Shown: positions 1 to 64,000 of the stretch, one piece after another
Position numbering within the stretch: the stretch's first letter is position 1
Layout: each line of letters starts with the position of its first letter
Origin: Mangrovimonas cancribranchiae
GTDB taxonomy: Bacteria; Bacteroidota; Bacteroidia; Flavobacteriales; Flavobacteriaceae
Direction: 5' to 3'
Length of the DNA: 64,000 bases
NCBI RefSeq assembly: GCF_037126245.1
Contig: NZ_CP136925.1
Coordinates: 434,001-498,000 of the forward strand
Program-made: the position numbers and the translations under genes
The notes under the pieces: generated by a model
Told to the model about the DNA's origin: nothing
Seen by the model: only the letters and a program-made list of their open reading frames with translations
Database searches by the model: none

Positions 1-420
1 TTTTTCAAAATCAACCGACAAACATTTTTTATTGAAATGAATGTTAACATTATCGTGCTTTTCGGCTTCGGTGAGTAATAATTCGTTTAAACCACCACGA
101 GAAATAGAGTTTATGTATTCGTCTTCACGACCACTATATGGCGCTAAAACGGTGTTGCCTTCTACATCGTGAAGCATTCGTCCTTTCATTGGAATGCAAA
201 GTGGCATGACTTTATCTAAAATGCCAACCAGGTTCATAGCTTTAATACCGCGATCTGAAAATGCTAAGTTTATGGATCGGCCAGCGCTAATGTCTACTTT
301 TCGCATATCTGGACGTTTTTCCATAACGGTTACATTGTAGCCGCGTTGTCCTAAGCGTAAGGCTAGGAGAGAACCACAAAGTCCAGCACCAATAATAAGT
401 ATGTTTTGTTGTTTAGTCAT
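1..420 (-). CDS. kmo: Kynurenine 3-monooxygenase (partial, N-terminal part)
   Basis: The first 140 residues are visible; the gene runs off the left edge. The protein opens with a Rossmann FAD-binding loop (IIGAGLCGSLLALRLGQRG, about residues 8-26). It then has family-typical stretches such as MEKRPDMR, SAGRSINLAFSDRG and SISRGGLNELLL, as in flavin-dependent kynurenine 3-hydroxylases. The known reaction makes 3-hydroxykynurenine from kynurenine with NADPH and O2. Its ATG overlaps the 3' end of kynU by 8 nt (ATGACTAA), so the two are co-transcribed as consecutive steps of tryptophan breakdown toward 3-hydroxyanthranilate and NAD. Confidence 0.93.
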   Translation of the reverse strand, partial: MTKQQNILIIGAGLCGSLLALRLGQRGYNVTVMEKRPDMRKVDISAGRSINLAFSDRGIKAMNLVGILDKVMPLCIPMKGRMLHDVEGNTVLAPYSGREDEYINSISRGGLNELLLTEAEKHDNVNIHFNKKCLSVDFEK

Positions 421-1681
421 GTAATATTTCTTTCAAGCGTTCAACCATTTTATATACATCTTCATAACTATTGTAAAGCGGAACAGGAGCACAACGAATC
501 ACATCGGGTTCGCGCCAATCGGCAATAACACCAGAAGCCGTAAGTTTATCAAATAAAGCTTTATCGGCATTTTTAACTTGAATAGACAATTGGCAACCAC
601 GTTCTTCTGGGTTTTCTGGTGTGATAATACGGATAGTGTCTTCGCCTAATTGTTTTAGTAGGAATTCAAAATACCCTGTTAATTTTCTAGATTTTTTGGT
701 TAGAGCTTCCATACCAACTTCGCCAAAAATATCTAAAGACGCCCTGATAGCAGTTAAAGACAAAATAGGCGGATTACTTAATTGCCAACCTTCGGCACCT
801 GGAAGTACATCAAATTCGTGACGCATATTAAAACGCGTTTGTTTGTTGTGGCTCCACCATCCTGTAAAACGGTTTAAGGTTTTATCGTGAGCGTGACGTT
901 CGTGAACAAAGGCACCAGCTAAACTTCCTGGTCCAGAGTTTAAATACTTGTACGAACACCAAACGGCAAAATCGGCTCCAGAATCGTGCAGGTTTAACTG
1001 GACATTTCCAGCACCGTGAGCACAATCAAAACCAACCATACAACCGTGCTCGTGACCTAGGTTTGTAATGCGTTTCATATCAAAAAATTGCCCAGTGTAG
1101 TAATTGGTGTTGCCAATCATAATCAAGGCAATTTCATCGCCGTGTTGTTCTAAAATGGTTTCAAGGTCTTCGTAGTGGTATAGTTCTTCTCCTTTTTTAG
1201 GTTTCCAAAGAATGAGCCCTTCGTTATCGTCAAATCCGTGATGACGTAATTGCGATTCCACAGCGTATTTATCAGACGGAAACGCATCGGCTTCAATAAC
1301 AATTTTATAGCGCTTGGGTGTAGGTTTATAAAACGATACCATCATAAAATGAAGGTTGGCCGTTAGGGTGTTCATTGTAACTACTTCAATAGGTTTAGCA
1401 CCAACTACTTTGGCCATATTCTCAGTAAGAAATTCGTGATAAGGTAACCACGGGTTTTTGGCTTCGGTATGACCTTCTACACCTAGATTTGCCCAATCGT
1501 TTAGTTCTTGATCGATGTAGTTTTTTGTGGTTTTTGGTTGCAAGCCTAAAGAATTTCCGCAGAGGTATACAAGTTCATTCCCATTGTTGTCTTTTGGGAT
1601 GTGAAATTTACTGCGGTACGCTTTTAATGGATCGTTTTCATCCATTTCCTTGGCGAAATCCAGCCCTGTTTTATAGTTCAA
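413..1681 (-). CDS. kynU: Kynureninase
   Basis: PLP-dependent hydrolase that cleaves kynurenine or 3-hydroxykynurenine to (3-hydroxy)anthranilate and alanine. Family hallmarks are CGNSLGLQPK near the N-terminus, GFDCAHGAGN, and the PLP-lysine context CSYKYLNSGPG. I chose a TTG start at 1681 (423 aa, beginning LNYKTGLDFA). The longer open frame starts at another TTG (1759) inside an inverted repeat and adds residues unlike the family, and a TAnnTTTG element lies at 1707-1714 downstream of it. The alternative is ATG 1645 (411 aa). kmo follows with an 8-nt overlap. Function is secure; the start is less so. Confidence 0.93.
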   Translation of the reverse strand: MNYKTGLDFAKEMDENDPLKAYRSKFHIPKDNNGNELVYLCGNSLGLQPKTTKNYIDQELNDWANLGVEGHTEAKNPWLPYHEFLTENMAKVVGAKPIEVVTMNTLTANLHFMMVSFYKPTPKRYKIVIEADAFPSDKYAVESQLRHHGFDDNEGLILWKPKKGEELYHYEDLETILEQHGDEIALIMIGNTNYYTGQFFDMKRITNLGHEHGCMVGFDCAHGAGNVQLNLHDSGADFAVWCSYKYLNSGPGSLAGAFVHERHAHDKTLNRFTGWWSHNKQTRFNMRHEFDVLPGAEGWQLSNPPILSLTAIRASLDIFGEVGMEALTKKSRKLTGYFEFLLKQLGEDTIRIITPENPEERGCQLSIQVKNADKALFDKLTASGVIADWREPDVIRCAPVPLYNSYEDVYKMVERLKEILHD

Positions 1682-1706
1682 TGTGTGTTGTTTTTGTGAG
1701 TTTTCC

Positions 1707-1714
1707 CAAAAATA
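1707..1714 (-). promoter_or_regulatory. Promoter -7 element of the kyn operon
   Basis: On the minus strand this reads TATTTTTG, an exact match to the Bacteroidota -7 consensus TAnnTTTG. It lies 25 nt upstream of the proposed TTG start of kynU. I see no clear TTG -33 element at the usual distance, so this rests on the -7 match and position. Confidence 0.5.
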
Positions 1715-1757
1715 CAAATAATAGAAAAGTTTTAAGCGCTGATGCCTTAAAAAAAGC

Positions 1758-1788
1758 AAAGCACTTTGACCAATGGTGAAAGTGCTTT
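1758..1788. repeat. 10-bp perfect inverted repeat upstream of kynU
   Basis: Arms AAAGCACTTT (1758-1767) and AAAGTGCTTT (1779-1788) pair perfectly around an 11-nt loop that itself contains ACCAATGGT. On the minus strand the right arm continues into a seven-T run, as in an intrinsic terminator. However, no minus-strand gene ends just upstream of it, since the next gene (1868) is on the plus strand. It could be an operator about 45 bp upstream of the kyn -7 element, or a stop for antisense transcription. Confidence 0.55.
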
Positions 1789-1867
1789 AAATATATATAG
1801 GCGCACGAGGCGGAATATTCTATTTATGCTATATACGTAGGAAAGTTGTATTTTAGATGTTGAAAAT

Positions 1868-2677
1868 ATGAGTTATATGAAAGAAAATCAACCGTATTTT
1901 GAAGTTAACAAAGCGACTTGGAACGAAAAGGTAAAAGTCAACGCTACAAGCGATATGTATGACTTAATGTCTTTTAAAAAAGGAAAAACGTCTTTAATGC
2001 CTTACGAGCTAAATGCATTGGGTGATGTTTCAGGGAAGCGTTTATTGCATTTGCAATGTCATTTTGGACAAGATACGTTAAGTTGGAGTAGGGAAGGCGC
2101 CAAATGTGTTGGCGTGGATTTGAGCGATGAAGGTATTGCGTTGGCAAAAAAACTTAATGATGAATTGCAATTGGATGCTGAGTTTGTTTGTTGTAATGTA
2201 CTGGATACGTCAAAGTATATAAATGCCGAGTTTGATATTGTTTTTACCAGCTATGGTGTGATAGGTTGGTTGCCCGATTTGAAACCTTGGGGGAAAATGA
2301 TTGCCGAACGTTTAACTTCTGGAGGTGTCTTTTATATGGCCGAGTTTCACCCTATTGTTTGGATGTTTGATTATTTGGACGAAAAGCCAACGTTGAAATA
2401 TGGTTATATGCAAGATGATGTGATTTATGAAGAGTATGAAGGCACTTATGCCAATACTAACTCAAAAATGGTAAGTAAAGAGTATGGTTGGAATCATGGT
2501 TTAAGTGAAGTGGTTAACGCATTAACCGAAGCAGGTTTGCATATAGATTATTTAAATGAATATGATGAAAGTCCTTACAATGTATTGCCAGATTTGATTA
2601 AAACACAATCTGAAATGTATGTTACTAAAGACAAATTATATCCTTTGATTTTTGAAATAAAAGCGACGAAACCTTAG
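1868..2677 (+). CDS. Class I SAM-dependent methyltransferase
   Basis: A 269-residue protein with a methyltransferase core. Motif I is LLHLQCHFGQDTLSWSREGA (about residues 60-79), followed by the acidic end of strand 2 in GVDLSDEGIALAKKL, and then a post-motif FDIVFTSYGVIGWLPDL. This resembles the UbiE/class I methyltransferases annotated widely in Bacteroidota and Firmicutes with the signature HLQCHFGQDTLS. The substrate cannot be told from sequence. It stands alone on the plus strand and its stop overlaps the convergent msrA stop by 4 nt. Confidence 0.85.
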   Translation: MSYMKENQPYFEVNKATWNEKVKVNATSDMYDLMSFKKGKTSLMPYELNALGDVSGKRLLHLQCHFGQDTLSWSREGAKCVGVDLSDEGIALAKKLNDELQLDAEFVCCNVLDTSKYINAEFDIVFTSYGVIGWLPDLKPWGKMIAERLTSGGVFYMAEFHPIVWMFDYLDEKPTLKYGYMQDDVIYEEYEGTYANTNSKMVSKEYGWNHGLSEVVNALTEAGLHIDYLNEYDESPYNVLPDLIKTQSEMYVTKDKLYPLIFEIKATKP

Positions 2678-3360
2678 TTTTTGTTTAGGTCTTTAATAAC
2701 ATCGTTCACTTCTTTTTTTACCAACAATGGGCAGGTTTTGTATAATTTATCCAAACGCTTGTTGGATACATTTCTAACATATGGATGATTAGGGTTCCTT
2801 GCTTCAAAGTTTTGATGATAGGCTTCGGCTTCCCAGAACTTTTGAAACGGCATAATTTCGGCAGCGATGTTACTACTTATTTTTTTTGCCCATTTAGCTT
2901 TTTTGGCTTCAGCAATTTGTTTTTGCTCATCGTTTTGATAAAAGATGATGGAACGGTATTGCGAGCCCCAATCTGGTCCTTGGCCATTTACTTGAGTCGG
3001 GTCTTGCGTGCTGAAATAGACTTCAACCAAATCTGAAAAACTCACGACATTGGGATCGTAAATGACTTCTACTGCTTCAGCATGTCCTGTTCGTCCTGTA
3101 TTACTAGAGTTATATGTTGGGTTTTCTGTATGGCCGCCAGAGTAACCTGAAATAGCGTCTTCTACACCAATAACACTTTGGTAAATGGCTTCAACACACC
3201 AGAAACAACCACTGGCAAAATAGGCTCTTGCTTTGCCATCTTGTAATGAAACCTGAGTTGGTTTTATGTTTACCATAGCTTGTTGTTTTTTGTTGTTTTG
3301 GGCGTTGTTATTGCAATTAAATAAAAGCGTGAAAATGATTAAGGAAGCAACTTGTTTCAT
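2674..3360 (-). CDS. msrA: Peptide methionine sulfoxide reductase MsrA, lipoprotein-type
   Basis: Reduces methionine-S-sulfoxide in proteins. The catalytic motif GCFWC is at residues 51-55 (Cys52 nucleophile), followed by SGYSGGHTENPTY and the conserved GPDWGSQYRSIIF. The N-terminus is a short hydrophobic segment ending in LLFNC16, a plausible lipobox, so the enzyme is probably exported and anchored in the envelope rather than cytosolic. At 228 residues it has a C-terminal extension containing a further Cys (TCPLLV) that could resolve the disulfide. It is monocistronic. Confidence 0.95.
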   Translation of the reverse strand: MKQVASLIIFTLLFNCNNNAQNNKKQQAMVNIKPTQVSLQDGKARAYFASGCFWCVEAIYQSVIGVEDAISGYSGGHTENPTYNSSNTGRTGHAEAVEVIYDPNVVSFSDLVEVYFSTQDPTQVNGQGPDWGSQYRSIIFYQNDEQKQIAEAKKAKWAKKISSNIAAEIMPFQKFWEAEAYHQNFEARNPNHPYVRNVSNKRLDKLYKTCPLLVKKEVNDVIKDLNKN

Positions 3361-3423
3361 AACATCTTTTTTTAAGTAGTCGAAACAAAAGAGAGAACCT
3401 TATAGTAACAAGGTGTTTTTTAT

Positions 3424-3453
3424 AAAAAAAAGCCCTTGCATGAGCAAGAGCTT
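3424..3453 (-). terminator. Intrinsic terminator after the coiled-coil/zinc-ribbon gene
   Basis: Read on the minus strand, a 10-bp stem (AAGCTCTTGC / GCAAGGGCTT, one G-U pair) with a TCAT loop is followed by eight Ts. It sits 25 nt past the stop at 3479 and separates that operon from msrA. Confidence 0.8.
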
Positions 3454-3478
3454 ATAATTTATAATGTGAAACTATGGC

Positions 3479-4258
3479 TTATAGCTTAGCAAAAAGCTTG
3501 TCCATTTTTTCTTTTTCTTCTTCGGCTAATTGTGCGTCTACTAAAATACGTCCACTATGCTCATCGGTAATAATGCGTTTTCTTGTTGCAATTTCCATTT
3601 GAATTTGTGGTGGAATTGTAAAGAAAGATCCACCAGAAGCACCTCTTTCAATAGGAACAACTGCTAAACCGTTTTTTACATTAGTTCTTATTCTAGTGTA
3701 AGCTTTTACAAGTCTTTCTTCGATGTTTTTCTTGTAATCTTCAGATTTATCTATTAAAGCTTTTTCTTCTTTTTCTGTTTCGGCTAAAATAGCATCTAGT
3801 TCACCTTTTTTGTGTTTTAGATGTTTTTGACGCTCTTTAAGCTTGTCTTTAGTTTCAGAAATAACTTCTTTCTTTTGTTCGATTTGTGCCTTAAACTCTT
3901 TAATGTTCTTTTCGGCTAATTGAATTTCAAGTTCTTGGAATTCAACTTCTTTAGTAAGTGAGTTGTATTCTCTGTTATTTCTAACATTTTTTTGTTGCTC
4001 ACTGTACTTTTTAATTAGTGCTTTCGACTCTTCAATTAAGTTTTTCTTGTCACTAATTTGATTGTTGATAGACTCTAAGCTTGAATCTAATTTCTCTAAC
4101 CTTGTGTTAAGACCTTCGACTTCGTCTTCTAAATCACGAACTTCTAAAGGAAGTTCCCCACGAACATTTCTTATTTCATCAATGCGAGAGTCGATTAGTT
4201 GCAAATCGTAAAGAGCTCTTAAACGCTCTTCTACAGTTAGTTCTTTCTTTTTTGCCAT
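3479..4258 (-). CDS. Coiled-coil protein with degenerate C4 zinc-ribbon (CT398-like)
   Basis: 259 residues. About residues 10-190 are a long charged coiled-coil hairpin rich in E, K and L. The C-terminus aligns by eye with the C4-type zinc-ribbon tail (CxxC...IPPQ...CxxCGRIL) of the CT398/YbbI-like family, keeping IPPQ and GRIL. The four metal-binding cysteines are replaced: the first knuckle reads RGASGGSFF and the second ITDEHSGRIL. I do not assign a precise function; relatives have been linked to motility or secretion partners. It lies 3 nt downstream of the NIF3 gene, so the two share an operon. Confidence 0.8.
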   Translation of the reverse strand: MAKKKELTVEERLRALYDLQLIDSRIDEIRNVRGELPLEVRDLEDEVEGLNTRLEKLDSSLESINNQISDKKNLIEESKALIKKYSEQQKNVRNNREYNSLTKEVEFQELEIQLAEKNIKEFKAQIEQKKEVISETKDKLKERQKHLKHKKGELDAILAETEKEEKALIDKSEDYKKNIEERLVKAYTRIRTNVKNGLAVVPIERGASGGSFFTIPPQIQMEIATRKRIITDEHSGRILVDAQLAEEEKEKMDKLFAKL

Positions 4259-4261
4259 ACT

Positions 4262-5356
4262 TTAAAAATAATTTACCGGATTGGTATTGGTCTTTGATAA
4301 AACGATTGCAAAATTAGTAATTTTTTTTGTAAGATAGGTAGTTAGAAGGTTTTTTGTGAACTGTTCGCTTTCAAAATGGCCAATATCGGCTAAAAGAATC
4401 TGGTTATTTGCCGAAAAAAAGTCGTGATATTTTAAATCGGCCGTTATATAAGCATCTGCTTTTTGTGCTTTGGCAGCGTTAATAGCAAAACTTCCTGAGC
4501 CACCTAATACAGCTACTTTTTTAATAGGTTTGCCTAAAAAACTACTATGTCTTATACATTCGGTTTTCATGTTTGTTTTTACAAAATCTAGAAAATTGCT
4601 TTCAGACATTTCTTCTTTTAATTCACCAATCATACCTATACCAATTTCTTGGTTTTTATTGTCTAATGTTATAATGTCGTAAGCGACTTCTTCGTAAGAA
4701 TGTGCCTTGAATAGAGCTTTTAAAATGTGATTTTGTTTGTGTTTTTCGAAAACGACTGTGATTTGTGTTTCTGCTTCGGTGTGTGTTTCGTTTTTGTTTC
4801 CAATAGTGGGATTAGACTTGTCATTTCCCATAAATGTTCCAGAACCTTCAACATTAAAACTACAATTACTGTAATTGCCAATGCTTCCTGCACCAGCTGC
4901 AAAAAGTGCGTTTCTAACTATTGACGCTTCTTCTTTTGGGACAAATGTGGTTAATTTTTTAAGTGTATTTTTTTGAGGGATTAATATTTGCTTATTTGTA
5001 AGTCCCAACTGTTCGCTTATCATGTGATTAACTCCTAATAACGCATTGTCTAATGCGGTGTGAATGGCATAAATAGCAATGTCGTTTTTTATAGCTTTTA
5101 ATACAGTTCTTTCTACGTAATTTTTGCCTGTTAAGCTTTTTAAACCTTTAAAAATAATGGGGTGAAAGCTTACTATTAAATTACAGTTGTTTTTAATGGC
5201 CTCATCTACAACATCTTCAAGTGTATCTAGAGTGACTAAAACACCTGTTAGTTTTTGGGTTTTATCGCCCACTAGTAAACCAACGTTATCAAAATCTTCA
5301 GCATAATGTAATGGTGCTAATTCTTCTAAATAATTAATTACCTCTTGAATAATCAT
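4262..5356 (-). CDS. NIF3-like dinuclear metal-centre protein
   Basis: 364 residues, the long form of the NIF3/YbgI family. Conserved metal-binding segments are SFHPIIFKGLKS, AIHTALDN and, near the C-terminus, ADIGHFESEQF. Between roughly residues 125 and 235 is the inserted CutA/PII-like domain (HSYEEVAYDI near its end) typical of the longer bacterial members. These proteins form toroidal hexamers with two metal ions per subunit. The family is sometimes labelled GTP cyclohydrolase I type 2, but the activity is unsettled. It is the first gene of a two-gene operon. Confidence 0.93.
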   Translation of the reverse strand: MIIQEVINYLEELAPLHYAEDFDNVGLLVGDKTQKLTGVLVTLDTLEDVVDEAIKNNCNLIVSFHPIIFKGLKSLTGKNYVERTVLKAIKNDIAIYAIHTALDNALLGVNHMISEQLGLTNKQILIPQKNTLKKLTTFVPKEEASIVRNALFAAGAGSIGNYSNCSFNVEGSGTFMGNDKSNPTIGNKNETHTEAETQITVVFEKHKQNHILKALFKAHSYEEVAYDIITLDNKNQEIGIGMIGELKEEMSESNFLDFVKTNMKTECIRHSSFLGKPIKKVAVLGGSGSFAINAAKAQKADAYITADLKYHDFFSANNQILLADIGHFESEQFTKNLLTTYLTKKITNFAIVLSKTNTNPVNYF

Positions 5357-5409
5357 AAAGTTTTAGGTTTGGAATTAAAAACAAATATAAAATATTTACT
5401 TTCGTTACT

Positions 5410-6417
5410 ATGAAATTACTACGCATACTTCTATTTCCAATTGTGCCTATTTATTATTTGGTGACTTGGTTGCGGAACTTATTTTACGATTTAGGTTGGA
5501 AAAAATCAACTTCTTTTTCTTTTCCAGTAATATGTGTGGGTAATTTAAGTACTGGCGGTACTGGAAAAACCCCCATGATTGAGTATTTAGTAACCTTATT
5601 AAAACAAGAATACAAATTGGCTACGTTAAGTAGAGGTTACGGTAGAAAGACATCAGGTTTTAAACTGGCAGATAAACAAGATACAGCAAAAACTTTAGGC
5701 GATGAACCTTTTCAGTTTTATAATAAATTTAAAGAGACTATTAGTGTTGCTGTTGATAGTAATCGTGTTCGCGGTATTAATAAATTAATGGCGTTTCAGC
5801 ACCCAGATGTTGTCTTATTAGATGATGCGTTTCAGCATAGAAAGGTAAAAGCAGGATTAAATATTTTGCTAACGACTTATAACGATTTATATATTAATGA
5901 TTTTGTCTTGCCAACGGGTAATTTACGAGAACCTAAAACAGGCGCTAAACGAGCCGATATAATTGTAGTGACTAAATGTCCTGATAACCTTTTAGAAGAA
6001 GAACGAAGACGTATTACAGGGATGTTACAACCAAAAGCACATCAACAAGTGTGTTTTAGTTATATAACTTATTCTAAATATGTTTTTACAGAAACCGATA
6101 ACATGCTGTTAGCAGATTTGGAATCGTTTACTTTGGTAACAGGAATAGCTAACCCTAAACCGCTTTTAAATGTTCTTAATGAAAAAGGATTGCATTTTAA
6201 TCACATGCGATTTAAAGATCATCATGCTTTTAGTGATAAAGATGTTGCCAAAATTATAGAAGAAAATAAGGTGATTGTTACTACAGAAAAAGATTATATG
6301 CGTTTACTAGAGTTTAAGGTTTTGAAAGGAAGATTGTATTATTTACCAATTGAGATAGGTTTTTATAATGCACCTACTTTTAACCAGATTGTAAAAAACT
6401 TTGTTGCGAACGTTTAG
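5410..6417 (+). CDS. lpxK: Tetraacyldisaccharide 4'-kinase
   Basis: Phosphorylates the 4' position of the lipid A disaccharide at the inner face of the inner membrane. An N-terminal hydrophobic helix (residues 1-27) is followed by the P-loop GNLSTGGTGKTP (GGTGKT 49-54), SRGYGRK and DDAFQHR (138-144), all family hallmarks. Length (335 aa) is usual for Bacteroidota. A near-consensus -7 box (TACTTTCG) ends about 6 nt before the ATG, so the mRNA may be nearly leaderless. It is convergent with the histidine kinase gene, their stops adjoining without a gap. Confidence 0.95.
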   Translation: MKLLRILLFPIVPIYYLVTWLRNLFYDLGWKKSTSFSFPVICVGNLSTGGTGKTPMIEYLVTLLKQEYKLATLSRGYGRKTSGFKLADKQDTAKTLGDEPFQFYNKFKETISVAVDSNRVRGINKLMAFQHPDVVLLDDAFQHRKVKAGLNILLTTYNDLYINDFVLPTGNLREPKTGAKRADIIVVTKCPDNLLEEERRRITGMLQPKAHQQVCFSYITYSKYVFTETDNMLLADLESFTLVTGIANPKPLLNVLNEKGLHFNHMRFKDHHAFSDKDVAKIIEENKVIVTTEKDYMRLLEFKVLKGRLYYLPIEIGFYNAPTFNQIVKNFVANV

Positions 6418-8658
6418 TTAGGTTGCTTTTTGGTGATTTTCTCCCATTAATGCATTAAATAATTTTTTCTCGAAATCTTCTTGTTTGAAAGGTTTGGAGA
6501 TAATATCGTCAAAACCAGCTTCGTCAAACTCATGCATTTTATCTTCGAGTGTTACGGCTGTTAAGGCAAAAATGGTAATTTCTTTGTTAAACCCACGTAT
6601 TATTTTGGTGGCTTCAAGTCCGCTAATTCCTGGCATATGAATATCCATTAACACCACATCGTAGGCTTTGTCTTTAACACTTTCAACAGCTGCTTCACCA
6701 TGATCAACAACATCACAATTAAGTTTCATTTTGTTGAGGATTTTCTTGGTAATCATTTGGTTGATTTTGTTATCCTCAACAACAAGAATGTTAATATTCT
6801 CTAAGTCTATATCGCTAATATCATTAAAATAGCTTTTCTTTTCTTCAACAACTTCTTCTTTTTCGGTATACTTTAATGGAATTTCAAAAATAAAATTAGA
6901 GCCTTTACCCAGTTCGCTTTCTAAGTATATTTTTCCTTTTAAAATTTTAACTAACCCTTTTACAATGGAAAGTCCTAAACCGGTTCCGCCATATTTTCTG
7001 TTAATTTGAATAGAGCCTTGCGAGAAGCTATCAAACAGTTGTTCTTGTTTTTCTTTACTAATACCAATGCCGTTGTCTTCTATTTCAAATCTTAGATTAA
7101 ATATTTCGCTATTTTGGCTTAGTTTACTCACTTTAACCCAAATATCACCATCTTTAGTAAACTTAATCGAGTTTCCTACTAGGTTTATTAATATTTGCGA
7201 AATCTTAATTTGATCGGCAACAAAGTTTTCGGGTAAGTTTTCTTCATATTCAAAATGAAGTTTGGTGTTGTTATCGTTTGCCGAGTTTTTTAATGCTGCA
7301 ATAACATTGGTAATCTTTTTCTTTAAGTTAAAAGGCTCGGGTTCTATGTCAACTTTATTAGCTTCAATTTTATTAATTTGAAGAATGTCATTAATAAAGG
7401 TTAACAAATAATCTCCAGAGAATTTTAAAGATTTTAAATGTTGGATTTGTTCTGGTTTTGGGTTTTCTTCCAAAAGCATATTAGTTAAACCTGTTACAGC
7501 ATATAGCGGTGTTCTTAACTCGTGTGTTACGGTAGACAAGAAATTGGCTTTGGTTTTTGATGCGAGTTCGGCTTTTTCTTTAGAGACAATAAGTTCACTA
7601 TTTTTTTTGTGAAGCATATTGTTGGTTTTTAACCTAATATTATTGTTTTTGTATAATGATAAGGTAAGTAGCGATAAAATAGTAATTAAAGCAATACTTA
7701 AAATGGTTGTTAGTTTGCTTAAATCGTTTGCGGCTTTTTGCTCTTCTAAGTCTGCCGATTGTTCTTTTTGATATTCAGTTTGATTGTCTGTTAATAATTG
7801 AATACGCTTTTCGTTTGATAGGTTATTACGTTTAACTTCTAACAACGAATCGGAGATGAATACATATTTCTTTAAAAAGTTATTGGCTTTTTTGTATTCG
7901 CCATTTAGTTGATGTAAGTCGCTTATAATTAAATATCCTTCATTTAAAACATTTACAAAATTATTGTTTTTTGCAATGGATAGGCCTTCGTTAGCTTCAG
8001 AAAGCGCATCGTTTTTAAGGTTGAGTTTGTAAAGTGCTAATCCAAGGTTTATTTTGGCACTACTTAATACTTTGTCTAATTCATACCTATTAGCAAGGAC
8101 AACAGATTTTTGTAATTTCGATTTGGCTTCGGAATATTCCCCTAAAGCTAAATGTGTTTTTCCTTCGTTAAGTAATACTTCGGCAACATAATTATTTAAA
8201 TTAGCTTGCTCGAATAACGAATGGGACGAGGTGTAATATTCTAAAGCTTTATTGAATTCTTTTTTAGAGTAATAAACATTACCCAAAACTTTATAGGTTT
8301 CGGCTAAATTGGTTTCATCTTTAGCTAAACGCTGAATTTTATTAGCCTTGATAAGCGATTTTATAGCTTCGTTAGGTTCTTCTGTTATAAATTGAAGTTT
8401 GCCAATTTTAGAATATATAATACCTAAGCTTTTTTTGTTATCTATCTTTTGAGCAAGTTTTAAAGCTTCGTCTAATTCATTCTTCGCTTGAAAATAATTA
8501 TGGCTTTCAATATCAAATTGGGCTTGATTTACTCTGTAATCAATATTATTCTGAATAGTTTCAGGATCATCACTAACACTTTCTTGTGCTAACGCGCCAA
8601 AACTCATTAAAATAATAAGAAGCGTATAAGTATGTTTTAAAATTTGGGACATATTCAT
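6418..8658 (-). CDS. TPR-containing hybrid sensor histidine kinase/response regulator
   Basis: 746 residues from ATG 8658; the open frame extends only to a TTG farther up. Order: signal peptide (to about ALAQ), six or so tetratricopeptide repeats (about 40-290), one membrane helix (about 313-336), coiled linker, HisKA with the phospho-accepting His in STVTHELRTPLY (about H379), HATPase with the N, G1 and G2 boxes (VGNSIKFT, DNGIGI, GTGLGLSIV), and a C-terminal receiver domain (VVEDNKIN, phospho-Asp in VLMDIHMPG about D672, Lys in SKPF). The periplasmic TPRs probably sense a protein or peptide. There is no adjacent DNA-binding regulator, so output must pass elsewhere. Confidence 0.93.
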   Translation of the reverse strand: MNMSQILKHTYTLLIILMSFGALAQESVSDDPETIQNNIDYRVNQAQFDIESHNYFQAKNELDEALKLAQKIDNKKSLGIIYSKIGKLQFITEEPNEAIKSLIKANKIQRLAKDETNLAETYKVLGNVYYSKKEFNKALEYYTSSHSLFEQANLNNYVAEVLLNEGKTHLALGEYSEAKSKLQKSVVLANRYELDKVLSSAKINLGLALYKLNLKNDALSEANEGLSIAKNNNFVNVLNEGYLIISDLHQLNGEYKKANNFLKKYVFISDSLLEVKRNNLSNEKRIQLLTDNQTEYQKEQSADLEEQKAANDLSKLTTILSIALITILSLLTLSLYKNNNIRLKTNNMLHKKNSELIVSKEKAELASKTKANFLSTVTHELRTPLYAVTGLTNMLLEENPKPEQIQHLKSLKFSGDYLLTFINDILQINKIEANKVDIEPEPFNLKKKITNVIAALKNSANDNNTKLHFEYEENLPENFVADQIKISQILINLVGNSIKFTKDGDIWVKVSKLSQNSEIFNLRFEIEDNGIGISKEKQEQLFDSFSQGSIQINRKYGGTGLGLSIVKGLVKILKGKIYLESELGKGSNFIFEIPLKYTEKEEVVEEKKSYFNDISDIDLENINILVVEDNKINQMITKKILNKMKLNCDVVDHGEAAVESVKDKAYDVVLMDIHMPGISGLEATKIIRGFNKEITIFALTAVTLEDKMHEFDEAGFDDIISKPFKQEDFEKKLFNALMGENHQKAT

Positions 8659-8700
8659 AGTCACTATTACGGACAAATATAAATATTTATTCGATAAAAG

Positions 8701-9699
8701 TCATGATTTGTTCGATAAATAACACATTAAATCTAATATTCTAGAAGAATAACCAGTTTCATTATCGTACCAACCTATAATTTTTACCATATTTCCAATT
8801 ACAGATGTCATTTCAGCATCAAATATACAAGAATTCGTATTTCCCACAATATCAATAGATACGATTGGGTCTTCGGTATATTGCAGGATATGCTTGTAAG
8901 CATTTTTAGAAGCTTCTTTAAAAGCTTTATTTATCTCTTCTATACTTACGGTTCTTTTTACATTGAATGTAATATCGGTTAAAGACCCATTAGGAACCGG
9001 AACACGAATACCACAACCTCCTATAACACTGGCTAAATCTGGAAATATTTTAGTTAATGCTTTGGCGGCTCCTGTTGTTGTAGGTACTATAGATTGTCCT
9101 GCTGCTCTAGCTCGACGAAGATCGCGATGTGGTTGATCGTGTAAACTTTGGTCGGTAGTGTAGGAGTGTACCGTTGTAATATAAGCTTGGTCAATGCCAC
9201 ATAAATCATTAATGATGTTAATCATTGGTGCGGCATTATTGGTTGTGCAAGATGCGTTAGAAACCATCGTTTCGGAACCATCTAGGATGTTGTCGTTTAC
9301 ACCAAGAACAACCATTTTAATATCATCATCTATTGGAGGAACACTTAAAATAACTCGTTTAGCGCCATTGTTTAAATGGTGTTGCAAACTTAATTTGTCT
9401 TTAAATTTACCTGTAGATTCTATAACAAAATCAATGTTATATGGCGACCAGTTTATTTGGCTAGGATGATTATTGTTTAATAAAGGAATGGATGTGCCGT
9501 TAACCAAAATATTATTTTCGGTATAGGATACATCTGCATTAAAAATACCATGAATACTATCGTATTTTAATAAATGGCTTAAGGTTTTAGCATCAGCCAA
9601 ATCGTTTATAGCAACAATCTCTATAGCAGGATGGTTTAAGGCAAGTCTAAATAAGCGTCGACCAATTCTTCCAAATCCATTAATGCCAACCCGAATCAT
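8701..9699 (-). CDS. gap: Glyceraldehyde-3-phosphate dehydrogenase, type I
   Basis: 332 residues. NAD-binding GINGFGRIGRR at the N-terminus, catalytic Cys151 in SNASCTTN, catalytic His178 in TTVHSYT, phosphate-site TTTGAAKA and the C-terminal WYDNETGYSSR are all present. It converts glyceraldehyde 3-phosphate to 1,3-bisphosphoglycerate, or the reverse. INDL after the second strand, with the Asp kept, favours NAD over NADP. Its ATG overlaps the lipA stop by one base (TAATG), so it is the second gene of a lipA-gap operon. Bacteroidota often carry more than one GAPDH, so I cannot say if this is the glycolytic or gluconeogenic copy. Confidence 0.94.
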   Translation of the reverse strand: MIRVGINGFGRIGRRLFRLALNHPAIEIVAINDLADAKTLSHLLKYDSIHGIFNADVSYTENNILVNGTSIPLLNNNHPSQINWSPYNIDFVIESTGKFKDKLSLQHHLNNGAKRVILSVPPIDDDIKMVVLGVNDNILDGSETMVSNASCTTNNAAPMINIINDLCGIDQAYITTVHSYTTDQSLHDQPHRDLRRARAAGQSIVPTTTGAAKALTKIFPDLASVIGGCGIRVPVPNGSLTDITFNVKRTVSIEEINKAFKEASKNAYKHILQYTEDPIVSIDIVGNTNSCIFDAEMTSVIGNMVKIIGWYDNETGYSSRILDLMCYLSNKS

Positions 9700-10574
9700 T
9701 AGTTGATGTGTTTTTGGGCTTTGTACGAAGATCTTACCAGAGCACTGCTTTCTACGTGACGGAAACCAAGCTCTAAACCAATCTCTTTATATTCTTGAAA
9801 TTCATCAGGTAGAATAAAACGCTTAACCGGTAAATGTTTTTTACTTGGCTGTAAATATTGACCGATGGTAACAACATCCACATCGTTTTCTCTTAAATCG
9901 TGTAGCGTTTCAATAACTTCTTCGCGTTTTTCACCTAAACCTAACATAATACCAGATTTTGTACGGCGTTGGCCTTGGCTTTTTAAGTATTTTAAGACAC
10001 CTAAACTTCTATCGTATTTTGCTTGAATACGCACATCGCGAGTTAAACGACGAACAGTTTCAATATTATGAGACACCACTTCTGGAGCAACATCTATAAT
10101 TCTATCAATATGGCGTTCTACCCCTTGAAAGTCTGGGATAAGAGTTTCTAAGGTGGTTTCTGGGTTCATGCGGCGAACAGCTTTTACGGTTTCGGCCCAC
10201 ATAATGCTTCCCATATCTTTTAAATCATCACGGTCAACACTAGTTAAAACCGCGTGTTTTATTTTCATAATTTTTATAGAACGCGCTACTTTTTCTGGTT
10301 CATCCCAATCTACCGTTTCTGGTCTTCCCGTTTTTACACCACAAAAGCCACAACTTCTTGTACATACATTTCCTAAAATCATAAAGGTTGCAGTGCCTTC
10401 ACCCCAACATTCACCCATATTTGGGCAGCTTCCCGAAGTGCAAATGGTGTTAAGGTTGTACTTGTCTACTAAACCACGTAGCTCTGTGTATTTTTTTCCA
10501 GTAGGAAGTTTTACGCGAAGCCATTTTGGTTTGCGTTCTTTTGGTAATATATTGGATGCAGTTTTTGTTTCCAT
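9699..10574 (-). CDS. lipA: Lipoyl synthase
   Basis: Radical-SAM enzyme that inserts two sulfurs into octanoyl groups on lipoyl domains. The auxiliary cluster cysteines are C45, C50 and C56 (CTSGSCPNMGEC), the radical-SAM cluster is CTRSCGFC (C71, C75, C78), and the C-terminal RSSY supplies the serine ligand. Length 291 is normal. The product serves the glycine cleavage H protein (gcvP is in this window) and 2-oxoacid dehydrogenases. A TATCTTTG promoter element lies 17 nt upstream of the ATG. Confidence 0.97.
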   Translation of the reverse strand: METKTASNILPKERKPKWLRVKLPTGKKYTELRGLVDKYNLNTICTSGSCPNMGECWGEGTATFMILGNVCTRSCGFCGVKTGRPETVDWDEPEKVARSIKIMKIKHAVLTSVDRDDLKDMGSIMWAETVKAVRRMNPETTLETLIPDFQGVERHIDRIIDVAPEVVSHNIETVRRLTRDVRIQAKYDRSLGVLKYLKSQGQRRTKSGIMLGLGEKREEVIETLHDLRENDVDVVTIGQYLQPSKKHLPVKRFILPDEFQEYKEIGLELGFRHVESSALVRSSYKAQKHIN

Positions 10575-10591
10575 AAACTAAAATGAATGTG

Positions 10592-10599
10592 CAAAGATA
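10592..10599 (-). promoter_or_regulatory. lipA-gap promoter -7 element
   Basis: TATCTTTG on the minus strand, an exact TAnnTTTG match, 17 nt upstream of the lipA ATG. A -33 TTG at the usual distance is not obvious. Confidence 0.6.
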
Positions 10600-10716
10600 T
10601 GTATAATCTTGTGTTTTTGTGTTAAAAACGTTGTAAGGATTGTTCTTAACATTAATTTAACATGGTTTTACGTGTATATATATATTGTTGGATATTAATC
10701 ATTTAAATTTCAAATT

Positions 10717-10936
10717 ATGAAAAAAGTATTTTTGTTATTTTTTGTATGCTTTTTTTGCGTCCTATACTGGAATCAAAGAGAAGAGCAATAACCACTTGAC
10801 TTTTGAGAAGAAAAAGCCATACAACCTTACTTATTCTATTAACATACCTGGTTGTGTTTATAATGGTACCTATTCAGGTTGGTGTAGTCGAGCTGAGTGG
10901 GAATATTTTTATGAAGATGTCGTAGAGGCTTGTTAG
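10717..10936 (+). pseudogene. Small secreted Cys-containing peptide gene, frameshifted
   Basis: An ATG at 10717 begins a clear signal peptide (MKKVFLLFFVCFF), but this frame stops after 24 codons. The +1 frame continues open to a TAG at 10934-10936 with a Cys-containing mature part (NIPGCVYNGTYSGWC...VVEAC). Removing one T from the T7 run at 10750-10756 would join them into a 72-residue secreted peptide with a natural cleavage context (CFFASYTG). This may be a real pseudogene, a slippery phase-variable tract, or a sequencing error in the homopolymer. I do not recognise the family. A terminator follows 20 nt later, and the GLPGLI gene begins beyond it. Confidence 0.55.
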
Positions 10937-10956
10937 TGTTTAAGATATTTTTCATG

Positions 10957-10986
10957 AAAGGTAGAGGCTAAAGTTTCTACCTTTTT
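10957..10986 (+). terminator. Intrinsic terminator after the small peptide gene
   Basis: Perfect 9-bp stem AAAGGTAGA / TCTACCTTT with a 10-nt loop (10966-10975), ending in a T run to 10986. Its presence supports the view that the small frame upstream was a transcribed gene of its own. Confidence 0.75.
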
Positions 10987-11010
10987 ATATTTTTAATTTA
11001 TTGGAACTAA

Positions 11011-11853
11011 ATGAAAAAACATGTCACTACTTTCATAAGTATTTTATTTTGTTTATTGATTTATTCACAAAATAAACAAGGAAAAGTTATTTATGAATTT
11101 GATGTTAATTTAGAAGATTATTTGGATAACTATGCTTATAAAGCAGAGTTGATTTTTGATACGGAGCAAACACATTTTGTATATAACTCTATTCAGTTAG
11201 AAGGTAAGTCTAGTGTTGATTTTGACACAGAAATAAAACATAAAGAAAATCATTTTGCTAGTGTGCGTCGTATTTTTGAGAATAATGGGTTAATTGTTCA
11301 TCATGATTTAAGTACGAAAAGAATAATTTCAAAAGTCTTATTAGCAAATAAGTATTTAGTGTTAGTAAAACAGGATAGTATAAAATTTAATTGGAACATA
11401 ACTAACACACAAAAAAAAATAGGCGAGTATAAAGCGTATAAAGCATATACCGATTATATGGGAAGAGTTTATGAGGCTTGGTTTACGTACGAAATTCCGC
11501 TGCCAATTGGCCCATGGAAATTTAGTGGTTTACCAGGGTTAATACTTGAAGTTAAAGATGAATATAATCAAATAATAATTAATTTTAAAAAGCTTGTTTA
11601 CCCTATAAAGAAGGCAAGAGTATTTACAAAACCAACAGGCGGTGAAGAAATGAAACTAGAAGAGTTTTTAGAGGAAAATTATAGGTTGTATTTGTCACAA
11701 ATTGAAACAGCAAAAGCTGTAATGGCTGCTAGAAATATTAAAGTAAATAATACATTTAAACCTCTGCCATATTATTCAATCGAGTTTTTGCCCAAGCAAG
11801 AATTTTTATTAGAAGAATTATTTAATTGTGAAGATAGTCAGGATAAAAAATAA
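11011..11853 (+). CDS. GLPGLI family protein
   Basis: 280 residues. An N-terminal signal peptide (to about LLIYSQ) is followed by a mostly beta-strand protein that contains the name-giving motif in WKFSGLPGLILEV (about residues 169-181). GLPGLI proteins occur in Bacteroidota, are exported, and often sit next to a TonB-receptor-like gene, as here; their biochemical role is unknown. The 3' end overlaps the next gene by 26 nt, so they are translated from one transcript. The AT content of this and the next gene looks higher than in flanking housekeeping genes. Confidence 0.88.
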   Translation: MKKHVTTFISILFCLLIYSQNKQGKVIYEFDVNLEDYLDNYAYKAELIFDTEQTHFVYNSIQLEGKSSVDFDTEIKHKENHFASVRRIFENNGLIVHHDLSTKRIISKVLLANKYLVLVKQDSIKFNWNITNTQKKIGEYKAYKAYTDYMGRVYEAWFTYEIPLPIGPWKFSGLPGLILEVKDEYNQIIINFKKLVYPIKKARVFTKPTGGEEMKLEEFLEENYRLYLSQIETAKAVMAARNIKVNNTFKPLPYYSIEFLPKQEFLLEELFNCEDSQDKK

Positions 11854-14467
11854 AAGTGTCTTTCTGCTAATTTTTATTTTTATACAATTACATTCTTTTT
11901 CTCAAGAGCGTTTTATTTTCAAAGGTAAAATTGTAGATACTTTAGGTGTTCCAGTTTCTAATGCTAATATTTTAGTTAATAATATAAATGGGGAACGAGT
12001 TAGTTTTTCAAAATCAGATCATTCAGGTTCTTTTCACTTTGATTTAAAAAAACAATCTACAAATTACATTTTTGAAATTAGTAGTTTAGAACATCAACAC
12101 ACTAGTTTTATATTAACTCCTGAAAATCAGGTTGCTCAAAAAAAGGAGTTTAAACTTAAGATGAGAGGTGAAATTTTGAGTGAGGTATTAATTTCTGTTA
12201 AACAAAAAATTAGAAAAAAAAATGACACTATAGTCTATGATGCTACTCAATATGTGAAAAAAAATGATAATGCAGTTGAAGACTTAATAAAACGATTACC
12301 TGGTATAAAAATTGATTCTGATGGAGGCATTTCAGTAAATGGAAAAGCAATATCTAAAATATTAGTAGAAGGTAATGATTTGTTTTCGGAAAACTATAAA
12401 ATAATTTCTAAAAGCCTAAACCCTAATGCTGTAAACGAAATTGAGATCTTAAATAATTACAATGACAATTTAATATTAAAGCAAATAAGTCGTTCAGATA
12501 ATGTTGCTTTGAATTTAAAATTTAAGGATAGTATAAAAAACCAAATAGTCGGAGATGTTAAGTTAGGTTTAGGTGTTCCTAAAAAGACCAATAATAAATT
12601 GGACGCAATGTTGTTGAATTCCAAAACGAATTTTTATACCACAAACACATTTAACAATACAGGTTCTAGATCGAATAAATTATTTAATGACACTTCTTTT
12701 GAAAATAATAACATTAACAGATTGTCGGAATATAGAAAAAAAGCTAATTATTTAATCAGGGATGATGACATTAATCTACCCAAAGAAATTGATGAAACAA
12801 ATATAAATGATAATAATTCTTTGCTAAATGCATTAGGTGCTTCTCAAAATATAAATGAAAAACTTACTATAAATGCACTAGTTTTTTATAGTGACGATAA
12901 GATATTAAAAAAATCAAATAAGTTGACAGAGTTTAATGCCCAAAGCTCTTTAACAATTTTTGAAAATAAAAGTATAAAATCGAAAACTAACTTAAAAAAT
13001 GTTGATTTAAAACTAAAAAATATTATCAGTACAAATAAATTACTAAATGTAGATTTTAGACTATATAAAGAAGAATCTAATTCAAATGATAAAATCCTAG
13101 GTGTAAACCAAAACTTTCATAGTAATTTAAAAAATGAAGATGTTTACTTCTCTCAACATATGGATTATACGGTTAAAATAACTGATAATGCGGCTATTTT
13201 ATTTGAGAATAATTTCACAAAAAACGCAAAAAAACAACATTATAATCTAGTTAATCAAATCATAGAAAACAATTCTTATAGTAACTTGGTTCAGAATTAC
13301 AAAAATGAATTTTCGCTTTTTGAATTTGGGGCATATTATATTTCAAAAAAACTAAATTTTCAATTAGGCTATTCTAATTTTAAAGAGTCTTTAATTTCTA
13401 ATTTTTATAAAGAAAATGTTTCACAATTAGATAATAATATAAGTAATGATGAAAGCTTAAAAAACATAAGGTTATCAGCTTTTGGTTCGTATGAACATAA
13501 TTTTTATAATAAAGTAAACTTATTAGTTGGACTTTCATGTATATACGATAAAAACCAAGTTATTAATAGAGACAATAATAACTTGTTGTATTTGATGCCT
13601 AAAATTAAAATAACATTTAAAACTAGATTATTGGGTAAAACAGTTTTAAACTATAATTATAAAAATAATTATCCTAATTTAAAGGACTTATATGGAAATT
13701 ATATATTGATAGATAATAGAAGTTTTTTTAAAGGAAGTGATACTTACTTAAGGCAAAGAGAGCACTCAATATCTTTGGCTCATTATTACAGTAATTGGAA
13801 AAAACAATATCATTTAAATATATTATTTGATATAAATTATAAGACAAATGGTGTAGTAACTTCTCTAACTACAAATAGTCCTTATCTTTTTTATAATAAA
13901 AACTTTGGGAAATCCATTAATAGGTTTTTATTAAAAGCAAATTGGTCTAAATATATACCTAAATTAAAGTCTTCAATAGGATTAAGTGTATACAATCTTA
14001 CAAGAAATTATCAAACTTCACTTAATTCTACAACCTCAGATGTTAGAAATTCAATGTTTAATATTGGTTTTAGTTATGCTAGCCTGTTTAAGTCAAAAGT
14101 TAATTTTAAAACAGGTGTTAATGTAGAGACAAATAATAATAAGTTAAAATCTATTAAGAATACTAGTACAACTAAGAGGCTAAAGTCGTATTTTGATGTT
14201 GAGTATGACATTGGGGAAAATTATTTTGTTAGTTTAAGTTCAAACCAACTATATCCTTATTCAAACTCTAACAATAAGCAAGTTTATAATTTTATCAATG
14301 CGTCTTTACTTTTTGATATAAAAAACTTGAAGTTTAATTTGTCGTGTCAAAATTTATTAAATCATAAATCTATTGAAGAGATTACAATTATAGATTTTCA
14401 AAAAACTAAAGAAAACCTGTTTCTTATTAATCGCTTTGTATTGCTAGAGGCTAAATGGAATTTTTAG
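11828..14467 (+). CDS. TonB-dependent receptor-like outer membrane protein
   Basis: 879 residues from a GTG at 11828. Order: signal peptide (about 1-26), carboxypeptidase-regulatory-like beta-sandwich (about 27-105: FKGKIVDTLGVPVSNANILV), a plug-like domain (about 130-230: DLIKRLPGIKIDSDGGISVN, then KILVEGNDLF), and a long Asn/Lys/Ser-rich beta-barrel ending in an aromatic residue (EAKWNF). The final Phe is typical of outer-membrane barrels. The ligand is unknown; pairing with GLPGLI and a small secreted peptide suggests peptide or protein handling at the outer membrane (inference). Codon use is strongly AA/AT biased, consistent with acquired or fast-evolving DNA. Confidence 0.82.
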   Translation: MKIVRIKNKSVFLLIFIFIQLHSFSQERFIFKGKIVDTLGVPVSNANILVNNINGERVSFSKSDHSGSFHFDLKKQSTNYIFEISSLEHQHTSFILTPENQVAQKKEFKLKMRGEILSEVLISVKQKIRKKNDTIVYDATQYVKKNDNAVEDLIKRLPGIKIDSDGGISVNGKAISKILVEGNDLFSENYKIISKSLNPNAVNEIEILNNYNDNLILKQISRSDNVALNLKFKDSIKNQIVGDVKLGLGVPKKTNNKLDAMLLNSKTNFYTTNTFNNTGSRSNKLFNDTSFENNNINRLSEYRKKANYLIRDDDINLPKEIDETNINDNNSLLNALGASQNINEKLTINALVFYSDDKILKKSNKLTEFNAQSSLTIFENKSIKSKTNLKNVDLKLKNIISTNKLLNVDFRLYKEESNSNDKILGVNQNFHSNLKNEDVYFSQHMDYTVKITDNAAILFENNFTKNAKKQHYNLVNQIIENNSYSNLVQNYKNEFSLFEFGAYYISKKLNFQLGYSNFKESLISNFYKENVSQLDNNISNDESLKNIRLSAFGSYEHNFYNKVNLLVGLSCIYDKNQVINRDNNNLLYLMPKIKITFKTRLLGKTVLNYNYKNNYPNLKDLYGNYILIDNRSFFKGSDTYLRQREHSISLAHYYSNWKKQYHLNILFDINYKTNGVVTSLTTNSPYLFYNKNFGKSINRFLLKANWSKYIPKLKSSIGLSVYNLTRNYQTSLNSTTSDVRNSMFNIGFSYASLFKSKVNFKTGVNVETNNNKLKSIKNTSTTKRLKSYFDVEYDIGENYFVSLSSNQLYPYSNSNNKQVYNFINASLLFDIKNLKFNLSCQNLLNHKSIEEITIIDFQKTKENLFLINRFVLLEAKWNF

Positions 14468-14487
14468 TGATAATTCTCATAACTATG

Positions 14488-15702
14488 CTAAATGGTTGTT
14501 AAGTACCAAACACTAAAACCAATCAAAAATATTATGCTAATCCAACTAAATATATGCATTGTTTTTGAAGGTCGCCAAGCTTGTGGTGTATGTTTGCTAC
14601 TAATAAGCTTGTAATTTAAAATAGCATAGAAAGGTGCTGTTAAAAACGATAATATTGTAGCGATTTCAATAAGTGTACCCATTTCAGAAAGAAATAAGAA
14701 GAAAATAGCTAAGGTGCCAATGGTTAATAATAATATCCAAAATAGATAGCCCTTTTTGTGATTTTTGCTAAAGAGTAGCGAGGTGGTTTTATCCATGGCT
14801 CTTGGTGAAGCATCTAAGGTTGTTAAGGTGGTGCTAAACATGGTTGTAAAAGCGGCAATACCAATAAGCCAATACGCCCAATGTCCAAGACTGTCTGTGT
14901 ACATTGTAATGAGTTGGTTAGAAAATACTGCTGCCGAACTACTAAAACTCACGTTAGATTGATGCATAACTAAAGCGCCTAAAGCAAGAAAGCACAACCC
15001 AATTATAATAGTGCTAAAAAAGCCTACATTAAAATCGAATAATGCTGTTTTAGGTTCTAAAGAAGCATCCATTTTTTTCTTTTCTAACGACCATAACGAA
15101 TGCCATACCGAAATATCTAAAGGTGCGGGCATCCACCCCATAAAAGCAATTAAAAAAGCAATGCCAACCGTATCGTTAGGAATAATTTGAGAGAAAGACA
15201 GTGTTTCATTTGTGTTTGAAGTAGCCATTACAACTGCAGCTATGGTGCTTATGGTTAGAGTGACGACAATAACTTTCATTAATTTGTCTAAGAACGCATA
15301 GCGTCCTTTAAGTAAAATACCCAAACATGTAGCAAGTACTAACAATGTCCAATATTCAATAGGCCAATCTAAGCCAAACAGCGTTTTTCCTAAGCCTGCT
15401 GTAACGATAGTAACAGCTGTTTGAATGGTAAACATAGTGGCGAATGTGATAATAAAATAAGCTATTAAAACACCATTGCCTAATCTTTTGTAGCCGTCTA
15501 AAAGGCTTTCTCCAGTTGCTGTTGCATAGCGAGGGCCAAATTGAAAAAACGGATATTTTATAATGTTTATTAATAGCAATGCCCAGATTAACCCAAAACC
15601 AAAGTCGGCACCAGCTCTTGTAGATTGTACCAAGTGCGATACGCCAATGGCAGCACCAGCAAACAGCAAACCAGGACCTAAAGATTTAAACCGAAGCATC
15701 AT
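14488..15702 (-). CDS. Nramp-like metal transporter family protein, divergent
   Basis: 404 residues with about 11 hydrophobic helices and an Nramp-like opening (LGPGLLFAGAAIGVSHLVQS). Canonical Nramp proteins bind metal through DPGN in helix 1 and MPH in helix 6; here the matching places read GAAIGVSH and GWMPAPLDIS, so both signatures are altered. It is therefore an Nramp-superfamily member with unknown substrate, and Mn2+/Fe2+ transport should not be assumed. The start MM overlaps the stop of the upstream sigma gene by 4 nt, indicating translational coupling. Confidence 0.75.
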   Translation of the reverse strand: MMLRFKSLGPGLLFAGAAIGVSHLVQSTRAGADFGFGLIWALLLINIIKYPFFQFGPRYATATGESLLDGYKRLGNGVLIAYFIITFATMFTIQTAVTIVTAGLGKTLFGLDWPIEYWTLLVLATCLGILLKGRYAFLDKLMKVIVVTLTISTIAAVVMATSNTNETLSFSQIIPNDTVGIAFLIAFMGWMPAPLDISVWHSLWSLEKKKMDASLEPKTALFDFNVGFFSTIIIGLCFLALGALVMHQSNVSFSSSAAVFSNQLITMYTDSLGHWAYWLIGIAAFTTMFSTTLTTLDASPRAMDKTTSLLFSKNHKKGYLFWILLLTIGTLAIFFLFLSEMGTLIEIATILSFLTAPFYAILNYKLISSKHTPQAWRPSKTMHIFSWISIIFLIGFSVWYLTTI

Positions 15703-16247
15703 TTTTTCTTAATAATTTCAGCTAAAAGTTTTTTAGCACGAAGCAGTTTTACTTTTACATTATTAATGGGTTCGTCAAGTTCTTTAGAAATTTCCTTGTA
15801 GCTTAATTCTTGAAAATACCTAAGATTAATAACTTTTTGGTAATGTGGTTTTAGTTTTTTGATGTCGCGAAGCAACTTAGCCAAATTTTGCTCTTTGATA
15901 AGTTTATCTTCAGCTGTTGGAGACTCGTCGGCAATGGCAAAATACTCATCTTCTACATGTTTGTTTGCAGTACTTTCAATAGAAGATTTTTGCTTTCTCA
16001 ATAAGTCTATATGAATGTTTTTTGAAATGGCAATTAGCCACGTCTTAAAAACATAATTATCATTATAGGTGTCTATTTTATCAAAAGCTTTTGAAAAGGT
16101 TTGTATGGTAATATCTTCGGCATCATTTTCATTTTGAGTACGCTTTAATTGAAAGCCATAAACATCGTTCCAATAAGTGTCTAACAAGTAGTTAAATGCT
16201 ATTTGGTCGTTCTTTTTTGCTTTTTCAATAGCGTCTTTTATTTCCAA
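15699..16247 (-). CDS. ECF-type RNA polymerase sigma factor
   Basis: 182 residues with sigma region 2 (NDAEDITIQTFSKAFDKI and FKTWLIAISKNIHIDLLRK) and region 4 (YFQELSYKEISKELDEPINN followed by VKVKLLRAKKLL). No in-frame ATG is near; the most likely start is TTG 16247, 10 nt inside the glycosyltransferase 3' end. It is sandwiched, with overlaps, between a glycosyltransferase and the Nramp-like transporter, and no anti-sigma gene is adjacent, which is unusual for this family. Confidence 0.9.
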   Translation of the reverse strand: MEIKDAIEKAKKNDQIAFNYLLDTYWNDVYGFQLKRTQNENDAEDITIQTFSKAFDKIDTYNDNYVFKTWLIAISKNIHIDLLRKQKSSIESTANKHVEDEYFAIADESPTAEDKLIKEQNLAKLLRDIKKLKPHYQKVINLRYFQELSYKEISKELDEPINNVKVKLLRAKKLLAEIIKKK

Positions 16248-17350
16248 TGATGAGGTTTTGAGATGAGATTTTTTATAAAGATAACCATTTGCATACTAAT
16301 TAAAAACAATTCTAGAATAGGTAATATAGCTAAAAGCCCTTTTTCATTTAGTTTTTTAGATGTTTTTCCTAGTATTAAATATAGAAGCAAAAACCTAAAA
16401 AGAACTAACGATAGGACAATAGGCCAATTAAAAGTTGTTAGTAATAAAGCAATGGCCAATCCCCAAAACAAGAATTGCGATGCATAGAATGTAGATAGTA
16501 AAATTTTATGTTTTAACTTATAGCGATGTGCTGTGCTTATGTGTCGTCTTTTTTGTAGCACCCAATCTTTAAAGGTAGTTTTTGGTAGCGACTCTGTAAA
16601 GCTGGTTTTTGTTACGCAAATTGCTGTGTTTTTTCCAGTAGCAATTTCGTTTATAAACAAATCGTCATCGCCAGAATTAATATCAATATGATTCATAAAC
16701 CCTCTGGCGTCGTAAAAGGTTTCGCTTCGGTAGGCTAAATTTCTGCCAACCGCCATATAAGGCATGCCAAGACTTGCATAAGAAAAATATTGCGTAGCAG
16801 TAAGTAAGGTTTCAAACCTAATTAGCATATTTAAAAAGGAGCCTTTTATGCGTTTATAAGCGCCGTAGCCAATAACGATGGTTTTTGTATGACTAAAATG
16901 CGAACTCATATCACTTATCCATTTATTGGATACAGGTTTACAGTCGGCATCTGTAAAAAGTAAAGTGTTGTTTTTTGCAGCTTTAATACCCAATGTTAAA
17001 GCGTATTTTTTGTTGGCCCAAAACGCTTCAATGTTTCTAACATTTACAATTTTAATATTGTTGTATTGTTTTTCGAATTGTTCCATAACATCAAGAGTGT
17101 GATCTCTGGAGCTATCATTAATTAAAATAACCTCGAAATTTGGGTAATCTTGTTCTAAAATTGAAGGCAGAAAGTTTTGAAGATTTTCAGCCTCGTTTTT
17201 GGCACAAATAATAACCGAAACCGGAATAGTTTTGGCCTTTTTATGTTTGATTTTCTCAAAAGCAAATTTTGAAAAAATCCCTAAATAAAATACAGTTTGT
17301 ATGCACACTACTACTATAAAGCTGTAGAATACGATATCTATAAACTGCAT
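16238..17350 (-). CDS. Membrane-associated family 2 glycosyltransferase
   Basis: 370 residues. An N-terminal membrane helix (about 5-30) precedes a GT-A fold: PVSVIICAKNEAENLQNFLP, VILINDSSRDHT, the metal-binding LLFTDADCKP, and SGDDDLFINEIA, with QKRRH standing for the QxxRW-type acceptor motif. Two or three hydrophobic helices close the C-terminus. This arrangement is typical of processive or lipid-linked sugar transferases. The 3' end overlaps the sigma gene by 10 nt; the 67-residue Cys-rich gene lies 6 nt upstream. Confidence 0.88.
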   Translation of the reverse strand: MQFIDIVFYSFIVVVCIQTVFYLGIFSKFAFEKIKHKKAKTIPVSVIICAKNEAENLQNFLPSILEQDYPNFEVILINDSSRDHTLDVMEQFEKQYNNIKIVNVRNIEAFWANKKYALTLGIKAAKNNTLLFTDADCKPVSNKWISDMSSHFSHTKTIVIGYGAYKRIKGSFLNMLIRFETLLTATQYFSYASLGMPYMAVGRNLAYRSETFYDARGFMNHIDINSGDDDLFINEIATGKNTAICVTKTSFTESLPKTTFKDWVLQKRRHISTAHRYKLKHKILLSTFYASQFLFWGLAIALLLTTFNWPIVLSLVLFRFLLLYLILGKTSKKLNEKGLLAILPILELFLISMQMVIFIKNLISKPHHWK

Positions 17351-17356
17351 TGAAGC

Positions 17357-17560
17357 TTACGAGTGTTGAGGTTCGTTACAAGAGTCGAATTGATCTGGAG
17401 TTTTTCCACAGAATCCACAAGCGTCGCCATTTTTGTTAAGCATCGGGTTTTGGCTAGCGCAAGTTCCTGCAAATTTACCGTCTTTTTTAGCCCATATTTT
17501 TATAGCAATACCAGCAACTCCAAGTCCTAATAAAAGTAATGTAATCAATAAAAGTTTCAT
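17357..17560 (-). CDS. Small membrane or secreted protein with Cys cluster
   Basis: 67 residues from ATG 17560; a TTG 18 nt farther upstream is less likely. One N-terminal hydrophobic helix (MKLLLITLLLLGLGVAGIAI) is followed by a short soluble tail with four cysteines (GTCASQ, DACGFCGK, DSCNEP), including CGFC. Similar short proteins are common beside glycosyltransferase genes in Flavobacteriaceae and have no assigned function. The CxxC could bind metal or act as a redox pair. It is the first gene of the overlapping run with the glycosyltransferase, sigma factor and transporter. Confidence 0.75.
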   Translation of the reverse strand: MKLLLITLLLLGLGVAGIAIKIWAKKDGKFAGTCASQNPMLNKNGDACGFCGKTPDQFDSCNEPQHS

Positions 17561-17702
17561 AGTCGAAATTTTATGCAAAGGTACAATTTTTACAGCTGAA
17601 AAACATAATTACATTATAGTATTTAAGTGTGTAGAAAAATTAAAATGTGACTTATTATAATATTCTGTATCTTAGAAGTATACAATATTAACTTTTTATA
17701 TT

Positions 17703-18392
17703 ATGAAAAAACTATTAGCAGAATTTTTTGGAACCTTTTGGTTAGTTTTTGGTGGTTGCGGAAGCGCCATCTTTGCAGCAGCTTTTCCAGAATTGGGTAT
17801 TGGCTTTGCAGGAGTAGCATTGGCTTTTGGTTTAACAGTTTTAACTATGGCTTTTGCCGTTGGACATATTTCCGGTGGTCATTTTAATCCTGCAGTAACA
17901 TTTGGGCTTTGGGCTGGGGGTAGATTTTCTATTAAAGAATTACCAGGTTATATTATTGCACAATTAATTGGAGCCATTATAGCAGCAAGCGCTTTGTATT
18001 TTATTGTGTCTGGAGTAGATGGTTTTGAAAGTGTTGGTGGGTTTGCTTCTAATGGCTATGGGGAGTTGTCGCCAGGAGGCTATTCATTAACGTCTGCTTT
18101 TGTGGCTGAGTTTATTTTAACAGCATTCTTTTTACTTATAATTTTAGGAAGCACAAGCGAAAAAGCACCAAAAGGCTTTGCGCCAATTGCTATTGGTTTG
18201 GGATTAACATTAATACATTTAATTAGTATCCCTATTACAAATACTTCTGTAAATCCCGCAAGGTCTACCAGTCAAGCGTTGTTTGCTGACGGTGCTTACT
18301 TAAGTCAAGTATGGTTATTTTGGTTGGCACCTATTGCTGGCGCAATTGTGGCTGGTGTGATAGGAAAGTTTCTTTATGGGAATAATAACTAG
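17703..18392 (+). CDS. aqpZ: Aquaporin Z
   Basis: 229 residues, six membrane helices and two half-helices with the NPA boxes at 62-64 ([11 protein letters not shown]) and 184-186 ([11 protein letters not shown]). The selectivity filter has the Arg after the second NPA and His in LIHLISIP, the water-specific AqpZ pattern rather than glycerol facilitator. It forms a tetrameric inner-membrane water channel. It stands alone and ends at a strong bidirectional terminator. Confidence 0.95.
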
Positions 18393-18396
18393 TTAT

Positions 18397-18431
18397 AAAA
18401 AAAGCTGAGTTTTTTTGACTCAGCTTTTTTT
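18397..18431. terminator. Bidirectional terminator between aqpZ and the anti-sigma gene
   Basis: A 14-bp perfect stem (A7-GCTGAGT / ACTCAGC-T7) with a seven-base loop. The A and T tails serve both the plus-strand aqpZ and the minus-strand anti-sigma gene. Confidence 0.9.
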
Positions 18432-18435
18432 GGTG

Positions 18436-19233
18436 TTATTTCTGTTGAAGTGAAATCTCAGCGACTTCATTTTCAATATTTACATTATCTGAATTTTCTT
18501 TGTCTTCAATAGTAATTGAAAGGCCTAAAGCATTTTCCATATAAGGAATTGTTTTTAGTTTTCTATCAGCTTCATCCAAAATGCCTAAGTTTACCATTCT
18601 ATCTTGCACTTCGGCCCAAATTTGATAGGTTTGGTTTTCTGGAAGTTTAGGGAGCGAAACCACATCAATCATTGATGTTTTTTCCTTAGGGTTAATGTAA
18701 GCAACTGTTTTTAAGTTTTTTGCTCTATCATTTCCACGCAACACATATTTTTCGGTGTCAGGGTTATTCAGTTTCATAAACTGACGCATTAAATCGTCTA
18801 ACTTATTATTGTTGTTTTCAATATCGTTACGTAAATCAAATATTTCGTCGACAACGACTTGGTTTTCGTGCTTTAATGCTTGATTTTGTTGGTAAAGCGT
18901 GTAAGATAGTGTAGCGAAAGCAATAGTAGCAACACTAGCCGCTATAGAGTATTTAAACCATTTTTTAGTGGGTTTTTTTCTGGCAGCTAATGTTTTTACA
19001 GGCTTGTCGTCTAACTCATTTAAAACATTGTTTAAAATGCTTTTTGGCGCTTCAACGGCATGGTATTTGGCCATAATTTCCAAGTTGTCTTGCAATGTGT
19101 TGTATGCTTGTTCTACTTCTGGGTATTTTGAAATATAAGTTTCAACCATTTCTGTTTCGGCAGAAGTAGTGTCACCTAAAAGATATTTTTCTAATAGGTC
19201 AGAATTTAAAAAAGTAGTTATTTTATCATTCAT
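18436..19233 (-). CDS. RskA-family anti-sigma factor
   Basis: 265 residues. The cytoplasmic N-terminus (about 1-85) carries the sigma-binding region (DLLEKYLLGDTTSAETEMVE). A single membrane helix lies at about 90-110 and is followed by a coiled coil and an anti-sigma-K C-terminal domain outside the membrane (VVSLPKLPENQTYQIWAEV). It would hold the sigma factor encoded 8 nt upstream until an envelope signal or proteolysis frees it. The gene order sigma then anti-sigma on one transcript is the usual one. Confidence 0.9.
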   Translation of the reverse strand: MNDKITTFLNSDLLEKYLLGDTTSAETEMVETYISKYPEVEQAYNTLQDNLEIMAKYHAVEAPKSILNNVLNELDDKPVKTLAARKKPTKKWFKYSIAASVATIAFATLSYTLYQQNQALKHENQVVVDEIFDLRNDIENNNNKLDDLMRQFMKLNNPDTEKYVLRGNDRAKNLKTVAYINPKEKTSMIDVVSLPKLPENQTYQIWAEVQDRMVNLGILDEADRKLKTIPYMENALGLSITIEDKENSDNVNIENEVAEISLQQK

Positions 19234-19241
19234 GACGCTTT

Positions 19242-19775
19242 TTATTCTGGATCGTAAATTTTTCTTAATTCACGAAGTCCAATTTTTAATCTTGATTTTA
19301 TAGTACCCAGCGGAATGTCTAGTTCATCGCTGGCTTCTTGTTGTGTCATCCCTTCAAAAAATAAGGCTTCAAGTACAATTTGATACTTTTTATCCAAAGT
19401 TTTTAAATGGGTTTTTAGGTCCATAACATCTTGATTTATACTCTTGGATGTCAATTTATATACGTTTGAAACCTCAATTTGGATCTCTTTGCTCTGTTTA
19501 TTTGATTTAGAACGTATTTTGTCTATGGCTGTGTTGTAGGTAATTCTGTATAGCCAAGTGAATAACTTTGCTTTTTTAGGATTGTAAGATTGGGGCTTTT
19601 TCCAGACTTTTATTAAGCTTTCTTGAAGTACATCTTGAGCAAGATCTTCGTCTTTTAGTACTTTCATAGCGACACCCAAAAGCGCATCGGCATAATTTTC
19701 ATATAGCAGTGTGATGGCTCTTTTGTCACTTTTTCCTAAAAGGTCGATAATTTCTTTTTCTATTGAAGTCCTCAA
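19242..19775 (-). CDS. ECF sigma factor (SigK-like), partner of the RskA anti-sigma
   Basis: 177 residues. Region 2 is DLAQDVLQESLIKVWKKP and LFTWLYRITYNTAIDKIR; region 4 is FFEGMTQQEASDELDIPLGT followed by IKSRLKIGLRELRK. No ATG is available at the N-terminus; TTG 19775 is the only sensible start and gives a normal family length. It is paired with the anti-sigma gene just downstream, so it probably controls its own operon and an envelope or oxidative stress regulon (inference from the family). Confidence 0.92.
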   Translation of the reverse strand: MRTSIEKEIIDLLGKSDKRAITLLYENYADALLGVAMKVLKDEDLAQDVLQESLIKVWKKPQSYNPKKAKLFTWLYRITYNTAIDKIRSKSNKQSKEIQIEVSNVYKLTSKSINQDVMDLKTHLKTLDKKYQIVLEALFFEGMTQQEASDELDIPLGTIKSRLKIGLRELRKIYDPE

Positions 19776-19822
19776 ATGGTTACCTGTTTCGTTTAAGTTA
19801 GAAAGTCTAAAGTTAGATATTT

Positions 19823-20836
19823 TTAAATAATATTGACTTCAGTTTCAATATCAATATTAAAAATTCGTTTAACGGTTTTTTGAATTAACCTTGCTAGATG
19901 TAATATATCCTTTCCATTTGCATTGTTGTAATTTACAAGAACTAGAGCTTGTTTTTTATGTACCCCATAGTTGCCAAAGGTTTTTCCTTTAAAGCCGGAC
20001 TGCTCGATTAACCAACCGGCAGGGATTTTAATTTCATTTTTAGAAATTTTGTAAAAAGGTACGTTTGGAAAGTTGTTTTGTAAGATGTTAAAATGTGGTT
20101 TTGTAATAATAGGATTTTTAAAAAAACTACCACTATTACCAATTTCTTTAGGGTTTGGTAATTTACTTTCTCGAATAGCAATAACAGCTTTCGAAACATG
20201 AGATATTGTAGGTTTTTTTACATCCATTTTCTCTAGTTGAGCTGTAATAGCGCCATAACCAGTATGAAGGTTGTGTTTGCTTTTCGTTAACGAGAAACAA
20301 ACGCTAGTAATAATATATTTTCCTTTAGCATTTTGTTTGAAAACAGATTCGCGATACCCAAAATTGCAATCCGATTTTGAGAAAGTAACTATGTTTTGTG
20401 TGGCTATTTCTATAGCATTACAAGACACAAAAACGTCTTTTAGTTCTACACCATACGCGCCGATGTTTTGTATTGGAGCGGTGCCTACATTACCTGGGAT
20501 TAGAGATAGATTTTCAATTCCACCAAAGTTATTTTTTAAGCACCAAAGTACAAACTCATGCCAGTTTTCTCCTGCATGAGCTTGTATGGTGACGTGTGTG
20601 TCGTTTTCTGAAATAACTTCAATACCTTTTATATTAATGTGTAAAACTAAAGCGTCTATATCTTTGGTGAGTAGCATGTTGCTGCCGCCACCAAGAATAA
20701 AGAGTTTTTCTTTTTGAAACTTGTTTAAAGCTAATTTTAAATCGTTTACAGTATTAATTTCTATAAACTTTTTAGCTTTTACATCAATACCAAAGGTGTT
20801 GTATGGTTTGAGAGATATGTTTTCTCTAACAGTCAT
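19823..20836 (-). CDS. murB: UDP-N-acetylenolpyruvoylglucosamine reductase
   Basis: 337 residues, type I MurB. FAD-binding segment FILGGGSNMLL, then PGNVGTAPIQNIGAYGVEL, the catalytic Ser in GNSGSFFKNP and the C-terminal PAGWLIEQSG. It makes UDP-N-acetylmuramate with NADPH in peptidoglycan synthesis. Its ATG shares one base with the stop of the upstream aminotransferase (TAATG), so the two form an operon. Confidence 0.96.
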   Translation of the reverse strand: MTVRENISLKPYNTFGIDVKAKKFIEINTVNDLKLALNKFQKEKLFILGGGSNMLLTKDIDALVLHINIKGIEVISENDTHVTIQAHAGENWHEFVLWCLKNNFGGIENLSLIPGNVGTAPIQNIGAYGVELKDVFVSCNAIEIATQNIVTFSKSDCNFGYRESVFKQNAKGKYIITSVCFSLTKSKHNLHTGYGAITAQLEKMDVKKPTISHVSKAVIAIRESKLPNPKEIGNSGSFFKNPIITKPHFNILQNNFPNVPFYKISKNEIKIPAGWLIEQSGFKGKTFGNYGVHKKQALVLVNYNNANGKDILHLARLIQKTVKRIFNIDIETEVNII

Positions 20837-22029
20837 TAAGATTTTTTATAAACTTTTAAGGCTTCACTTAAAATATGAACCGCTTTAATTAAGCTTTCCT
20901 TTTTTAATACGTAAGCAATCCTGATTTGGTTTTTTCCCACACCTTTTGTAGAGTAAAAACCTGCTGCTGGAGCAACCATAACTGTTTCACCGTCAATATC
21001 AAAATGTTCTAAAAGCCATTGTGCAAAATCATCTGCATCTTCAATGGGAAGTTCTGCAATACAGTAAAAAGCACCTTTAGGCTTAGCAACTTGAACACCA
21101 TCTATTTTTTCTAATTCTCGAATTAGTGTGTTGCGTCTATCTACATATTCTTCAATAACATTATCAAAGTAGCTTTGTGGGGTTTGCAGTGCAGCTTCAC
21201 TAGCAATTTGGGCTAATGTTGGAGGGCTCAATCTTGCTTGGGCAAATTTTAATGCCGTAGAAATAATCTCTTTATTTCTAGAGACCAAACAGCCTATTCT
21301 AGCACCGCACATACTGTATCTTTTAGAAACAGAATCTATCATAATAGCATGATCTTTAATGCTATCCTCTTGCATGATAGAGTAGTGTTCGTAACCATCA
21401 TAAATAAACTCACGATATACTTCATCTGCAATTAAAAATAAATCGTGTTTTATTACTAAAGCAGCTAGTTTTTGTATTTCTTCTTTTGAATAAAGGTACC
21501 CTGTAGGATTTCCGGGGTTACAAATAAGAATGGCTTTGGTTTTAGGTGTAATAAGTTGCTCGAATTCTTCAATTGGAGGTAGTGCAAAATTATCTTCAAT
21601 TTTAGAGATTACAGGCACAATGTTTACACCAGAAGCTGTAGAGAATCCATTGTAATTGGCATAAAAAGGTTCTGGAATTATAACTTCATCGTCAACATCC
21701 ATAATGCTTCCAAAGGCAAATAAAAGGGCTTCGCTACCGCCTGTTGTTACAATAATATTGTCTTTATTAACCTCAATGTTTTGCCCATGATAATAGTTAG
21801 CGATTTTTGTGCGATAACCATCAGAACCTTCAGATCTTGTATAGGCTAAAATATCTAAGGAGTGAACCTTTACAGCATCTAGCGCTATTTCTGGGGTTTT
21901 TATATCGGGCTGCCCAATGTTTAAGTGATATACAGTTTTACCTTCTTGATAAGCTTTTTCTGCGTAAGGCACCAATTTTCTAATTGGCGATTGCGGCATA
22001 TCTTGCCCTTTTTTTGATATTGTTGGCAT
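20836..22029 (-). CDS. Class I PLP-dependent aminotransferase
   Basis: 397 residues of the aspartate aminotransferase fold type I. N-terminal LNIGQPDIKTP, cofactor-binding TGGSEALLF, NPGNPTGYLY, ADEVYREF, PLP-lysine K236 in SVSKRYSMCGARIG, and the C-terminal Arg in QIRIAYVL. Substrates are likely aspartate or aromatic amino acids with 2-oxoglutarate, but specificity cannot be read from sequence. It is translationally coupled to murB downstream. Confidence 0.9.
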   Translation of the reverse strand: MPTISKKGQDMPQSPIRKLVPYAEKAYQEGKTVYHLNIGQPDIKTPEIALDAVKVHSLDILAYTRSEGSDGYRTKIANYYHGQNIEVNKDNIIVTTGGSEALLFAFGSIMDVDDEVIIPEPFYANYNGFSTASGVNIVPVISKIEDNFALPPIEEFEQLITPKTKAILICNPGNPTGYLYSKEEIQKLAALVIKHDLFLIADEVYREFIYDGYEHYSIMQEDSIKDHAIMIDSVSKRYSMCGARIGCLVSRNKEIISTALKFAQARLSPPTLAQIASEAALQTPQSYFDNVIEEYVDRRNTLIRELEKIDGVQVAKPKGAFYCIAELPIEDADDFAQWLLEHFDIDGETVMVAPAAGFYSTKGVGKNQIRIAYVLKKESLIKAVHILSEALKVYKKS

Positions 22030-22150
22030 GTCTTTTTATTTGTCTGCAAATGTCTGAAAATAATCTTAAAGTTTTTTTAAAAACCACCGTTAAAAAGCCA
22101 TCTTAAGTTAAAGATTTGTAACTTGATATAGTATTGATTATTAGTTTTTT

Positions 22151-23473
22151 GTGAGAAGATATTTAATGTTAGTGTTTTTTTTGGTAGGCGTGAGTATAAA
22201 TGTTCAGGCGCAAGATGGTTTTGTAATGCATGGAAAACGCTCAAAAAAGATCCATTTTAAGTTAAGTAATAACCTTATTGTTGTTCCTGTAGAGGTTAAT
22301 GGTGTCGAATTATCCTTCTTATTAGATACAGGGGTTAATAAGTCGATTATTTTTAATTTTTTGAATTTAAAGGATTCGCTTCAAATTAAAGAATCAGAAA
22401 AAATATTTTTACGAGGCTTAGGAGAAGGGGTACAAGTAGAAGCTCTAAGATCTCAAGGAAATGTGGTAAGAATTGGCGAAACGGTTAATTTAAATCAAGA
22501 GTTATTTATTGTTTACGATACTAATTTAAGTTTTGCTCCGCGTTTAGGGGTTCCTGTTCATGGTATTATAGGATACGACTTTTTTAAGAATTTTATAGTA
22601 GAGATAAATTATAGCAGATCTTTTTTAAGAGTGTACAACCCTAATTTGTTTTCTCCTAAAATATGTCGAACATGCAAAGTGTTGGATTTAACTTTTTATA
22701 AAAACAAACCGTATTTAAAAGCACAAGTCACTATTTCTGGTAAAAAAATACCAGTTAACTTACTGATTGATTCTGGAGGAAGTGATGCGTTATGGCTGTT
22801 TAAAGAGGACCGTTTAGGAATTGTGCCTAGCAATATATTTTTTGAAGACTTTTTAGGTTATGGTTTAAACGGAAGCGTTTATGGTAAACGCTCTAAAGTA
22901 GATGCTTTTACAATTGCAGGGTTTCAATTTAAAAACACCAACGTGTCTTTTCCCGATTCCTTGTCTATATCTAATGCCAGACAATATAAAAATAGAAATG
23001 GCAGCCTTGCAGGAAATATTTTAAAGCGCTTTAATATGTTTGTTGATTATTCAAACGGAAAGTTAATCCTAAAAAAGAATAAATATTTTAATGAGGAATT
23101 TAGATATAACAGAGCAGGATTAGAACTAGAGCAAAATGGTGTGATGCTTGTTGTAGAAGAACAACTTAATTTAAGAAGTGGGCAATTAATAAAGTTTGGA
23201 AATCAAAATATAGCAACTAATCCCGAATATGAAATAGGCTTAAAACCAGCGTTTGAAGTTGTAGAGCTTAGAAAAGGCTCGCCAGCTGAAAGAGCAGGCG
23301 TAATTTTAGGCGATGTAATTTTGGAAATTAATGGAAAATCTGCAGGAGAACTATCATTACAACGAATCGTAAAACAGTTTTATGGTAAGTCGGGGAAACA
23401 AATAAAACTACTTATAGATAGGGCGGGGAAACAACACGAAATACTATTTAAACTAGAAAGTATGTTTGATTAA
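22151..23473 (+). CDS. Secreted retropepsin-like aspartyl protease with PDZ domain
   Basis: 440 residues from GTG 22151 (ATG 22166 is an alternative). A signal peptide ends at about NVQAQ. Two aspartyl-protease-like lobes each carry a catalytic-type motif: FLLDTGVNKSIIF (about 55-67) and LLIDSGGSDALWLF (about 206-219). A PDZ domain (about 355-435: RKGSPAERAGVILGDVILEI) follows. Having both lobes in one chain resembles pepsin-like or retropepsin-like bacterial proteins of unknown target. It is convergent with the DUF1573 gene across a shared terminator. Confidence 0.85.
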   Translation: MRRYLMLVFFLVGVSINVQAQDGFVMHGKRSKKIHFKLSNNLIVVPVEVNGVELSFLLDTGVNKSIIFNFLNLKDSLQIKESEKIFLRGLGEGVQVEALRSQGNVVRIGETVNLNQELFIVYDTNLSFAPRLGVPVHGIIGYDFFKNFIVEINYSRSFLRVYNPNLFSPKICRTCKVLDLTFYKNKPYLKAQVTISGKKIPVNLLIDSGGSDALWLFKEDRLGIVPSNIFFEDFLGYGLNGSVYGKRSKVDAFTIAGFQFKNTNVSFPDSLSISNARQYKNRNGSLAGNILKRFNMFVDYSNGKLILKKNKYFNEEFRYNRAGLELEQNGVMLVVEEQLNLRSGQLIKFGNQNIATNPEYEIGLKPAFEVVELRKGSPAERAGVILGDVILEINGKSAGELSLQRIVKQFYGKSGKQIKLLIDRAGKQHEILFKLESMFD

Positions 23474-23509
23474 AAAAAAAGCCCTGAATAATCAGGGCTT
23501 ACTTTTTTA
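23472..23509. terminator. Bidirectional terminator
   Basis: A 9-bp stem (AAGCCCTGA / TCAGGGCTT) with an ATAA loop, flanked by an A run on the left and a T-rich tail on the right. It serves the protease gene on plus and the DUF1573 gene on minus. Confidence 0.9.
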
Positions 23510-23932
23510 TTTTTCCATCACACTTTTCTGTTTCTTTTCTAAAACACTTGTTTTATTAGGATCAATAACTTCTCCTTTTATTTTAAGTGCTACAGTAGGT
23601 GTGTCTGCATTAGATGTTACTGTAATGGTTTTTCTAATCGGCATCACACGATTAGTGTCGTATTTTACTTTTATTTCGCCAGTTTTTCCTGGTAGGATTG
23701 GACCTTTAGGCTTTTCTGGAACGGTACATCCACAACTAGATTTGACATTAGAAATTACTAATGGTGCATTTCCTGTATTAGTAAACTCAAAAACACGAAC
23801 ACCATCAGCGCCTTTTTCAATTGTGCCATAGTCAATAACATCGGTTTTAAACTCGATTTTAGCAACTTTATCTTGTGCTGTAGCAGTAAAGCTTAATAAG
23901 CTAATAAATAATATTGTAATTAAATTTTTCAT
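23507..23932 (-). CDS. Secreted DUF1573 domain protein
   Basis: 141 residues: a signal peptide (to about FTATAQ) and an immunoglobulin-like DUF1573 domain with its signature FEFTNTGNAPLVISNVKSSC and GCTVPEKPKGPILPGKTGEI. This is a very common exported protein in Bacteroidota and Planctomycetes; function is unknown, although the fold resembles ASPM/SPD-2/hydin (ASH)-type domains. It is monocistronic. Confidence 0.92.
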   Translation of the reverse strand: MKNLITILFISLLSFTATAQDKVAKIEFKTDVIDYGTIEKGADGVRVFEFTNTGNAPLVISNVKSSCGCTVPEKPKGPILPGKTGEIKVKYDTNRVMPIRKTITVTSNADTPTVALKIKGEVIDPNKTSVLEKKQKSVMEK

Positions 23933-24069
23933 AATATTTATATTTTATTGAACGGTAAACTTACTTACTTTTCAGTCCTCATGCAAAAAAAATAGACGTA
24001 ATGCATGTTAAAAAAAGCTAATCATTATGTATCAAGCCTTAAATCTTTTTACAGAAACCAAATTATAAG

Positions 24070-24077
24070 TACTTTTG
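24070..24077 (+). promoter_or_regulatory. valS promoter -7 element
   Basis: TACTTTTG, an exact TAnnTTTG match, 30 nt upstream of ATG 24108. Its position decides the valS start, because the longer frame would begin at a TTG (24075) inside this element. Confidence 0.6.
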
Positions 24078-24107
24078 CACATTGTATTTCAAAAACTATT
24101 CCAAAGT

Positions 24108-26735
24108 ATGAGTATTCCATCAAAATATGATGCTAATCAAGTAGAAAGTAAATGGTATGATTACTGGATGAAACATGAGTATTTTCATTCCACACCAGAT
24201 AAACGTGAACCATATACCATAGTAATTCCACCACCAAACGTTACAGGTGTTTTACATATGGGACATATGCTAAATAACACCATTCAAGACGTGTTAATTC
24301 GTAGGGCGCGTTTACAAGGTAAAAATGCGTGTTGGGTGCCAGGAACAGATCATGCGTCTATAGCAACCGAAGCTAAAGTTGTAGCAAAGCTTAAAGCGCA
24401 AGGCATTGATAAAAACGATTTAACTCGAGACGAGTTTTTAAAGCATGCTTGGGATTGGACACATGAATATGGTGGTGTTATTCTAGATCAATTAAAAAAG
24501 CTGGGATGTTCTTGCGATTGGGATAGAACGAAGTTTACAATGGATGACGATATGTCTGAAAGCGTTACCAAAGTATTTATCGATTTATATAATAAAGGCC
24601 TAATATACCGTGGCTACCGCATGGTAAACTGGGATCCAGAAGCTAAAACAACTTTGTCCGACGAAGAGGTGATTTATGAAGAAAAGCAAGGGGTACTATA
24701 TTATTTGGAATACAAAATTGAAGGTAGCGACGAAACTGTAACTATTGCAACCACACGTCCTGAAACCATTTTAGGAGATACAGCAATTTGTATTAACCCT
24801 AACGACGAGCGTTTCACACATTTAAAAGGAAAAAAGGCCATTGTGCCGTTGTGCGATCGTGTAATTCCTATTATAGAAGACGAGTATGTAGACCTTGAGT
24901 TTGGTACAGGATGCTTAAAAGTAACACCAGCTCATGATGAGAATGATAAAATGCTGGGTGATAAACACAACCTTGAAGTCGTAGACATTTTTAATGACGA
25001 TGCTACACTGAATAGTTTTGGATTACATTATGAAGGCAAAGATCGTTTTGTAGTACGTAAAGAAATTTCTAAAGAGTTAGAAGATAAAGGGTATTTAGTA
25101 AAAACAGAAACTCATATTAATAAAGTAGGAACTTCCGAAAGAACAAAAGCTGTTATCGAGCCACGATTAAGCGACCAATGGTTTTTAAAAATGGAAGATT
25201 TGGTAAAACCAGCTATAAAAGCCGTTTTAGAAACCGAAGAGGTAAAACTATTCCCTAAAAAGTTCGAAAACACCTATCGCCATTGGATGGAAAACATTCG
25301 CGATTGGAATATTTCGCGACAATTATATTGGGGGCACCAAATTCCTGCCTACTATTATGGCGACGGTAAAGACGACTTTGTTGTTGCTGAAAGTATTGAA
25401 GAAGCCCATAGTTTAATCGAAAAAAAAGGAATCATCGTAGATCGCGAAGATATACGTCAGGATCAAGATGCCTTAGATACTTGGTTCTCATCTTGGTTAT
25501 GGCCAATGAGCGTGTTCGATGGTGTTCGTAATCCAGAAAATGCCGAATTTAAATACTATTACCCTACAAACGATTTGGTAACTGGACCAGATATTTTATT
25601 CTTCTGGGTAGCGAGAATGATTATTGCAGGTTACGAATATACAGGCGAAAGACCATTCGAGAATGTATACTTAACCGGCTTGGTGCGCGACAAGCAACGC
25701 CGTAAAATGAGTAAATCCCTCGGTAACTCGCCAGATGCCTTAAAGTTAATTGAAGAATTTGGCGCCGATGGTGTTCGTGTAGGACTGCTGTTAAGTAGTG
25801 CGGCTGGTAATGATCTGTTGTTTGACGAAGCCTTATGCCAACAAGGTAAAAACTTTGGGAATAAAATCTGGAATGCCTTTAGATTAATTTCAGGTTGGGA
25901 AGTAAGCGAAACAATCGAACAGCCAGAATCTAGTAAAATAGCTATTGAATGGTTCGAAAATAAATTTCAGCAAACGTTAGCCGAAATAGAAGATCATTTT
26001 TCAAAATATCGTTTAAGTGATGCTTTAATGGCAACGTATAAGTTAATTTGGGACGATTTTTGTTCATGGCTGTTAGAGATGATTAAACCAGCATACGGCG
26101 AGCCAATCGATGCAAAAACATTACAACAAGTTATTGCGCTTTTCGAAGATAACTTACGCATCTTACATCCATTTATGCCATTTTTAACCGAAGAAATTTG
26201 GCAATTCATTTCTAAAAGAACACCAGAAGAAGCCCTAATTGTTGCTCAATGGCCAAAAGCAAAATCAGTAAACGAGAGTTTAATTGCTGAATTTGAAGTG
26301 GCACAGGATGTTGTTTCAGGCATACGAACCATTAGAAAAGAAAAGAATATTGCGTTTAAAGACGCTATTGATTTTTCAGTTTTAAATAACGATAAAATTA
26401 AACCAACATTCGATAGCGTTATTCAGAAATTAGGAAACTTAGACGCTATAAATTACGTTACCGAAGCTGTAAAGGGTGCGCTAACATTTAGAGTAAAGTC
26501 AAACGAGTATTTTATTCCAATGGCAGGTGCAATTGATGTGGAAGCTGAAATTGAAAAATTAACTGAAGAGTTAAACTACACCGAAGGCTTTTTAAAATCA
26601 GTACAAAAGAAACTATCTAACGAGCGTTTTGTTAACAATGCACCAGAACAAGTGGTAGCCAACGAGAAGAAAAAAGAAGCCGATGCTTTGGCAAAAATAG
26701 AAACGTTAAAAGCGAGTTTAGCATCGTTACAATAG
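24108..26735 (+). CDS. valS: Valyl-tRNA synthetase
   Basis: 875 residues from ATG 24108 ([16 protein letters not shown]). Class I synthetase with the HIGH-type motif [15 protein letters not shown], a CP1 editing domain ([14 protein letters not shown]), KMSKS in [14 protein letters not shown], an anticodon-binding domain, and a C-terminal coiled-coil arm (about 810-875) that contacts the tRNA. It charges tRNA-Val and hydrolyses mischarged Thr-tRNA. It is followed after 1 nt by the nuclease gene. Confidence 0.98.
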
Positions 26736-26736
26736 T

Positions 26737-27546
26737 ATGAGCAAACGAACCATATATTCCTTAATTACTATTTTTTTAGTCTGTGGAATATATGTGTTCG
26801 AAGCTTATCTTACCAAGAAGGAGCAAGAGGCTATTGTTAAAAACGGATTGTTAGAGAAAGAACTTACCAATACCTTTTTCTTGCCAACAAGTACAACTGG
26901 GCAAGTTGTGCATCACCATGGCTATTCCTTATCGTATAGTGAGCCAAACGAACAAGCCGAATGGGTAGCTTATGAGCTTAAAGAAAATCAATTAGTTAAT
27001 TCTAACTTTAAACGACCCTATTTTGAAATCGATTCAACAGTAAAAACAAGTGCAGCCCATTGGCGAAATTATAAGCGTTCGGGGTACGATCGTGGACATT
27101 TATGTCCTGCTGCAGATAGAGAATTTGACTATAATTTGTATGTCGAGACCTTTTTAACAAGTAATATAAGTCCGCAGGAACATGAATTTAATGCAGGTGT
27201 TTGGAATAGATTAGAGCAAAAAATACGATATTGGGCAAAACGCTATCGTGGTGTTTATGTAATTACGGGAGGCATTTTAAAAGGTAATATGAAAACTATT
27301 GGTGAAGAACGTGTTTCGGTACCTAATCAGTTTTATAAAATTGTCATGGATTATAACGGTGGTAACCCTAAGGCTTTGGCGTTTTTAATACCTCATGAAA
27401 ATTCAACCAGACCACTTTATAATTTTGTGGTTTCAATAGATTCTGTTGAAACATTAACAGGAATAGACTTTTTTCCAGAGTTAGAAGATACAATTGAAGA
27501 TAAATTGGAAGCTTCAAATAGTTATAAAAACTGGTATTTTAATTAA
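26737..27546 (+). CDS. Secreted or membrane-anchored DNA/RNA non-specific endonuclease
   Basis: 269 residues. An N-terminal hydrophobic helix (about 7-25) is followed by a beta-beta-alpha-metal nuclease domain with the catalytic DRGH motif (SGYDRGHLCPAADREF, His121) and the metal-binding Asn region SNISPQEHEFNAGVWNRLE. Relatives are the NucA/Serratia-type sugar-non-specific nucleases. It probably works in the periplasm or outside the cell for nucleic-acid scavenging. It is 1 nt from valS and so depends on its transcript; the pairing looks positional rather than functional. Confidence 0.93.
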   Translation: MSKRTIYSLITIFLVCGIYVFEAYLTKKEQEAIVKNGLLEKELTNTFFLPTSTTGQVVHHHGYSLSYSEPNEQAEWVAYELKENQLVNSNFKRPYFEIDSTVKTSAAHWRNYKRSGYDRGHLCPAADREFDYNLYVETFLTSNISPQEHEFNAGVWNRLEQKIRYWAKRYRGVYVITGGILKGNMKTIGEERVSVPNQFYKIVMDYNGGNPKALAFLIPHENSTRPLYNFVVSIDSVETLTGIDFFPELEDTIEDKLEASNSYKNWYFN

Positions 27547-28387
27547 ATTTATTTAAAATACCTTTCCAGCGTAATTGACGTATAAACTTGCCTTGCTCCA
27601 TGGTAACTAGTTGTTCAACCTTATTGTTTTTGGCTTTAAAATATCCCAATACATAATCTCTAAATAGCGAAAACCGACGTTTTTTGTAGGCTAGTTTTAT
27701 AGCCGAAATAAGAGTAATTATAAACCCGTATCGCATTTTGTACATGGCTTCACCTTGTAAATATTTTGAGGCTTTGTTGTAGCTAATGCCTGTTGGTTTT
27801 AAGTGTTTAACATGAAGTGAATCATCGGTAATAAGTTGCCAGTTGTAAAATTTAGCTAGAAGTTCATCAACAGTGTCCCAACCCATTGATGGTTTTAGTT
27901 TGCCAATATCTAAAAAACATTGTTTACGATAAGCTTTTAAAGCGCCGCGTATATGGTCTTTGCGTGTTAAGTTTTCTAAAACCCAATGGCCATCTTTTTC
28001 AATATAGCAAAATCCAGCTGCCATACCAAGTTTAGGGTTTGTTCTAAAATGAGTAGCAATTTGTTCGAGATAATTTTCTGGAAAAATTAAGTCGGCATCA
28101 AATTTACAAATCACATCGTAGTTGTTATCTAAAGTTTCAAAGCCTTTATAAAACGCATTGATTATTTTACTGCCGGGCAAATGTTTGTTAGACGATTGAT
28201 TGTTGATTAATGATATCCAATTGAATTTTTCACAAAATGATTCAACAATGTCCTGAGTATTATCGCTTGAGTGGTCGTTTACAACTACCACATGTTTAGG
28301 TAATAAGGTTTGCTTAACTAACGATTGAAGTGTGTGTGCAATGACATCGGCTTCATTATGAGCAGGTATGACAATGTAGAAGTTCAT
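27539..28387 (-). CDS. Family 2 glycosyltransferase
   Basis: 282 residues with a GT-A domain: IVIPAHNEADVIAHTLQSLV, VVVNDHSSDNT and the DXD-type CKFDADLIFPENYL. The C-terminal part is basic, with LKHLKPTGISYNKA and a hydrophobic stretch (YGFIITLISAIKLAY). It is the last gene of a three-gene operon with a methyltransferase (1-nt overlap) and a KAS III-like gene. It probably glycosylates a lipid or surface product made by the operon; the acceptor is unknown. Confidence 0.87.
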   Translation of the reverse strand: MNFYIVIPAHNEADVIAHTLQSLVKQTLLPKHVVVVNDHSSDNTQDIVESFCEKFNWISLINNQSSNKHLPGSKIINAFYKGFETLDNNYDVICKFDADLIFPENYLEQIATHFRTNPKLGMAAGFCYIEKDGHWVLENLTRKDHIRGALKAYRKQCFLDIGKLKPSMGWDTVDELLAKFYNWQLITDDSLHVKHLKPTGISYNKASKYLQGEAMYKMRYGFIITLISAIKLAYKKRRFSLFRDYVLGYFKAKNNKVEQLVTMEQGKFIRQLRWKGILNKFN

Positions 28388-28911
28388 TAGTGTACTCTTT
28401 CGGCATAAACAATATAATATCTAGGCGTAAACCAACGAAGAAGAGGCCGGATACCTATTTTTTTTGTTGGATTGGTCCATTTTTTACGATCTATAATTTT
28501 CCACCCAGCCTTCTCTAAAAGCCAATCGAATTGCCAATCTTCAAATTCATGATAATGCCTGTCCCATTGGTCTGTTTTACTGCGGTAAGCCGAGGCAAAC
28601 CATAATTTTAAGGGTACGCTAGCCACCAATTTATCCGTTTTTATGGATTTTAAAACGGTGTATGGCGATAGTAAATGCTCGAAAATTTCAAAAGCAGTTA
28701 TTACATCAGCTTCAGAATTTTCAATGGTTGAGATGTTTTCATCTAAGTCTTCACCTTGTGTATTTTCAACATTAAACCCTTCAGCAGACATAATTTTAGA
28801 AAATGGATTTTCTACACCTAAATCTAAAATTGTCTCGTTAGTTGAAATGTGCTTTTTTAAGAATTCTAACGTATGTTTAAATCGTTTGTTAGGATATGTT
28901 TTTTCGTACAT
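28387..28911 (-). CDS. Class I SAM-dependent methyltransferase, short
   Basis: 174 residues. Motif I is TILDLGVENPFSKIM, followed by a shortened Rossmann core with ADVITAFEIFEHLLSPY (post-I/motif II) and DRHYHEFEDWQFDWLLEKAGW. The pattern matches small methyltransferases of envelope-glycan or natural-product clusters. It is placed between a KAS III-like gene (2-nt gap) and a GT2 gene (1-nt overlap). The substrate is not determinable from sequence. Confidence 0.83.
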   Translation of the reverse strand: MYEKTYPNKRFKHTLEFLKKHISTNETILDLGVENPFSKIMSAEGFNVENTQGEDLDENISTIENSEADVITAFEIFEHLLSPYTVLKSIKTDKLVASVPLKLWFASAYRSKTDQWDRHYHEFEDWQFDWLLEKAGWKIIDRKKWTNPTKKIGIRPLLRWFTPRYYIVYAERVH

Positions 28912-28913
28912 TA

Positions 28914-29972
28914 TTAATATCTGTAAGCAATAGCGTTTATGTGCATACCAGCACCAACACTTGCAAATATAATAACATCGCCTTTTGAAAGAGAATGGTT
29001 TTCTAATTTATTGTGTTTAACCAAATCAAATAGTGTAGGTACGGTGGCAACAGAGCTATTTCCTAGTTTGTGAATACTCATAGGAGTAACGTTGTTTGGT
29101 TCTGGGGTTTTATAAAGTCTATAAAAACGTTTTATAATAGCTTCGTCCATTTTTTCGTTAGCCTGATGGATGAATATTTTTTTAACGTCTTTTATGTCAA
29201 CGCCGCTATTATCTAGACAGGTTTTCATAGCTTTAGGAACTTGGGTTAAGGCAAACTCATAAATTTTTCTGCCTTGCATTTTAATATAGCGCGTGTCTGA
29301 AGATAGTTCTTGGTTATTGGATTTTCCGAAGAAGAGATAGTAGGCTTCATCATGAGTAAAGCTTGCTGTTTCATGTGATAAAATACCGTTGTTTTCGTTA
29401 GTTTGTTCGATAACAGTTGCGCCAGCGCCATCTGAAAATATCATGGAATCACGATCGTATTTATCAACTACTCGCGACAACGTTTCGGTGCCAATTACCA
29501 AGCATTTTTTAGCCATGCCTGCTTTAATAAATGCTTGTGCTTGAATAACGCCTTCTATCCAACCTGGACAGCCAAATAAAATATCATAAGCTACACACTT
29601 GGGATTTTTAATTCTAAGAATATGTTTTATTCTAGCGGCCAACCCAGGTAGAATATCGCTTTGATTGGTGTTGTGTTTAACATCGCCAAAATTATGTGCA
29701 ACAATAATGTAGTCTAATGTTTCTGGATCAATGTTGGCATCGTTTATAGCTTTTTCGGCAGCAAATGCGCCAATGTCAGATGATGTTAAATGGTCTTGAA
29801 CATATCTACGTTCCGTAATTCCTGTAATGGCTTCAAATTTTTCAACAATAACTTCGTTAGTAGAATTTATGGTTGAGCCATCTGTGTTTAAGAAGGTATG
29901 ATTGTTAAAACTGTTGTTTTTTTCAATTGTCTCTGGAATGTAGCTTCCAGTTCCTGTTATAGTAATGCCCAT
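28914..29972 (-). CDS. 3-oxoacyl-ACP synthase III-like (KAS III/FabH family)
   Basis: 352 residues with the full thiolase-fold triad: Cys135 in FGCPGWIEG, His269 in IFIHQAN and Asn305 in KLGNSSVATVP. The family condenses an acyl-CoA starter with malonyl-ACP. The operon context (methyltransferase, glycosyltransferase) rather than a fab cluster argues for a dedicated acyl product, such as a lipid or polyketide-like envelope component, and not general fatty-acid initiation (inference). A T6 tract and a 14-bp hairpin stem lie immediately before the ATG. Confidence 0.9.
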   Translation of the reverse strand: MGITITGTGSYIPETIEKNNSFNNHTFLNTDGSTINSTNEVIVEKFEAITGITERRYVQDHLTSSDIGAFAAEKAINDANIDPETLDYIIVAHNFGDVKHNTNQSDILPGLAARIKHILRIKNPKCVAYDILFGCPGWIEGVIQAQAFIKAGMAKKCLVIGTETLSRVVDKYDRDSMIFSDGAGATVIEQTNENNGILSHETASFTHDEAYYLFFGKSNNQELSSDTRYIKMQGRKIYEFALTQVPKAMKTCLDNSGVDIKDVKKIFIHQANEKMDEAIIKRFYRLYKTPEPNNVTPMSIHKLGNSSVATVPTLFDLVKHNKLENHSLSKGDVIIFASVGAGMHINAIAYRY

Positions 29973-30036
29973 AAAAAAGTTCGCTTTTAATCATTGCAAT
30001 GTAACTAATATAATTACCAATAATTAAAAGCGAACT
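29973..30036 (-). terminator. Terminator-like hairpin abutting the KAS III start
   Basis: On the minus strand, a 14-bp perfect stem (arms at 30023-30036 and 29978-29991) with a 31-nt loop is followed directly by six Ts and then the KAS III ATG at 29972. It is placed to terminate gcvP transcription, but also occupies the whole leader of the next gene. No TAnnTTTG promoter is visible between stem and ATG, so it could act as an attenuator or hide the ribosome site. Confidence 0.65.
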
Positions 30037-30074
30037 ATAAATTATACATCTTTTACGATGTTCAAACTGTTAAA

Positions 30075-32924
30075 TTAGGCTTCCATGTATTCTTCAATAG
30101 GCGCGCAAGTGCAGATTAAGTTACGGTCTCCGTAAGCGTCATTAACACGGCGTACTGATGGCCAAAATTTATTATCTTTAACATACTTTAACGGGTAAGC
30201 AGCTTTTTCTCTACTATATGGAAAGTGCCATTCTTCTGCCGTCAACATTTCTAATGTATGCGGTGCATTTTTAAGCACATTGTTAGTGTCTTCTTTCGAT
30301 GTTATATCTATTTCTTCTTTAATTGAAATCATAGCATCACAGAAACGGTCTAACTCTTCTTTACTTTCACTTTCTGTAGGTTCAATCATTAAGGTTCCTG
30401 CAACTGGGAAAGATACCGTTGGTGCATGAAAACCGTAATCAATTAAACGCTTAGCAATATCGGTAACTTCTATACCATTGGCTTTAAATGGACGGCAATC
30501 TACAATCATTTCGTGTGCAGCACGTCCCATTTCACCAGAGTATAATGTTTCAAAATGTCCTTGAAGACGCTCTTTCATGTAGTTGGCGTTTAAGATAGCC
30601 ATTTTGGTAGCGTCGGTAACCCCTTTAGTTCCTAACATTTTAATATAGCCGTACGATATTAAACATACTAAAGCAGATCCATAAGGTGCTGCAGAAATAG
30701 CATCTATAGCTTGATCACCACCTGTTTTTATTACAGGGTTTCCTGGTAAAAACGGTACTAATTGTTTCGCAACACAAATTGGTCCAACACCAGGACCGCC
30801 ACCACCATGAGGAATGGCAAATGTTTTATGTAGGTTTAAGTGACAAACATCGGCGCCAATTTTACCTGGGTTAGTTAATCCAACTTGGGCATTCATATTA
30901 GCACCATCCATGTATACTTGTCCGCCGTTATCATGAATAATCTGTGTGATTTCTTTTATTGCCGATTCGTAAACACCGTGTGTTGAAGGATAAGTTACCA
31001 TTAAGCAAGACAGATTGTCTTTATATAATTCGGCTTTTTCGCGTAGGTCGTCTACATCTATATTACCTTTTTCTGTAGATTTTGTTACCACCACTTTCAT
31101 GCCTGCCATAACTGCAGATGCTGGGTTTGTACCGTGAGCTGAAGCCGGGATTAAGCAAATATTTCTATGGCCTTCACCTCGCGATTCGTGGTAAGCCTTG
31201 ATGACCATTAATCCTGCAAATTCACCTTGTGCACCAGAGTTTGGTTGTAGCGATGTGGCAGCAAAACCAGTAATTTCAGTTAATTGGTCTTCTAGTTCTT
31301 TTAAAACTGTAAGGTAGCCTTTAGCTTGTTTTGCTGGAACAAAAGGATGTACATTTGCCCATTTAAAAATGCTTAAAGGAAGCATTTCTGCTGCAGCATT
31401 TAATTTCATGGTACAAGAACCTAACGAAATCATGGAGTGATTCAATGACAAATCTTTGCGTTCTAATTTCTTGATGTAACGCATTAATTCGGTTTCGGAA
31501 TGATACTTATTGAAAACATCTTCGGTTAAAAATGATGTTTTACGTTGTAGGTCTTCCGAAATAGCGTTTTCTTGAGGAATGCTATCTATAGTAAAGGCTT
31601 CCTTATTGGCGATTTCAGAAAAGACTAAGATTAAATAATTTAAATCGCGAACAGAGGTTGTTTCATTAATAGAAATAGTTACTGTTTCCTCATCTGGGTA
31701 GTGGAAATTAACTTTCATTTTCTTAGCTAATTTCTTTACCTTTTTAGCGTTAGTTTTTATTTGAAGTGTATCAAAAAATTCAGTGTTTACTTGCTCAAAT
31801 CCTAATTGTTTTAAAGCGTTAGAAAGTAATACTGTTGCACTATGTACACGGTTAGCTATAAATTCTAAACCTTTTGGGCCGTGATAAACAGCGTACATTC
31901 CAGCCATAACAGCTAAAAGTACTTGAGCGGTACAAATGTTTGATGTAGCGCGATCGCGTTTTATATGTTGCTCGCGTGTTTGTAAAGCCATTCGCAAAGC
32001 ACGATTGCCATCCATATCTTTAGTTACACCAATTATTCGACCTGGAATTTCACGTTTATAAGCTTCTTTTGTTGCAAAATAAGCTGCGTGAGGTCCGCCG
32101 TATCCCATAGGGATACCAAAACGTTGTGTGGTTCCTACAACTACATCGGCTCCAAATTTTCCTGGAGCTTCTAGCTTAACTAAACTTAAAATATCGGCAG
32201 CAACAGCTACTTTTATATTGTTGGTGTTTGCCTTTTCTATGAATGATTTTATATCGGTTACTTGACCGTATTTTCCTGGGTATTGTAGTATGGCTCCAAA
32301 GAATTCAGAAGAAAAATCAAAGTTATCTTCTTTTCCTATAACCAATTCAATACCTATTGGTAATGCTCTTGATTTAAGAAGGGAAAGAGTTTGTGGTAAA
32401 ATGTCTTCTGAGACAAAAAACTTGTTAATGCCAGCTTTTTTTTGTGCTCTTTCGCGAACAGCAAATAATAAACTCATGGCTTCAGCAGCAGCTGTACTTT
32501 CATCTAAAAGAGAGGCGTTAGCGAGTTCCATTCCAGTAAGATCGGCAATCATGGTTTGGAAGTTTAAAAGGGCTTCCAAGCGTCCTTGGGCAATTTCGGC
32601 TTGATAAGGTGTGTAAGCCGTGTACCAACCTGGATTTTCCAAAATATTACGTTGAATAACAGCAGGTAAAATGGTTGGGTGGTAGCCTAAACCAATATAG
32701 GTTTTATAGACTTTGTTCTTTTTTGATAAGTTATGAATATGAACCAGATATTCTTGTTCGCTCATGGCTTCGTCAAGATTAAGTGGCTCTTCAAGTTTTA
32801 TACCATCTGGGAGAGTTTCAAAAATAAGTTGCTCTAGAGAGTCTACACCAATGGTGTTTAGCATCTCTTTTTGTTCCTGTTGATCTGAGCCAATATGGCG
32901 CAGTGCAAAAGACGTTGTATTCAT
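30075..32924 (-). CDS. gcvP: Glycine dehydrogenase (decarboxylating), P protein
   Basis: 949 residues, the fused N+C type P protein of the glycine cleavage system. N-terminal [14 protein letters not shown], mid-protein [20 protein letters not shown], and the PLP-lysine in [18 protein letters not shown]. It decarboxylates glycine and passes the aminomethyl group to lipoylated H protein, linking it to lipA elsewhere in the window. A TAATTTTG promoter element lies 27 nt upstream. Confidence 0.98.
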
Positions 32925-32950
32925 TAAAATTATAGTTGCGTTTAAAGCTG

Positions 32951-32958
32951 CAAAATTA
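32951..32958 (-). promoter_or_regulatory. gcvP promoter -7 element
   Basis: TAATTTTG on the minus strand matches TAnnTTTG and ends 26 nt before the gcvP ATG. No convincing -33 TTG is seen. I did not find a glycine riboswitch in the short leader. Confidence 0.5.
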
Positions 32959-33032
32959 CGGAATAATTCAGGGTTTTTTGTTAAAGAGAACTAAAGTTTT
33001 TAACCAAAAATAGTGGTTATTAACACATTGCT

Positions 33033-33040
33033 TATTTTTG
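33033..33040 (+). promoter_or_regulatory. Promoter -7 element of the UbiA-like gene
   Basis: TATTTTTG matches TAnnTTTG and ends 4 nt before the ATG at 33045, implying a leaderless or nearly leaderless mRNA. Confidence 0.5.
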
Positions 33041-33044
33041 TGGT

Positions 33045-33875
33045 ATGCAGTTGGCAAAAAATCTTTTTAACTTTTATCTTAATAGCAGTATTCATGTGGC
33101 TTTAAGTGTGTTTGCGTTGTCCTGGGTTACGGTTATTGAATTTGATTTCTCTTTTGATGAAAATGTAATGAGTTTTGTTTTTTTTGCATCGATTACAGGT
33201 TATAATTTTGTGAAGTATTTTGGGTTAGCAAAATTTCATCATAGAAGTTTGGCAAAATGGCTTAGAGTCATACAGGTTTTTTCGTTGTTGTGCTTCGTAG
33301 CCATGATTGTTTTTTTCTTTACATTAAAACCAAATACTTGGTGGTATATTTTAGGAATGGCTGTGGTCACTTTCTTATATGCCATACCTTTTATACCTCG
33401 AAAATATGTGTTTGATTCTCATAATAATTTGCGAGATATTGGTGGTATAAAAGTCTATATTATTGCTTGTGTTTGGGCTATTGTAACAGTGTGCTTGCCT
33501 TTAGCGAATGGTGGTTATGAGGTAAGTTTTGATGTGTTAATTACGGTACTGCAACGGTTTGTGTTTGTGTTGGTGCTGATGTTGCCTTTTGAAATTAGAG
33601 ATTTGCAATATGATAGTTTGAAACTAGCAACTATTCCGCAGAAGATAGGCGTGAAGCGAACCAAAATTTTAGGAAGTTTGGGATTGGTTGTTTTTTGTTT
33701 GTTGGAATTAATGAAAGATCATGTTCAAAGAGATTTTTTAACATCTACAGTTATTATTTCAATTATAACACTGTTGTTTTTATGGTTTTCAACGCAAAAG
33801 CAAAAGGTTTATTATTGTGCATTTTGGGTAGAGGCTATTCCTATATTTTGGTTGCTGTTATTGCTGCTTTTTTAA
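33045..33875 (+). CDS. UbiA-like integral membrane protein, degenerate first motif
   Basis: 276 residues, about eight membrane helices. A segment near residues 184-208 (EIRDLQYDSLKLATIPQKIG) looks like the second Asp-rich motif of UbiA prenyltransferases (DxxDxxxG...P..LG). The first motif (NDxxDxxxD) should lie near residue 50, but there I see only GYNFVKYFGLAKF with no Asp. Such proteins are usually called hypothetical in Flavobacteriaceae. It may bind a prenyl chain without transferring it, or use a changed chemistry. The 3' end overlaps the convergent small anti-sigma-like gene by 18 nt. Confidence 0.65.
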   Translation: MQLAKNLFNFYLNSSIHVALSVFALSWVTVIEFDFSFDENVMSFVFFASITGYNFVKYFGLAKFHHRSLAKWLRVIQVFSLLCFVAMIVFFFTLKPNTWWYILGMAVVTFLYAIPFIPRKYVFDSHNNLRDIGGIKVYIIACVWAIVTVCLPLANGGYEVSFDVLITVLQRFVFVLVLMLPFEIRDLQYDSLKLATIPQKIGVKRTKILGSLGLVVFCLLELMKDHVQRDFLTSTVIISIITLLFLWFSTQKQKVYYCAFWVEAIPIFWLLLLLLF

Positions 33876-34121
33876 TTCCTGTTTAAACTGTTTTTGTAAG
33901 TGTTTTTTTTCGGAATTATTTAAACAGTTAATATTTGAGCCTTTAATGCTATGAGTGAGTTTTTTATTTCTTTTAACGTAAGAACGCGTTACACGACACC
34001 ATAAATATCTAACGTTTAATTTCATTTTTTCTAGAATAGAGGCTTCTTTGTATTGCGCTTTATCGCAAATATGCTTCGCTTCGTCACAAGAAATAAATAA
34101 AAAAGACTTTTTTTGTTTCAT
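33858..34121 (-). CDS. Small Cys/His protein, putative zinc-finger mini anti-sigma
   Basis: 87 residues, very basic. The N-terminal half (SCDEAKHICDKAQYKEASIL, then LNVRYLWCRVTRSYVKR) resembles the short ZAS-type anti-sigma proteins with an HxxxC..C pattern encoded right after ECF sigma genes. The usual final CxxC is incomplete (CRVT). It lies 3 nt after the sigma gene stop on the same strand, which is the main support. There is no membrane helix, so if it is an anti-sigma it is cytoplasmic and may respond to redox or metal. Confidence 0.6.
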   Translation of the reverse strand: MKQKKSFLFISCDEAKHICDKAQYKEASILEKMKLNVRYLWCRVTRSYVKRNKKLTHSIKGSNINCLNNSEKKHLQKQFKQELKKQQ

Positions 34122-34124
34122 AAT

Positions 34125-34676
34125 TTAAAACCAAGTTTTTTCCATACAATCTGCCATAGCATTTCTAGCTCTATGGATAATTACCCAAAGGTTAGACGCA
34201 GTAATATTTAATTCATTACAAATAGTCTCGGTATCAAGACCTTCAATTGTTTTCATTCTAAAAACGCTAGCTTGTTTTTCGGGAAGTTTGTCTAAGCATT
34301 TAAAAATAGCCTCACCTAATTCGTCGTTTTGTAAATCATCTTCAGCAGTTTTGTCGTAAGGGTCGGCAACTTGTTCTTCTAGCCAGTCACCATCATTGTC
34401 TTCTGCATTATAACTCATTCTTACTTCTGCCTGCCCTTTTTTAGAATTGATTTTGCGGTAATAATCAATAATTTTTCGTTTTAAAATGGCAATAAGCCAC
34501 GTGCGTTCGCTAGCATTGCCCTTAAAGTTTTTCATAGATTTTAATGCCGCAAAAAACGTGTCTTGAACTAAATCCTTAGCCATTTCACGGTCGTTAACAC
34601 GTGAAATGGTGTAGTTAAAAAGATAATCGGAGTATTTGTTTATCCAATTATCAGGATTTAGTTTGTGGGTTGGCAT
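34125..34676 (-). CDS. ECF-type RNA polymerase sigma factor
   Basis: 183 residues. Region 2 (DREMAKDLVQDTFFAALKSM, RTWLIAILKRKIIDYYRK) and region 4 (TIEGLDTETICNELNITASN, then LWVIIHRARNAMADCME) are complete. The WVIIHRARN ending matches the family of sigma factors that pair with very short zinc-finger anti-sigmas, consistent with the 87-residue gene 3 nt downstream. Targets cannot be deduced from this window. Confidence 0.92.
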   Translation of the reverse strand: MPTHKLNPDNWINKYSDYLFNYTISRVNDREMAKDLVQDTFFAALKSMKNFKGNASERTWLIAILKRKIIDYYRKINSKKGQAEVRMSYNAEDNDGDWLEEQVADPYDKTAEDDLQNDELGEAIFKCLDKLPEKQASVFRMKTIEGLDTETICNELNITASNLWVIIHRARNAMADCMEKTWF

Positions 34677-34722
34677 TTTCTTTTTACTGGGATTTAATCA
34701 AAGTTAGGTAAAAAATTTAGTT

Positions 34723-35127
34723 CTATAACTTATTCATGTAATATGTTAGTAAGAAGGTAAGGCTAAAATATAACCACAATAATGAAAACAAGATATGAAT
34801 TACGGTTTCAAATATTTTGCCTTTCCATAATTTTGGAGAATACACAAAGAATTGAAACAATAGTCTGAAACTCCAAAATACACCTAGTCCCAATGCTATT
34901 TTTTTACCTAATAAAGTTTCGGTTAGTTCTACTGAAGAAGTAATGCATAACAATCCCATCAAGCCAACTGTGATTGCAATAAAGAATGTATGAGTTTGCA
35001 TCATCTGATTATTAATTAAACTCAAATGTTTTAGTTCTTTATTCCAATTAAAATACTTTGGGAAAGCAATGTGGATACATGCTAGTACTAGTAAAAGATA
35101 GCCAGCTATTTTTATATGAATTATCAT
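34723..35127 (-). CDS. Four-helix membrane protein of unknown function
   Basis: 134 residues from ATG 35127; the longer open frame only runs back through the upstream methyltransferase gene. Four hydrophobic helices are visible (IKIAGYLLLVLACIHIAF, FFIAITVGLMGLLCI, LGVFWSFRLLFQFF, ILFSLLWLYFSLTFL). I do not recognise a family. It begins 10 nt after the methyltransferase stop and is the last gene of the DoxX / DUF2071 / methyltransferase operon. Confidence 0.7.
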   Translation of the reverse strand: MIIHIKIAGYLLLVLACIHIAFPKYFNWNKELKHLSLINNQMMQTHTFFIAITVGLMGLLCITSSVELTETLLGKKIALGLGVFWSFRLLFQFFVYSPKLWKGKIFETVIHILFSLLWLYFSLTFLLTYYMNKL

Positions 35128-35137
35128 AATGTATTTA

Positions 35138-35890
35138 TTAAGGTTGGTAATTGAATACTGACATAAAAGGAGTGAATTTATTTTCGTTAAACGTTGTGAA
35201 TCCAGCATTTTTAAAAGCTGTTTTCCAATGCCTTCTTGAAAAGAAATGTGTAAAACCAAAAGAAAAAGCCATAAAGTTTGGAAAGTCTCGTAAGTGTTCT
35301 ACCATAATGAGTTTTCCGTTAGGTTTACAGATTCTGTGGCATTCTTTTAAAAATTGAACTTTTTCATTATAAGATCGAATTTCATGAGCTGTTGAAAGAA
35401 GAAAAATAATATCTACAGAATGTGTTTGAAGCGGAATGTGATCAGTTTTTATTTGTAAAGTGTTAGGGTAGGTTAAACTTACTTTTCTTGCTCTAACAAT
35501 TGCAAGTTCTGTATGTTGTTTAGCATTGTAAAAATCAAATACCTGAAGTTTTGATTTTGGAAACTTATTCTTCAAAATATAGCTTGTTTCATCAAAACCT
35601 GCATTAATGTTTACGGCTAGCTTTTTTTCAGAATCTTCAAGTTGTAATGACTTTAGCCAATCAAAATTATAGTAACCTGAAAAATCGTAGACATAAGCCG
35701 AAACTATTAATGGCATCATTAATCCATATAAGAATAGACCTATAATTATCCATAATAGTGCTTGCGACCACTGAAAATATAATTGACTTAAAATTATTAT
35801 TGTAATTGCTGTAATTCCTATAACATAAAAGTGTCTGTTAAAGCTTAAAATGTTTAGGACGCCTTGAAATTTTTTTCGTTTTGTTTCCAT
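35138..35890 (-). CDS. SAM methyltransferase with N-terminal membrane helices
   Basis: 250 residues from ATG 35890. Two hydrophobic helices (about 14-60: VIGITAITIIILSQLYF, ALLWIIIGLFLYGLMMPLIV) precede a methyltransferase-type Rossmann domain with AVNINAGFDETSYILKNKFP in place of a clear Gly-rich motif I. Later segments VDIIFLLSTAHEIRSYNEKV and CKPNGKLIMVEHLRDF match motif II/III. The start overlaps the DUF2071 gene by 37 nt. The substrate is unknown; membrane attachment suggests a lipid or quinone-like acceptor (inference). Confidence 0.72.
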   Translation of the reverse strand: METKRKKFQGVLNILSFNRHFYVIGITAITIIILSQLYFQWSQALLWIIIGLFLYGLMMPLIVSAYVYDFSGYYNFDWLKSLQLEDSEKKLAVNINAGFDETSYILKNKFPKSKLQVFDFYNAKQHTELAIVRARKVSLTYPNTLQIKTDHIPLQTHSVDIIFLLSTAHEIRSYNEKVQFLKECHRICKPNGKLIMVEHLRDFPNFMAFSFGFTHFFSRRHWKTAFKNAGFTTFNENKFTPFMSVFNYQP

Positions 35891-36621
35891 ATTTCTTTTT
35901 TTCCTTTTTTCCAATAATACGGGATGTGTTCAATAATAAATGCGTTTGCTAGATGATGGTTTTTTAATTTAAGGGCATTGATAAACTCAAATTTATACTC
36001 AATTACTTTTAATGGTTTTGGTTTCCAGTTTTGTCTTACACCTTCAATAATCAATACTTCTTTTTTCTCTTTATTATAAGTGAATGTAAAGGGTAAAGGA
36101 CCAGCAAATCGTCGTGCTTCTTTCCAGTTTAAAAAAGGTGAGTTTTTAGGTAAATCCGTAGCTTTATCATCTTTTTTGTAAGTGATTTTAAAATTTGATT
36201 TTTTAGAGGTTATTTCAACATTGTTTTTGGTTTTTATTTTTGTAATATCAGTAGTTGTATAATTATAATGGGTAAAGATGTTGCCCATGAAGGCCATTTT
36301 TTGTTTATCAGTTTCTGACTTTATTATGTATAATCCGCGTAAACGTTTGCCTTTGTTAGTGGTGTAGCGCACAAAAATGCGATAGCCAATTAAGAAAAAA
36401 TCATTACCTAATAATTTTGGAAATCCCTTAGGACGTAAATTTTTGGTTTGTACCATGGCTATAGCTATGAATGCCCATTTATCTTGAAATGTGTCTAGTT
36501 GTAAACAATCAGGTATTAAGGGCTCCAACTGTTTTTTTGGCACGGCAAATGTTAATACAACCGAGCTTTCAAACAAAGCTTCAACTCCAAAGGGATGATT
36601 TTTAAGATTAGATAAGTTCAT
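35854..36621 (-). CDS. DUF2071 family protein (acetoacetate-decarboxylase-like fold)
   Basis: 255 residues. The N-terminal signature LTFAVPKKQLEPLIPDCLQLD and the GYRIFVRYTTNKGKRLRGLY segment match DUF2071/YqjF-type proteins, which share the acetoacetate decarboxylase-like beta-barrel. No enzymatic function is established. It overlaps DoxX-like upstream by 14 nt and the methyltransferase downstream by 37 nt, so the four genes are one tightly packed unit. Confidence 0.82.
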   Translation of the reverse strand: MNLSNLKNHPFGVEALFESSVVLTFAVPKKQLEPLIPDCLQLDTFQDKWAFIAIAMVQTKNLRPKGFPKLLGNDFFLIGYRIFVRYTTNKGKRLRGLYIIKSETDKQKMAFMGNIFTHYNYTTTDITKIKTKNNVEITSKKSNFKITYKKDDKATDLPKNSPFLNWKEARRFAGPLPFTFTYNKEKKEVLIIEGVRQNWKPKPLKVIEYKFEFINALKLKNHHLANAFIIEHIPYYWKKGKKEIWKQNEKNFKAS

Positions 36622-36985
36622 GATGCGTTTTGTTAATATGATAGTGATTGCAGTAAATAACGACGATTAATACAAGGGCGAACAATGCGTTTAGCTTTCC
36701 CCAAAATAACAGTTCAGGAGTGATTATGAATTCTAAAATGTTCATGCTTGCTATAATTACAATTTGGGTAATAGTATTAAATTTTGTGGCTTTATTAGAT
36801 AGAATCCAAAACGCCATAGTAATTTCTAAAATTCCTATTATTATGGTTAAAGGTCTTGAGTAGTCTTCACCCAAAATTTTTGAAACAATTTGTTCGTGTC
36901 TAGGCACTGCATTTAAAACCTTACAAAACAGTCCGTTTATAAACCAGATACTTGCTATAATTATATTGTTTATTTTTTGATTCAT
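36608..36985 (-). CDS. DoxX-like membrane protein
   Basis: 125 residues, four membrane helices, with the DoxX-like features IWFINGLFCKVLNAVPRHEQ and ILEITMAFWIL. It begins the operon whose promoter region carries the palindrome at 37001-37022. The DoxX-like family is loosely linked to thiol or redox stress in other bacteria; here the role is unknown. The pairing of DoxX-like and DUF2071 genes recurs in Bacteroidota annotations. Confidence 0.82.
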   Translation of the reverse strand: MNQKINNIIIASIWFINGLFCKVLNAVPRHEQIVSKILGEDYSRPLTIIIGILEITMAFWILSNKATKFNTITQIVIIASMNILEFIITPELLFWGKLNALFALVLIVVIYCNHYHINKTHHELI

Positions 36986-37000
36986 CTTTATATGTTTTGA

Positions 37001-37022
37001 ACTTTCAAAAAATATTGAAAGT
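37001..37022. promoter_or_regulatory. Operator palindrome copy 1 (before the DoxX-like operon)
   Basis: ACTTTCAA-AAAATA-TTGAAAGT: 8-bp arms, 6-bp spacer. It ends 15 nt before the DoxX-like ATG. The same 22 bp, plus TTTATT on one side, recurs at 37567-37588 upstream of the GbsR/MarR regulator. Two identical sites flanking a regulator gene are strong evidence for its binding site. Confidence 0.8.
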
Positions 37023-37037
37023 TTATTGCAAATTTTT

Positions 37038-37541
37038 TTATTTAAAAAGTTTAAGTAATGATTTTGTTAACCAATTTTGCTTTTGGTTTACAGCCTTATT
37101 AATCATAAGGTCTATTGTATCGGTTAATTCGTGTAGTGCTTTAGTTTGTTTTATTAGTTCTTTAGTATTTTTTGTGCCATCATCTTCTATGGATGAAACG
37201 TCTTTAAGTATTTTTATAACTGGCTTTATCTCACGTCTGCTTCGTTCTTTAGCTACAATTATTGCTAATTCTTGTACATCTTTTTCTGTTGTAAAGTATT
37301 CTCTACGTTCACCAGGGATAATTTCTTTAGTAACAATACCCCAATCCATTAACTGCCTTAGATTCATGCTTGTATTACCTCTGGAAATTTTTAGTTCGTC
37401 CATGATGTCTTCCATAGATAAAGGTTTTGTGGCTATAAAAAGAAGGGCTTGTATTTGTGCCATAGCTTTATTTATGCCCCAAAGAGAACCTAAACTTCCC
37501 CAAGTGCTAATAAATTTGTCTTTGGCTTCTTTGTATTTCAT
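37038..37541 (-). CDS. GbsR/MarR family transcriptional regulator
   Basis: 167 residues. A winged helix-turn-helix (about 25-95) has SLWGINKAMAQIQALLFIAT, the recognition part MDELKISRGNTSMNLRQLMD and the wing GIVTKEIIPGERREYFT. The C-terminal half is a dimerising coiled helix (ELTDTIDLMINKAV). The length and KISRGNTSMNLR signature fit the GbsR subgroup. A promoter with TTTG and TATATTTG lies upstream and its -33 overlaps palindrome copy 2, indicating autorepression. Confidence 0.9.
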   Translation of the reverse strand: MKYKEAKDKFISTWGSLGSLWGINKAMAQIQALLFIATKPLSMEDIMDELKISRGNTSMNLRQLMDWGIVTKEIIPGERREYFTTEKDVQELAIIVAKERSRREIKPVIKILKDVSSIEDDGTKNTKELIKQTKALHELTDTIDLMINKAVNQKQNWLTKSLLKLFK

Positions 37542-37545
37542 AAGA

Positions 37546-37575
37546 CAAATATATAAAACATTTTAAACTTTCAAA
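37546..37575 (-). promoter_or_regulatory. Promoter of the GbsR/MarR gene
   Basis: On the minus strand TTTG (37572-37575), 18-nt spacer, TATATTTG (37546-37553). The -7 box ends 4 nt before the ATG, so the message should be leaderless or nearly so. The -33 box lies inside the operator palindrome. Confidence 0.7.
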
Positions 37576-37588
37576 AAATATTGAAAGT
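37567..37588. promoter_or_regulatory. Operator palindrome copy 2 (before the GbsR/MarR gene)
   Basis: Identical to copy 1 (ACTTTCAA-AAAATA-TTGAAAGT), and overlapping the -33 element of the regulator's own promoter. It indicates negative autoregulation and joint control with the DoxX-like operon. Confidence 0.8.
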
Positions 37589-37610
37589 TTATTTTATTTT
37601 TCAGTTTGTT

Positions 37611-37678
37611 ATTCTGAGATCAGTAAAAAATTCCTTGGCAAGAAAGGATGAGATGCTGAATCAAGTTCAGCATGACAA
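37611..37678. repeat. Flavobacterial intergenic repeat with ATGCTGAA/TTCAGCAT stem
   Basis: Contains GAGATGCTGAATCAAGTTCA and the following GCATGAC: an inverted repeat ATGCTGAA-TCAAG-TTCAGCAT preceded by ATTCTGAGATCAG. Such elements are scattered in intergenic spaces of many Flavobacteriaceae genomes. A degenerate relative is at 55010-55031. It overlaps the end region between the M3 peptidase stop and the regulator promoter. Confidence 0.55.
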
Positions 37679-37681
37679 GCT

Positions 37682-39715
37682 TTATTTCTCAATCAATCCT
37701 GCACGTCTTAATAAAGCTTCGGGTTGTGGTTCTTTACCACGAAAACGCTTGTATAAAGTCATTGGATCTTCGGTGCCACCTTGAGAGAGTACGTTCTCTT
37801 TAAATTTATCTGCTACAGTTTTACTAAAAATGCCGTCTTCTTTAAAATATTCAAAAGCATCGGCATCTAAAACTTCTGCCCATTTATAGCTATAATATCC
37901 TGAAGAATATCCACCTTGAAAAATATGAGAAAACGAGGTGCTCATACAATTTTCAGAAACATCTGGATAAAGTTTGGTGTTTTTAAAAGCATTAAGTTCG
38001 TGACTTTTTACACTTTTTATATGTGATGGGTCTTGACCATGCCAACTCATATCTAATAATCCGAAGCTTAACTGACGTAACGTTTGCATACCTTCGTGAA
38101 AAGTTGATGACGCTTTAATTTTTTCTATTAAGTCCATTGGAATCACTTCGCCAGTTTCATAATGTGTGGCAAACAATTCTAAGGCTTCTTTTTCGTAACA
38201 CCAATTTTCTAACACTTGACTTGGTAGTTCTACAAAATCCCAAAAAACACTTGTTCCTGAAAGACTTGGGTAGGTTGTGTTTGCTAGCATACCATGTAGG
38301 GCATGTCCAAACTCGTGGAACAATGTGGTTACCTCGTTAAAAGTTAATAACGACGGTTTTGTTTTTGTTGGTTTGGTAAAATTACATACAATAGAAATGT
38401 GTGGTCTGCTGTTTTCACCATTTTTTACATATTGCGGTTTGTAAACAGTCATCCATGCGCCATTGCGTTTTCCTTCACGTGGGAAAAAGTCGGCGTAGAA
38501 AATAGAAATATAGTTACCCTTATTATCGGTTACTTTATAGGTTAAAACGTCTGGATGGTATTTATCAATAGTGTCAATTTCTTCAAAATTTAGTCCGTAA
38601 AGTTTTTTGGCAACAGTAAAAACACCATTAATAACGTTTTCTAACTTAAAATAAGGTTTTAGCTTTTCGTCGTCTAGGTCGAAAAGTTTTTGTTTTAGTT
38701 TTTCTGAATAATAAGCGCTATCCCATTTTTGTAATTGGTCAATATTATCCAAATCTTTAGCAAAATCGCTTAGTTTTTTAAACTCTTTAGTAGCAGCGGG
38801 TTTGGCTTTTTCTAAAAGGTCGTTTAAAAAGGTGTTTACGGTTTCTGGGGTTTTTGCCATACGCTCTTCGAGAACAAAATGGGCGTGGGTTTTATAGCCT
38901 AATAAGTTAGCGCGTTTATGACGTAGATTGGCAATTTTTAAAACAATATCTTGGTTGTCAAGATTATCGTTATGAAACCCTTTAGAACCAAATGCAAGCG
39001 CTAGTTTTTTTCGTAATTCACGGTTATCTGCATAGGTCATGAATGGAATATAACTAGGGTATTGTAATGTAATAATCCAACCTTCTTTTCCTTTTTGTTC
39101 GGCAGTTTGTTTAGCATCTTCTTTAGCGCTTTCAGGAAGTCCAGATAAATCGGCTTCGTTGGTAACATGAAGCTCATATTTATTGGTTTCTGCTAGAACA
39201 TTTTCACCAAAAGTGAGTTTTAGTTTACTGAGTTCTTTATCTATTTCGCGAAGTTGTTGTTTTTTGTCTTCGGGTAGGTTAGCACCGTTTCTTGAAAAGC
39301 TTTTGTACTTTTTATCTAGAAGTGTTTGTTGCTCTTTATTTAGGTTTAAAGAATCTTTTTGATTGTAAACTTCTTTAACACGTTTAAATAACGCTTCATT
39401 TAAAGTAATGTCGTTACTAAACTCAGATAGCAAAGGTGAAACTTCTTGTGCTATTTTTTGAATATCTTCGTTGGTTTCAGCAGAATTAAGGTTAAAGAAA
39501 ATACTTGAGACTCTATCCAACTGTTCTCCAGAAAAATCTAAGGCTTCTATAGTATTCTTAAAACTAGGTGCTTCTGAATTATGTGTAATGTCGTTTATTT
39601 CAGCTTTAGCATTTTTTATAGCTTGTTTAAAAGCAGGAAGAAAATGGTCGTTTTTAATTTTTGAAAAAGGTGCTGTATTGTGTTGTGTGTCAAAAGGTTG
39701 TTTTAAAATAATCAT
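37682..39715 (-). CDS. dcp: M3 family zinc metallopeptidase (Dcp/oligopeptidase A type)
   Basis: 677 residues. The zinc site HEFGHALHGM and the downstream Glu in SVFWDFVELPSQV define family M3. Further hallmarks are YADFFPREGKRNGAW and FSHIFQGGYSSGYYSYKWAE. There is no signal peptide, so it is a cytosolic peptidyl-dipeptidase or oligopeptidase that finishes peptide degradation. The N-terminus (MIILKQPFDTQHNTAPFSKI) matches family starts. The gene symbol is the best fit; prlC-type specificity cannot be excluded. Confidence 0.92.
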   Translation of the reverse strand: MIILKQPFDTQHNTAPFSKIKNDHFLPAFKQAIKNAKAEINDITHNSEAPSFKNTIEALDFSGEQLDRVSSIFFNLNSAETNEDIQKIAQEVSPLLSEFSNDITLNEALFKRVKEVYNQKDSLNLNKEQQTLLDKKYKSFSRNGANLPEDKKQQLREIDKELSKLKLTFGENVLAETNKYELHVTNEADLSGLPESAKEDAKQTAEQKGKEGWIITLQYPSYIPFMTYADNRELRKKLALAFGSKGFHNDNLDNQDIVLKIANLRHKRANLLGYKTHAHFVLEERMAKTPETVNTFLNDLLEKAKPAATKEFKKLSDFAKDLDNIDQLQKWDSAYYSEKLKQKLFDLDDEKLKPYFKLENVINGVFTVAKKLYGLNFEEIDTIDKYHPDVLTYKVTDNKGNYISIFYADFFPREGKRNGAWMTVYKPQYVKNGENSRPHISIVCNFTKPTKTKPSLLTFNEVTTLFHEFGHALHGMLANTTYPSLSGTSVFWDFVELPSQVLENWCYEKEALELFATHYETGEVIPMDLIEKIKASSTFHEGMQTLRQLSFGLLDMSWHGQDPSHIKSVKSHELNAFKNTKLYPDVSENCMSTSFSHIFQGGYSSGYYSYKWAEVLDADAFEYFKEDGIFSKTVADKFKENVLSQGGTEDPMTLYKRFRGKEPQPEALLRRAGLIEK

Positions 39716-39791
39716 AGTTTTTTAGCTAATGTGAGTAAAAAAGTAATTGCTTTCCTACTAATGAGTTGTAAATCTGAATATTAACAAAAGT

Positions 39792-39826
39792 TTTGGTTTT
39801 TTTTCAAATATTAGGTGTTATATTTG
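39792..39826 (+). promoter_or_regulatory. Promoter of the candidate small RNA
   Basis: Plus-strand TTG (39793-39795, within TTTTGG), 23-nt spacer, then TATATTTG (39819-39826). This fits the flavobacterial pattern TTG-N17-23-TAnnTTTG. The only thing downstream on this strand before a terminator is 90 nt of non-coding sequence. Confidence 0.6.
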
Positions 39827-39830
39827 CACC

Positions 39831-39920
39831 GATTTTTCATAAGTGATTTAAAAGGAACCCCCTTTTAAATAAATTGGTTAATAGCGTTAAAAGCCTCGAC
39901 AACTGTCGAGGCTTTTATTT
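39831..39920 (+). ncRNA. Candidate ~90-nt structured small RNA
   Basis: Lies in the gap between dcp and purE, on the opposite strand to both. From a predicted start near 39831-39833 the transcript would contain a perfect 10-bp hairpin (ATTTAAAAGG / CCTTTTAAAT, 39846-39870, loop AACCC), an unpaired linker (39871-39888) and a strong terminator hairpin (39889-39916) with a T-rich tail. No open frame of note fits. It is not tRNA, tmRNA, SRP RNA or 6S RNA by eye. Promoter plus internal hairpin plus terminator make this a good candidate; expression is unproven. Confidence 0.55.
39889..39916. terminator. Terminator between purE and dcp, also ending the candidate sRNA
   Basis: 12-13 bp perfect stem (AAAAGCCTCGAC / GTCGAGGCTTTT) around a tight AACT-type loop, with T-rich tails in both directions (TTTTATTTTTAT on plus, TTTTAACG on minus). 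The stronger T tail is on the plus strand, where no protein gene precedes it. Confidence 0.88.
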
Positions 39921-39925
39921 TTATA

Positions 39926-40405
39926 TTATAAATTTTTGGCAGATTCGTGAACTTTCGCTTTTAAGTTTTCTTTGTAATCTATAATTTTTTCTAGGATATT
40001 TTTATTCGAACTTCCCAAAATTTGCGCAGCTAAAATACCTGCATTTTTTGCGCCATCTAAAGCAACAGTGGCAACAGGAACACCGCCAGGCATTTGTAAA
40101 ATAGATAGAACAGAGTCCCAACCATCAATAGAATTTCTGCTTTTTACAGGAACACCAATTACAGGAAGTGGCGATAAAGAGGCAACCATACCTGGTAAAT
40201 GAGCCGCACCACCAGCACCAGCAATTATAACAGCAATATCTCTTTTATGAGCATTGGAACCATAGTCGAATAATTTGTCTGGAGTACGATGTGCTGATAC
40301 AATATCAACGTCTACTTCTATATCAAATTCTTTTAAAATATCGATAGCGTCTTGCATGACAGGCAAATCGCTTTTACTTCCCATTATTATACCTACTTTA
40401 CTCAT
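39926..40405 (-). CDS. purE: N5-carboxyaminoimidazole ribonucleotide mutase
   Basis: 159 residues, class I PurE. Signature [21 protein letters not shown] and [14 protein letters not shown] (the CO2/phosphate loop). It moves the carboxylate from N5-CAIR to CAIR in purine synthesis, using the product of purK encoded 1 nt upstream. Length is typical. Confidence 0.97.
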
Positions 40406-40406
40406 A

Positions 40407-41561
40407 TTATTTGCTTATTACTTTAATTGTGTTTTTTACTTGTTCAGCTATTTTTCTTGCTGTATTAATGTCTTTATCTACTATAGTAACGTGCCCCATT
40501 TTTCTAAATGGCCTAGTTTGTTTTTTACCGTAAATATGTGGTGTAACACCATCCATTTTCATAATGTTTTCAATGTTTTCGTATACAACATCACCAGTGT
40601 GGTTTTCTGCACCAACTAAATTTACCATAATACCGCCAACTTTACTATCTGTTTTTCCTAAAGGAAGATTTAAAATAGCACGTAAATGTTGCTCAAATTG
40701 CGACGTGTAGCTCGCCTCTATAGTTTGATGCCCAGAATTATGTGGTCTTGGAGCAACCTCGTTAACTAAAATGGTGTCGTCTTGTGTTTGAAACATTTCT
40801 ACAGCTAATAAGCCTACATGATTAAACGCTTTGGATGTTTGAAGTGCAACCTCTTGCGCTTTTTTAGCCACGGTTTCATCTATTCTAGCGGGGCAAATAA
40901 CATATTCTACTTGATTGGCTTCTGGGTGAAACTCCATTTCTACAACAGGGAATGTTTTAACCTCGCCAGCAGCATTTCGTGCCACAATAACGGCCAGTTC
41001 GTTTTTAAACGGAATCATTTTTTCGGCAATACATTCTACATTGGGTAGTCCTTCTAAATCGTCAAGTTGTCTTATCACTTTTACACCGTTTCCATCGTAA
41101 CCAAATTGGGCACTTTTCCATACAAAAGGCAATTCTAAACCGCCATTGTTTAAGGCTTCTCTTATTTCAGTAGTATAAGCAAACCTTGAAAATTCGGCAG
41201 TAGGAATATTGTTATCAATATAAAATAACTTTTGTTTGGCTTTATTTTGAATGGTGCGTAATGTTTTAGATGACGGGAAAACAGTAATGCCTTCCTTTTC
41301 TAAAGTTTCTAAAGCATCAACATTAACGTTTTCAATTTCAATGGTTAGTGTATTAACATTTCTTCCAAAGGAAACAACCGTGTCATAATCCATTAAATCG
41401 CCTTGAGAAAATTCGTTGCAATCAATTTTTGAAGGAGCTTCGTTACTAGGATCTAAAACACAAGTGTAAACATCAAATTTTCTTGTATTGTAGAGTATCA
41501 TTTTGCCAAGTTGCCCACCGCCAAGGATACCAAGCTTAAAGTTAGAGGAGAATAAATCCAT
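40407..41561 (-). CDS. purK: N5-carboxyaminoimidazole ribonucleotide synthase
   Basis: 384 residues from ATG 41561. ATP-grasp enzyme: N-terminal [13 protein letters not shown], central [15 protein letters not shown], metal site [13 protein letters not shown]. It carboxylates AIR with ATP and bicarbonate. The longer frame to TTG 41582 is rejected because a TATTTTTG promoter element occupies 41580-41587. It forms an operon with purE, 1 nt apart. Confidence 0.96.
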
Positions 41562-41579
41562 TCTGCGAAATATTTTCAG

Positions 41580-41587
41580 CAAAAATA
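41580..41587 (-). promoter_or_regulatory. purK-purE promoter -7 element
   Basis: TATTTTTG on the minus strand (TAnnTTTG), 18 nt upstream of the purK ATG. It fixes the purK start. Confidence 0.6.
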
Positions 41588-41662
41588 CAAATCAATATGC
41601 TGTGAAAAAAGCTAAAACAGAAACAATGTAAAGGCAAATTCGCAAAACGTTAATCAAATGAT

Positions 41663-41670
41663 TATCTTTG
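41663..41670 (+). promoter_or_regulatory. Promoter -7 element of the HPRT-adenylate kinase gene
   Basis: TATCTTTG, an exact TAnnTTTG match, ending 25 nt before the GTG start at 41696. Confidence 0.55.
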
Positions 41671-41695
41671 CTTTTCTAAAAATAAAAAATAAGAG

Positions 41696-42802
41696 GTGAA
41701 GCTTCACGATTTAGAATTTAAACCGTTTATAAGAGCTAAAGAAATTGAGCAAACTGTTAGCCGAATGGTAACAGAAATAGCCAATGATTTGAAAGATGAA
41801 GTTCCTGTGTTTGTGGGGATTTTAAATGGCTCGTTTATGTTTGTAAGTGATTTTGTAAAAGCCTACCCAAAACCGTGCGAGGTAACATTTATTAAGCTCG
41901 CATCTTACGAAGGGGTGAAATCTACAGACGACATTCAAAGACTAATAGGCTTAACACAGGACCTTACGGGACGAACGGTAGTAATTTTAGAAGATATTAT
42001 TGATTCCGGGAAAACGTTAGCCGAAGTACATCGTATTTTTAAAAATGAAAATGTAAAAGCGCTTAAAATAGCGACTCTATTTTACAAACCCGAAGCTTAT
42101 AAAAAAGACTTTAAATTACATTATGTAGGTATAGAAATTCCAACAAAATTTATTGTAGGCTATGGTTTAGACTACAGTGGTTTAGGGAGAGACTTGCCAG
42201 AAGTATATCAACTTAAAACAACACAACACATGACAAATTTAGTCCTATTTGGACCTCCAGGTGCTGGAAAAGGAACACAAGCAGAATTCTTAAAAGAAAA
42301 ATACAATTTAGTACATATTTCTACCGGAGATGTGTTCCGATACAATATAAAAAATGAAACTGCTTTAGGAATGCTAGCAAAATCTTACATGGATAAAGGT
42401 GAGTTGGTTCCAGACCAAGTAACCATAGATATGCTAAATGCCGAAGTTGAAAAAAATACAGATGCTAACGGTTTTATTTTTGACGGTTTCCCAAGAACCA
42501 ATGCGCAAGCAAAAGCTTTAGATAAGTTAATGGATGAAAAAGACTCTCAAATTAATGCTATGATTGCACTTGAGGTTGATGATGAGGTGCTTGTTCAACG
42601 TTTATTAGAACGCGGAAAAACAAGTGGCCGTGCCGATGATGCCGATGAAAACATTATTAGAAATCGTATAACAGAGTATTATAAAAAAACAGCTATTCTT
42701 AAAGACTTTTACTCGGCGCAAGACAAATTTTACGGTGTTGATGGTGTAGGTAGTATAGAAGAAATCACAGAGCGATTAAGTAAGGTTATAGACAACCTTT
42801 AA
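41696..42802 (+). CDS. adk: Fusion of hypoxanthine phosphoribosyltransferase and adenylate kinase
   Basis: 368 residues from GTG 41696. Residues 1-175 are an [17 protein letters not shown], the PRPP loop [26 protein letters not shown]. Residues 179-368 are a short-type adenylate kinase: P-loop [25 protein letters not shown] and [13 protein letters not shown], where the long LID is absent. One open frame joins them with no stop, and an in-frame ATG at 42230 marks the kinase start, so a free kinase might also be made. The pair joins purine salvage (IMP/GMP formation) with AMP phosphorylation. Such a fusion is found in flavobacterial genomes (recollection). Confidence 0.92.
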
Positions 42803-42819
42803 AAGTTCAATTAAAAATA

Positions 42820-42837
42820 TTCCTGTGTTTACAGGAA
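42820..42837 (+). other. Small hairpin before obgE
   Basis: TTCCTGT-GTTT-ACAGGAA, a 7-bp perfect stem that ends 6 nt before the obgE ATG. There is no T run, so it is not a terminator. It may affect ribosome access; the evidence is position only. Confidence 0.35.
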
Positions 42838-42843
42838 GTAACT

Positions 42844-43842
42844 ATGACAGAAGGAAATTTTGTAGACTACGTAAAACTATATGTGTCATCGGGTAAAGGT
42901 GGGAAAGGTTCTGCACATTTACACCGTGAAAAGTATATAGCTAAAGGCGGACCAGATGGAGGTGATGGTGGTCGAGGAGGTAACGTAATAATACGCGGTA
43001 ACAAAAACCTTTGGACCCTTTTTGAATATAAATTTAAACGCCATTTTAGAGCAGAACATGGTGGCGATGGCGGTAAACAGCGTAGTACAGGAGCCGATGG
43101 CGCCGATGTGTATATGGATGTTCCTTTAGGAACGGTTGTTAGAGATAAACTTTCGAATGACATTCTTTTTGAAATTACCGAAAACGGTGAAGAAAAAATT
43201 ATTGCTCAAGGCGGAAAAGGTGGACGCGGTAATTGGCATTTTAAAAGTGCTACCAATCAAACGCCACGTTATGCGCAACCAGGAATACCAGGAGAGGAAA
43301 AAGAAATTATTCTAGAGTTAAAAGTTTTAGCCGATGTAGGTTTAGTAGGATTCCCAAATGCAGGGAAATCTACATTACTATCGGTAGTTACAGCAGCTAA
43401 GCCTAAAATTGCCGATTACGAGTTTACAACCCTAAAACCTAATTTAGGGATTGTAAAACATAGAGAATTTCAAACGTTTGTTATGGCAGATATCCCTGGA
43501 ATTATAGAAGGTGCTGCCGAAGGAAAAGGTCTTGGACATTACTTTTTACGCCATATAGAACGTAACTCTACACTATTATTTTTAATTCCTGCAGATGCCG
43601 ATGATATTAATAAGCAATACGATATTTTGTTGGGTGAGCTAAAACGCTATAATCCCGAAATGTTAGATAAAGAACGTTTTATTGCGATATCGAAAAGTGA
43701 TATGTTAGATGAGGAATTAAAAACCGAATTAAAAGCAGAGCTCGATAAGACTCTTCCTGTAAATTATATGTTTATTTCTGCCGTAGCACAACAAGGTATT
43801 ACCGAGTTAAAAGATAAATTATGGGATATGCTTAACAATTAA
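42844..43842 (+). CDS. obgE: Obg GTPase
   Basis: 332 residues. N-terminal Gly-rich Obg domain (about 1-160, [30 protein letters not shown]) then the G domain: G1 [12 protein letters not shown]3 [15 protein letters not shown]4-like SKSD. There is no C-terminal OCT domain, as in other Bacteroidota. It is an essential ribosome-associated GTPase in 50S assembly and stress control. It lies 41 nt after the adenylate kinase fusion on the same strand. Confidence 0.96.
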
Positions 43843-43855
43843 AATCGACCCCCAC

Positions 43856-44563
43856 ATGAAAGATTTTATTAAAAGCATTGTAGAGATTAACGATAATAAA
43901 TTAAGCCGTTGGTTTGCTTTTATTATTCAAGGGTTAATTTTATTATCGGTTATAGCTTTTACGGTTGAGACGTTACCAGATTTAAAGCCGCAAACAAGAG
44001 ACATACTCAAGTCTATAGAAATTGTAACCGTTATTGTTTTTACTATAGAATATTTGTTAAGAATTTATGTAGCAGATAATAAACCGAAATTTATTTTTAG
44101 TTTCTATGGAATTATTGATTTGGTATCCATTTTACCATTTTACCTAGCGATAGGTTTCGATTTAAGATCGCTTCGTGCCCTTCGTTTTTTACGAATTTTT
44201 AGAGTGCTAAAAATGGTTCGATACAATAAAGCTATGGCGCATTTTATGTTTGCTATAAAATCGGTAAAAGAAGAAATTATATTATTTGTCATGGTTACCA
44301 TGATATTAATTTACTTTTCAGGTGTAGGAATATATTATTTTGAAAATCAGGCGCAGCCAGAAAATTTCTCGTCAATTTTTGATAGTTTATGGTGGGCAAT
44401 TATTACCTTAACAACCGTAGGTTATGGCGATGTTTATCCCGTAACAATAGGTGGTAGAGTTTTTACATTTTTAATTTTAATGATAGGGTTAGGAATTGTA
44501 GCTATTCCAACAGGAATTATTTCATCAGCGTTAACTAAAACTATGGATGAAAAAAATGAGTAA
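43856..44563 (+). CDS. Voltage-gated-type potassium channel / ion transporter
   Basis: 235 residues, six helices. S4-like segment with regular arginines (LRSLRALRFLRIFRVLKM, about 99-116) and pore filter TLTTVGYGDVYPVT. This is the KvAP-type tetrameric K+ channel plan. There is no cyclic-nucleotide or RCK domain. It starts 13 nt after obgE. Confidence 0.92.
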   Translation: MKDFIKSIVEINDNKLSRWFAFIIQGLILLSVIAFTVETLPDLKPQTRDILKSIEIVTVIVFTIEYLLRIYVADNKPKFIFSFYGIIDLVSILPFYLAIGFDLRSLRALRFLRIFRVLKMVRYNKAMAHFMFAIKSVKEEIILFVMVTMILIYFSGVGIYYFENQAQPENFSSIFDSLWWAIITLTTVGYGDVYPVTIGGRVFTFLILMIGLGIVAIPTGIISSALTKTMDEKNE

Positions 44564-44581
44564 CTTTAAACATAAAAAAAT

Positions 44582-45100
44582 ATGAGATACATACCTTTTG
44601 TCCTCTTTTTGTTACTTGTGTCATGCGCACCGGTTAAAGTAAGTTACGATTATGATGACACTGTAGATTTTTCATCATATAAAACCTATAACTATTATTC
44701 CGATATAAAAACAGGATTAAGCGAGTTAGATAGTAAGCGTATCTTTACTATTTTAGATAAAGCTTTAGAAAAGAAAAACCTTACCTTATCTAAAAATCCA
44801 GATTTCTATATCGATCTTCAAACTTCTCAGCATAAAGAAGCCAACAGAAGTAGAGTTGGTATAGGTATTGGCGGTGGCGGAAGGCATGTAGGAGGAGGTG
44901 TTTCGGTTGGTGTTCCAGTAGGAAAGGACAATATTAAAAGAGCTATCCAATTCGATTTTGTCGATGAAAACGGCAAAGGACTTTTCTGGCAAGCTATTAG
45001 TGAAAGCTCTTACAACTCTAACGATACTCCAGAAGAACGCTTAACACAATTGCAAACCATTGTAGATAAAGTATTAGAAGGCTATCCGCCAAAAAAATAA
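44582..45100 (+). CDS. DUF4136 domain lipoprotein
   Basis: 172 residues. A lipobox (LLLVSC, Cys15) follows the signal peptide, and the DUF4136 opening is VKVSYDYDDTVDFSSYKTYN. The middle is Gly-rich (VGIGIGGGGRHVGGG) and the end has NDTPEERLTQLQTIVDKVLE. The family is anchored in the envelope of Gram-negative bacteria; function is unknown. It lies 18 nt after the K+ channel gene. Confidence 0.9.
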   Translation: MRYIPFVLFLLLVSCAPVKVSYDYDDTVDFSSYKTYNYYSDIKTGLSELDSKRIFTILDKALEKKNLTLSKNPDFYIDLQTSQHKEANRSRVGIGIGGGGRHVGGGVSVGVPVGKDNIKRAIQFDFVDENGKGLFWQAISESSYNSNDTPEERLTQLQTIVDKVLEGYPPKK

Positions 45101-45183
45101 TACTTATTCGTTAAGTTGATGTTAATGGTTTTTGGTTACATTTTAGGTTGTGTATCTTGAGGTACTTTAAAAAAACAACCATT

Positions 45184-45735
45184 ATGAAAAACCATGTATT
45201 TACCTTAATTTTCTTATTTTCTGTCTTTACAGCATCGTCTCAATATCAAGTAGAACCTCCAAGAGGGTTTAGCCAAAATATTGGTAATATGGTGAGTATG
45301 TTAGATAATTTAAAAGATAGAGTAGAAGGATTAGTAAAAGACTTAACCCAAGAGCAAACCGATTTTCTTATCGATGAAAATGCTAATAGAATAGGCGCTA
45401 TTATTTACCATCTAGCAGCCACCGAAGCGTATTATCAAATATATACTTTTGAAGGTAGACAGTTTAACGAAGAAGAAAAAGCGAAGTGGGAAACAGCATT
45501 AAGCTTAGGTGAAAAAGGGCGCAAAGATATCCAAGGGAAGCCTATAAAATACTATTTAAACATTTATGACGATGTTAGAAAGAAAACCAAAAAGTTATTA
45601 AAGCAAAAAGATGATATCTGGTTTTCTGAAAAGAATGGTGTAATGACAAACCATTGGGCGTGGTTTCACGTAATGGAGCATCAAGCAAATCATATGGGGC
45701 AATTAGCCTTTTTAACAAAACGATTACCAAATTAA
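45184..45735 (+). CDS. Secreted DinB-superfamily protein
   Basis: 183 residues from ATG 45184. The signal peptide ends at about TASSQ. The DinB four-helix bundle is marked by LIDENANRIGAIIYHLAATE and HVMEHQANHMGQLAFLTKRL, whose His residues would bind a divalent metal. Members include thiol S-transferases and proteins of unknown role; an exported version is less common. It is 12 nt upstream of the SDR gene, so it is probably co-transcribed. Confidence 0.85.
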   Translation: MKNHVFTLIFLFSVFTASSQYQVEPPRGFSQNIGNMVSMLDNLKDRVEGLVKDLTQEQTDFLIDENANRIGAIIYHLAATEAYYQIYTFEGRQFNEEEKAKWETALSLGEKGRKDIQGKPIKYYLNIYDDVRKKTKKLLKQKDDIWFSEKNGVMTNHWAWFHVMEHQANHMGQLAFLTKRLPN

Positions 45736-45747
45736 AATAGATATATT

Positions 45748-46464
45748 ATGACACATAAAGTAGCTTTAATAACAGGCGGAACAAAAGGTATAGGCTTTGG
45801 TATTGCGAAAGCTTTATTAGACCAAAATATTAATGTAGCCATCACAAGTAGAAGTAGCGCTAAAGCTCATGAAGCAGCTGGTAAACTTAACGCGGCATCT
45901 AAAACCGATGCCAAGGTTTTTGGTTTAAAAGCCGATGTACGAAGTTTAGAAAGTCAGCAAGAAGCCGTTAACGATGTTTTAAAAGAGTTTGGCCAATTAG
46001 ATATTGTTGTAGCGAATGCTGGTTTAGGGCATTTTGCAAGTATTGAAGATTTAACACCCGAACAATGGCAAGAAACCATCGATACCAATTTAACGGGTGT
46101 TTTCAATTCTATAAAAGCGAGTGTCGATGCGTTGAAAGCTTCCAAAGGATATTACATAACTATTTCTAGTTTGGCAGGAACCAATTTCTTTGCCAAGGGT
46201 TCTGCGTATAATGCGAGTAAGTTTGGAGTAACAGGATTTACACAATCTGTAATGTTAGATTTAAGACAGTATGGTATAAAAGTAAGTACCATTATGCCGG
46301 GGTCGGTTTCTACAAACTTTAATGGTAACGAACCAAGCGATAAAGATGCTTGGAAAATTCAAAGTGAAGATATTGGCGAACTGGTTGTCGATTTAATAAA
46401 AATGAATCCACGCACCTTACCAAGTAAAATAGAAGTAAGGCCAAGTATGCCACCAAGTAAATAA
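45748..46464 (+). CDS. Short-chain dehydrogenase/reductase
   Basis: 238 residues. Cofactor loop TGGTKGIGFGIAK (TGxxxGIG), NAG motif (VVANAGLGHF), catalytic Ser (ITISSLAGT) and YNASK. TSRSS after strand 2 suggests NADPH preference. The substrate is unknown. It ends at a strong bidirectional terminator. Confidence 0.92.
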   Translation: MTHKVALITGGTKGIGFGIAKALLDQNINVAITSRSSAKAHEAAGKLNAASKTDAKVFGLKADVRSLESQQEAVNDVLKEFGQLDIVVANAGLGHFASIEDLTPEQWQETIDTNLTGVFNSIKASVDALKASKGYYITISSLAGTNFFAKGSAYNASKFGVTGFTQSVMLDLRQYGIKVSTIMPGSVSTNFNGNEPSDKDAWKIQSEDIGELVVDLIKMNPRTLPSKIEVRPSMPPSK

Positions 46465-46466
46465 AC

Positions 46467-46500
46467 AAAAAAGCGGTTTCATTTTGAAACCGCTTTTTTT
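46467..46500. terminator. Bidirectional terminator
   Basis: 15-bp stem (A6-GCGGTTTCA / TGAAACCGC-T6) with a TTT loop, T tails on both strands. It separates the SDR gene (+) from the alpha-2-macroglobulin gene (-). Confidence 0.92.
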
Positions 46501-46501
46501 A

Positions 46502-49500
46502 TTAGTTTTTAACTGAAATTCTAACCCCTTCGCTATGGCTGCTAAACTCTGGCGCGTACATACTTTGTATCGTGGTAATGCCATTACTCATATTACCAGC
46601 GTTGTTAACACGTAAATCGTACTCAAACACATAAACGCCTTTTGGTAGAAAGTCGAAAAAGAAGTTGGTGCTTGCATCTTTGGTGCTTTCGTAATATCCT
46701 AATCCATCCTGCCATTTGTATTTTGAGAGTACATTTACAGGTTCTAATCCAGAAGCGCGCATATCCTTCATATGAATAAACTCCATATCACGATCGCTTC
46801 GTAATTCAATACGTACACGAACTAAATCGCCAACTTCAAGTAGCGTTTCAGGTGTGATTTCGGTAATCACTTCACCAGTATCTGTATGCGTTTTTTTGAA
46901 TAATTTCTTCTGAAGTTTTAAAGGTGTTTCAGCAGAAGTAATGTTGTCTAAATCTTCAAAATATTGCCAGTACAAACTTCCCCAAGCAATACCATCGCTT
47001 TTTTTGGTTAGGGTTACACTAGCCATTTCTGGTGTAATTTCTGAAGCATTCCAAGCGGTTTTATAATAGCCTGTTCCGGCTTCCACTTTTACATTGTCCA
47101 ATTTTGAAGGATCGATTTGTTTTCCGCCAACCAAAACATCAACAGCTTCGGTAACAGATAACCAATTGCTACCTTGAAGTAACAGCGCATATACAGCATT
47201 GGTTGTGGCTTTGGTGGTTTCCCATTTGTTGGTTTGCTTGTTTTTAAGCAACCATATTTTTAGGTTGTCGATGGTTTCAAGGTTTTTTACTTCACTTTGA
47301 AAAACCGTACCAACTTCAGAAAATACTTCAATCATCAAGGCTTGGGTTTCAATAGGCGCTTGATACCAATACCAAGATGCCGAGTTTTCTTTCCAATACA
47401 TACCTAATTCCTCTGAAGTGATGCTGTTTTCTTTGAGTGATTTTAAAATGCTTTCGGCTGTTTTATCATCATTCATTCTATGGGTTATCAACGCCATTAA
47501 TCCTTTTGAATACAACGATCGTTTTAACCAATATTTCTGAATTTGCGATAGATAATAATTGGAAATATTTTTGACTTCTTTGGATTGTTCGATTTCTGGA
47601 AAAAAGCTACGCATATACAAGTAATGCAGTTGTGTATAAGTCAAATGATCTTTGCTTAAATCGACATTTTTATTGTGTTTTTTAAGGTTATTGTATTCTT
47701 CAACAAGTTTTGAATCGAGATACCTAATAGCTTTGTTTATCATTTGAGATTCCTCGTCGCTTTGCTCTGTCGGAATAACATTGAGGCGTTTTAAATGCCC
47801 AAATCCAGTGATGATGTGTTGCGTAATAAAACGGTTTGGTCGTCCGCCATTAAACCATGCCCAAGCGCCATTATCCATTTGATTTTGTTTGAGCTTACGT
47901 AAGGTGTTTTGTAGTTCGTTGTTCATTTTGTTGAGGTCAAACAACAAGGCAATGCGCTTTTTTTGTTCGGTTTCACTTTGTGCGTCGCGTAACCAAGGTG
48001 TTTCTTGAATAAGAATGTTTTTTAAGTCTTCATTCTTTTCCAGATTACTAATAAGTGCATCTTGAGAAGCCCATTGCTTAAACACCTCCTGAATTCTCGG
48101 ATTACTGTTGGCAATATGACTCGCCAAGGCATTAGCGTAATATCGGCTAAACGTTTGCTCGTTGCAATCATACGGATACTCCATTAAGTATGGCAAGGCT
48201 TGAACGGCATACCAAGCCGGATTGGAAGTCATTTCCAGAGTTAATTTATGATGTTTTAAGGTGGTTGAGGTATTGGTTTTTAATTTGTCTAACGTAAACG
48301 TTCTGGTTTCGTTGCTTTTTATCCACATCGGCAACGTTTCAGTAACTAACATTCTGTTAGATAAAACAGGTAATGCGTTTTGTTCGCCATCACTAAAATC
48401 GCCAGCTTTGGCCAGAATTTTATATTGAATGGCATTGATATTTTCTGGGATTGACAAACTCCAAGCAATTTGAGTGTTGCCGTTTTGTTTTATAGAAAAG
48501 CTTTCAATAGCACTCGAACTAATTATCGTCTCGGTAATGACTTTTCCAGTTACAGCATCAAGTAATTGCAATTGCGCTTGCCCAGATAAAGTTTTATCGG
48601 ACAGATTGGCGATTTTGGTGCTAATAACAATCTTGTCGCCGTGACGTAAAAACCGAGGTGTGTTTGGTATGACCATAAGTTCTTTTTGTGTCACGGTTTC
48701 CAAACGGGTTATTGCACTTTCCAGTGTTTTGGTATGCCCTAAAAGTTGTAACTTCCATTGAGTTAAAGCTTCTGGTGTTGTAAAACTAAAACTTACATTG
48801 CCATCTTTATCGGTTTGTAACTGCGGATAGAAAAAGGCCGTTTCTTGGAGGTTTTTACGAGTTTGAACTAGAGATAAATCAGTTTTTTTAGTTGTTATGA
48901 CAAGCACACCATTAGCACCTTGTGAGCCATAAAGAGCGGCACCATTAGCTCCTTTTAAAGTATCTGCTTTTAGGATTTGATTGGAAGATAAATTTTGTAG
49001 TTCTTCTTCAGAAGCTATTTTGCCATCGATAACGATTAGTGCTTTATTTTTACTTGATATAGATCGATCTCCTCTAAAAGTTATTTTAGTGTCTCTTGTA
49101 ACTCCAAATGATGTAGTAACTACTTCATCCATTTCAGCATCTTCAGCAACCATTTCGTTTATCGCAATACCAGAAACCTTACCACGTAACATCTGGTGTC
49201 GGTTTCCTAAGTGTAATCCAAACCAATTTAATTCATCATATTCTTGTAGTGGATAATTAGCATACAAAAGATTTTGGTTGTACACTCTAAAGCCATTAAT
49301 AGCAAAACTTAAACGGGCGTTTTTACGTAAATACGAATTGTAAATAGGTTGTTGTAATGGGGTAAAATTCCAACTATGTGGTTTAAATTGGTCTAACGAC
49401 TTGTCGTACATACTAGCCAATAATTCGGCTGAAACTTGCTCACCTTTAGGCCCTTTTACCTTAAAACTCCACGTTTCTTTTTCACCTGGTTGAAGCTTGT

Positions 49501-52500
49501 CTCTAAAGGTTGTGGTTTCAATTTCTAAATCGGTTTTAGGGTAGGGGACAGCAATCATTTTAACCCCAGAACCAAAACTATTAGCAAATGCATAATTATA
49601 ATGCACGGCAAATCCGCCGATATCTTTTTTAGTCACGGGAATACTAATCGTTTTTTTCTGATTATTGAGTGTGATAATTTCGGTTTTAACCAGACGTTTA
49701 TCTTTTTCAACGGCTAGTGTGACCACCATATTCTTAGCTGAAGATCCTATGATAACATTTACTCTATCATTAGGTTGATAGCTTGATGTATCGGTTGTAA
49801 TACTGAATAGTTGATTATCGGCTAAGGTTTTGTCTTTAGTACTATAAAGTGTTGTTCTAGTTTGGTCTTTTACTGATTGCCCAAATTTGTCCTCCGTTTC
49901 CAAAGTGATAAGATATTTGCCGGATTCCCACTTTTTAATGTTGCCCAACAACAGCTCCTTGGAATTTTCAGTATTGAAAGATTCTTCAAACACCAACTCG
50001 CCTTTTTCCCAATTTTTTGAATCACTTTCATTGGTATAGGCTTCGTTAGGGAATTTTTTCAAAAACTCATTTTTGGCAATTTCTTGGTAATCTGGTGACT
50101 CCCAAGGTCGTGGTCTAAGCACACGATTTGGTGCGTTTAATTTATACATTTTTATGGTTCCTATTGCAGGAACAAACTCACCGTTTAGGTTTTTGGTATC
50201 TATGGTAAGTTGATGCTTGTTATTAGATTTGTCCAAGGTGTTTTCAACCAGGATTTTTGCTGTCAAAGCGTGATAGCCAACATTGACAAAGGTTGTGCTA
50301 CTTCTAGTTTCACCGTTAATGTCGGTAACATCTGCCGTGACTTCATATTGAAATGTAGGTAGGTTATCTTTGTTCACATTCTGGTCTGGAAGTGCCAAGA
50401 ACGTAATATTGAATTCCCCGTTGTCATTGGTTGTGGTTTCGCCAAAGGCAATTTCTTGAGGCTCACTGTTAAACCAAGGTCTTGACCAATAATACCATCT
50501 TGGGAACTGTACTTTTCTATGTACACGATAGACCACTTTGGCGTTGGAAATATTACTTCCTGCATAAGCTTTTGCGGTTCCGTTTACCGTGACAGAATCG
50601 TTGACTTTAAAGGTTTCGCTTACAGGATTGAAATTGGTTTCAAATTTTGGGCGCTTGTATTCTTCAACAGAGATGTTGGCATAAGTATATTCGCCACAAA
50701 ACATATCCAAACTATAACTTCCAGTTAGGCCGTTGTTTGGTAAAATGAATTCTCCTGAAACCGAGCCATATTCGTTGGTTTTTAAAAGTAGTTCGCTAAC
50801 CACTTCGTCATTAACATTTTTGAGTCTGATTTTGGCGGCTTGTCCTGCGTTAATTTTGGTCGTTCCGTTTTTTATAATGGTGTTTATTCCTTTAAAATAT
50901 ACGGTTTGTCCAGGTCTGTAAATACTTCTGTCGGTAAACAAAAAACCTTTGTGTTGGATTTCGTTTTCTGGATTGTTGTTACGGTAGTTATACAAGTAAA
51001 ACTCTCCAAAATCAGCTGTATCATTGTTGCAATTTACATTAATATTAACGTTTCTTAATCGCTCATTACCTTGTTTACTTCTATTGAAAAAACCTTGAGG
51101 ATCTGTGGTGTAAGTTTCGTTAAACGTAGTCTTGTTATAATTTTTTTGATACGTTAATACTATTTTAGCACCACTAATAGGTTGTCCATTATTACGGTTA
51201 ATAATTTGAAAACGATATTGAAAATCATCGGTTAATTCTACAATGGCAAGATTGGTGACTTGAATGGTTTTTGCGGCAAAAGTTTGTTCGGTATTATTTA
51301 CATTGGCTGTAATAATATAATGTCCATTGTTAAGCTGTGGAATACCGACTTCGGTTGTATGAATTTGGTAATCGTTTTCGTTTTTTAATTTACTTGTAAA
51401 TTCTTTGTGTGTTGATAATTTATTGAGGAATAAACGCTTTTTATCTTCTCGGTAAATTTTATTAAAAGCCTTTATTTGCGAATACGATGCGTTGTAGATT
51501 TTAAAATTTAAAGCATTTATATTCTTATAACGTACTAAAACTTTAGCATGCGTATTAATAGGAGATTGCGTTTCTGATGTAATTTGAAGCTGTTCGCTAA
51601 GAATTTGTTCTTTAAGGACTTCTAATTTTTTTGCGGCCCGACTTTTCGGGTAAGCAAAAATGTAGTTATTGCAAATTGCCAAGGCTTCCTTCAACTTCCA
51701 TCTATTATCTTCGTTTGTTTTTGCATTATAAGTATGTCCTTGTTTCTTTAATATTTTAGCTTTTTCAAACGCATACAAACCCGAAATAGCTTGCCCTTTG
51801 TACTTTGCTATATTCTGGTCTAGGGCTTTTAAAAGTACCTTATCTTTATTTGTGAATGTACTATTGTTGTAAACAAAATTTAAGCGTTCAAGGTCCACTT
51901 CAACTAAGGCTTCTGGTGATTTCCTTTTTAAATGATATGCTGTAAGGTTTTGATATAGTTTTAAGGCGTTAAGTTGAAGAGATGTGGTGTCTTTTGAAAC
52001 AATATTTAGTTTTGAAAACTCACTAGCTGTAGTTAAAAGCTCAGGGTTGTCAATTTCAAATTTGTACGCAGGTTTACTAATGCTGTTTTCATCGGTTTTA
52101 TAAAATGATAGTGCGTTATGTGCTAAAATATCGTAAAGTGTAGGTCTGAGTTTTTTCGAGCCTTCAGCTGTTGTGATAATACTTTTAAAATCATGAACAG
52201 TTATACTTTGTAACTGTTTGGAATCACTTAACGAGTTTTGGTAATAGCAACTAATTTCTTCGAATAAAGTTTGCAAATCCCAAGTTCTAAAATCGGTGTT
52301 ATCAACTTTTTCAGAAGTTTTGGTACGGTCGTAAAATTTCCATCTATTTTTCTGAAAATATTGCCAATATAAGGTAGCCAACATGTTTTCCAACACGGCT
52401 TTAGTAGCTGAGTCGTTATTAATGATTTCGGTTTTAAAATCGTTTATAATATTCAGTTGTGCATCTTCTTCTAGAATTAAAGCATATTTACTTTTAAACA

Positions 52501-52699
52501 GTAAAGTTTTTATTTGCTGCGGTTTATTATCCTCTTTTTTGGCCTGACTTTCAATTTGCTCAACAATTTTTAAAGCCGATTTTGGTAGGCCTTTGTTATC
52601 AAAATCTTCAACTTGTTTCCAGAGAGACTCATAATTGTCTTGAGCTTGTGTTGTGTGAGCAAAAAGTATAATCATTAAAAGTGCCGTAAAATATTTCAT
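46502..52699 (-). CDS. Alpha-2-macroglobulin family protein with TonB-plug-like insert
   Basis: 2065 residues from ATG 52699. A signal peptide ends at about TQAQ. After an N-terminal helical region come MG-type beta domains, with GFLFTDRSIYRPGQTVYFKG typical of the bacterial MG2 region. The segment at about 1186-1273 (VIDGKIASEEEL, GANGAALYGSQGANGVLVIT) is plug-like. An A2M domain (FFYPQLQTDKDGNVSFSFT) follows, then a thioester-type CNEQ near residue 1510 (EYPYDCNEQTFSRYYANA). In other bacteria A2M traps proteases in the periplasm, usually with pbpC; no such gene is adjacent here. Confidence 0.9.
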   Translation of the reverse strand: MKYFTALLMIILFAHTTQAQDNYESLWKQVEDFDNKGLPKSALKIVEQIESQAKKEDNKPQQIKTLLFKSKYALILEEDAQLNIINDFKTEIINNDSATKAVLENMLATLYWQYFQKNRWKFYDRTKTSEKVDNTDFRTWDLQTLFEEISCYYQNSLSDSKQLQSITVHDFKSIITTAEGSKKLRPTLYDILAHNALSFYKTDENSISKPAYKFEIDNPELLTTASEFSKLNIVSKDTTSLQLNALKLYQNLTAYHLKRKSPEALVEVDLERLNFVYNNSTFTNKDKVLLKALDQNIAKYKGQAISGLYAFEKAKILKKQGHTYNAKTNEDNRWKLKEALAICNNYIFAYPKSRAAKKLEVLKEQILSEQLQITSETQSPINTHAKVLVRYKNINALNFKIYNASYSQIKAFNKIYREDKKRLFLNKLSTHKEFTSKLKNENDYQIHTTEVGIPQLNNGHYIITANVNNTEQTFAAKTIQVTNLAIVELTDDFQYRFQIINRNNGQPISGAKIVLTYQKNYNKTTFNETYTTDPQGFFNRSKQGNERLRNVNINVNCNNDTADFGEFYLYNYRNNNPENEIQHKGFLFTDRSIYRPGQTVYFKGINTIIKNGTTKINAGQAAKIRLKNVNDEVVSELLLKTNEYGSVSGEFILPNNGLTGSYSLDMFCGEYTYANISVEEYKRPKFETNFNPVSETFKVNDSVTVNGTAKAYAGSNISNAKVVYRVHRKVQFPRWYYWSRPWFNSEPQEIAFGETTTNDNGEFNITFLALPDQNVNKDNLPTFQYEVTADVTDINGETRSSTTFVNVGYHALTAKILVENTLDKSNNKHQLTIDTKNLNGEFVPAIGTIKMYKLNAPNRVLRPRPWESPDYQEIAKNEFLKKFPNEAYTNESDSKNWEKGELVFEESFNTENSKELLLGNIKKWESGKYLITLETEDKFGQSVKDQTRTTLYSTKDKTLADNQLFSITTDTSSYQPNDRVNVIIGSSAKNMVVTLAVEKDKRLVKTEIITLNNQKKTISIPVTKKDIGGFAVHYNYAFANSFGSGVKMIAVPYPKTDLEIETTTFRDKLQPGEKETWSFKVKGPKGEQVSAELLASMYDKSLDQFKPHSWNFTPLQQPIYNSYLRKNARLSFAINGFRVYNQNLLYANYPLQEYDELNWFGLHLGNRHQMLRGKVSGIAINEMVAEDAEMDEVVTTSFGVTRDTKITFRGDRSISSKNKALIVIDGKIASEEELQNLSSNQILKADTLKGANGAALYGSQGANGVLVITTKKTDLSLVQTRKNLQETAFFYPQLQTDKDGNVSFSFTTPEALTQWKLQLLGHTKTLESAITRLETVTQKELMVIPNTPRFLRHGDKIVISTKIANLSDKTLSGQAQLQLLDAVTGKVITETIISSSAIESFSIKQNGNTQIAWSLSIPENINAIQYKILAKAGDFSDGEQNALPVLSNRMLVTETLPMWIKSNETRTFTLDKLKTNTSTTLKHHKLTLEMTSNPAWYAVQALPYLMEYPYDCNEQTFSRYYANALASHIANSNPRIQEVFKQWASQDALISNLEKNEDLKNILIQETPWLRDAQSETEQKKRIALLFDLNKMNNELQNTLRKLKQNQMDNGAWAWFNGGRPNRFITQHIITGFGHLKRLNVIPTEQSDEESQMINKAIRYLDSKLVEEYNNLKKHNKNVDLSKDHLTYTQLHYLYMRSFFPEIEQSKEVKNISNYYLSQIQKYWLKRSLYSKGLMALITHRMNDDKTAESILKSLKENSITSEELGMYWKENSASWYWYQAPIETQALMIEVFSEVGTVFQSEVKNLETIDNLKIWLLKNKQTNKWETTKATTNAVYALLLQGSNWLSVTEAVDVLVGGKQIDPSKLDNVKVEAGTGYYKTAWNASEITPEMASVTLTKKSDGIAWGSLYWQYFEDLDNITSAETPLKLQKKLFKKTHTDTGEVITEITPETLLEVGDLVRVRIELRSDRDMEFIHMKDMRASGLEPVNVLSKYKWQDGLGYYESTKDASTNFFFDFLPKGVYVFEYDLRVNNAGNMSNGITTIQSMYAPEFSSHSEGVRISVKN

Positions 52700-52841
52700 A
52701 TGTGTTGAGTTCTTCAAAAGTTACATTCAAAATGTATTCCAAAATAAATGAATTGGTGTAAAAATGTAGTTAACTTTAAGTGAAGTTAGCTAAATTTTAA
52801 GTAATCTTGAAAAAGCAATTTTTTAATTTCTACAATTTGAT

Positions 52842-53579
52842 ATGCTTCGGTTAGTTATCTTTTTTGTGTGTACTATTTCAGTTTTTGGACAATCTGAAGT
52901 AGAAAATATATCAAGCTTACTTGCCCAGAAAGAGTATCGCACTGCAAAAGAACAGGCCGAAAAACTTTTTGCGGCTCAACCAACAAATTTGAAAGCGCAA
53001 GAGCTTTTAGGAGATACTTACGGTTATTTAAAAGACTGGGATAAGGCCATTACTATTTACAAAAATCTTACTGAGTTAAAACCGTACAATGCTAATTACC
53101 ATTATAAATATGGCGGTGCGTTAGGTATGAAAGCTAAGTCTGTTAATAAGCTACAAGCGTTAATGATGATTAATGATGTTGAACAAGCATTTTTAAAAGC
53201 CACTCAACTAAATCCTAAGCACATTAACGCGCATTGGGCTTTAGTACATTATTACTTGTACGTTCCAGGAATTGTTGGTGGAAGCAATAAAAAAGCCTTG
53301 AATTACGCTAAAAAATTGCAAGCATTATCCGCCGTTGATGGCTTTCTAGCTTTGGGGCAAGTGTCTGAATACAAAGAAGACTTTAAAATTGCGGAAACCA
53401 ATTATAAAAAAGCTGTTTCGGTAGGAGGAAGCAAAACCTGTTACATGCATTTGATAGACTTATATGTGACTTTTGAAAAATACCAAATGGCTGTCAATAC
53501 TCTACAAGAAGCCTATAATAAGTTAGGAGACGATAGCTTTTTAGAGCGAATTTCTGAAATAAAAACCAAAATAGATTAA
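52842..53579 (+). CDS. Secreted tetratricopeptide repeat protein
   Basis: 245 residues. A short signal peptide (to about SVFGQ) is followed by TPR-like pairs (KAQELLGDTYGYLKDWDKAI, ALGQVSEYKEDFKIAETNYK). It probably acts as a periplasmic scaffold or chaperone; no catalytic motif. It is placed before mpl, but mpl has its own promoter, so they may be separately controlled. Confidence 0.85.
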   Translation: MLRLVIFFVCTISVFGQSEVENISSLLAQKEYRTAKEQAEKLFAAQPTNLKAQELLGDTYGYLKDWDKAITIYKNLTELKPYNANYHYKYGGALGMKAKSVNKLQALMMINDVEQAFLKATQLNPKHINAHWALVHYYLYVPGIVGGSNKKALNYAKKLQALSAVDGFLALGQVSEYKEDFKIAETNYKKAVSVGGSKTCYMHLIDLYVTFEKYQMAVNTLQEAYNKLGDDSFLERISEIKTKID

Positions 53580-53594
53580 GGCTTTACATACTTC

Positions 53595-53622
53595 TTGCTT
53601 CCAAGAAAAACCTATATCTTTG
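53595..53622 (+). promoter_or_regulatory. mpl promoter
   Basis: TTG (53595-53597), 17-nt spacer, TATCTTTG (53615-53622): both elements of the flavobacterial consensus. It ends 20 nt before ATG 53643 and decides that start. Confidence 0.7.
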
Positions 53623-53642
53623 AGGTTTCAATTGCAAGTTTT

Positions 53643-54998
53643 ATGAATGTACATTTTATCGCTATTGGTGGTGCAGCTATGCATAATCTAGCCATAGCAT
53701 TGCACAATAAAGGGTATCAAGTAACCGGAAGCGACGACACGATTTTCGATCCGTCAAAATCGCGATTAGAAGCTAAAGGATTATTACCCGAACAATTTGG
53801 ATGGTTTCCAGAGAAAATCACCAAAACCCTTGATGCTATTGTATTAGGAATGCACGCTAAAGCCGATAACCCCGAGCTGTTAAAAGCCCAAGAGTTAGGA
53901 TTGAAAATTTATAGCTATCCAGAGTTTTTATACGAACAATCTAAAGATAAAACACGTGTAGTTATTGGGGGAAGCCATGGAAAAACCACTATAACATCAA
54001 TGATTTTACATGTTATGAACTATCATGATCGCGATGTCGACTTTATGGTTGGTGCACAATTGGACGGTTTTGATGTGATGGTAAAACTCACCGAGGACAA
54101 TGATTTTATCGTTTTGGAAGGTGATGAGTATTTAAGCTCACCTATAGATAGACGCCCAAAATTTCATTTATACAAACCAAACATCGCTTTATTAAGTGGT
54201 ATTGCTTGGGATCATATTAATGTATTTCCAACTTATGAAAACTATGTAGAGCAATTTAAAATTTTTGTCGATAGTATTGTGCAAGGCGGAAGTATTAATT
54301 ATAACGAGGAAGATAATGAGGTAAAACGTGTTGTAGAAGCTAGCGAAAACCCTATACGAAAAATAGGATATCATACCCCAGAATATACCATAGAAAACGG
54401 TGAAACACTTTTAGACACGCCAGAAGGACCAATGCCTATTGAAATTTTTGGTGCTCATAATTTAAATAATCTGGCTGGCGCTAAATGGATTTGCCAACAT
54501 ATGGGCATTGATGAAGACGATTTTTATGAAGCTATTTCTACATTTAAAGGCGCTAGTAAACGTTTGGAAAAAATAGCAGAAACATCAACAAGTGTAGCTT
54601 ATAAGGATTTTGCGCACTCGCCCAGCAAGGTAAAAGCAACTACAACAGCTTTAAAAGAGCAATATCCCAACCGAACTCTATTGGCTTGTTTGGAATTACA
54701 TACTTATAGTAGTTTAAATGCCGAATTTATAAAGGAATATAAAGGTGCCTTAGATGCAGCCGATGTTGCCGTAGTGTTTTATTCACCACATGCTGTTGAG
54801 ATTAAGAAACTTGATGCTGTTACCCATGAGCAAATAGCGCAAGCTTTTGATCGTGATGACTTGATTATTTATACCAACCCAGACGATTTTAAGAGTTATT
54901 TATTTTCCCAAGATTTTAATAACAAAGCCTTGTTGCTAATGAGTTCAGGTAATTATGGTGGTTTAGACTTTGATGAAGTAGAAGGATTAATTAAGTAA
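53643..54998 (+). CDS. mpl: UDP-N-acetylmuramate:L-Ala-gamma-D-Glu-mDAP ligase
   Basis: 451 residues from ATG 53643. Mur ligase family: N-terminal HFIAIGGAAMHNLAIALHNK, ATP loop VIGGSHGKTTITSMI, DYLSSPIDRR-like EGDEYLSSPIDRRPKF, and AYKDFAHSPSKVKAT. Mpl joins recovered murein tripeptide to UDP-MurNAc, recycling peptidoglycan. It differs from MurC by the GGAAMHN opening. It complements murB in this window. Confidence 0.94.
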   Translation: MNVHFIAIGGAAMHNLAIALHNKGYQVTGSDDTIFDPSKSRLEAKGLLPEQFGWFPEKITKTLDAIVLGMHAKADNPELLKAQELGLKIYSYPEFLYEQSKDKTRVVIGGSHGKTTITSMILHVMNYHDRDVDFMVGAQLDGFDVMVKLTEDNDFIVLEGDEYLSSPIDRRPKFHLYKPNIALLSGIAWDHINVFPTYENYVEQFKIFVDSIVQGGSINYNEEDNEVKRVVEASENPIRKIGYHTPEYTIENGETLLDTPEGPMPIEIFGAHNLNNLAGAKWICQHMGIDEDDFYEAISTFKGASKRLEKIAETSTSVAYKDFAHSPSKVKATTTALKEQYPNRTLLACLELHTYSSLNAEFIKEYKGALDAADVAVVFYSPHAVEIKKLDAVTHEQIAQAFDRDDLIIYTNPDDFKSYLFSQDFNNKALLLMSSGNYGGLDFDEVEGLIK

Positions 54999-55141
54999 CT
55001 TTATCATTCTGGATTTGGTTCAGGATCTTATGTTTATTAATAACACAATAAATAACAAGTGTACCGTTTCTAAGACATACTAACCATTTACTACTTTTTA
55101 TAAAAGACAATTACGTTTATTAACTAATTTAATTTATTAAT
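54999..55141 (+). repeat. Intergenic region with degenerate flavobacterial repeat
   Basis: The piece CATTCTGGATTTGGTTCAGG with ATC after it (about 55010-55031) resembles the element at 37611-37678 and is probably a decayed copy. The remainder is AT-rich leader before the lipoprotein gene; I see no clear TAnnTTTG promoter. Confidence 0.4.
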
Positions 55142-55780
55142 ATGATTCGTAATTTGTTATTATTTGCTCTAGCAATATTAATCTTTTCTTGTACTTCTGA
55201 TGATTCTCAAATTCAACAAGATGATGAAGCCAATTTTTATGCTTTGGAAGTAGGCAATTGGTGGGTTTACAAAAACTATAAATACAACATTAATACTGAG
55301 TTTTATGAGAATACAGGAGTTGTGGACTCTGTCAGTATTGTTGGTACAGAAATGATTGATGGAAGTACCTATTATGAGTTTAGAACTAAAACCACTGGAA
55401 ATGAAGATGGCATAACCTATTGTAACCCTAATGGAGAACATTTTGAGTTATTAAGGGATTCCTTAGGGTATTTGATTTGGGAAACAGGTCAAATCAAATT
55501 CACCAATAACGATTATGAGCAAAGGGAATTGAATGCTCAAAACTGGGGAACTATTTACGAAAAGCTTATGCAAGAGCAGGAAACCCTTTCTGTAGAATCT
55601 GGAACTTTTAGCTGTATTTATTTTGAGCGTTATGCAATTGACTCTAATGGGAATCAACTTCCAGGAAAGGATCATTTTTATTATTCAGATGGTATTGGGT
55701 TGATTTATGATACTAGTTCATTTGTTTCAGATCCAATACATGTTGTAGAGCGTCGATTGGATACTTACTTTGTTCAATAA
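55142..55780 (+). CDS. Hypothetical lipoprotein
   Basis: 212 residues. A signal peptide ends in the lipobox IFSC (Cys17), followed by TSDDSQ, the acidic CxSDD-type start common in Flavobacteriaceae surface lipoproteins. A predicted beta-rich domain (YALEVGNWWVYKNYKYN, then SVSIVGTEMIDGSTYYEF) follows. The WWVYKN opening is seen in many uncharacterised lipoproteins of this phylum. No function can be assigned. Confidence 0.8.
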   Translation: MIRNLLLFALAILIFSCTSDDSQIQQDDEANFYALEVGNWWVYKNYKYNINTEFYENTGVVDSVSIVGTEMIDGSTYYEFRTKTTGNEDGITYCNPNGEHFELLRDSLGYLIWETGQIKFTNNDYEQRELNAQNWGTIYEKLMQEQETLSVESGTFSCIYFERYAIDSNGNQLPGKDHFYYSDGIGLIYDTSSFVSDPIHVVERRLDTYFVQ

Positions 55781-55870
55781 AATTGATGAAAAAATAATAG
55801 TTCAAATATTTGTTATTTAAAAAATGTAAAGCTAACTTTACGTAAAGAAAACTTTACAAAAAATAATATT

Positions 55871-56317
55871 ATGTTTAAACTTCTACCACATCGTTTTAAA
55901 AAAATGGGGCTAATTATAGCACCAATTGGATTTTTTCTTTGGTTAGTCATGCAGAAGGGGTGGATATCAAGTTTTTCAAAAATTATTGGACTTACAAATC
56001 CGACCTTATTGAATATAAGTTTTGCAATTCTTGGCTTTTTCTCTTTTATGTTTGGTCTTTATGCTTTGGCATTTTCTAAAGAAAAAATAGAAGATGAAAT
56101 GATAAAAAATATACGATTAGAGTCTTTTCAGTTTGCTGCTTTATTACAAATTGTAATTATAACTATAGGCTTAATTTGGGTTGGTTTAATGAAAAATCCG
56201 CCAAAAGATGCTGGTTTAATGTTATTTTTTATTGCAACAATTTTCATTTTTTGGTTAACATACATTACACGTTTTAATTACATTCTTCACTTTGAAATTT
56301 ACAAACATGAAGAATAA
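55871..56317 (+). CDS. Small membrane protein, four helices, unknown
   Basis: 148 residues with four hydrophobic helices (about 12-30, 43-67, 91-112, 117-139). No recognised motif. Its last codons overlap the start of the XRE regulator by 11 nt. This coupling (small integral membrane protein then a 68-residue HTH) recurs in bacteria and suggests that the membrane protein modulates the regulator, or is regulated with it. Confidence 0.7.
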   Translation: MFKLLPHRFKKMGLIIAPIGFFLWLVMQKGWISSFSKIIGLTNPTLLNISFAILGFFSFMFGLYALAFSKEKIEDEMIKNIRLESFQFAALLQIVIITIGLIWVGLMKNPPKDAGLMLFFIATIFIFWLTYITRFNYILHFEIYKHEE

Positions 56318-56513
56318 TGTTAAGGTAATAAGAAAAGATAAAGGATTAACACAAGAGAAACTAGCCGAATTACTTAATGTATCTCGTCAAACAATCATAT
56401 CTATTGAATCCAGTCGTTATGTTCCGTCAACAATGTTGTCTCTAAAAATAGCAAAGTACCTTAGTAAGAGAGTTGAAGAGCTTTTTGAACTAGAACAGAA
56501 GGATTTTGATTAA
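56307..56513 (+). CDS. Short XRE-family helix-turn-helix regulator
   Basis: 68 residues from ATG 56307; the longer frame has only a TTG. The whole chain is one HTH_3 domain: RKDKGLTQEKLAELLNVSRQ, then TIISIESSRYVPSTMLSLKI. The VSRQTIISIE recognition helix and ending ...RVEELFELE match the YozG/SinR-like minimal regulators. It is translated together with the membrane protein upstream. There is no own promoter. Confidence 0.88.
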   Translation: MKNNVKVIRKDKGLTQEKLAELLNVSRQTIISIESSRYVPSTMLSLKIAKYLSKRVEELFELEQKDFD

Positions 56514-56521
56514 AAAGATAG

Positions 56522-56579
56522 TTAGCTTAAATGATAGGTTTTGTTCAGAACTAATTGATGATAATTTAGATTAAGCTAA
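56522..56579. repeat. Inverted repeat at convergent gene ends
   Basis: TTAGCTTAA (56522-56530) and TTAAGCTAA (56571-56579) pair perfectly around a 40-nt AT-rich loop. It lies between the XRE gene (+) and the PaiB-like gene (-). The long loop makes it a weak terminator. Confidence 0.35.
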
Positions 56580-56580
56580 A

Positions 56581-57168
56581 CTAAAACATCTTGTTCAAAA
56601 ACTTTTCAATACTTTTTTGATGCTGTTTTATGAGTTCTTGTTTAGCTAATTCAAAATCTTCTGTGTTGCGGTTTTGGGAGAGTTTAAACTTGCCTTCCCA
56701 ATGCGAAATGGTTATTTCAAACCCTTTTACGTAGGGTAAATAAGCTTCCATTTTTGGGTTGTCGGCTTTTAAAATATAGGCATTTTCAGGCTCTAAAAAG
56801 GTGGTCATGTTAATCATACTTTGTTTAATTTTATCTGCATCCGTAATTTCCGTAGCTATTCCTTTTAAATGCACTTTTACGTAGTTCCAAGTAGGGAGTT
56901 GTTCGGTTTTGTACATGCTAGGAGAAATGTAGCATTGCGGTCCAGAAAAAATAATAGTAACAGGCTGGTTATCTTTTAATAATTCGGCTTGGGGATTAAA
57001 CTTATCTACATGTCCAATAAGCTTGTTGTCATTATAAATAAGCGGTAAATGTGTAACAACTGGCTCATCATTTTTTACCGAGATAAGTGTAGCTAGAGGA
57101 AATTTCGCCATCATGGCAATCATGTGAGCTTTGTTGTTATCTTGATGAATTTTAGGTGGATACGCCAA
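56581..57168 (-). CDS. FMN-binding negative transcriptional regulator-like (PaiB family)
   Basis: 195 residues from TTG 57168; no ATG is available near the family start (LAYPPKIHQDNNKAHMIAMM). It is a split-barrel flavin-binding fold with GPQCYISPSMY and PTWNYVKVHLKG, as in PaiB. PaiB is named for repression of protease genes in Bacillus, but most family members have unknown roles and may simply bind FMN. It is monocistronic and divergent from radC. Confidence 0.87.
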   Translation of the reverse strand: MAYPPKIHQDNNKAHMIAMMAKFPLATLISVKNDEPVVTHLPLIYNDNKLIGHVDKFNPQAELLKDNQPVTIIFSGPQCYISPSMYKTEQLPTWNYVKVHLKGIATEITDADKIKQSMINMTTFLEPENAYILKADNPKMEAYLPYVKGFEITISHWEGKFKLSQNRNTEDFELAKQELIKQHQKSIEKFLNKMF

Positions 57169-57221
57169 TTTAGAATGTCCTGTAAGTTGATTTATAAAAA
57201 TACAATATTTATATTTATAAA

Positions 57222-57920
57222 ATGACTGATAAAACTAGTTCGTTTTCTATAAAGCATTGGAATCAAGATGATCAACCAAGAGAAAAGCTACGCGATAAAG
57301 GAAAATCTGTATTAAGCGATGCCGAGTTGGTGGCTATTCTCATAGGTTCAGGTAGTCGAGAAGAAAGTGCTGTAGAGCTTTGTAAACGTATTCTAGCAAG
57401 TGTAGACAATAACTTAAACGAATTAGGAAAACTATCTTTAAAGCAATTAATGGCATTTAAAGGAATAGGCGAAGCTAAGGCTATAAGTATTGCTGCTGCC
57501 ATGGAATTAGGAAGACGACGTAGGGGAGAAGATGCTTTAAAACGAAAAAAAATAACCTCCAGTATTTCAGTATTCGAATTAATGCAACCCATAATAGGCG
57601 AATTACCACACGAAGAATTCTGGATTATTTATTTAAACAATTCTAATAAAGTTTTACAGAAACTTCAGTTAAGCAAAGGTGGTATTACCGGAACTCTGGT
57701 TGATGTGCGTTTGGTTATGAAAACAGCCTTGGAATGTGGTGCAACAGCTATAATTTTAACTCATAACCATCCTTCGGGAACGTTAAAGCCAAGTGCGGCA
57801 GATAAACAGATAACACAAAAGTTAAAAGAAGCAGGACAAAGTTTAGATATTAAAGTACTAGATCATCTTATCGTAACCGAAAATGCTTACTTTAGCTTTG
57901 CCGATGAAGGTGTTATATAA
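57222..57920 (+). CDS. radC: RadC (JAB/MPN domain) protein
   Basis: 232 residues. N-terminal UPF0758 helical part with helix-hairpin-helix (LMAFKGIGEAKAISIAAAME) and a C-terminal JAMM site LTHNHPSGTLKPSAAD, metal-binding His-His-Asp. Despite the name, a DNA-repair role is not established. It is the first of a plus-strand run with the deacetylase-like gene 9 nt on. Confidence 0.93.
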   Translation: MTDKTSSFSIKHWNQDDQPREKLRDKGKSVLSDAELVAILIGSGSREESAVELCKRILASVDNNLNELGKLSLKQLMAFKGIGEAKAISIAAAMELGRRRRGEDALKRKKITSSISVFELMQPIIGELPHEEFWIIYLNNSNKVLQKLQLSKGGITGTLVDVRLVMKTALECGATAIILTHNHPSGTLKPSAADKQITQKLKEAGQSLDIKVLDHLIVTENAYFSFADEGVI

Positions 57921-57929
57921 ATACTTTTA

Positions 57930-59231
57930 ATGCTATTAGTTTATACTCATAAAATCACACCGCGATTAACCTATGCTTTTAAGCATATTTGTACACGTGT
58001 TTTAGGTGTTCCTGTAAACTTCACGACAAAAGTAGAGGAGTTTATTGCACATAATAGTATAAAAATGTCTTATACAAAACAGCCATTAAGCAGTGAAGTT
58101 TTTGTAAGAAGCCATGAATTGCTATTTGAACAAGGATTATCTGATTTAGATTTTTATGTTCAAGATTGGGATGATACAAAAGGTTTTTTTTCCACAACGG
58201 AAAAAAGCACCTTACCTTTTGATATTTTTGCAGCAACATTTTATTTGTTAAGTCGATATGAAGAGTATTTACCACATGTAAAAGATGAGTATGGTCGTTT
58301 TACAGCCACCGAAAGTCTAGCTTTTAAGCACGATTTTTTACATCAACCAGTTGTAGATATTTGGTCTTACAAGTTAAAAACTGTGTTACAAAAACAGTTT
58401 CCGGAATTTCAATTTCCTGAAAAGAGTTACGATATTAAACCCATAATAGACGTTCCTTCACCTTACGATTTTAAACAGAAAGGATTGCTAAGAACCATAG
58501 GAGGAACCTTAAAAGACTTAGTGAATTTTAAGTTAAAAAAACTCTACTTAAGGTTTTTAGTTTTGTTTGGTTTACGCCATGATCCTTACGATACCTATAA
58601 GTACATTCTGAACAAACAGAAACAGTACGATTTTAAATTTCAATTTTTCTTTTTAATTGGTGATTATTCAACTTTTGATAAAGGTGTTAGCGCACAAAAA
58701 AAGCAATATATTTCATTAATAAAACACGTGGCAGATTATTGTCATGTTGGTCTAAAAGCATCATATTTTGCTTTAGAGAATAGTAGTATTCTAAAGAAAG
58801 AAAAAATACGAATGGAGTCTATATTAAACACATCGTTGTCAGCTTCTAGACAATCGTTTTCAAAGCTTAATTTGCCAGAGGCTTACCGTAATTTGGTGGA
58901 CTTAGAGATTTTTGAAGATTATACGATGGGCTATGTTAATCATTTAGGGTTTCGAGCCGGAACATGTACGCCATTCTACTTTTATGACTTAGATTATGAA
59001 ATACAAACCCCACTAAAGGTTCATCCTTATCATTTAATGGATTATGCCTTATTAAAAATTCATTCGCAATTAGATAAGAAAAAAGCCATTAATGAATTAA
59101 TTAAAGAAATTAAGGCAGTAAAAGGTGAGTTTGCACCAGTTTTTCATAATTACACGTTTAGTGAAATAGAACGTTGGCAAGGATTTAAAGAACTTTTTAA
59201 TTTAATGTTAGATTCGAAATATGAAGCTTAA
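57930..59231 (+). CDS. Polysaccharide-deacetylase-like protein, divergent
   Basis: 433 residues. The N-terminal part (about 1-150) fits the DUF7033-type domain of Bacteroidota deacetylases (FDIFAATFYLLSRYEEYLPH). The C-terminal part keeps the closing LGFRAGTCTPFYFYDL and SRQSFSKLNLPEAYRNL. The usual metal-binding sites look changed: IIDVPSPYDF instead of a DxDxAY-type motif, and VGLKASYF where homologs have GxHxSY. It may be inactive or use another chemistry. It overlaps the HAD gene by 11 nt. Confidence 0.75.
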   Translation: MLLVYTHKITPRLTYAFKHICTRVLGVPVNFTTKVEEFIAHNSIKMSYTKQPLSSEVFVRSHELLFEQGLSDLDFYVQDWDDTKGFFSTTEKSTLPFDIFAATFYLLSRYEEYLPHVKDEYGRFTATESLAFKHDFLHQPVVDIWSYKLKTVLQKQFPEFQFPEKSYDIKPIIDVPSPYDFKQKGLLRTIGGTLKDLVNFKLKKLYLRFLVLFGLRHDPYDTYKYILNKQKQYDFKFQFFFLIGDYSTFDKGVSAQKKQYISLIKHVADYCHVGLKASYFALENSSILKKEKIRMESILNTSLSASRQSFSKLNLPEAYRNLVDLEIFEDYTMGYVNHLGFRAGTCTPFYFYDLDYEIQTPLKVHPYHLMDYALLKIHSQLDKKKAINELIKEIKAVKGEFAPVFHNYTFSEIERWQGFKELFNLMLDSKYEA

Positions 59232-59910
59232 CGGAATAACCGATGTTTTTTTTGATTTAGATCATACACTTTGGGATTTTGATAAAAACTCAAAGCTAAC
59301 TTTTGATAAAATATTTAAAATAAATGATATTGAAGTAGATTTAGATGAGTTTGTCTCTGTATATGAACCCATAAATTTTCAATATTGGAAACTATACCGT
59401 GAAGAAAAAATAGATAAGAAAAACCTTAGATTTAATAGGTTACAGGATACGTTTACTATACTTAAGTTACAAGTTCATGAAACGACTATAAATAAACTTT
59501 CAGACGATTATATTACGTATTTATCTACTTATAATCATCTTTTTAATAACGCTGTAGAGATATTACATTATTTATCAAAAGACTACCAATTGCATATTAT
59601 TACCAACGGTTTTAATCAAGTACAACGAAAAAAACTAGTCAATTCTAAAATAGACGTTTTCTTTAAATCGGTAACAGATTCTGAATCTGTTGGTGTGAAA
59701 AAACCAAACTCGAAAATTTTTAATCATGCTATAACATTAGCAAATACTTCACCAGAGCAAAGCATTATGATAGGTGATAATTTAGAAGCTGATATTTATG
59801 GCGCATTAAATGTTGGCATTGATGCTATTTTTTATAACTTAAACAATACTTCTGTAGATAATGGTATTAAACAAATTACGAGTTTACAAGAGTTAAAGGA
59901 TTACTTATAA
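59221..59910 (+). CDS. YjjG-type HAD phosphatase (noncanonical pyrimidine nucleotidase)
   Basis: 229 residues. HAD motif I FFDLDHTLWDFD (Asp12 nucleophile, Asp14), motif II in HIITNGFN, motif III Lys in VGVKKPNSKIF, motif IV MIGDNLEADIYGA. The C1 cap and DHTLWDFD opening are those of YjjG, which dephosphorylates noncanonical pyrimidine nucleotides. Specificity is inferred from the family only. Confidence 0.87.
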   Translation: MKLNGITDVFFDLDHTLWDFDKNSKLTFDKIFKINDIEVDLDEFVSVYEPINFQYWKLYREEKIDKKNLRFNRLQDTFTILKLQVHETTINKLSDDYITYLSTYNHLFNNAVEILHYLSKDYQLHIITNGFNQVQRKKLVNSKIDVFFKSVTDSESVGVKKPNSKIFNHAITLANTSPEQSIMIGDNLEADIYGALNVGIDAIFYNLNNTSVDNGIKQITSLQELKDYL

Positions 59911-59939
59911 ATACTATACTTACAATTAAAATATTTTAC

Positions 59940-60761
59940 ATGAAAAGGACTTGTTTATTATTGTTAACGCTGTTTTTAACATTATCAGCTTACACACAAA
60001 AAAATATAAATAATTATAAATATGTTGTCGTTCCTAAGAGTTATGACTTTTTAGGTGAACCTGATAAGTACCGATTAAATTCTTTATCACAGTTTTTATT
60101 CGAAAAATATGGTTTTACTGCAATTATGGAAGGCGATGAGTACCCAGAAGACTTGCAAAAAAACGGATGTTTAGCCTTGTACAGCAATGTAGAAAAAGAT
60201 GGTGGTCTGTTTTTAACCAAATTAAAAGTAGTTTTAAAGGACTGCAAAAAGGATATCGTTTACGAATCTAAATTAGGACAGAGTAGAGAAAAAAAATATG
60301 TTGTAGCTTACAATAAAGCACTTAGAGATGCTTTTGTGTCTATAGATATGTTACAATACGCTTACGAACCATTGCCAGAGGATAACAAAAGCGATAGTGA
60401 AGAGGTAAAACAACTCAAAGCTGAGATTAAGCAATTAAAAGAAGATAAATCAAAACCAATAAATAATACTGTTAATGTAGATATAGCTACAACAACTCAA
60501 GTAGCAAAAGAGGCAGCACCTTCAAAAACAACCGATTCAGCTTTAGTGTATCAAGCTAAACTTAATTCCAATGGGGTGTTCTCTTACGATGTTTTTACCA
60601 ATGGCGAAAAAGCCTTTACATTATTATATACAGGAAAGGAAGATATTTATATGATTAAAGATAAAAATGCAGTTGTTTATAAGCTTAATGGTAATTGGGT
60701 TAAAGCAGAGCAATTAAATACTGGAGACTTACAGGTTAAAGTTATAGACCTTAAGTTTTAA
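59940..60761 (+). CDS. Secreted protein of unknown function
   Basis: 273 residues. A signal peptide (to about SAYTQ) is followed by a folded N-terminal domain (YKYVVVPKSYDFLGEPDKYR), a short coiled coil (about 155-172, VKQLKAEIKQLKEDKSK), a Thr/Ala-rich linker and a C-terminal beta piece. Similar proteins are annotated as hypothetical in Flavobacteriaceae. It lies 29 nt after the HAD gene and converges with rarA, overlapping by 4 nt. Confidence 0.75.
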   Translation: MKRTCLLLLTLFLTLSAYTQKNINNYKYVVVPKSYDFLGEPDKYRLNSLSQFLFEKYGFTAIMEGDEYPEDLQKNGCLALYSNVEKDGGLFLTKLKVVLKDCKKDIVYESKLGQSREKKYVVAYNKALRDAFVSIDMLQYAYEPLPEDNKSDSEEVKQLKAEIKQLKEDKSKPINNTVNVDIATTTQVAKEAAPSKTTDSALVYQAKLNSNGVFSYDVFTNGEKAFTLLYTGKEDIYMIKDKNAVVYKLNGNWVKAEQLNTGDLQVKVIDLKF

Positions 60762-62035
60762 TAGCCGTATTTATTTTTCCAACGTTTTTTTAAAAAGTCA
60801 CGTTGGGCATTTTCTCTTGCATTATTACCTGGTTCGTAAAATTTCTCTCCAGTAATTTCTTTGGGAAGAAATTCTTGTTCAGCAAAATTATTATTGTAAT
60901 TATGGGCGTATTTATAATTATCGCCATAGCCTAAATCTTTCATTAATTTAGTTGGCGCATTTCTAATTTCAAGAGGTACACTTAAATCGCCTGTTTGTTT
61001 AACCATAGCTTGTGCCGAATTAATAGCTTGATATGCAGTATTACTTTTAGGCGAGCAGGCTAGGTAAGTGGCACATTGGCTTAAAATAATTCTAGATTCT
61101 GGGTTGCCTATAACCGAAACAGCTTGAAATGTATTATTAGCAATTACTAATGCTGTAGGATTAGCATTTCCAATATCTTCACTTGCTAAAATTAACAAGC
61201 GTCTAGCTATAAATTTAACATCTTCACCACCTTCAATCATTCTTGCCAACCAGTAAACAGCTCCATTGGGGTCGCTACCACGAATAGATTTTATAAAAGC
61301 TGAAATGATATCGTAATGTTGCTCGCCCGTTTTATCGTAACGTACGGTATTACTTTGTACTTTATTTAAAACAAATTCGTTTGTTATTGTAATTTCTTCT
61401 GCGGTTTCCGATGTAATGATTAATTCAAAAATATTAAGTAGTTTCCTAGCATCACCACCAGAAAGACGTAATAAAGCATCGGTTTCTTTAAGGGTGATGT
61501 TTTTTTTAGCTAGTTGTTCATCTTTTTCAATTGCACGCGTTAAAAGGGCTTCTAAATCGGTTTTTTCAAAAGCATTTAAAATATAAACTTGACATCGTGA
61601 AAGTAGGGCAGGAATCACTTCAAAGCTTGGGTTTTCTGTTGTGGCACCAATTAAAGTAACCCAGCCTTTTTCAACAGCTTGTAATAAGGAATCTTGTTGC
61701 GATTTACTAAATCTATGAATTTCATCAATAAATAGAATAGGGTTTTTAGTTGTAAACAAGCCACCACTATTTTTTGCCTTTTCAATAACTTCTCGAACAT
61801 CTTTTACTCCAGAATTTATGGCGCTAAGTGTGTAAAATGGTCTTTTTGATTGTTCGGCAATAATGTTAGCCAAGGTCGTTTTACCTGTTCCTGGTGGTCC
61901 CCAAAAAATCATAGATGGAATAATACCTTGCTCGATATGTTTGGTTAATACACCTTTGTCACCCACAAGATGTTTCTGACTAATATAGTCTTCCAAAGAT
62001 TTTGGTCGTAATCGTTCTGCCAATGGTTCGTTCAT
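60758..62035 (-). CDS. rarA: Replication-associated recombination protein A
   Basis: 425 residues. AAA+ ATPase of the MgsA/RarA/WRNIP1 family: Walker [16 protein letters not shown], Walker [17 protein letters not shown], sensor 1 [10 protein letters not shown], and the C-terminal tetramer domain ([19 protein letters not shown]). It acts at stalled forks and single-stranded DNA gaps. Its ATG faces the rhomboid gene. Confidence 0.96.
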
Positions 62036-62136
62036 GTGGTAAAAATAATGTAATTTAAGTGGAATTAAAAGATGTTGATTACTGACATTTTATCACATCA
62101 GTCTATATTGGATTACCTTTTGCTTATAAAGTTAAT

Positions 62137-62883
62137 ATGAATCACTTACATGACGACAATTTTAAGTTTACCAATGGTGTAGTACTTTACCCTATATTAT
62201 TTGTTTTAATTATTTGGGTGGTGTTTTGGGTTGAGATTAGATTTGGTTTAGATTTTACGTTTTTAGGTGTTTATCCACAATCGTTGTCTGGTTTAAAGGG
62301 TATTGTATTCAGCCCTTTTATACATTCCAATATTACGCACTTATATCATAATACCATACCCTTATTTGTTTTAACTGCTGCCATGTTTTTTTTCTACAAA
62401 GACATTGCATGGAACGTAATTGTTTATGGAGTTCTGCTTTCGGGTTTGCTAACTTGGCTTATAGGACGACCATCTTACCATATTGGAGCAAGTGGCGTAA
62501 TTTATGTATTGGTGAGTTTTACTTTTTTTAAGGGTGTTTTTGCTAAACACTTTAGACTTATTGCTTTGTCTTTATTAGTTGTTTTTCTTTACGGAAGCAT
62601 GTTATGGTACATTTTTCCAGTTAAAGAGCAAATGTCTTGGGAAGGACACTTGTCGGGGTTAATTACAGGATTATTGTTTGCTTTTATTTTTAGAAATAAG
62701 ATAGCAAAACCAGTTAAATATGAGTGGGAAGATCCTGAGTATAACGAAGATGATGACCCATTTTTAAAGCATTTTGATGAAGACGGTAATTTTATTGAAA
62801 CACTACCAGAAGAAGAATTTGAAACAGATGAAAACTCTTCTTATAGGGTAAATTATATTTTTAAAGAAGACAATAAGGACTAA
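62137..62883 (+). CDS. Rhomboid-family intramembrane serine protease
   Basis: 248 residues, six membrane helices. The catalytic Ser is in YHIGASGVIYVL, the His in WEGHLSGLITG, and the loop-1 region FSPFIHSNITHLYHN holds the conserved HxxxxHxxxN. The C-terminal tail is acidic and cytoplasmic (EDPEYNEDDDPFLKHFDEDG). Substrates are unknown. The gene is convergent with rlmB, overlapping by 4 nt. Confidence 0.92.
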   Translation: MNHLHDDNFKFTNGVVLYPILFVLIIWVVFWVEIRFGLDFTFLGVYPQSLSGLKGIVFSPFIHSNITHLYHNTIPLFVLTAAMFFFYKDIAWNVIVYGVLLSGLLTWLIGRPSYHIGASGVIYVLVSFTFFKGVFAKHFRLIALSLLVVFLYGSMLWYIFPVKEQMSWEGHLSGLITGLLFAFIFRNKIAKPVKYEWEDPEYNEDDDPFLKHFDEDGNFIETLPEEEFETDENSSYRVNYIFKEDNKD

Positions 62884-63614
62884 TGTCTTTGTCTAACTAC
62901 TTCATACAAAAAGGCACCACAAGCTACAGAAACATTTAAAGACTCTATATCGCCAAGCAATGGTAGTTTTGCTTTTTCATCTACAGCTTTTAAAACCGAA
63001 GGGGAAATACCTTTGCCTTCAGCACCCATTATAATACCTGTAGGTTCTTTAAAGGAAACATCATAAATAAAATTATCTGTTTTTTCAGTAGCAGCTACCA
63101 CTTTTATACCAGAAGCCTGTAAATGAAATACAGCATCTTTAATATGATCTACTTTACAAATGGGGATTTTAAAAACTGCACCAGCACTTGTTTTAATTGT
63201 GTCGGCATTTACTGGAGCGCCACCTTTTTTCTGAATAATAATACCATTAACCCCTGTACATTCGGCAGTTCTTATAATAGCACCAAAGTTTCTAACATCG
63301 CTTAGTTGGTCTAACAATAAAAATAGAGGTGTTTTTCCAGATTCTATAACACTCATAACCAAGTTGTCTAAATCATAAAAGTCGATAGGTGAGATTTGCG
63401 CAACAACACCCTGATGGTTTTTATGTGAGAGTCTATTTAATTTTTCAACAGGAACTACGCTATAGGAAATATTTTCTTTTTTAACGAGATCATGTAACTC
63501 TTTATATAATTCGCCTTGTAAGCCTTTTTGGATAAAAAGCTTATCAACTGTTTTTCCAGATTCTATGGCTTCAATAATAGCACGTAAACCAAATATTTGA
63601 GTGTTTTTTTCCAT
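62880..63614 (-). CDS. rlmB: 23S rRNA 2'-O-ribose methyltransferase (RlmB/TrmH type)
   Basis: 244 residues. N-terminal substrate-binding domain (IFGLRAIIEAIESGKTVDKL) and a SpoU-type trefoil-knot domain with the three motifs: NFGAIIRTAECTGV, IIMGAEGKGIS and LPLLGDIESLNVSVACGAFL. RlmB 2'-O-methylates G2251 of 23S rRNA in E. coli. Length and N-domain support RlmB rather than a tRNA TrmH. Confidence 0.93.
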   Translation of the reverse strand: MEKNTQIFGLRAIIEAIESGKTVDKLFIQKGLQGELYKELHDLVKKENISYSVVPVEKLNRLSHKNHQGVVAQISPIDFYDLDNLVMSVIESGKTPLFLLLDQLSDVRNFGAIIRTAECTGVNGIIIQKKGGAPVNADTIKTSAGAVFKIPICKVDHIKDAVFHLQASGIKVVAATEKTDNFIYDVSFKEPTGIIMGAEGKGISPSVLKAVDEKAKLPLLGDIESLNVSVACGAFLYEVVRQRH

Positions 63615-63627
63615 GGGGTAAAGGTAT

Positions 63628-63661
63628 AAAAAAAGCGACTGAAAATTTCAGTCGCTTTTTT
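63628..63661 (-). terminator. Terminator of the gene at the right edge
   Basis: Stem A6-GCGACTGAAA / TTTCAGTCGC-T6, nearly loopless in sequence. On the minus strand it follows the stop at 63682 by about 20 nt, and its T tail points toward rlmB. Confidence 0.85.
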
Positions 63662-63681
63662 ATCTTTTTATAAAAAAGATT

Positions 63682-64000
63682 TTATTTGTTTCTAGCAGGT
63701 AAATTTGAAAAACCTGTTAGTAAAGAACCTAACTCTGCTTGTCTACCAGAACCTAAAGTTTCACCTGTTGTTACATCAAAAATAGTAACAACATCTCCTG
63801 TAATGTTAAATGAAATAACATACGTTGGAGGAAGTGCTAAGCCTGGATCTGATGGTTGAGTAGTGTCATATGCATTTTCATCTGTTTGAACATAGCTTCC
63901 AGATAACTGTGTACCTCCTCTAAGGTAAGATACTGTAATAGGAATATTAAAATCTAAACCTAAAAGATCTAAGCTTGCGTTTTCATATAGTGTTTGGAAC
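63682..64000 (-). CDS. Unidentified protein, C-terminal 105 residues
   Basis: Partial: the gene runs off the right edge. The visible tail (for example LDFNIPITVSYLRGGTQLSG, then PPTYVISFNITGDVVTIFDV, ending LPARNK) is rich in Thr, Gly and Asp with alternating hydrophobics, like a beta-sandwich domain of a secreted or lipoprotein. I do not recognise the family. It ends at a terminator shared with no plus-strand gene. Confidence 0.6.
   Translation of the reverse strand, partial: FQTLYENASLDLLGLDFNIPITVSYLRGGTQLSGSYVQTDENAYDTTQPSDPGLALPPTYVISFNITGDVVTIFDVTTGETLGSGRQAELGSLLTGFSNLPARNK

Follow-up and report, generated by a model that had tools for sequence, protein, structure and literature searches.

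What is encoded in the gap between purE and a dcp-like peptidase gene of Mangrovimonas cancribranchiae, and on what could its product act? An earlier note on this DNA (the window, 64,000 nucleotides in all) had proposed a plus-strand small RNA (sRNA) of about 90 nt with its own promoter, an internal hairpin and a terminator. That the gap holds a genuine and conserved sRNA gene now seems nearly certain. Its RNA is probably a trans-acting, base-pairing regulator of envelope mRNAs that would act through the linker between hairpin and terminator, a reading that draws on conservation and complementarity. The features concerned are collected in Table 1.

Table 1. Features of the purE-dcp gap and its two flanking genes, in window positions.
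Feature	Positions	Strand	Basis
M3 peptidase gene (dcp/oligopeptidase A-like), divergent neighbour	37682..39715	-	NCBIfam PRK10911, PRK10280
Sigma-A-type promoter, TTG-N23-TATATTTG	39793..39826	+	sequence; box spacing kept in relatives
Small RNA, about 90 nt, predicted +1 G39831	39831..39921	+	models R1-R3, fold z -5.58, covariation
Outer stem P1, 5' GAUUU arm with A-rich stretch before and at the edge of the linker	39831..39876	+	covariation in relatives
Inner hairpin P2, 10 bp, 5-nt loop	39846..39870	+	fold; covariation in relatives
Candidate seed UUGGUUAAUAGC	39874..39885	+	linker conservation; complement in mRNA leaders
Intrinsic terminator, 13 bp	39888..39917	+	terminator scan, fold, covariation in relatives
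purE, converging neighbour	39926..40405	-	TIGR01162, 210.2 bits, cut-off 149.6

The promoter claimed by the note is present in the sequence, with TTG at 39793-39795, 23 nt, and then the box at 39819-39826; the predicted +1 lies 4 nt past the end of the box. In 25 of 28 aligned rows a box of the TAnnTT type ends 4-5 nt upstream of +1, which is the spacing reported, in the accessible text of the paper, for sigma-A of Flavobacterium psychrophilum, where the box is TAnnTTTG at -12 to -5 (PMC9723704). The promoter box and the U tail of the terminator are both plus-oriented and so place the RNA on the plus strand. The peptidase gene, whose best NCBIfam matches (PRK10911, 603.4 bits; PRK10280, 564.5) are both below their own cut-offs, lies on the minus strand, as does purE, so no recognisable protein gene stands ahead of the plus-strand terminator, which agrees with the note. 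Only one plus-strand ORF of at least 30 aa overlaps the sRNA, a 36-aa frame with a TTG start that extends into the end of purE. The own promoter of the sRNA, its compact structure, intrinsic terminator and lack of an evident ORF are the properties looked for in a trans-acting sRNA. The promoter spacer upstream of the sRNA contains a partly palindromic stretch like TTATGCATACATAAT at six loci, possibly a regulator site.

The RNA from 39831 to 39922 has a predicted fold of -29.2 kcal/mol, while 200 shuffles have a mean of -12.95 (sd 2.91; z -5.58) and none is as good. This fold reproduces the perfect 10-bp hairpin of the note (39846-39855 with 39861-39870, loop 5), followed by the linker and the 13-bp terminator stem; both of these had been claimed and both are there, the linker measuring 17 nt by the fold rather than 18. 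The strong terminator with its T tail on plus was also borne out by a consensus scan of 4 kb, in which the plus-strand terminator at the sRNA end has the longest stem of 6 (shuffle mean 3.2); the promoter model of that scan is sigma-70, with the Bacteroidota box outside its coverage. Folds of many relatives have an outer stem, P1, between the 5' U-run and the A-rich stretch ahead of the linker; it encloses the variable P2, and the terminator forms P3. In this genome P1 is an alternative pairing only (about 39831-39835 with 39871-39875), seen in one fold and absent from two other predictions.

Across 35 model-aligned members, 18 of 24 base pairs show changes on both sides (P1 4/7, P2 5/5, P3 9/12), 95.0% of cells pair, and the covariation score is 0.407 versus 0.164 for shuffles and at most 0.100 for slid structures, although these counts come from a model-fitted alignment that leans towards its own structure. 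The 5' part alone has a mean z of -1.96 against shuffles (28 rows). RNAalifold on the MAFFT alignment (A3) recovers the terminator only (8 pairs), in our view because loop lengths shift P2. The predicted unpaired probability of the linker has a mean of 0.63 and a minimum of 0.21, compared with 0.40 for the whole RNA.

The gene is conserved in place. A 146-bp stretch matches the same gap in four genomes (G001, G002, G003 and G031); it has some match in 10 of 60 genomes, and of the other five, the four that were compared share the terminator only. R1, a covariance model from five sequences, matches 91 of 397 family genomes and misses members (G027 was found only with the broader model R3), while R3 matches 21 of 40 family genomes. 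In a phylum sample R3 matches 11 of 296 genomes, of which three are below E 1e-5, all Flavobacteriaceae, and five are weak matches outside the family (G040, G677, G555, G576 and G679); the family scan with R1 and the phylum scan with R3 score only 10-14 candidates per genome, so misses are no proof of absence. Of the 31 loci that were read, 28, in as many genomes with the present one counted, lie between a dcp-like gene and purE, and the remaining three hold a different RNA that shares the linker; since the loci had been picked out by models or DNA matches, they are no unbiased sample. TTAATAGC occurs in sRNA orientation in all 28 gaps, with more than one copy in six. An exact pattern yields 58 stretches in named genomes, mostly of Flavobacteriaceae (Olleya, Bizionia, Lacinutrix, Formosa, Xanthomarina, Hanstruepera, Gelidibacter, Mesoflavibacter and others); eight, from unrelated groups, are probably due to chance.

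The reading of the gap as an sRNA gene, and the check that the note had proposed for it (conservation of the gap and compensatory changes in both stems), are thereby supported: the gene is kept in place over many genera, its promoter box spacing is maintained, and its stems covary in the model-fitted alignment. The near symmetry of the terminator, towards which purE is transcribed, would suit a bidirectional terminator shared with purE plus an antisense or spacer transcript affecting only dcp, with no regulator acting in trans; given the covarying stems, conserved linker, tandem copies, own promoter and matching leaders elsewhere, this is scarcely credible. As for the note's statement that the RNA belongs to no known class, it holds as far as tested: Rfam 15 gave no match at the gathering cut-off in the 64-kb window, and a relaxed search (E up to 5) gave 26 matches, all under their cut-offs and most overlapping the terminator. 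Flavo-1 (RF01705) and 6S-flavo (RF01685), described in the text available of PMC2864571 as structured RNAs of the Bacteroidota, the phylum of this sRNA, have no match in the window at their cut-offs.

The most conserved part of the sRNA is the linker, UUGRUUAAUAGC. TTG.TTAATAGC is present in 28 of 28 rows of A3, the rows having been picked by TTAATAGC and three loci left out (L032, L041 and L081, the last without a 5' anchor). The dot position is A in 21 rows, G in three, this genome included, and without a base in four; the seed of this genome thus has G where most leaders call for A, which would give a G.U pair. Together with the leaders complementary to it, the linker looks like the functional core of the RNA: a conserved region, partly exposed by prediction, that is complementary to mRNA initiation regions.

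The complement, GCUAUUAAUCAA, is located shortly before start codons, often directly behind a promoter box. The 12-mer GCTATTAATCAA has 222 matches in 43 family genomes versus 14 for the backward control, and 17 versus 5 in 27 genomes of other families of the order; the 222 include 12 sites of one genome (G026) that are a single dispersed repeat. With G026 left out, the median count is 9 in 21 genomes with an R3 match and 1 in 18 without; one genome without an R3 match (G024) has 11 sites. In 249 family genomes the pattern GCTATTAATCAAN{3,28}ATGA has 234 matches versus 5 backward, some of the 234 being the complement of the sRNA gene itself, while the reverse orientation near ATGA has 106 versus 9. 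The figures 234, 106 and 222 are match counts summed from tables, with a site having two ATGA counted twice. Genomes carrying the sRNA have an excess of such leaders: matches occur in 52 of 60 genomes with an R1 match versus 42 of 189 without and, after one match is subtracted per R1-positive genome, still in 39 of 60 (Fisher p 3e-9), a co-occurrence that shared ancestry confounds.

Near starts the orientation is biased. An ORF start (at least 40 aa, frame closed upstream) follows 38 of 90 sense sites versus 3 of 30 reverse sites (p 0.0015), leaving 52 of the 90 sense sites with no ORF start by the rule used. A promoter box 4-5 nt before the motif was found at 21 of the 38 ORF-start sense sites versus 0 of 29 parsed reverse sites, so that the mRNA of some of these genes would begin with the 12-mer; the motif start is 18-39 nt from the AUG in the 38. 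The sense sites comprise 30 given by the tool and 60 fetched (56 in listing order, after removal, partly by eye, of self-matches, duplicates and sites already read; four out of order, L394-L397, two of which are ORF starts), and the reverse sites comprise 10 given and 20 fetched in listing order with a few duplicate or already-read sites left out, one of them (L215) not parsed. Without the four out-of-order sites the comparison is 36 of 86 versus 3 of 30 (p 0.0014). The 30 tool-given sense loci alone have 12 ORF starts, with the box at 4-5 nt in only three of the 12.

This bias bears on whether the 12-mer near +1 is instead a DNA element that RNA polymerase or a regulator reads, as an operator or an initially transcribed sequence, to which the sRNA linker would carry the complement by chance. 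Matches do exceed controls in both orientations, some sites are far from starts or near terminators, the 12 sites of G026 are a dispersed repeat, and coevolution of seed and leader was not seen. On the last point, in six genomes taken to have the UUGUUAAUAGC form of the seed, GCTATTAACAA leaders number 6 (one being the sRNA gene itself) versus 4 backward, one of the six (G345) having been grouped there solely via the genus it has in common with G157; in 24 other genomes they number 22 versus 16. A DNA element does not account for the orientation bias near starts, and in the sRNA the 12-mer keeps one place, flanked by covarying stems and about 40 nt into the transcript, a position in which an operator would have no obvious function. 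It is accordingly a distinctly unlikely reading. The 12-mer may have more than one role, since reverse matches exceed the control and several sites precede terminators in either orientation. The G026 repeat, in 12 copies, is built around GCTATTAATCAATT...CCCTTTCTATA.CAATCGTCC.

In the own genome, TGRTTAATAGC has 24 sites, compared with 5 for the same pattern written backward. One of the 24 belongs to the sRNA itself and another to the 3'UTR of an efflux permease gene (Pfam ACR_tran); two more stand ahead of terminators. Among the 22 sites other than the sRNA and the efflux 3'UTR, the complement GCTATTAAYCA begins an ORF in mRNA orientation at nine. These encode a DUF3078 protein (with the motif within the first codons), an esterase-like protein, a 39-aa secreted peptide, the T9SS sortase PorU (N-terminal model 137.5 bits, cut-off 40), an M28 peptidase, a TPR/cyclase-domain protein, a Poly_export/SLBB protein of polysaccharide export, a DegT aminotransferase and a WG-repeat protein. 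For nine leaders of this genome, the duplex predicted with the sRNA linker lies between -13.6 and -18.6 kcal/mol. Six of the eight sites taken as real starts are signal-peptide-like.

Across genomes, 22 of the 38 ORF-start sites encode proteins that look exported by a crude rule. By the same kind of rule, an earlier target set is signal-peptide-like in 19 of 37 cases, and in 17 of 26 at 100 aa or longer, versus 10 of 54 window ORFs; because the ATGA pattern itself selects for MK starts, the own-genome sites, found without it, give the cleaner measure of this excess. Recurrent targets, grouped by eye, include a secreted peptide of 39-50 aa in ten genomes, an OmpA-type protein in six (one by its Pfam OmpA domain, L180, and five by N-terminal likeness), the DegT aminotransferase (two loci) and, right behind the leader tag at five loci, a 41-aa putative membrane peptide (..IQP..GL.L). 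The OmpA-type protein and the 39-50-aa peptide are the examples from other genera. The conserved 39-50-aa peptide has a sequence like MKKLLLSVAALMFATLLFSQDD..., and at three of the loci with the 41-aa peptide (L122, L159 and L171) a gene beginning MKQLIT... starts about 120 nt further downstream.

The linker is also found in other RNAs. At locus L062 (G000, 2589636-2589712), the 3'UTR of the RND/AcrB-type efflux permease gene ends in a stem-loop, UUGAUUAAUAGC and a terminator, and may be a 3'UTR-derived sibling of the sRNA. Six further loci look like counterparts of L062 by a C-terminal ending of the KMWL.RK type; one of them, L086, reads TTAGTTAATAGC. A third type of RNA, at six loci with no recognised ORF directly upstream, has a shared cgtctata...agtgttagt block, then TTGRTTAATAGC and a terminator. 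The recurrence of the same linker and terminator in several unrelated transcripts would also fit a protein-binding site, with the RNA sequestering that protein, but sequestration does not predict an exact complement enriched at mRNA starts, and the idea is quite improbable.

The mechanism favoured here is base pairing in trans. Transcription of the sRNA would start at a housekeeping promoter of its own, run away from dcp and stop at its own terminator; in the RNA, the 5' stem-loop and terminator hairpin would hold the 12-nt linker between them. The proposed partner of the linker is GCUAUUAAYCAA, which short-leader mRNAs carry at their 5' end or close to it, some 10-46 nt ahead of the AUG; more than half of the tagged mRNAs code, by the crude rule, for exported proteins. 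With the AUG only 18-39 nt from the motif start, the duplex would occupy the sequence immediately ahead of the start codon. The mRNAs of the Bacteroidota are without Shine-Dalgarno sequences according to the literature available, and FopS of Bacteroides is shown, in the accessible text, to act by a block near the start codon (PMC11697453). These points favour repression, in which the duplex would most likely hinder 30S loading and lower synthesis of the tagged proteins. The main alternative is protection, with annealing at the 5' end of the mRNA shielding it from decay and the sRNA thus activating; at 21 of 38 ORF-start sites the spacing of 4-5 nt from box to motif would put the motif at the 5' terminus as this calls for, but a duplex so close to the AUG would also crowd the initiation region, and activation is considered unlikely, if worth keeping in view.

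A broader proposal, given somewhat less than an even chance, is an envelope regulon, in one clade of Flavobacteriaceae, that works in the absence of Hfq and RRM proteins. The mRNAs of exported proteins would share the tag at their start, and it would be read by sibling RNAs that show its complement before a terminator, namely the purE-dcp sRNA in one to three tandem copies and the efflux permease 3'UTR. If so, the efflux sibling would couple transcription of the efflux pump to synthesis of surface proteins. Hfq was found in 0 of 10 genomes by a search positive in 5 of 14 controls, and RRM_1 in 0 of 10 by one positive in 2 of 14, Bacteroides ihuae among them. The Bacteroidota are said, in the text available, to lack classical chaperones (PMC11697453). 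How their sRNAs work is made directly testable here by the highly conserved seed and the ready list of leaders (OmpA-type, PorU, polysaccharide export, secreted peptide).

A literature search, with subscription papers and supplements outside its scope, gave no earlier description of this sRNA, and text searches for the 12-mer in four spellings returned only papers unrelated by title. RNAs of this kind are known; within the literature searched, the family seems to be new, and so does the use of a shared tag near the 5' end as an address.

The nearest comparison is with FopS and GibS of Bacteroides thetaiotaomicron, described in the accessible text as short sRNAs that pair with initiation regions of envelope (SusC) mRNAs and are bound by the RRM protein RbpB, FopS having a housekeeping promoter and many copies (PMC11697453). 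The sRNA is like them in being short, in its proposed aim at initiation regions of envelope mRNAs, and in a similar 5' U-run in this genome. In this genome the RNA has at its 5' end GAUUUUUCAUAAG, which is similar to GTGTTTTTCATAG, the start of the FopS consensus as published (PMC11697453); this end is unpaired in the minimum-energy fold, and could be taken for a 5' anti-start-codon seed of the FopS/GibS type (UUUUUCAU against AUGAAAAA). The GibS model (RF04182) does score weakly in the window, at 28.8 bits, but its cut-off is 115. The CAU after the U-run is kept in 15 of 28 rows and missing in 13, and in relatives the 5' end is paired in P1, four of whose seven pairs changed on both sides. 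Membership in this type is therefore highly improbable, all the more as its partner, an RRM protein, was not detected in the 10 genomes; a FopS-like 5' seed was considered as the main reading and dropped, given the loss of CAU and the pairing of the U-run in relatives' folds. The seed of FopS and GibS is located at the 5' end, while that proposed here is in the linker before the terminator.

Rfp18 of Flavobacterium psychrophilum, compared by its description in the text available (PMC9723704), comes from the same bacterial family and is likewise conserved and structured, with exported proteins as targets; its pairing region is the third stem-loop instead of a linker. VrrA is reported, in the part of the literature accessible, not to need Hfq stringently. 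Like MicA, RybB and VrrA, the sRNA would be one RNA aimed at outer-membrane mRNAs near their start codons, those of OmpA among them. These RNAs of Gammaproteobacteria are tied to sigma-E and usually to Hfq, whereas the purE-dcp sRNA has a housekeeping-type promoter, Hfq was found in none of the 10 genomes, and the proposed targets share one 12-nt tag. If the regulatory reading is true, Flavobacteriaceae would have, in genomes where neither Hfq nor RRM_1 was detected, their own counterpart of the outer-membrane sRNAs of Gammaproteobacteria.
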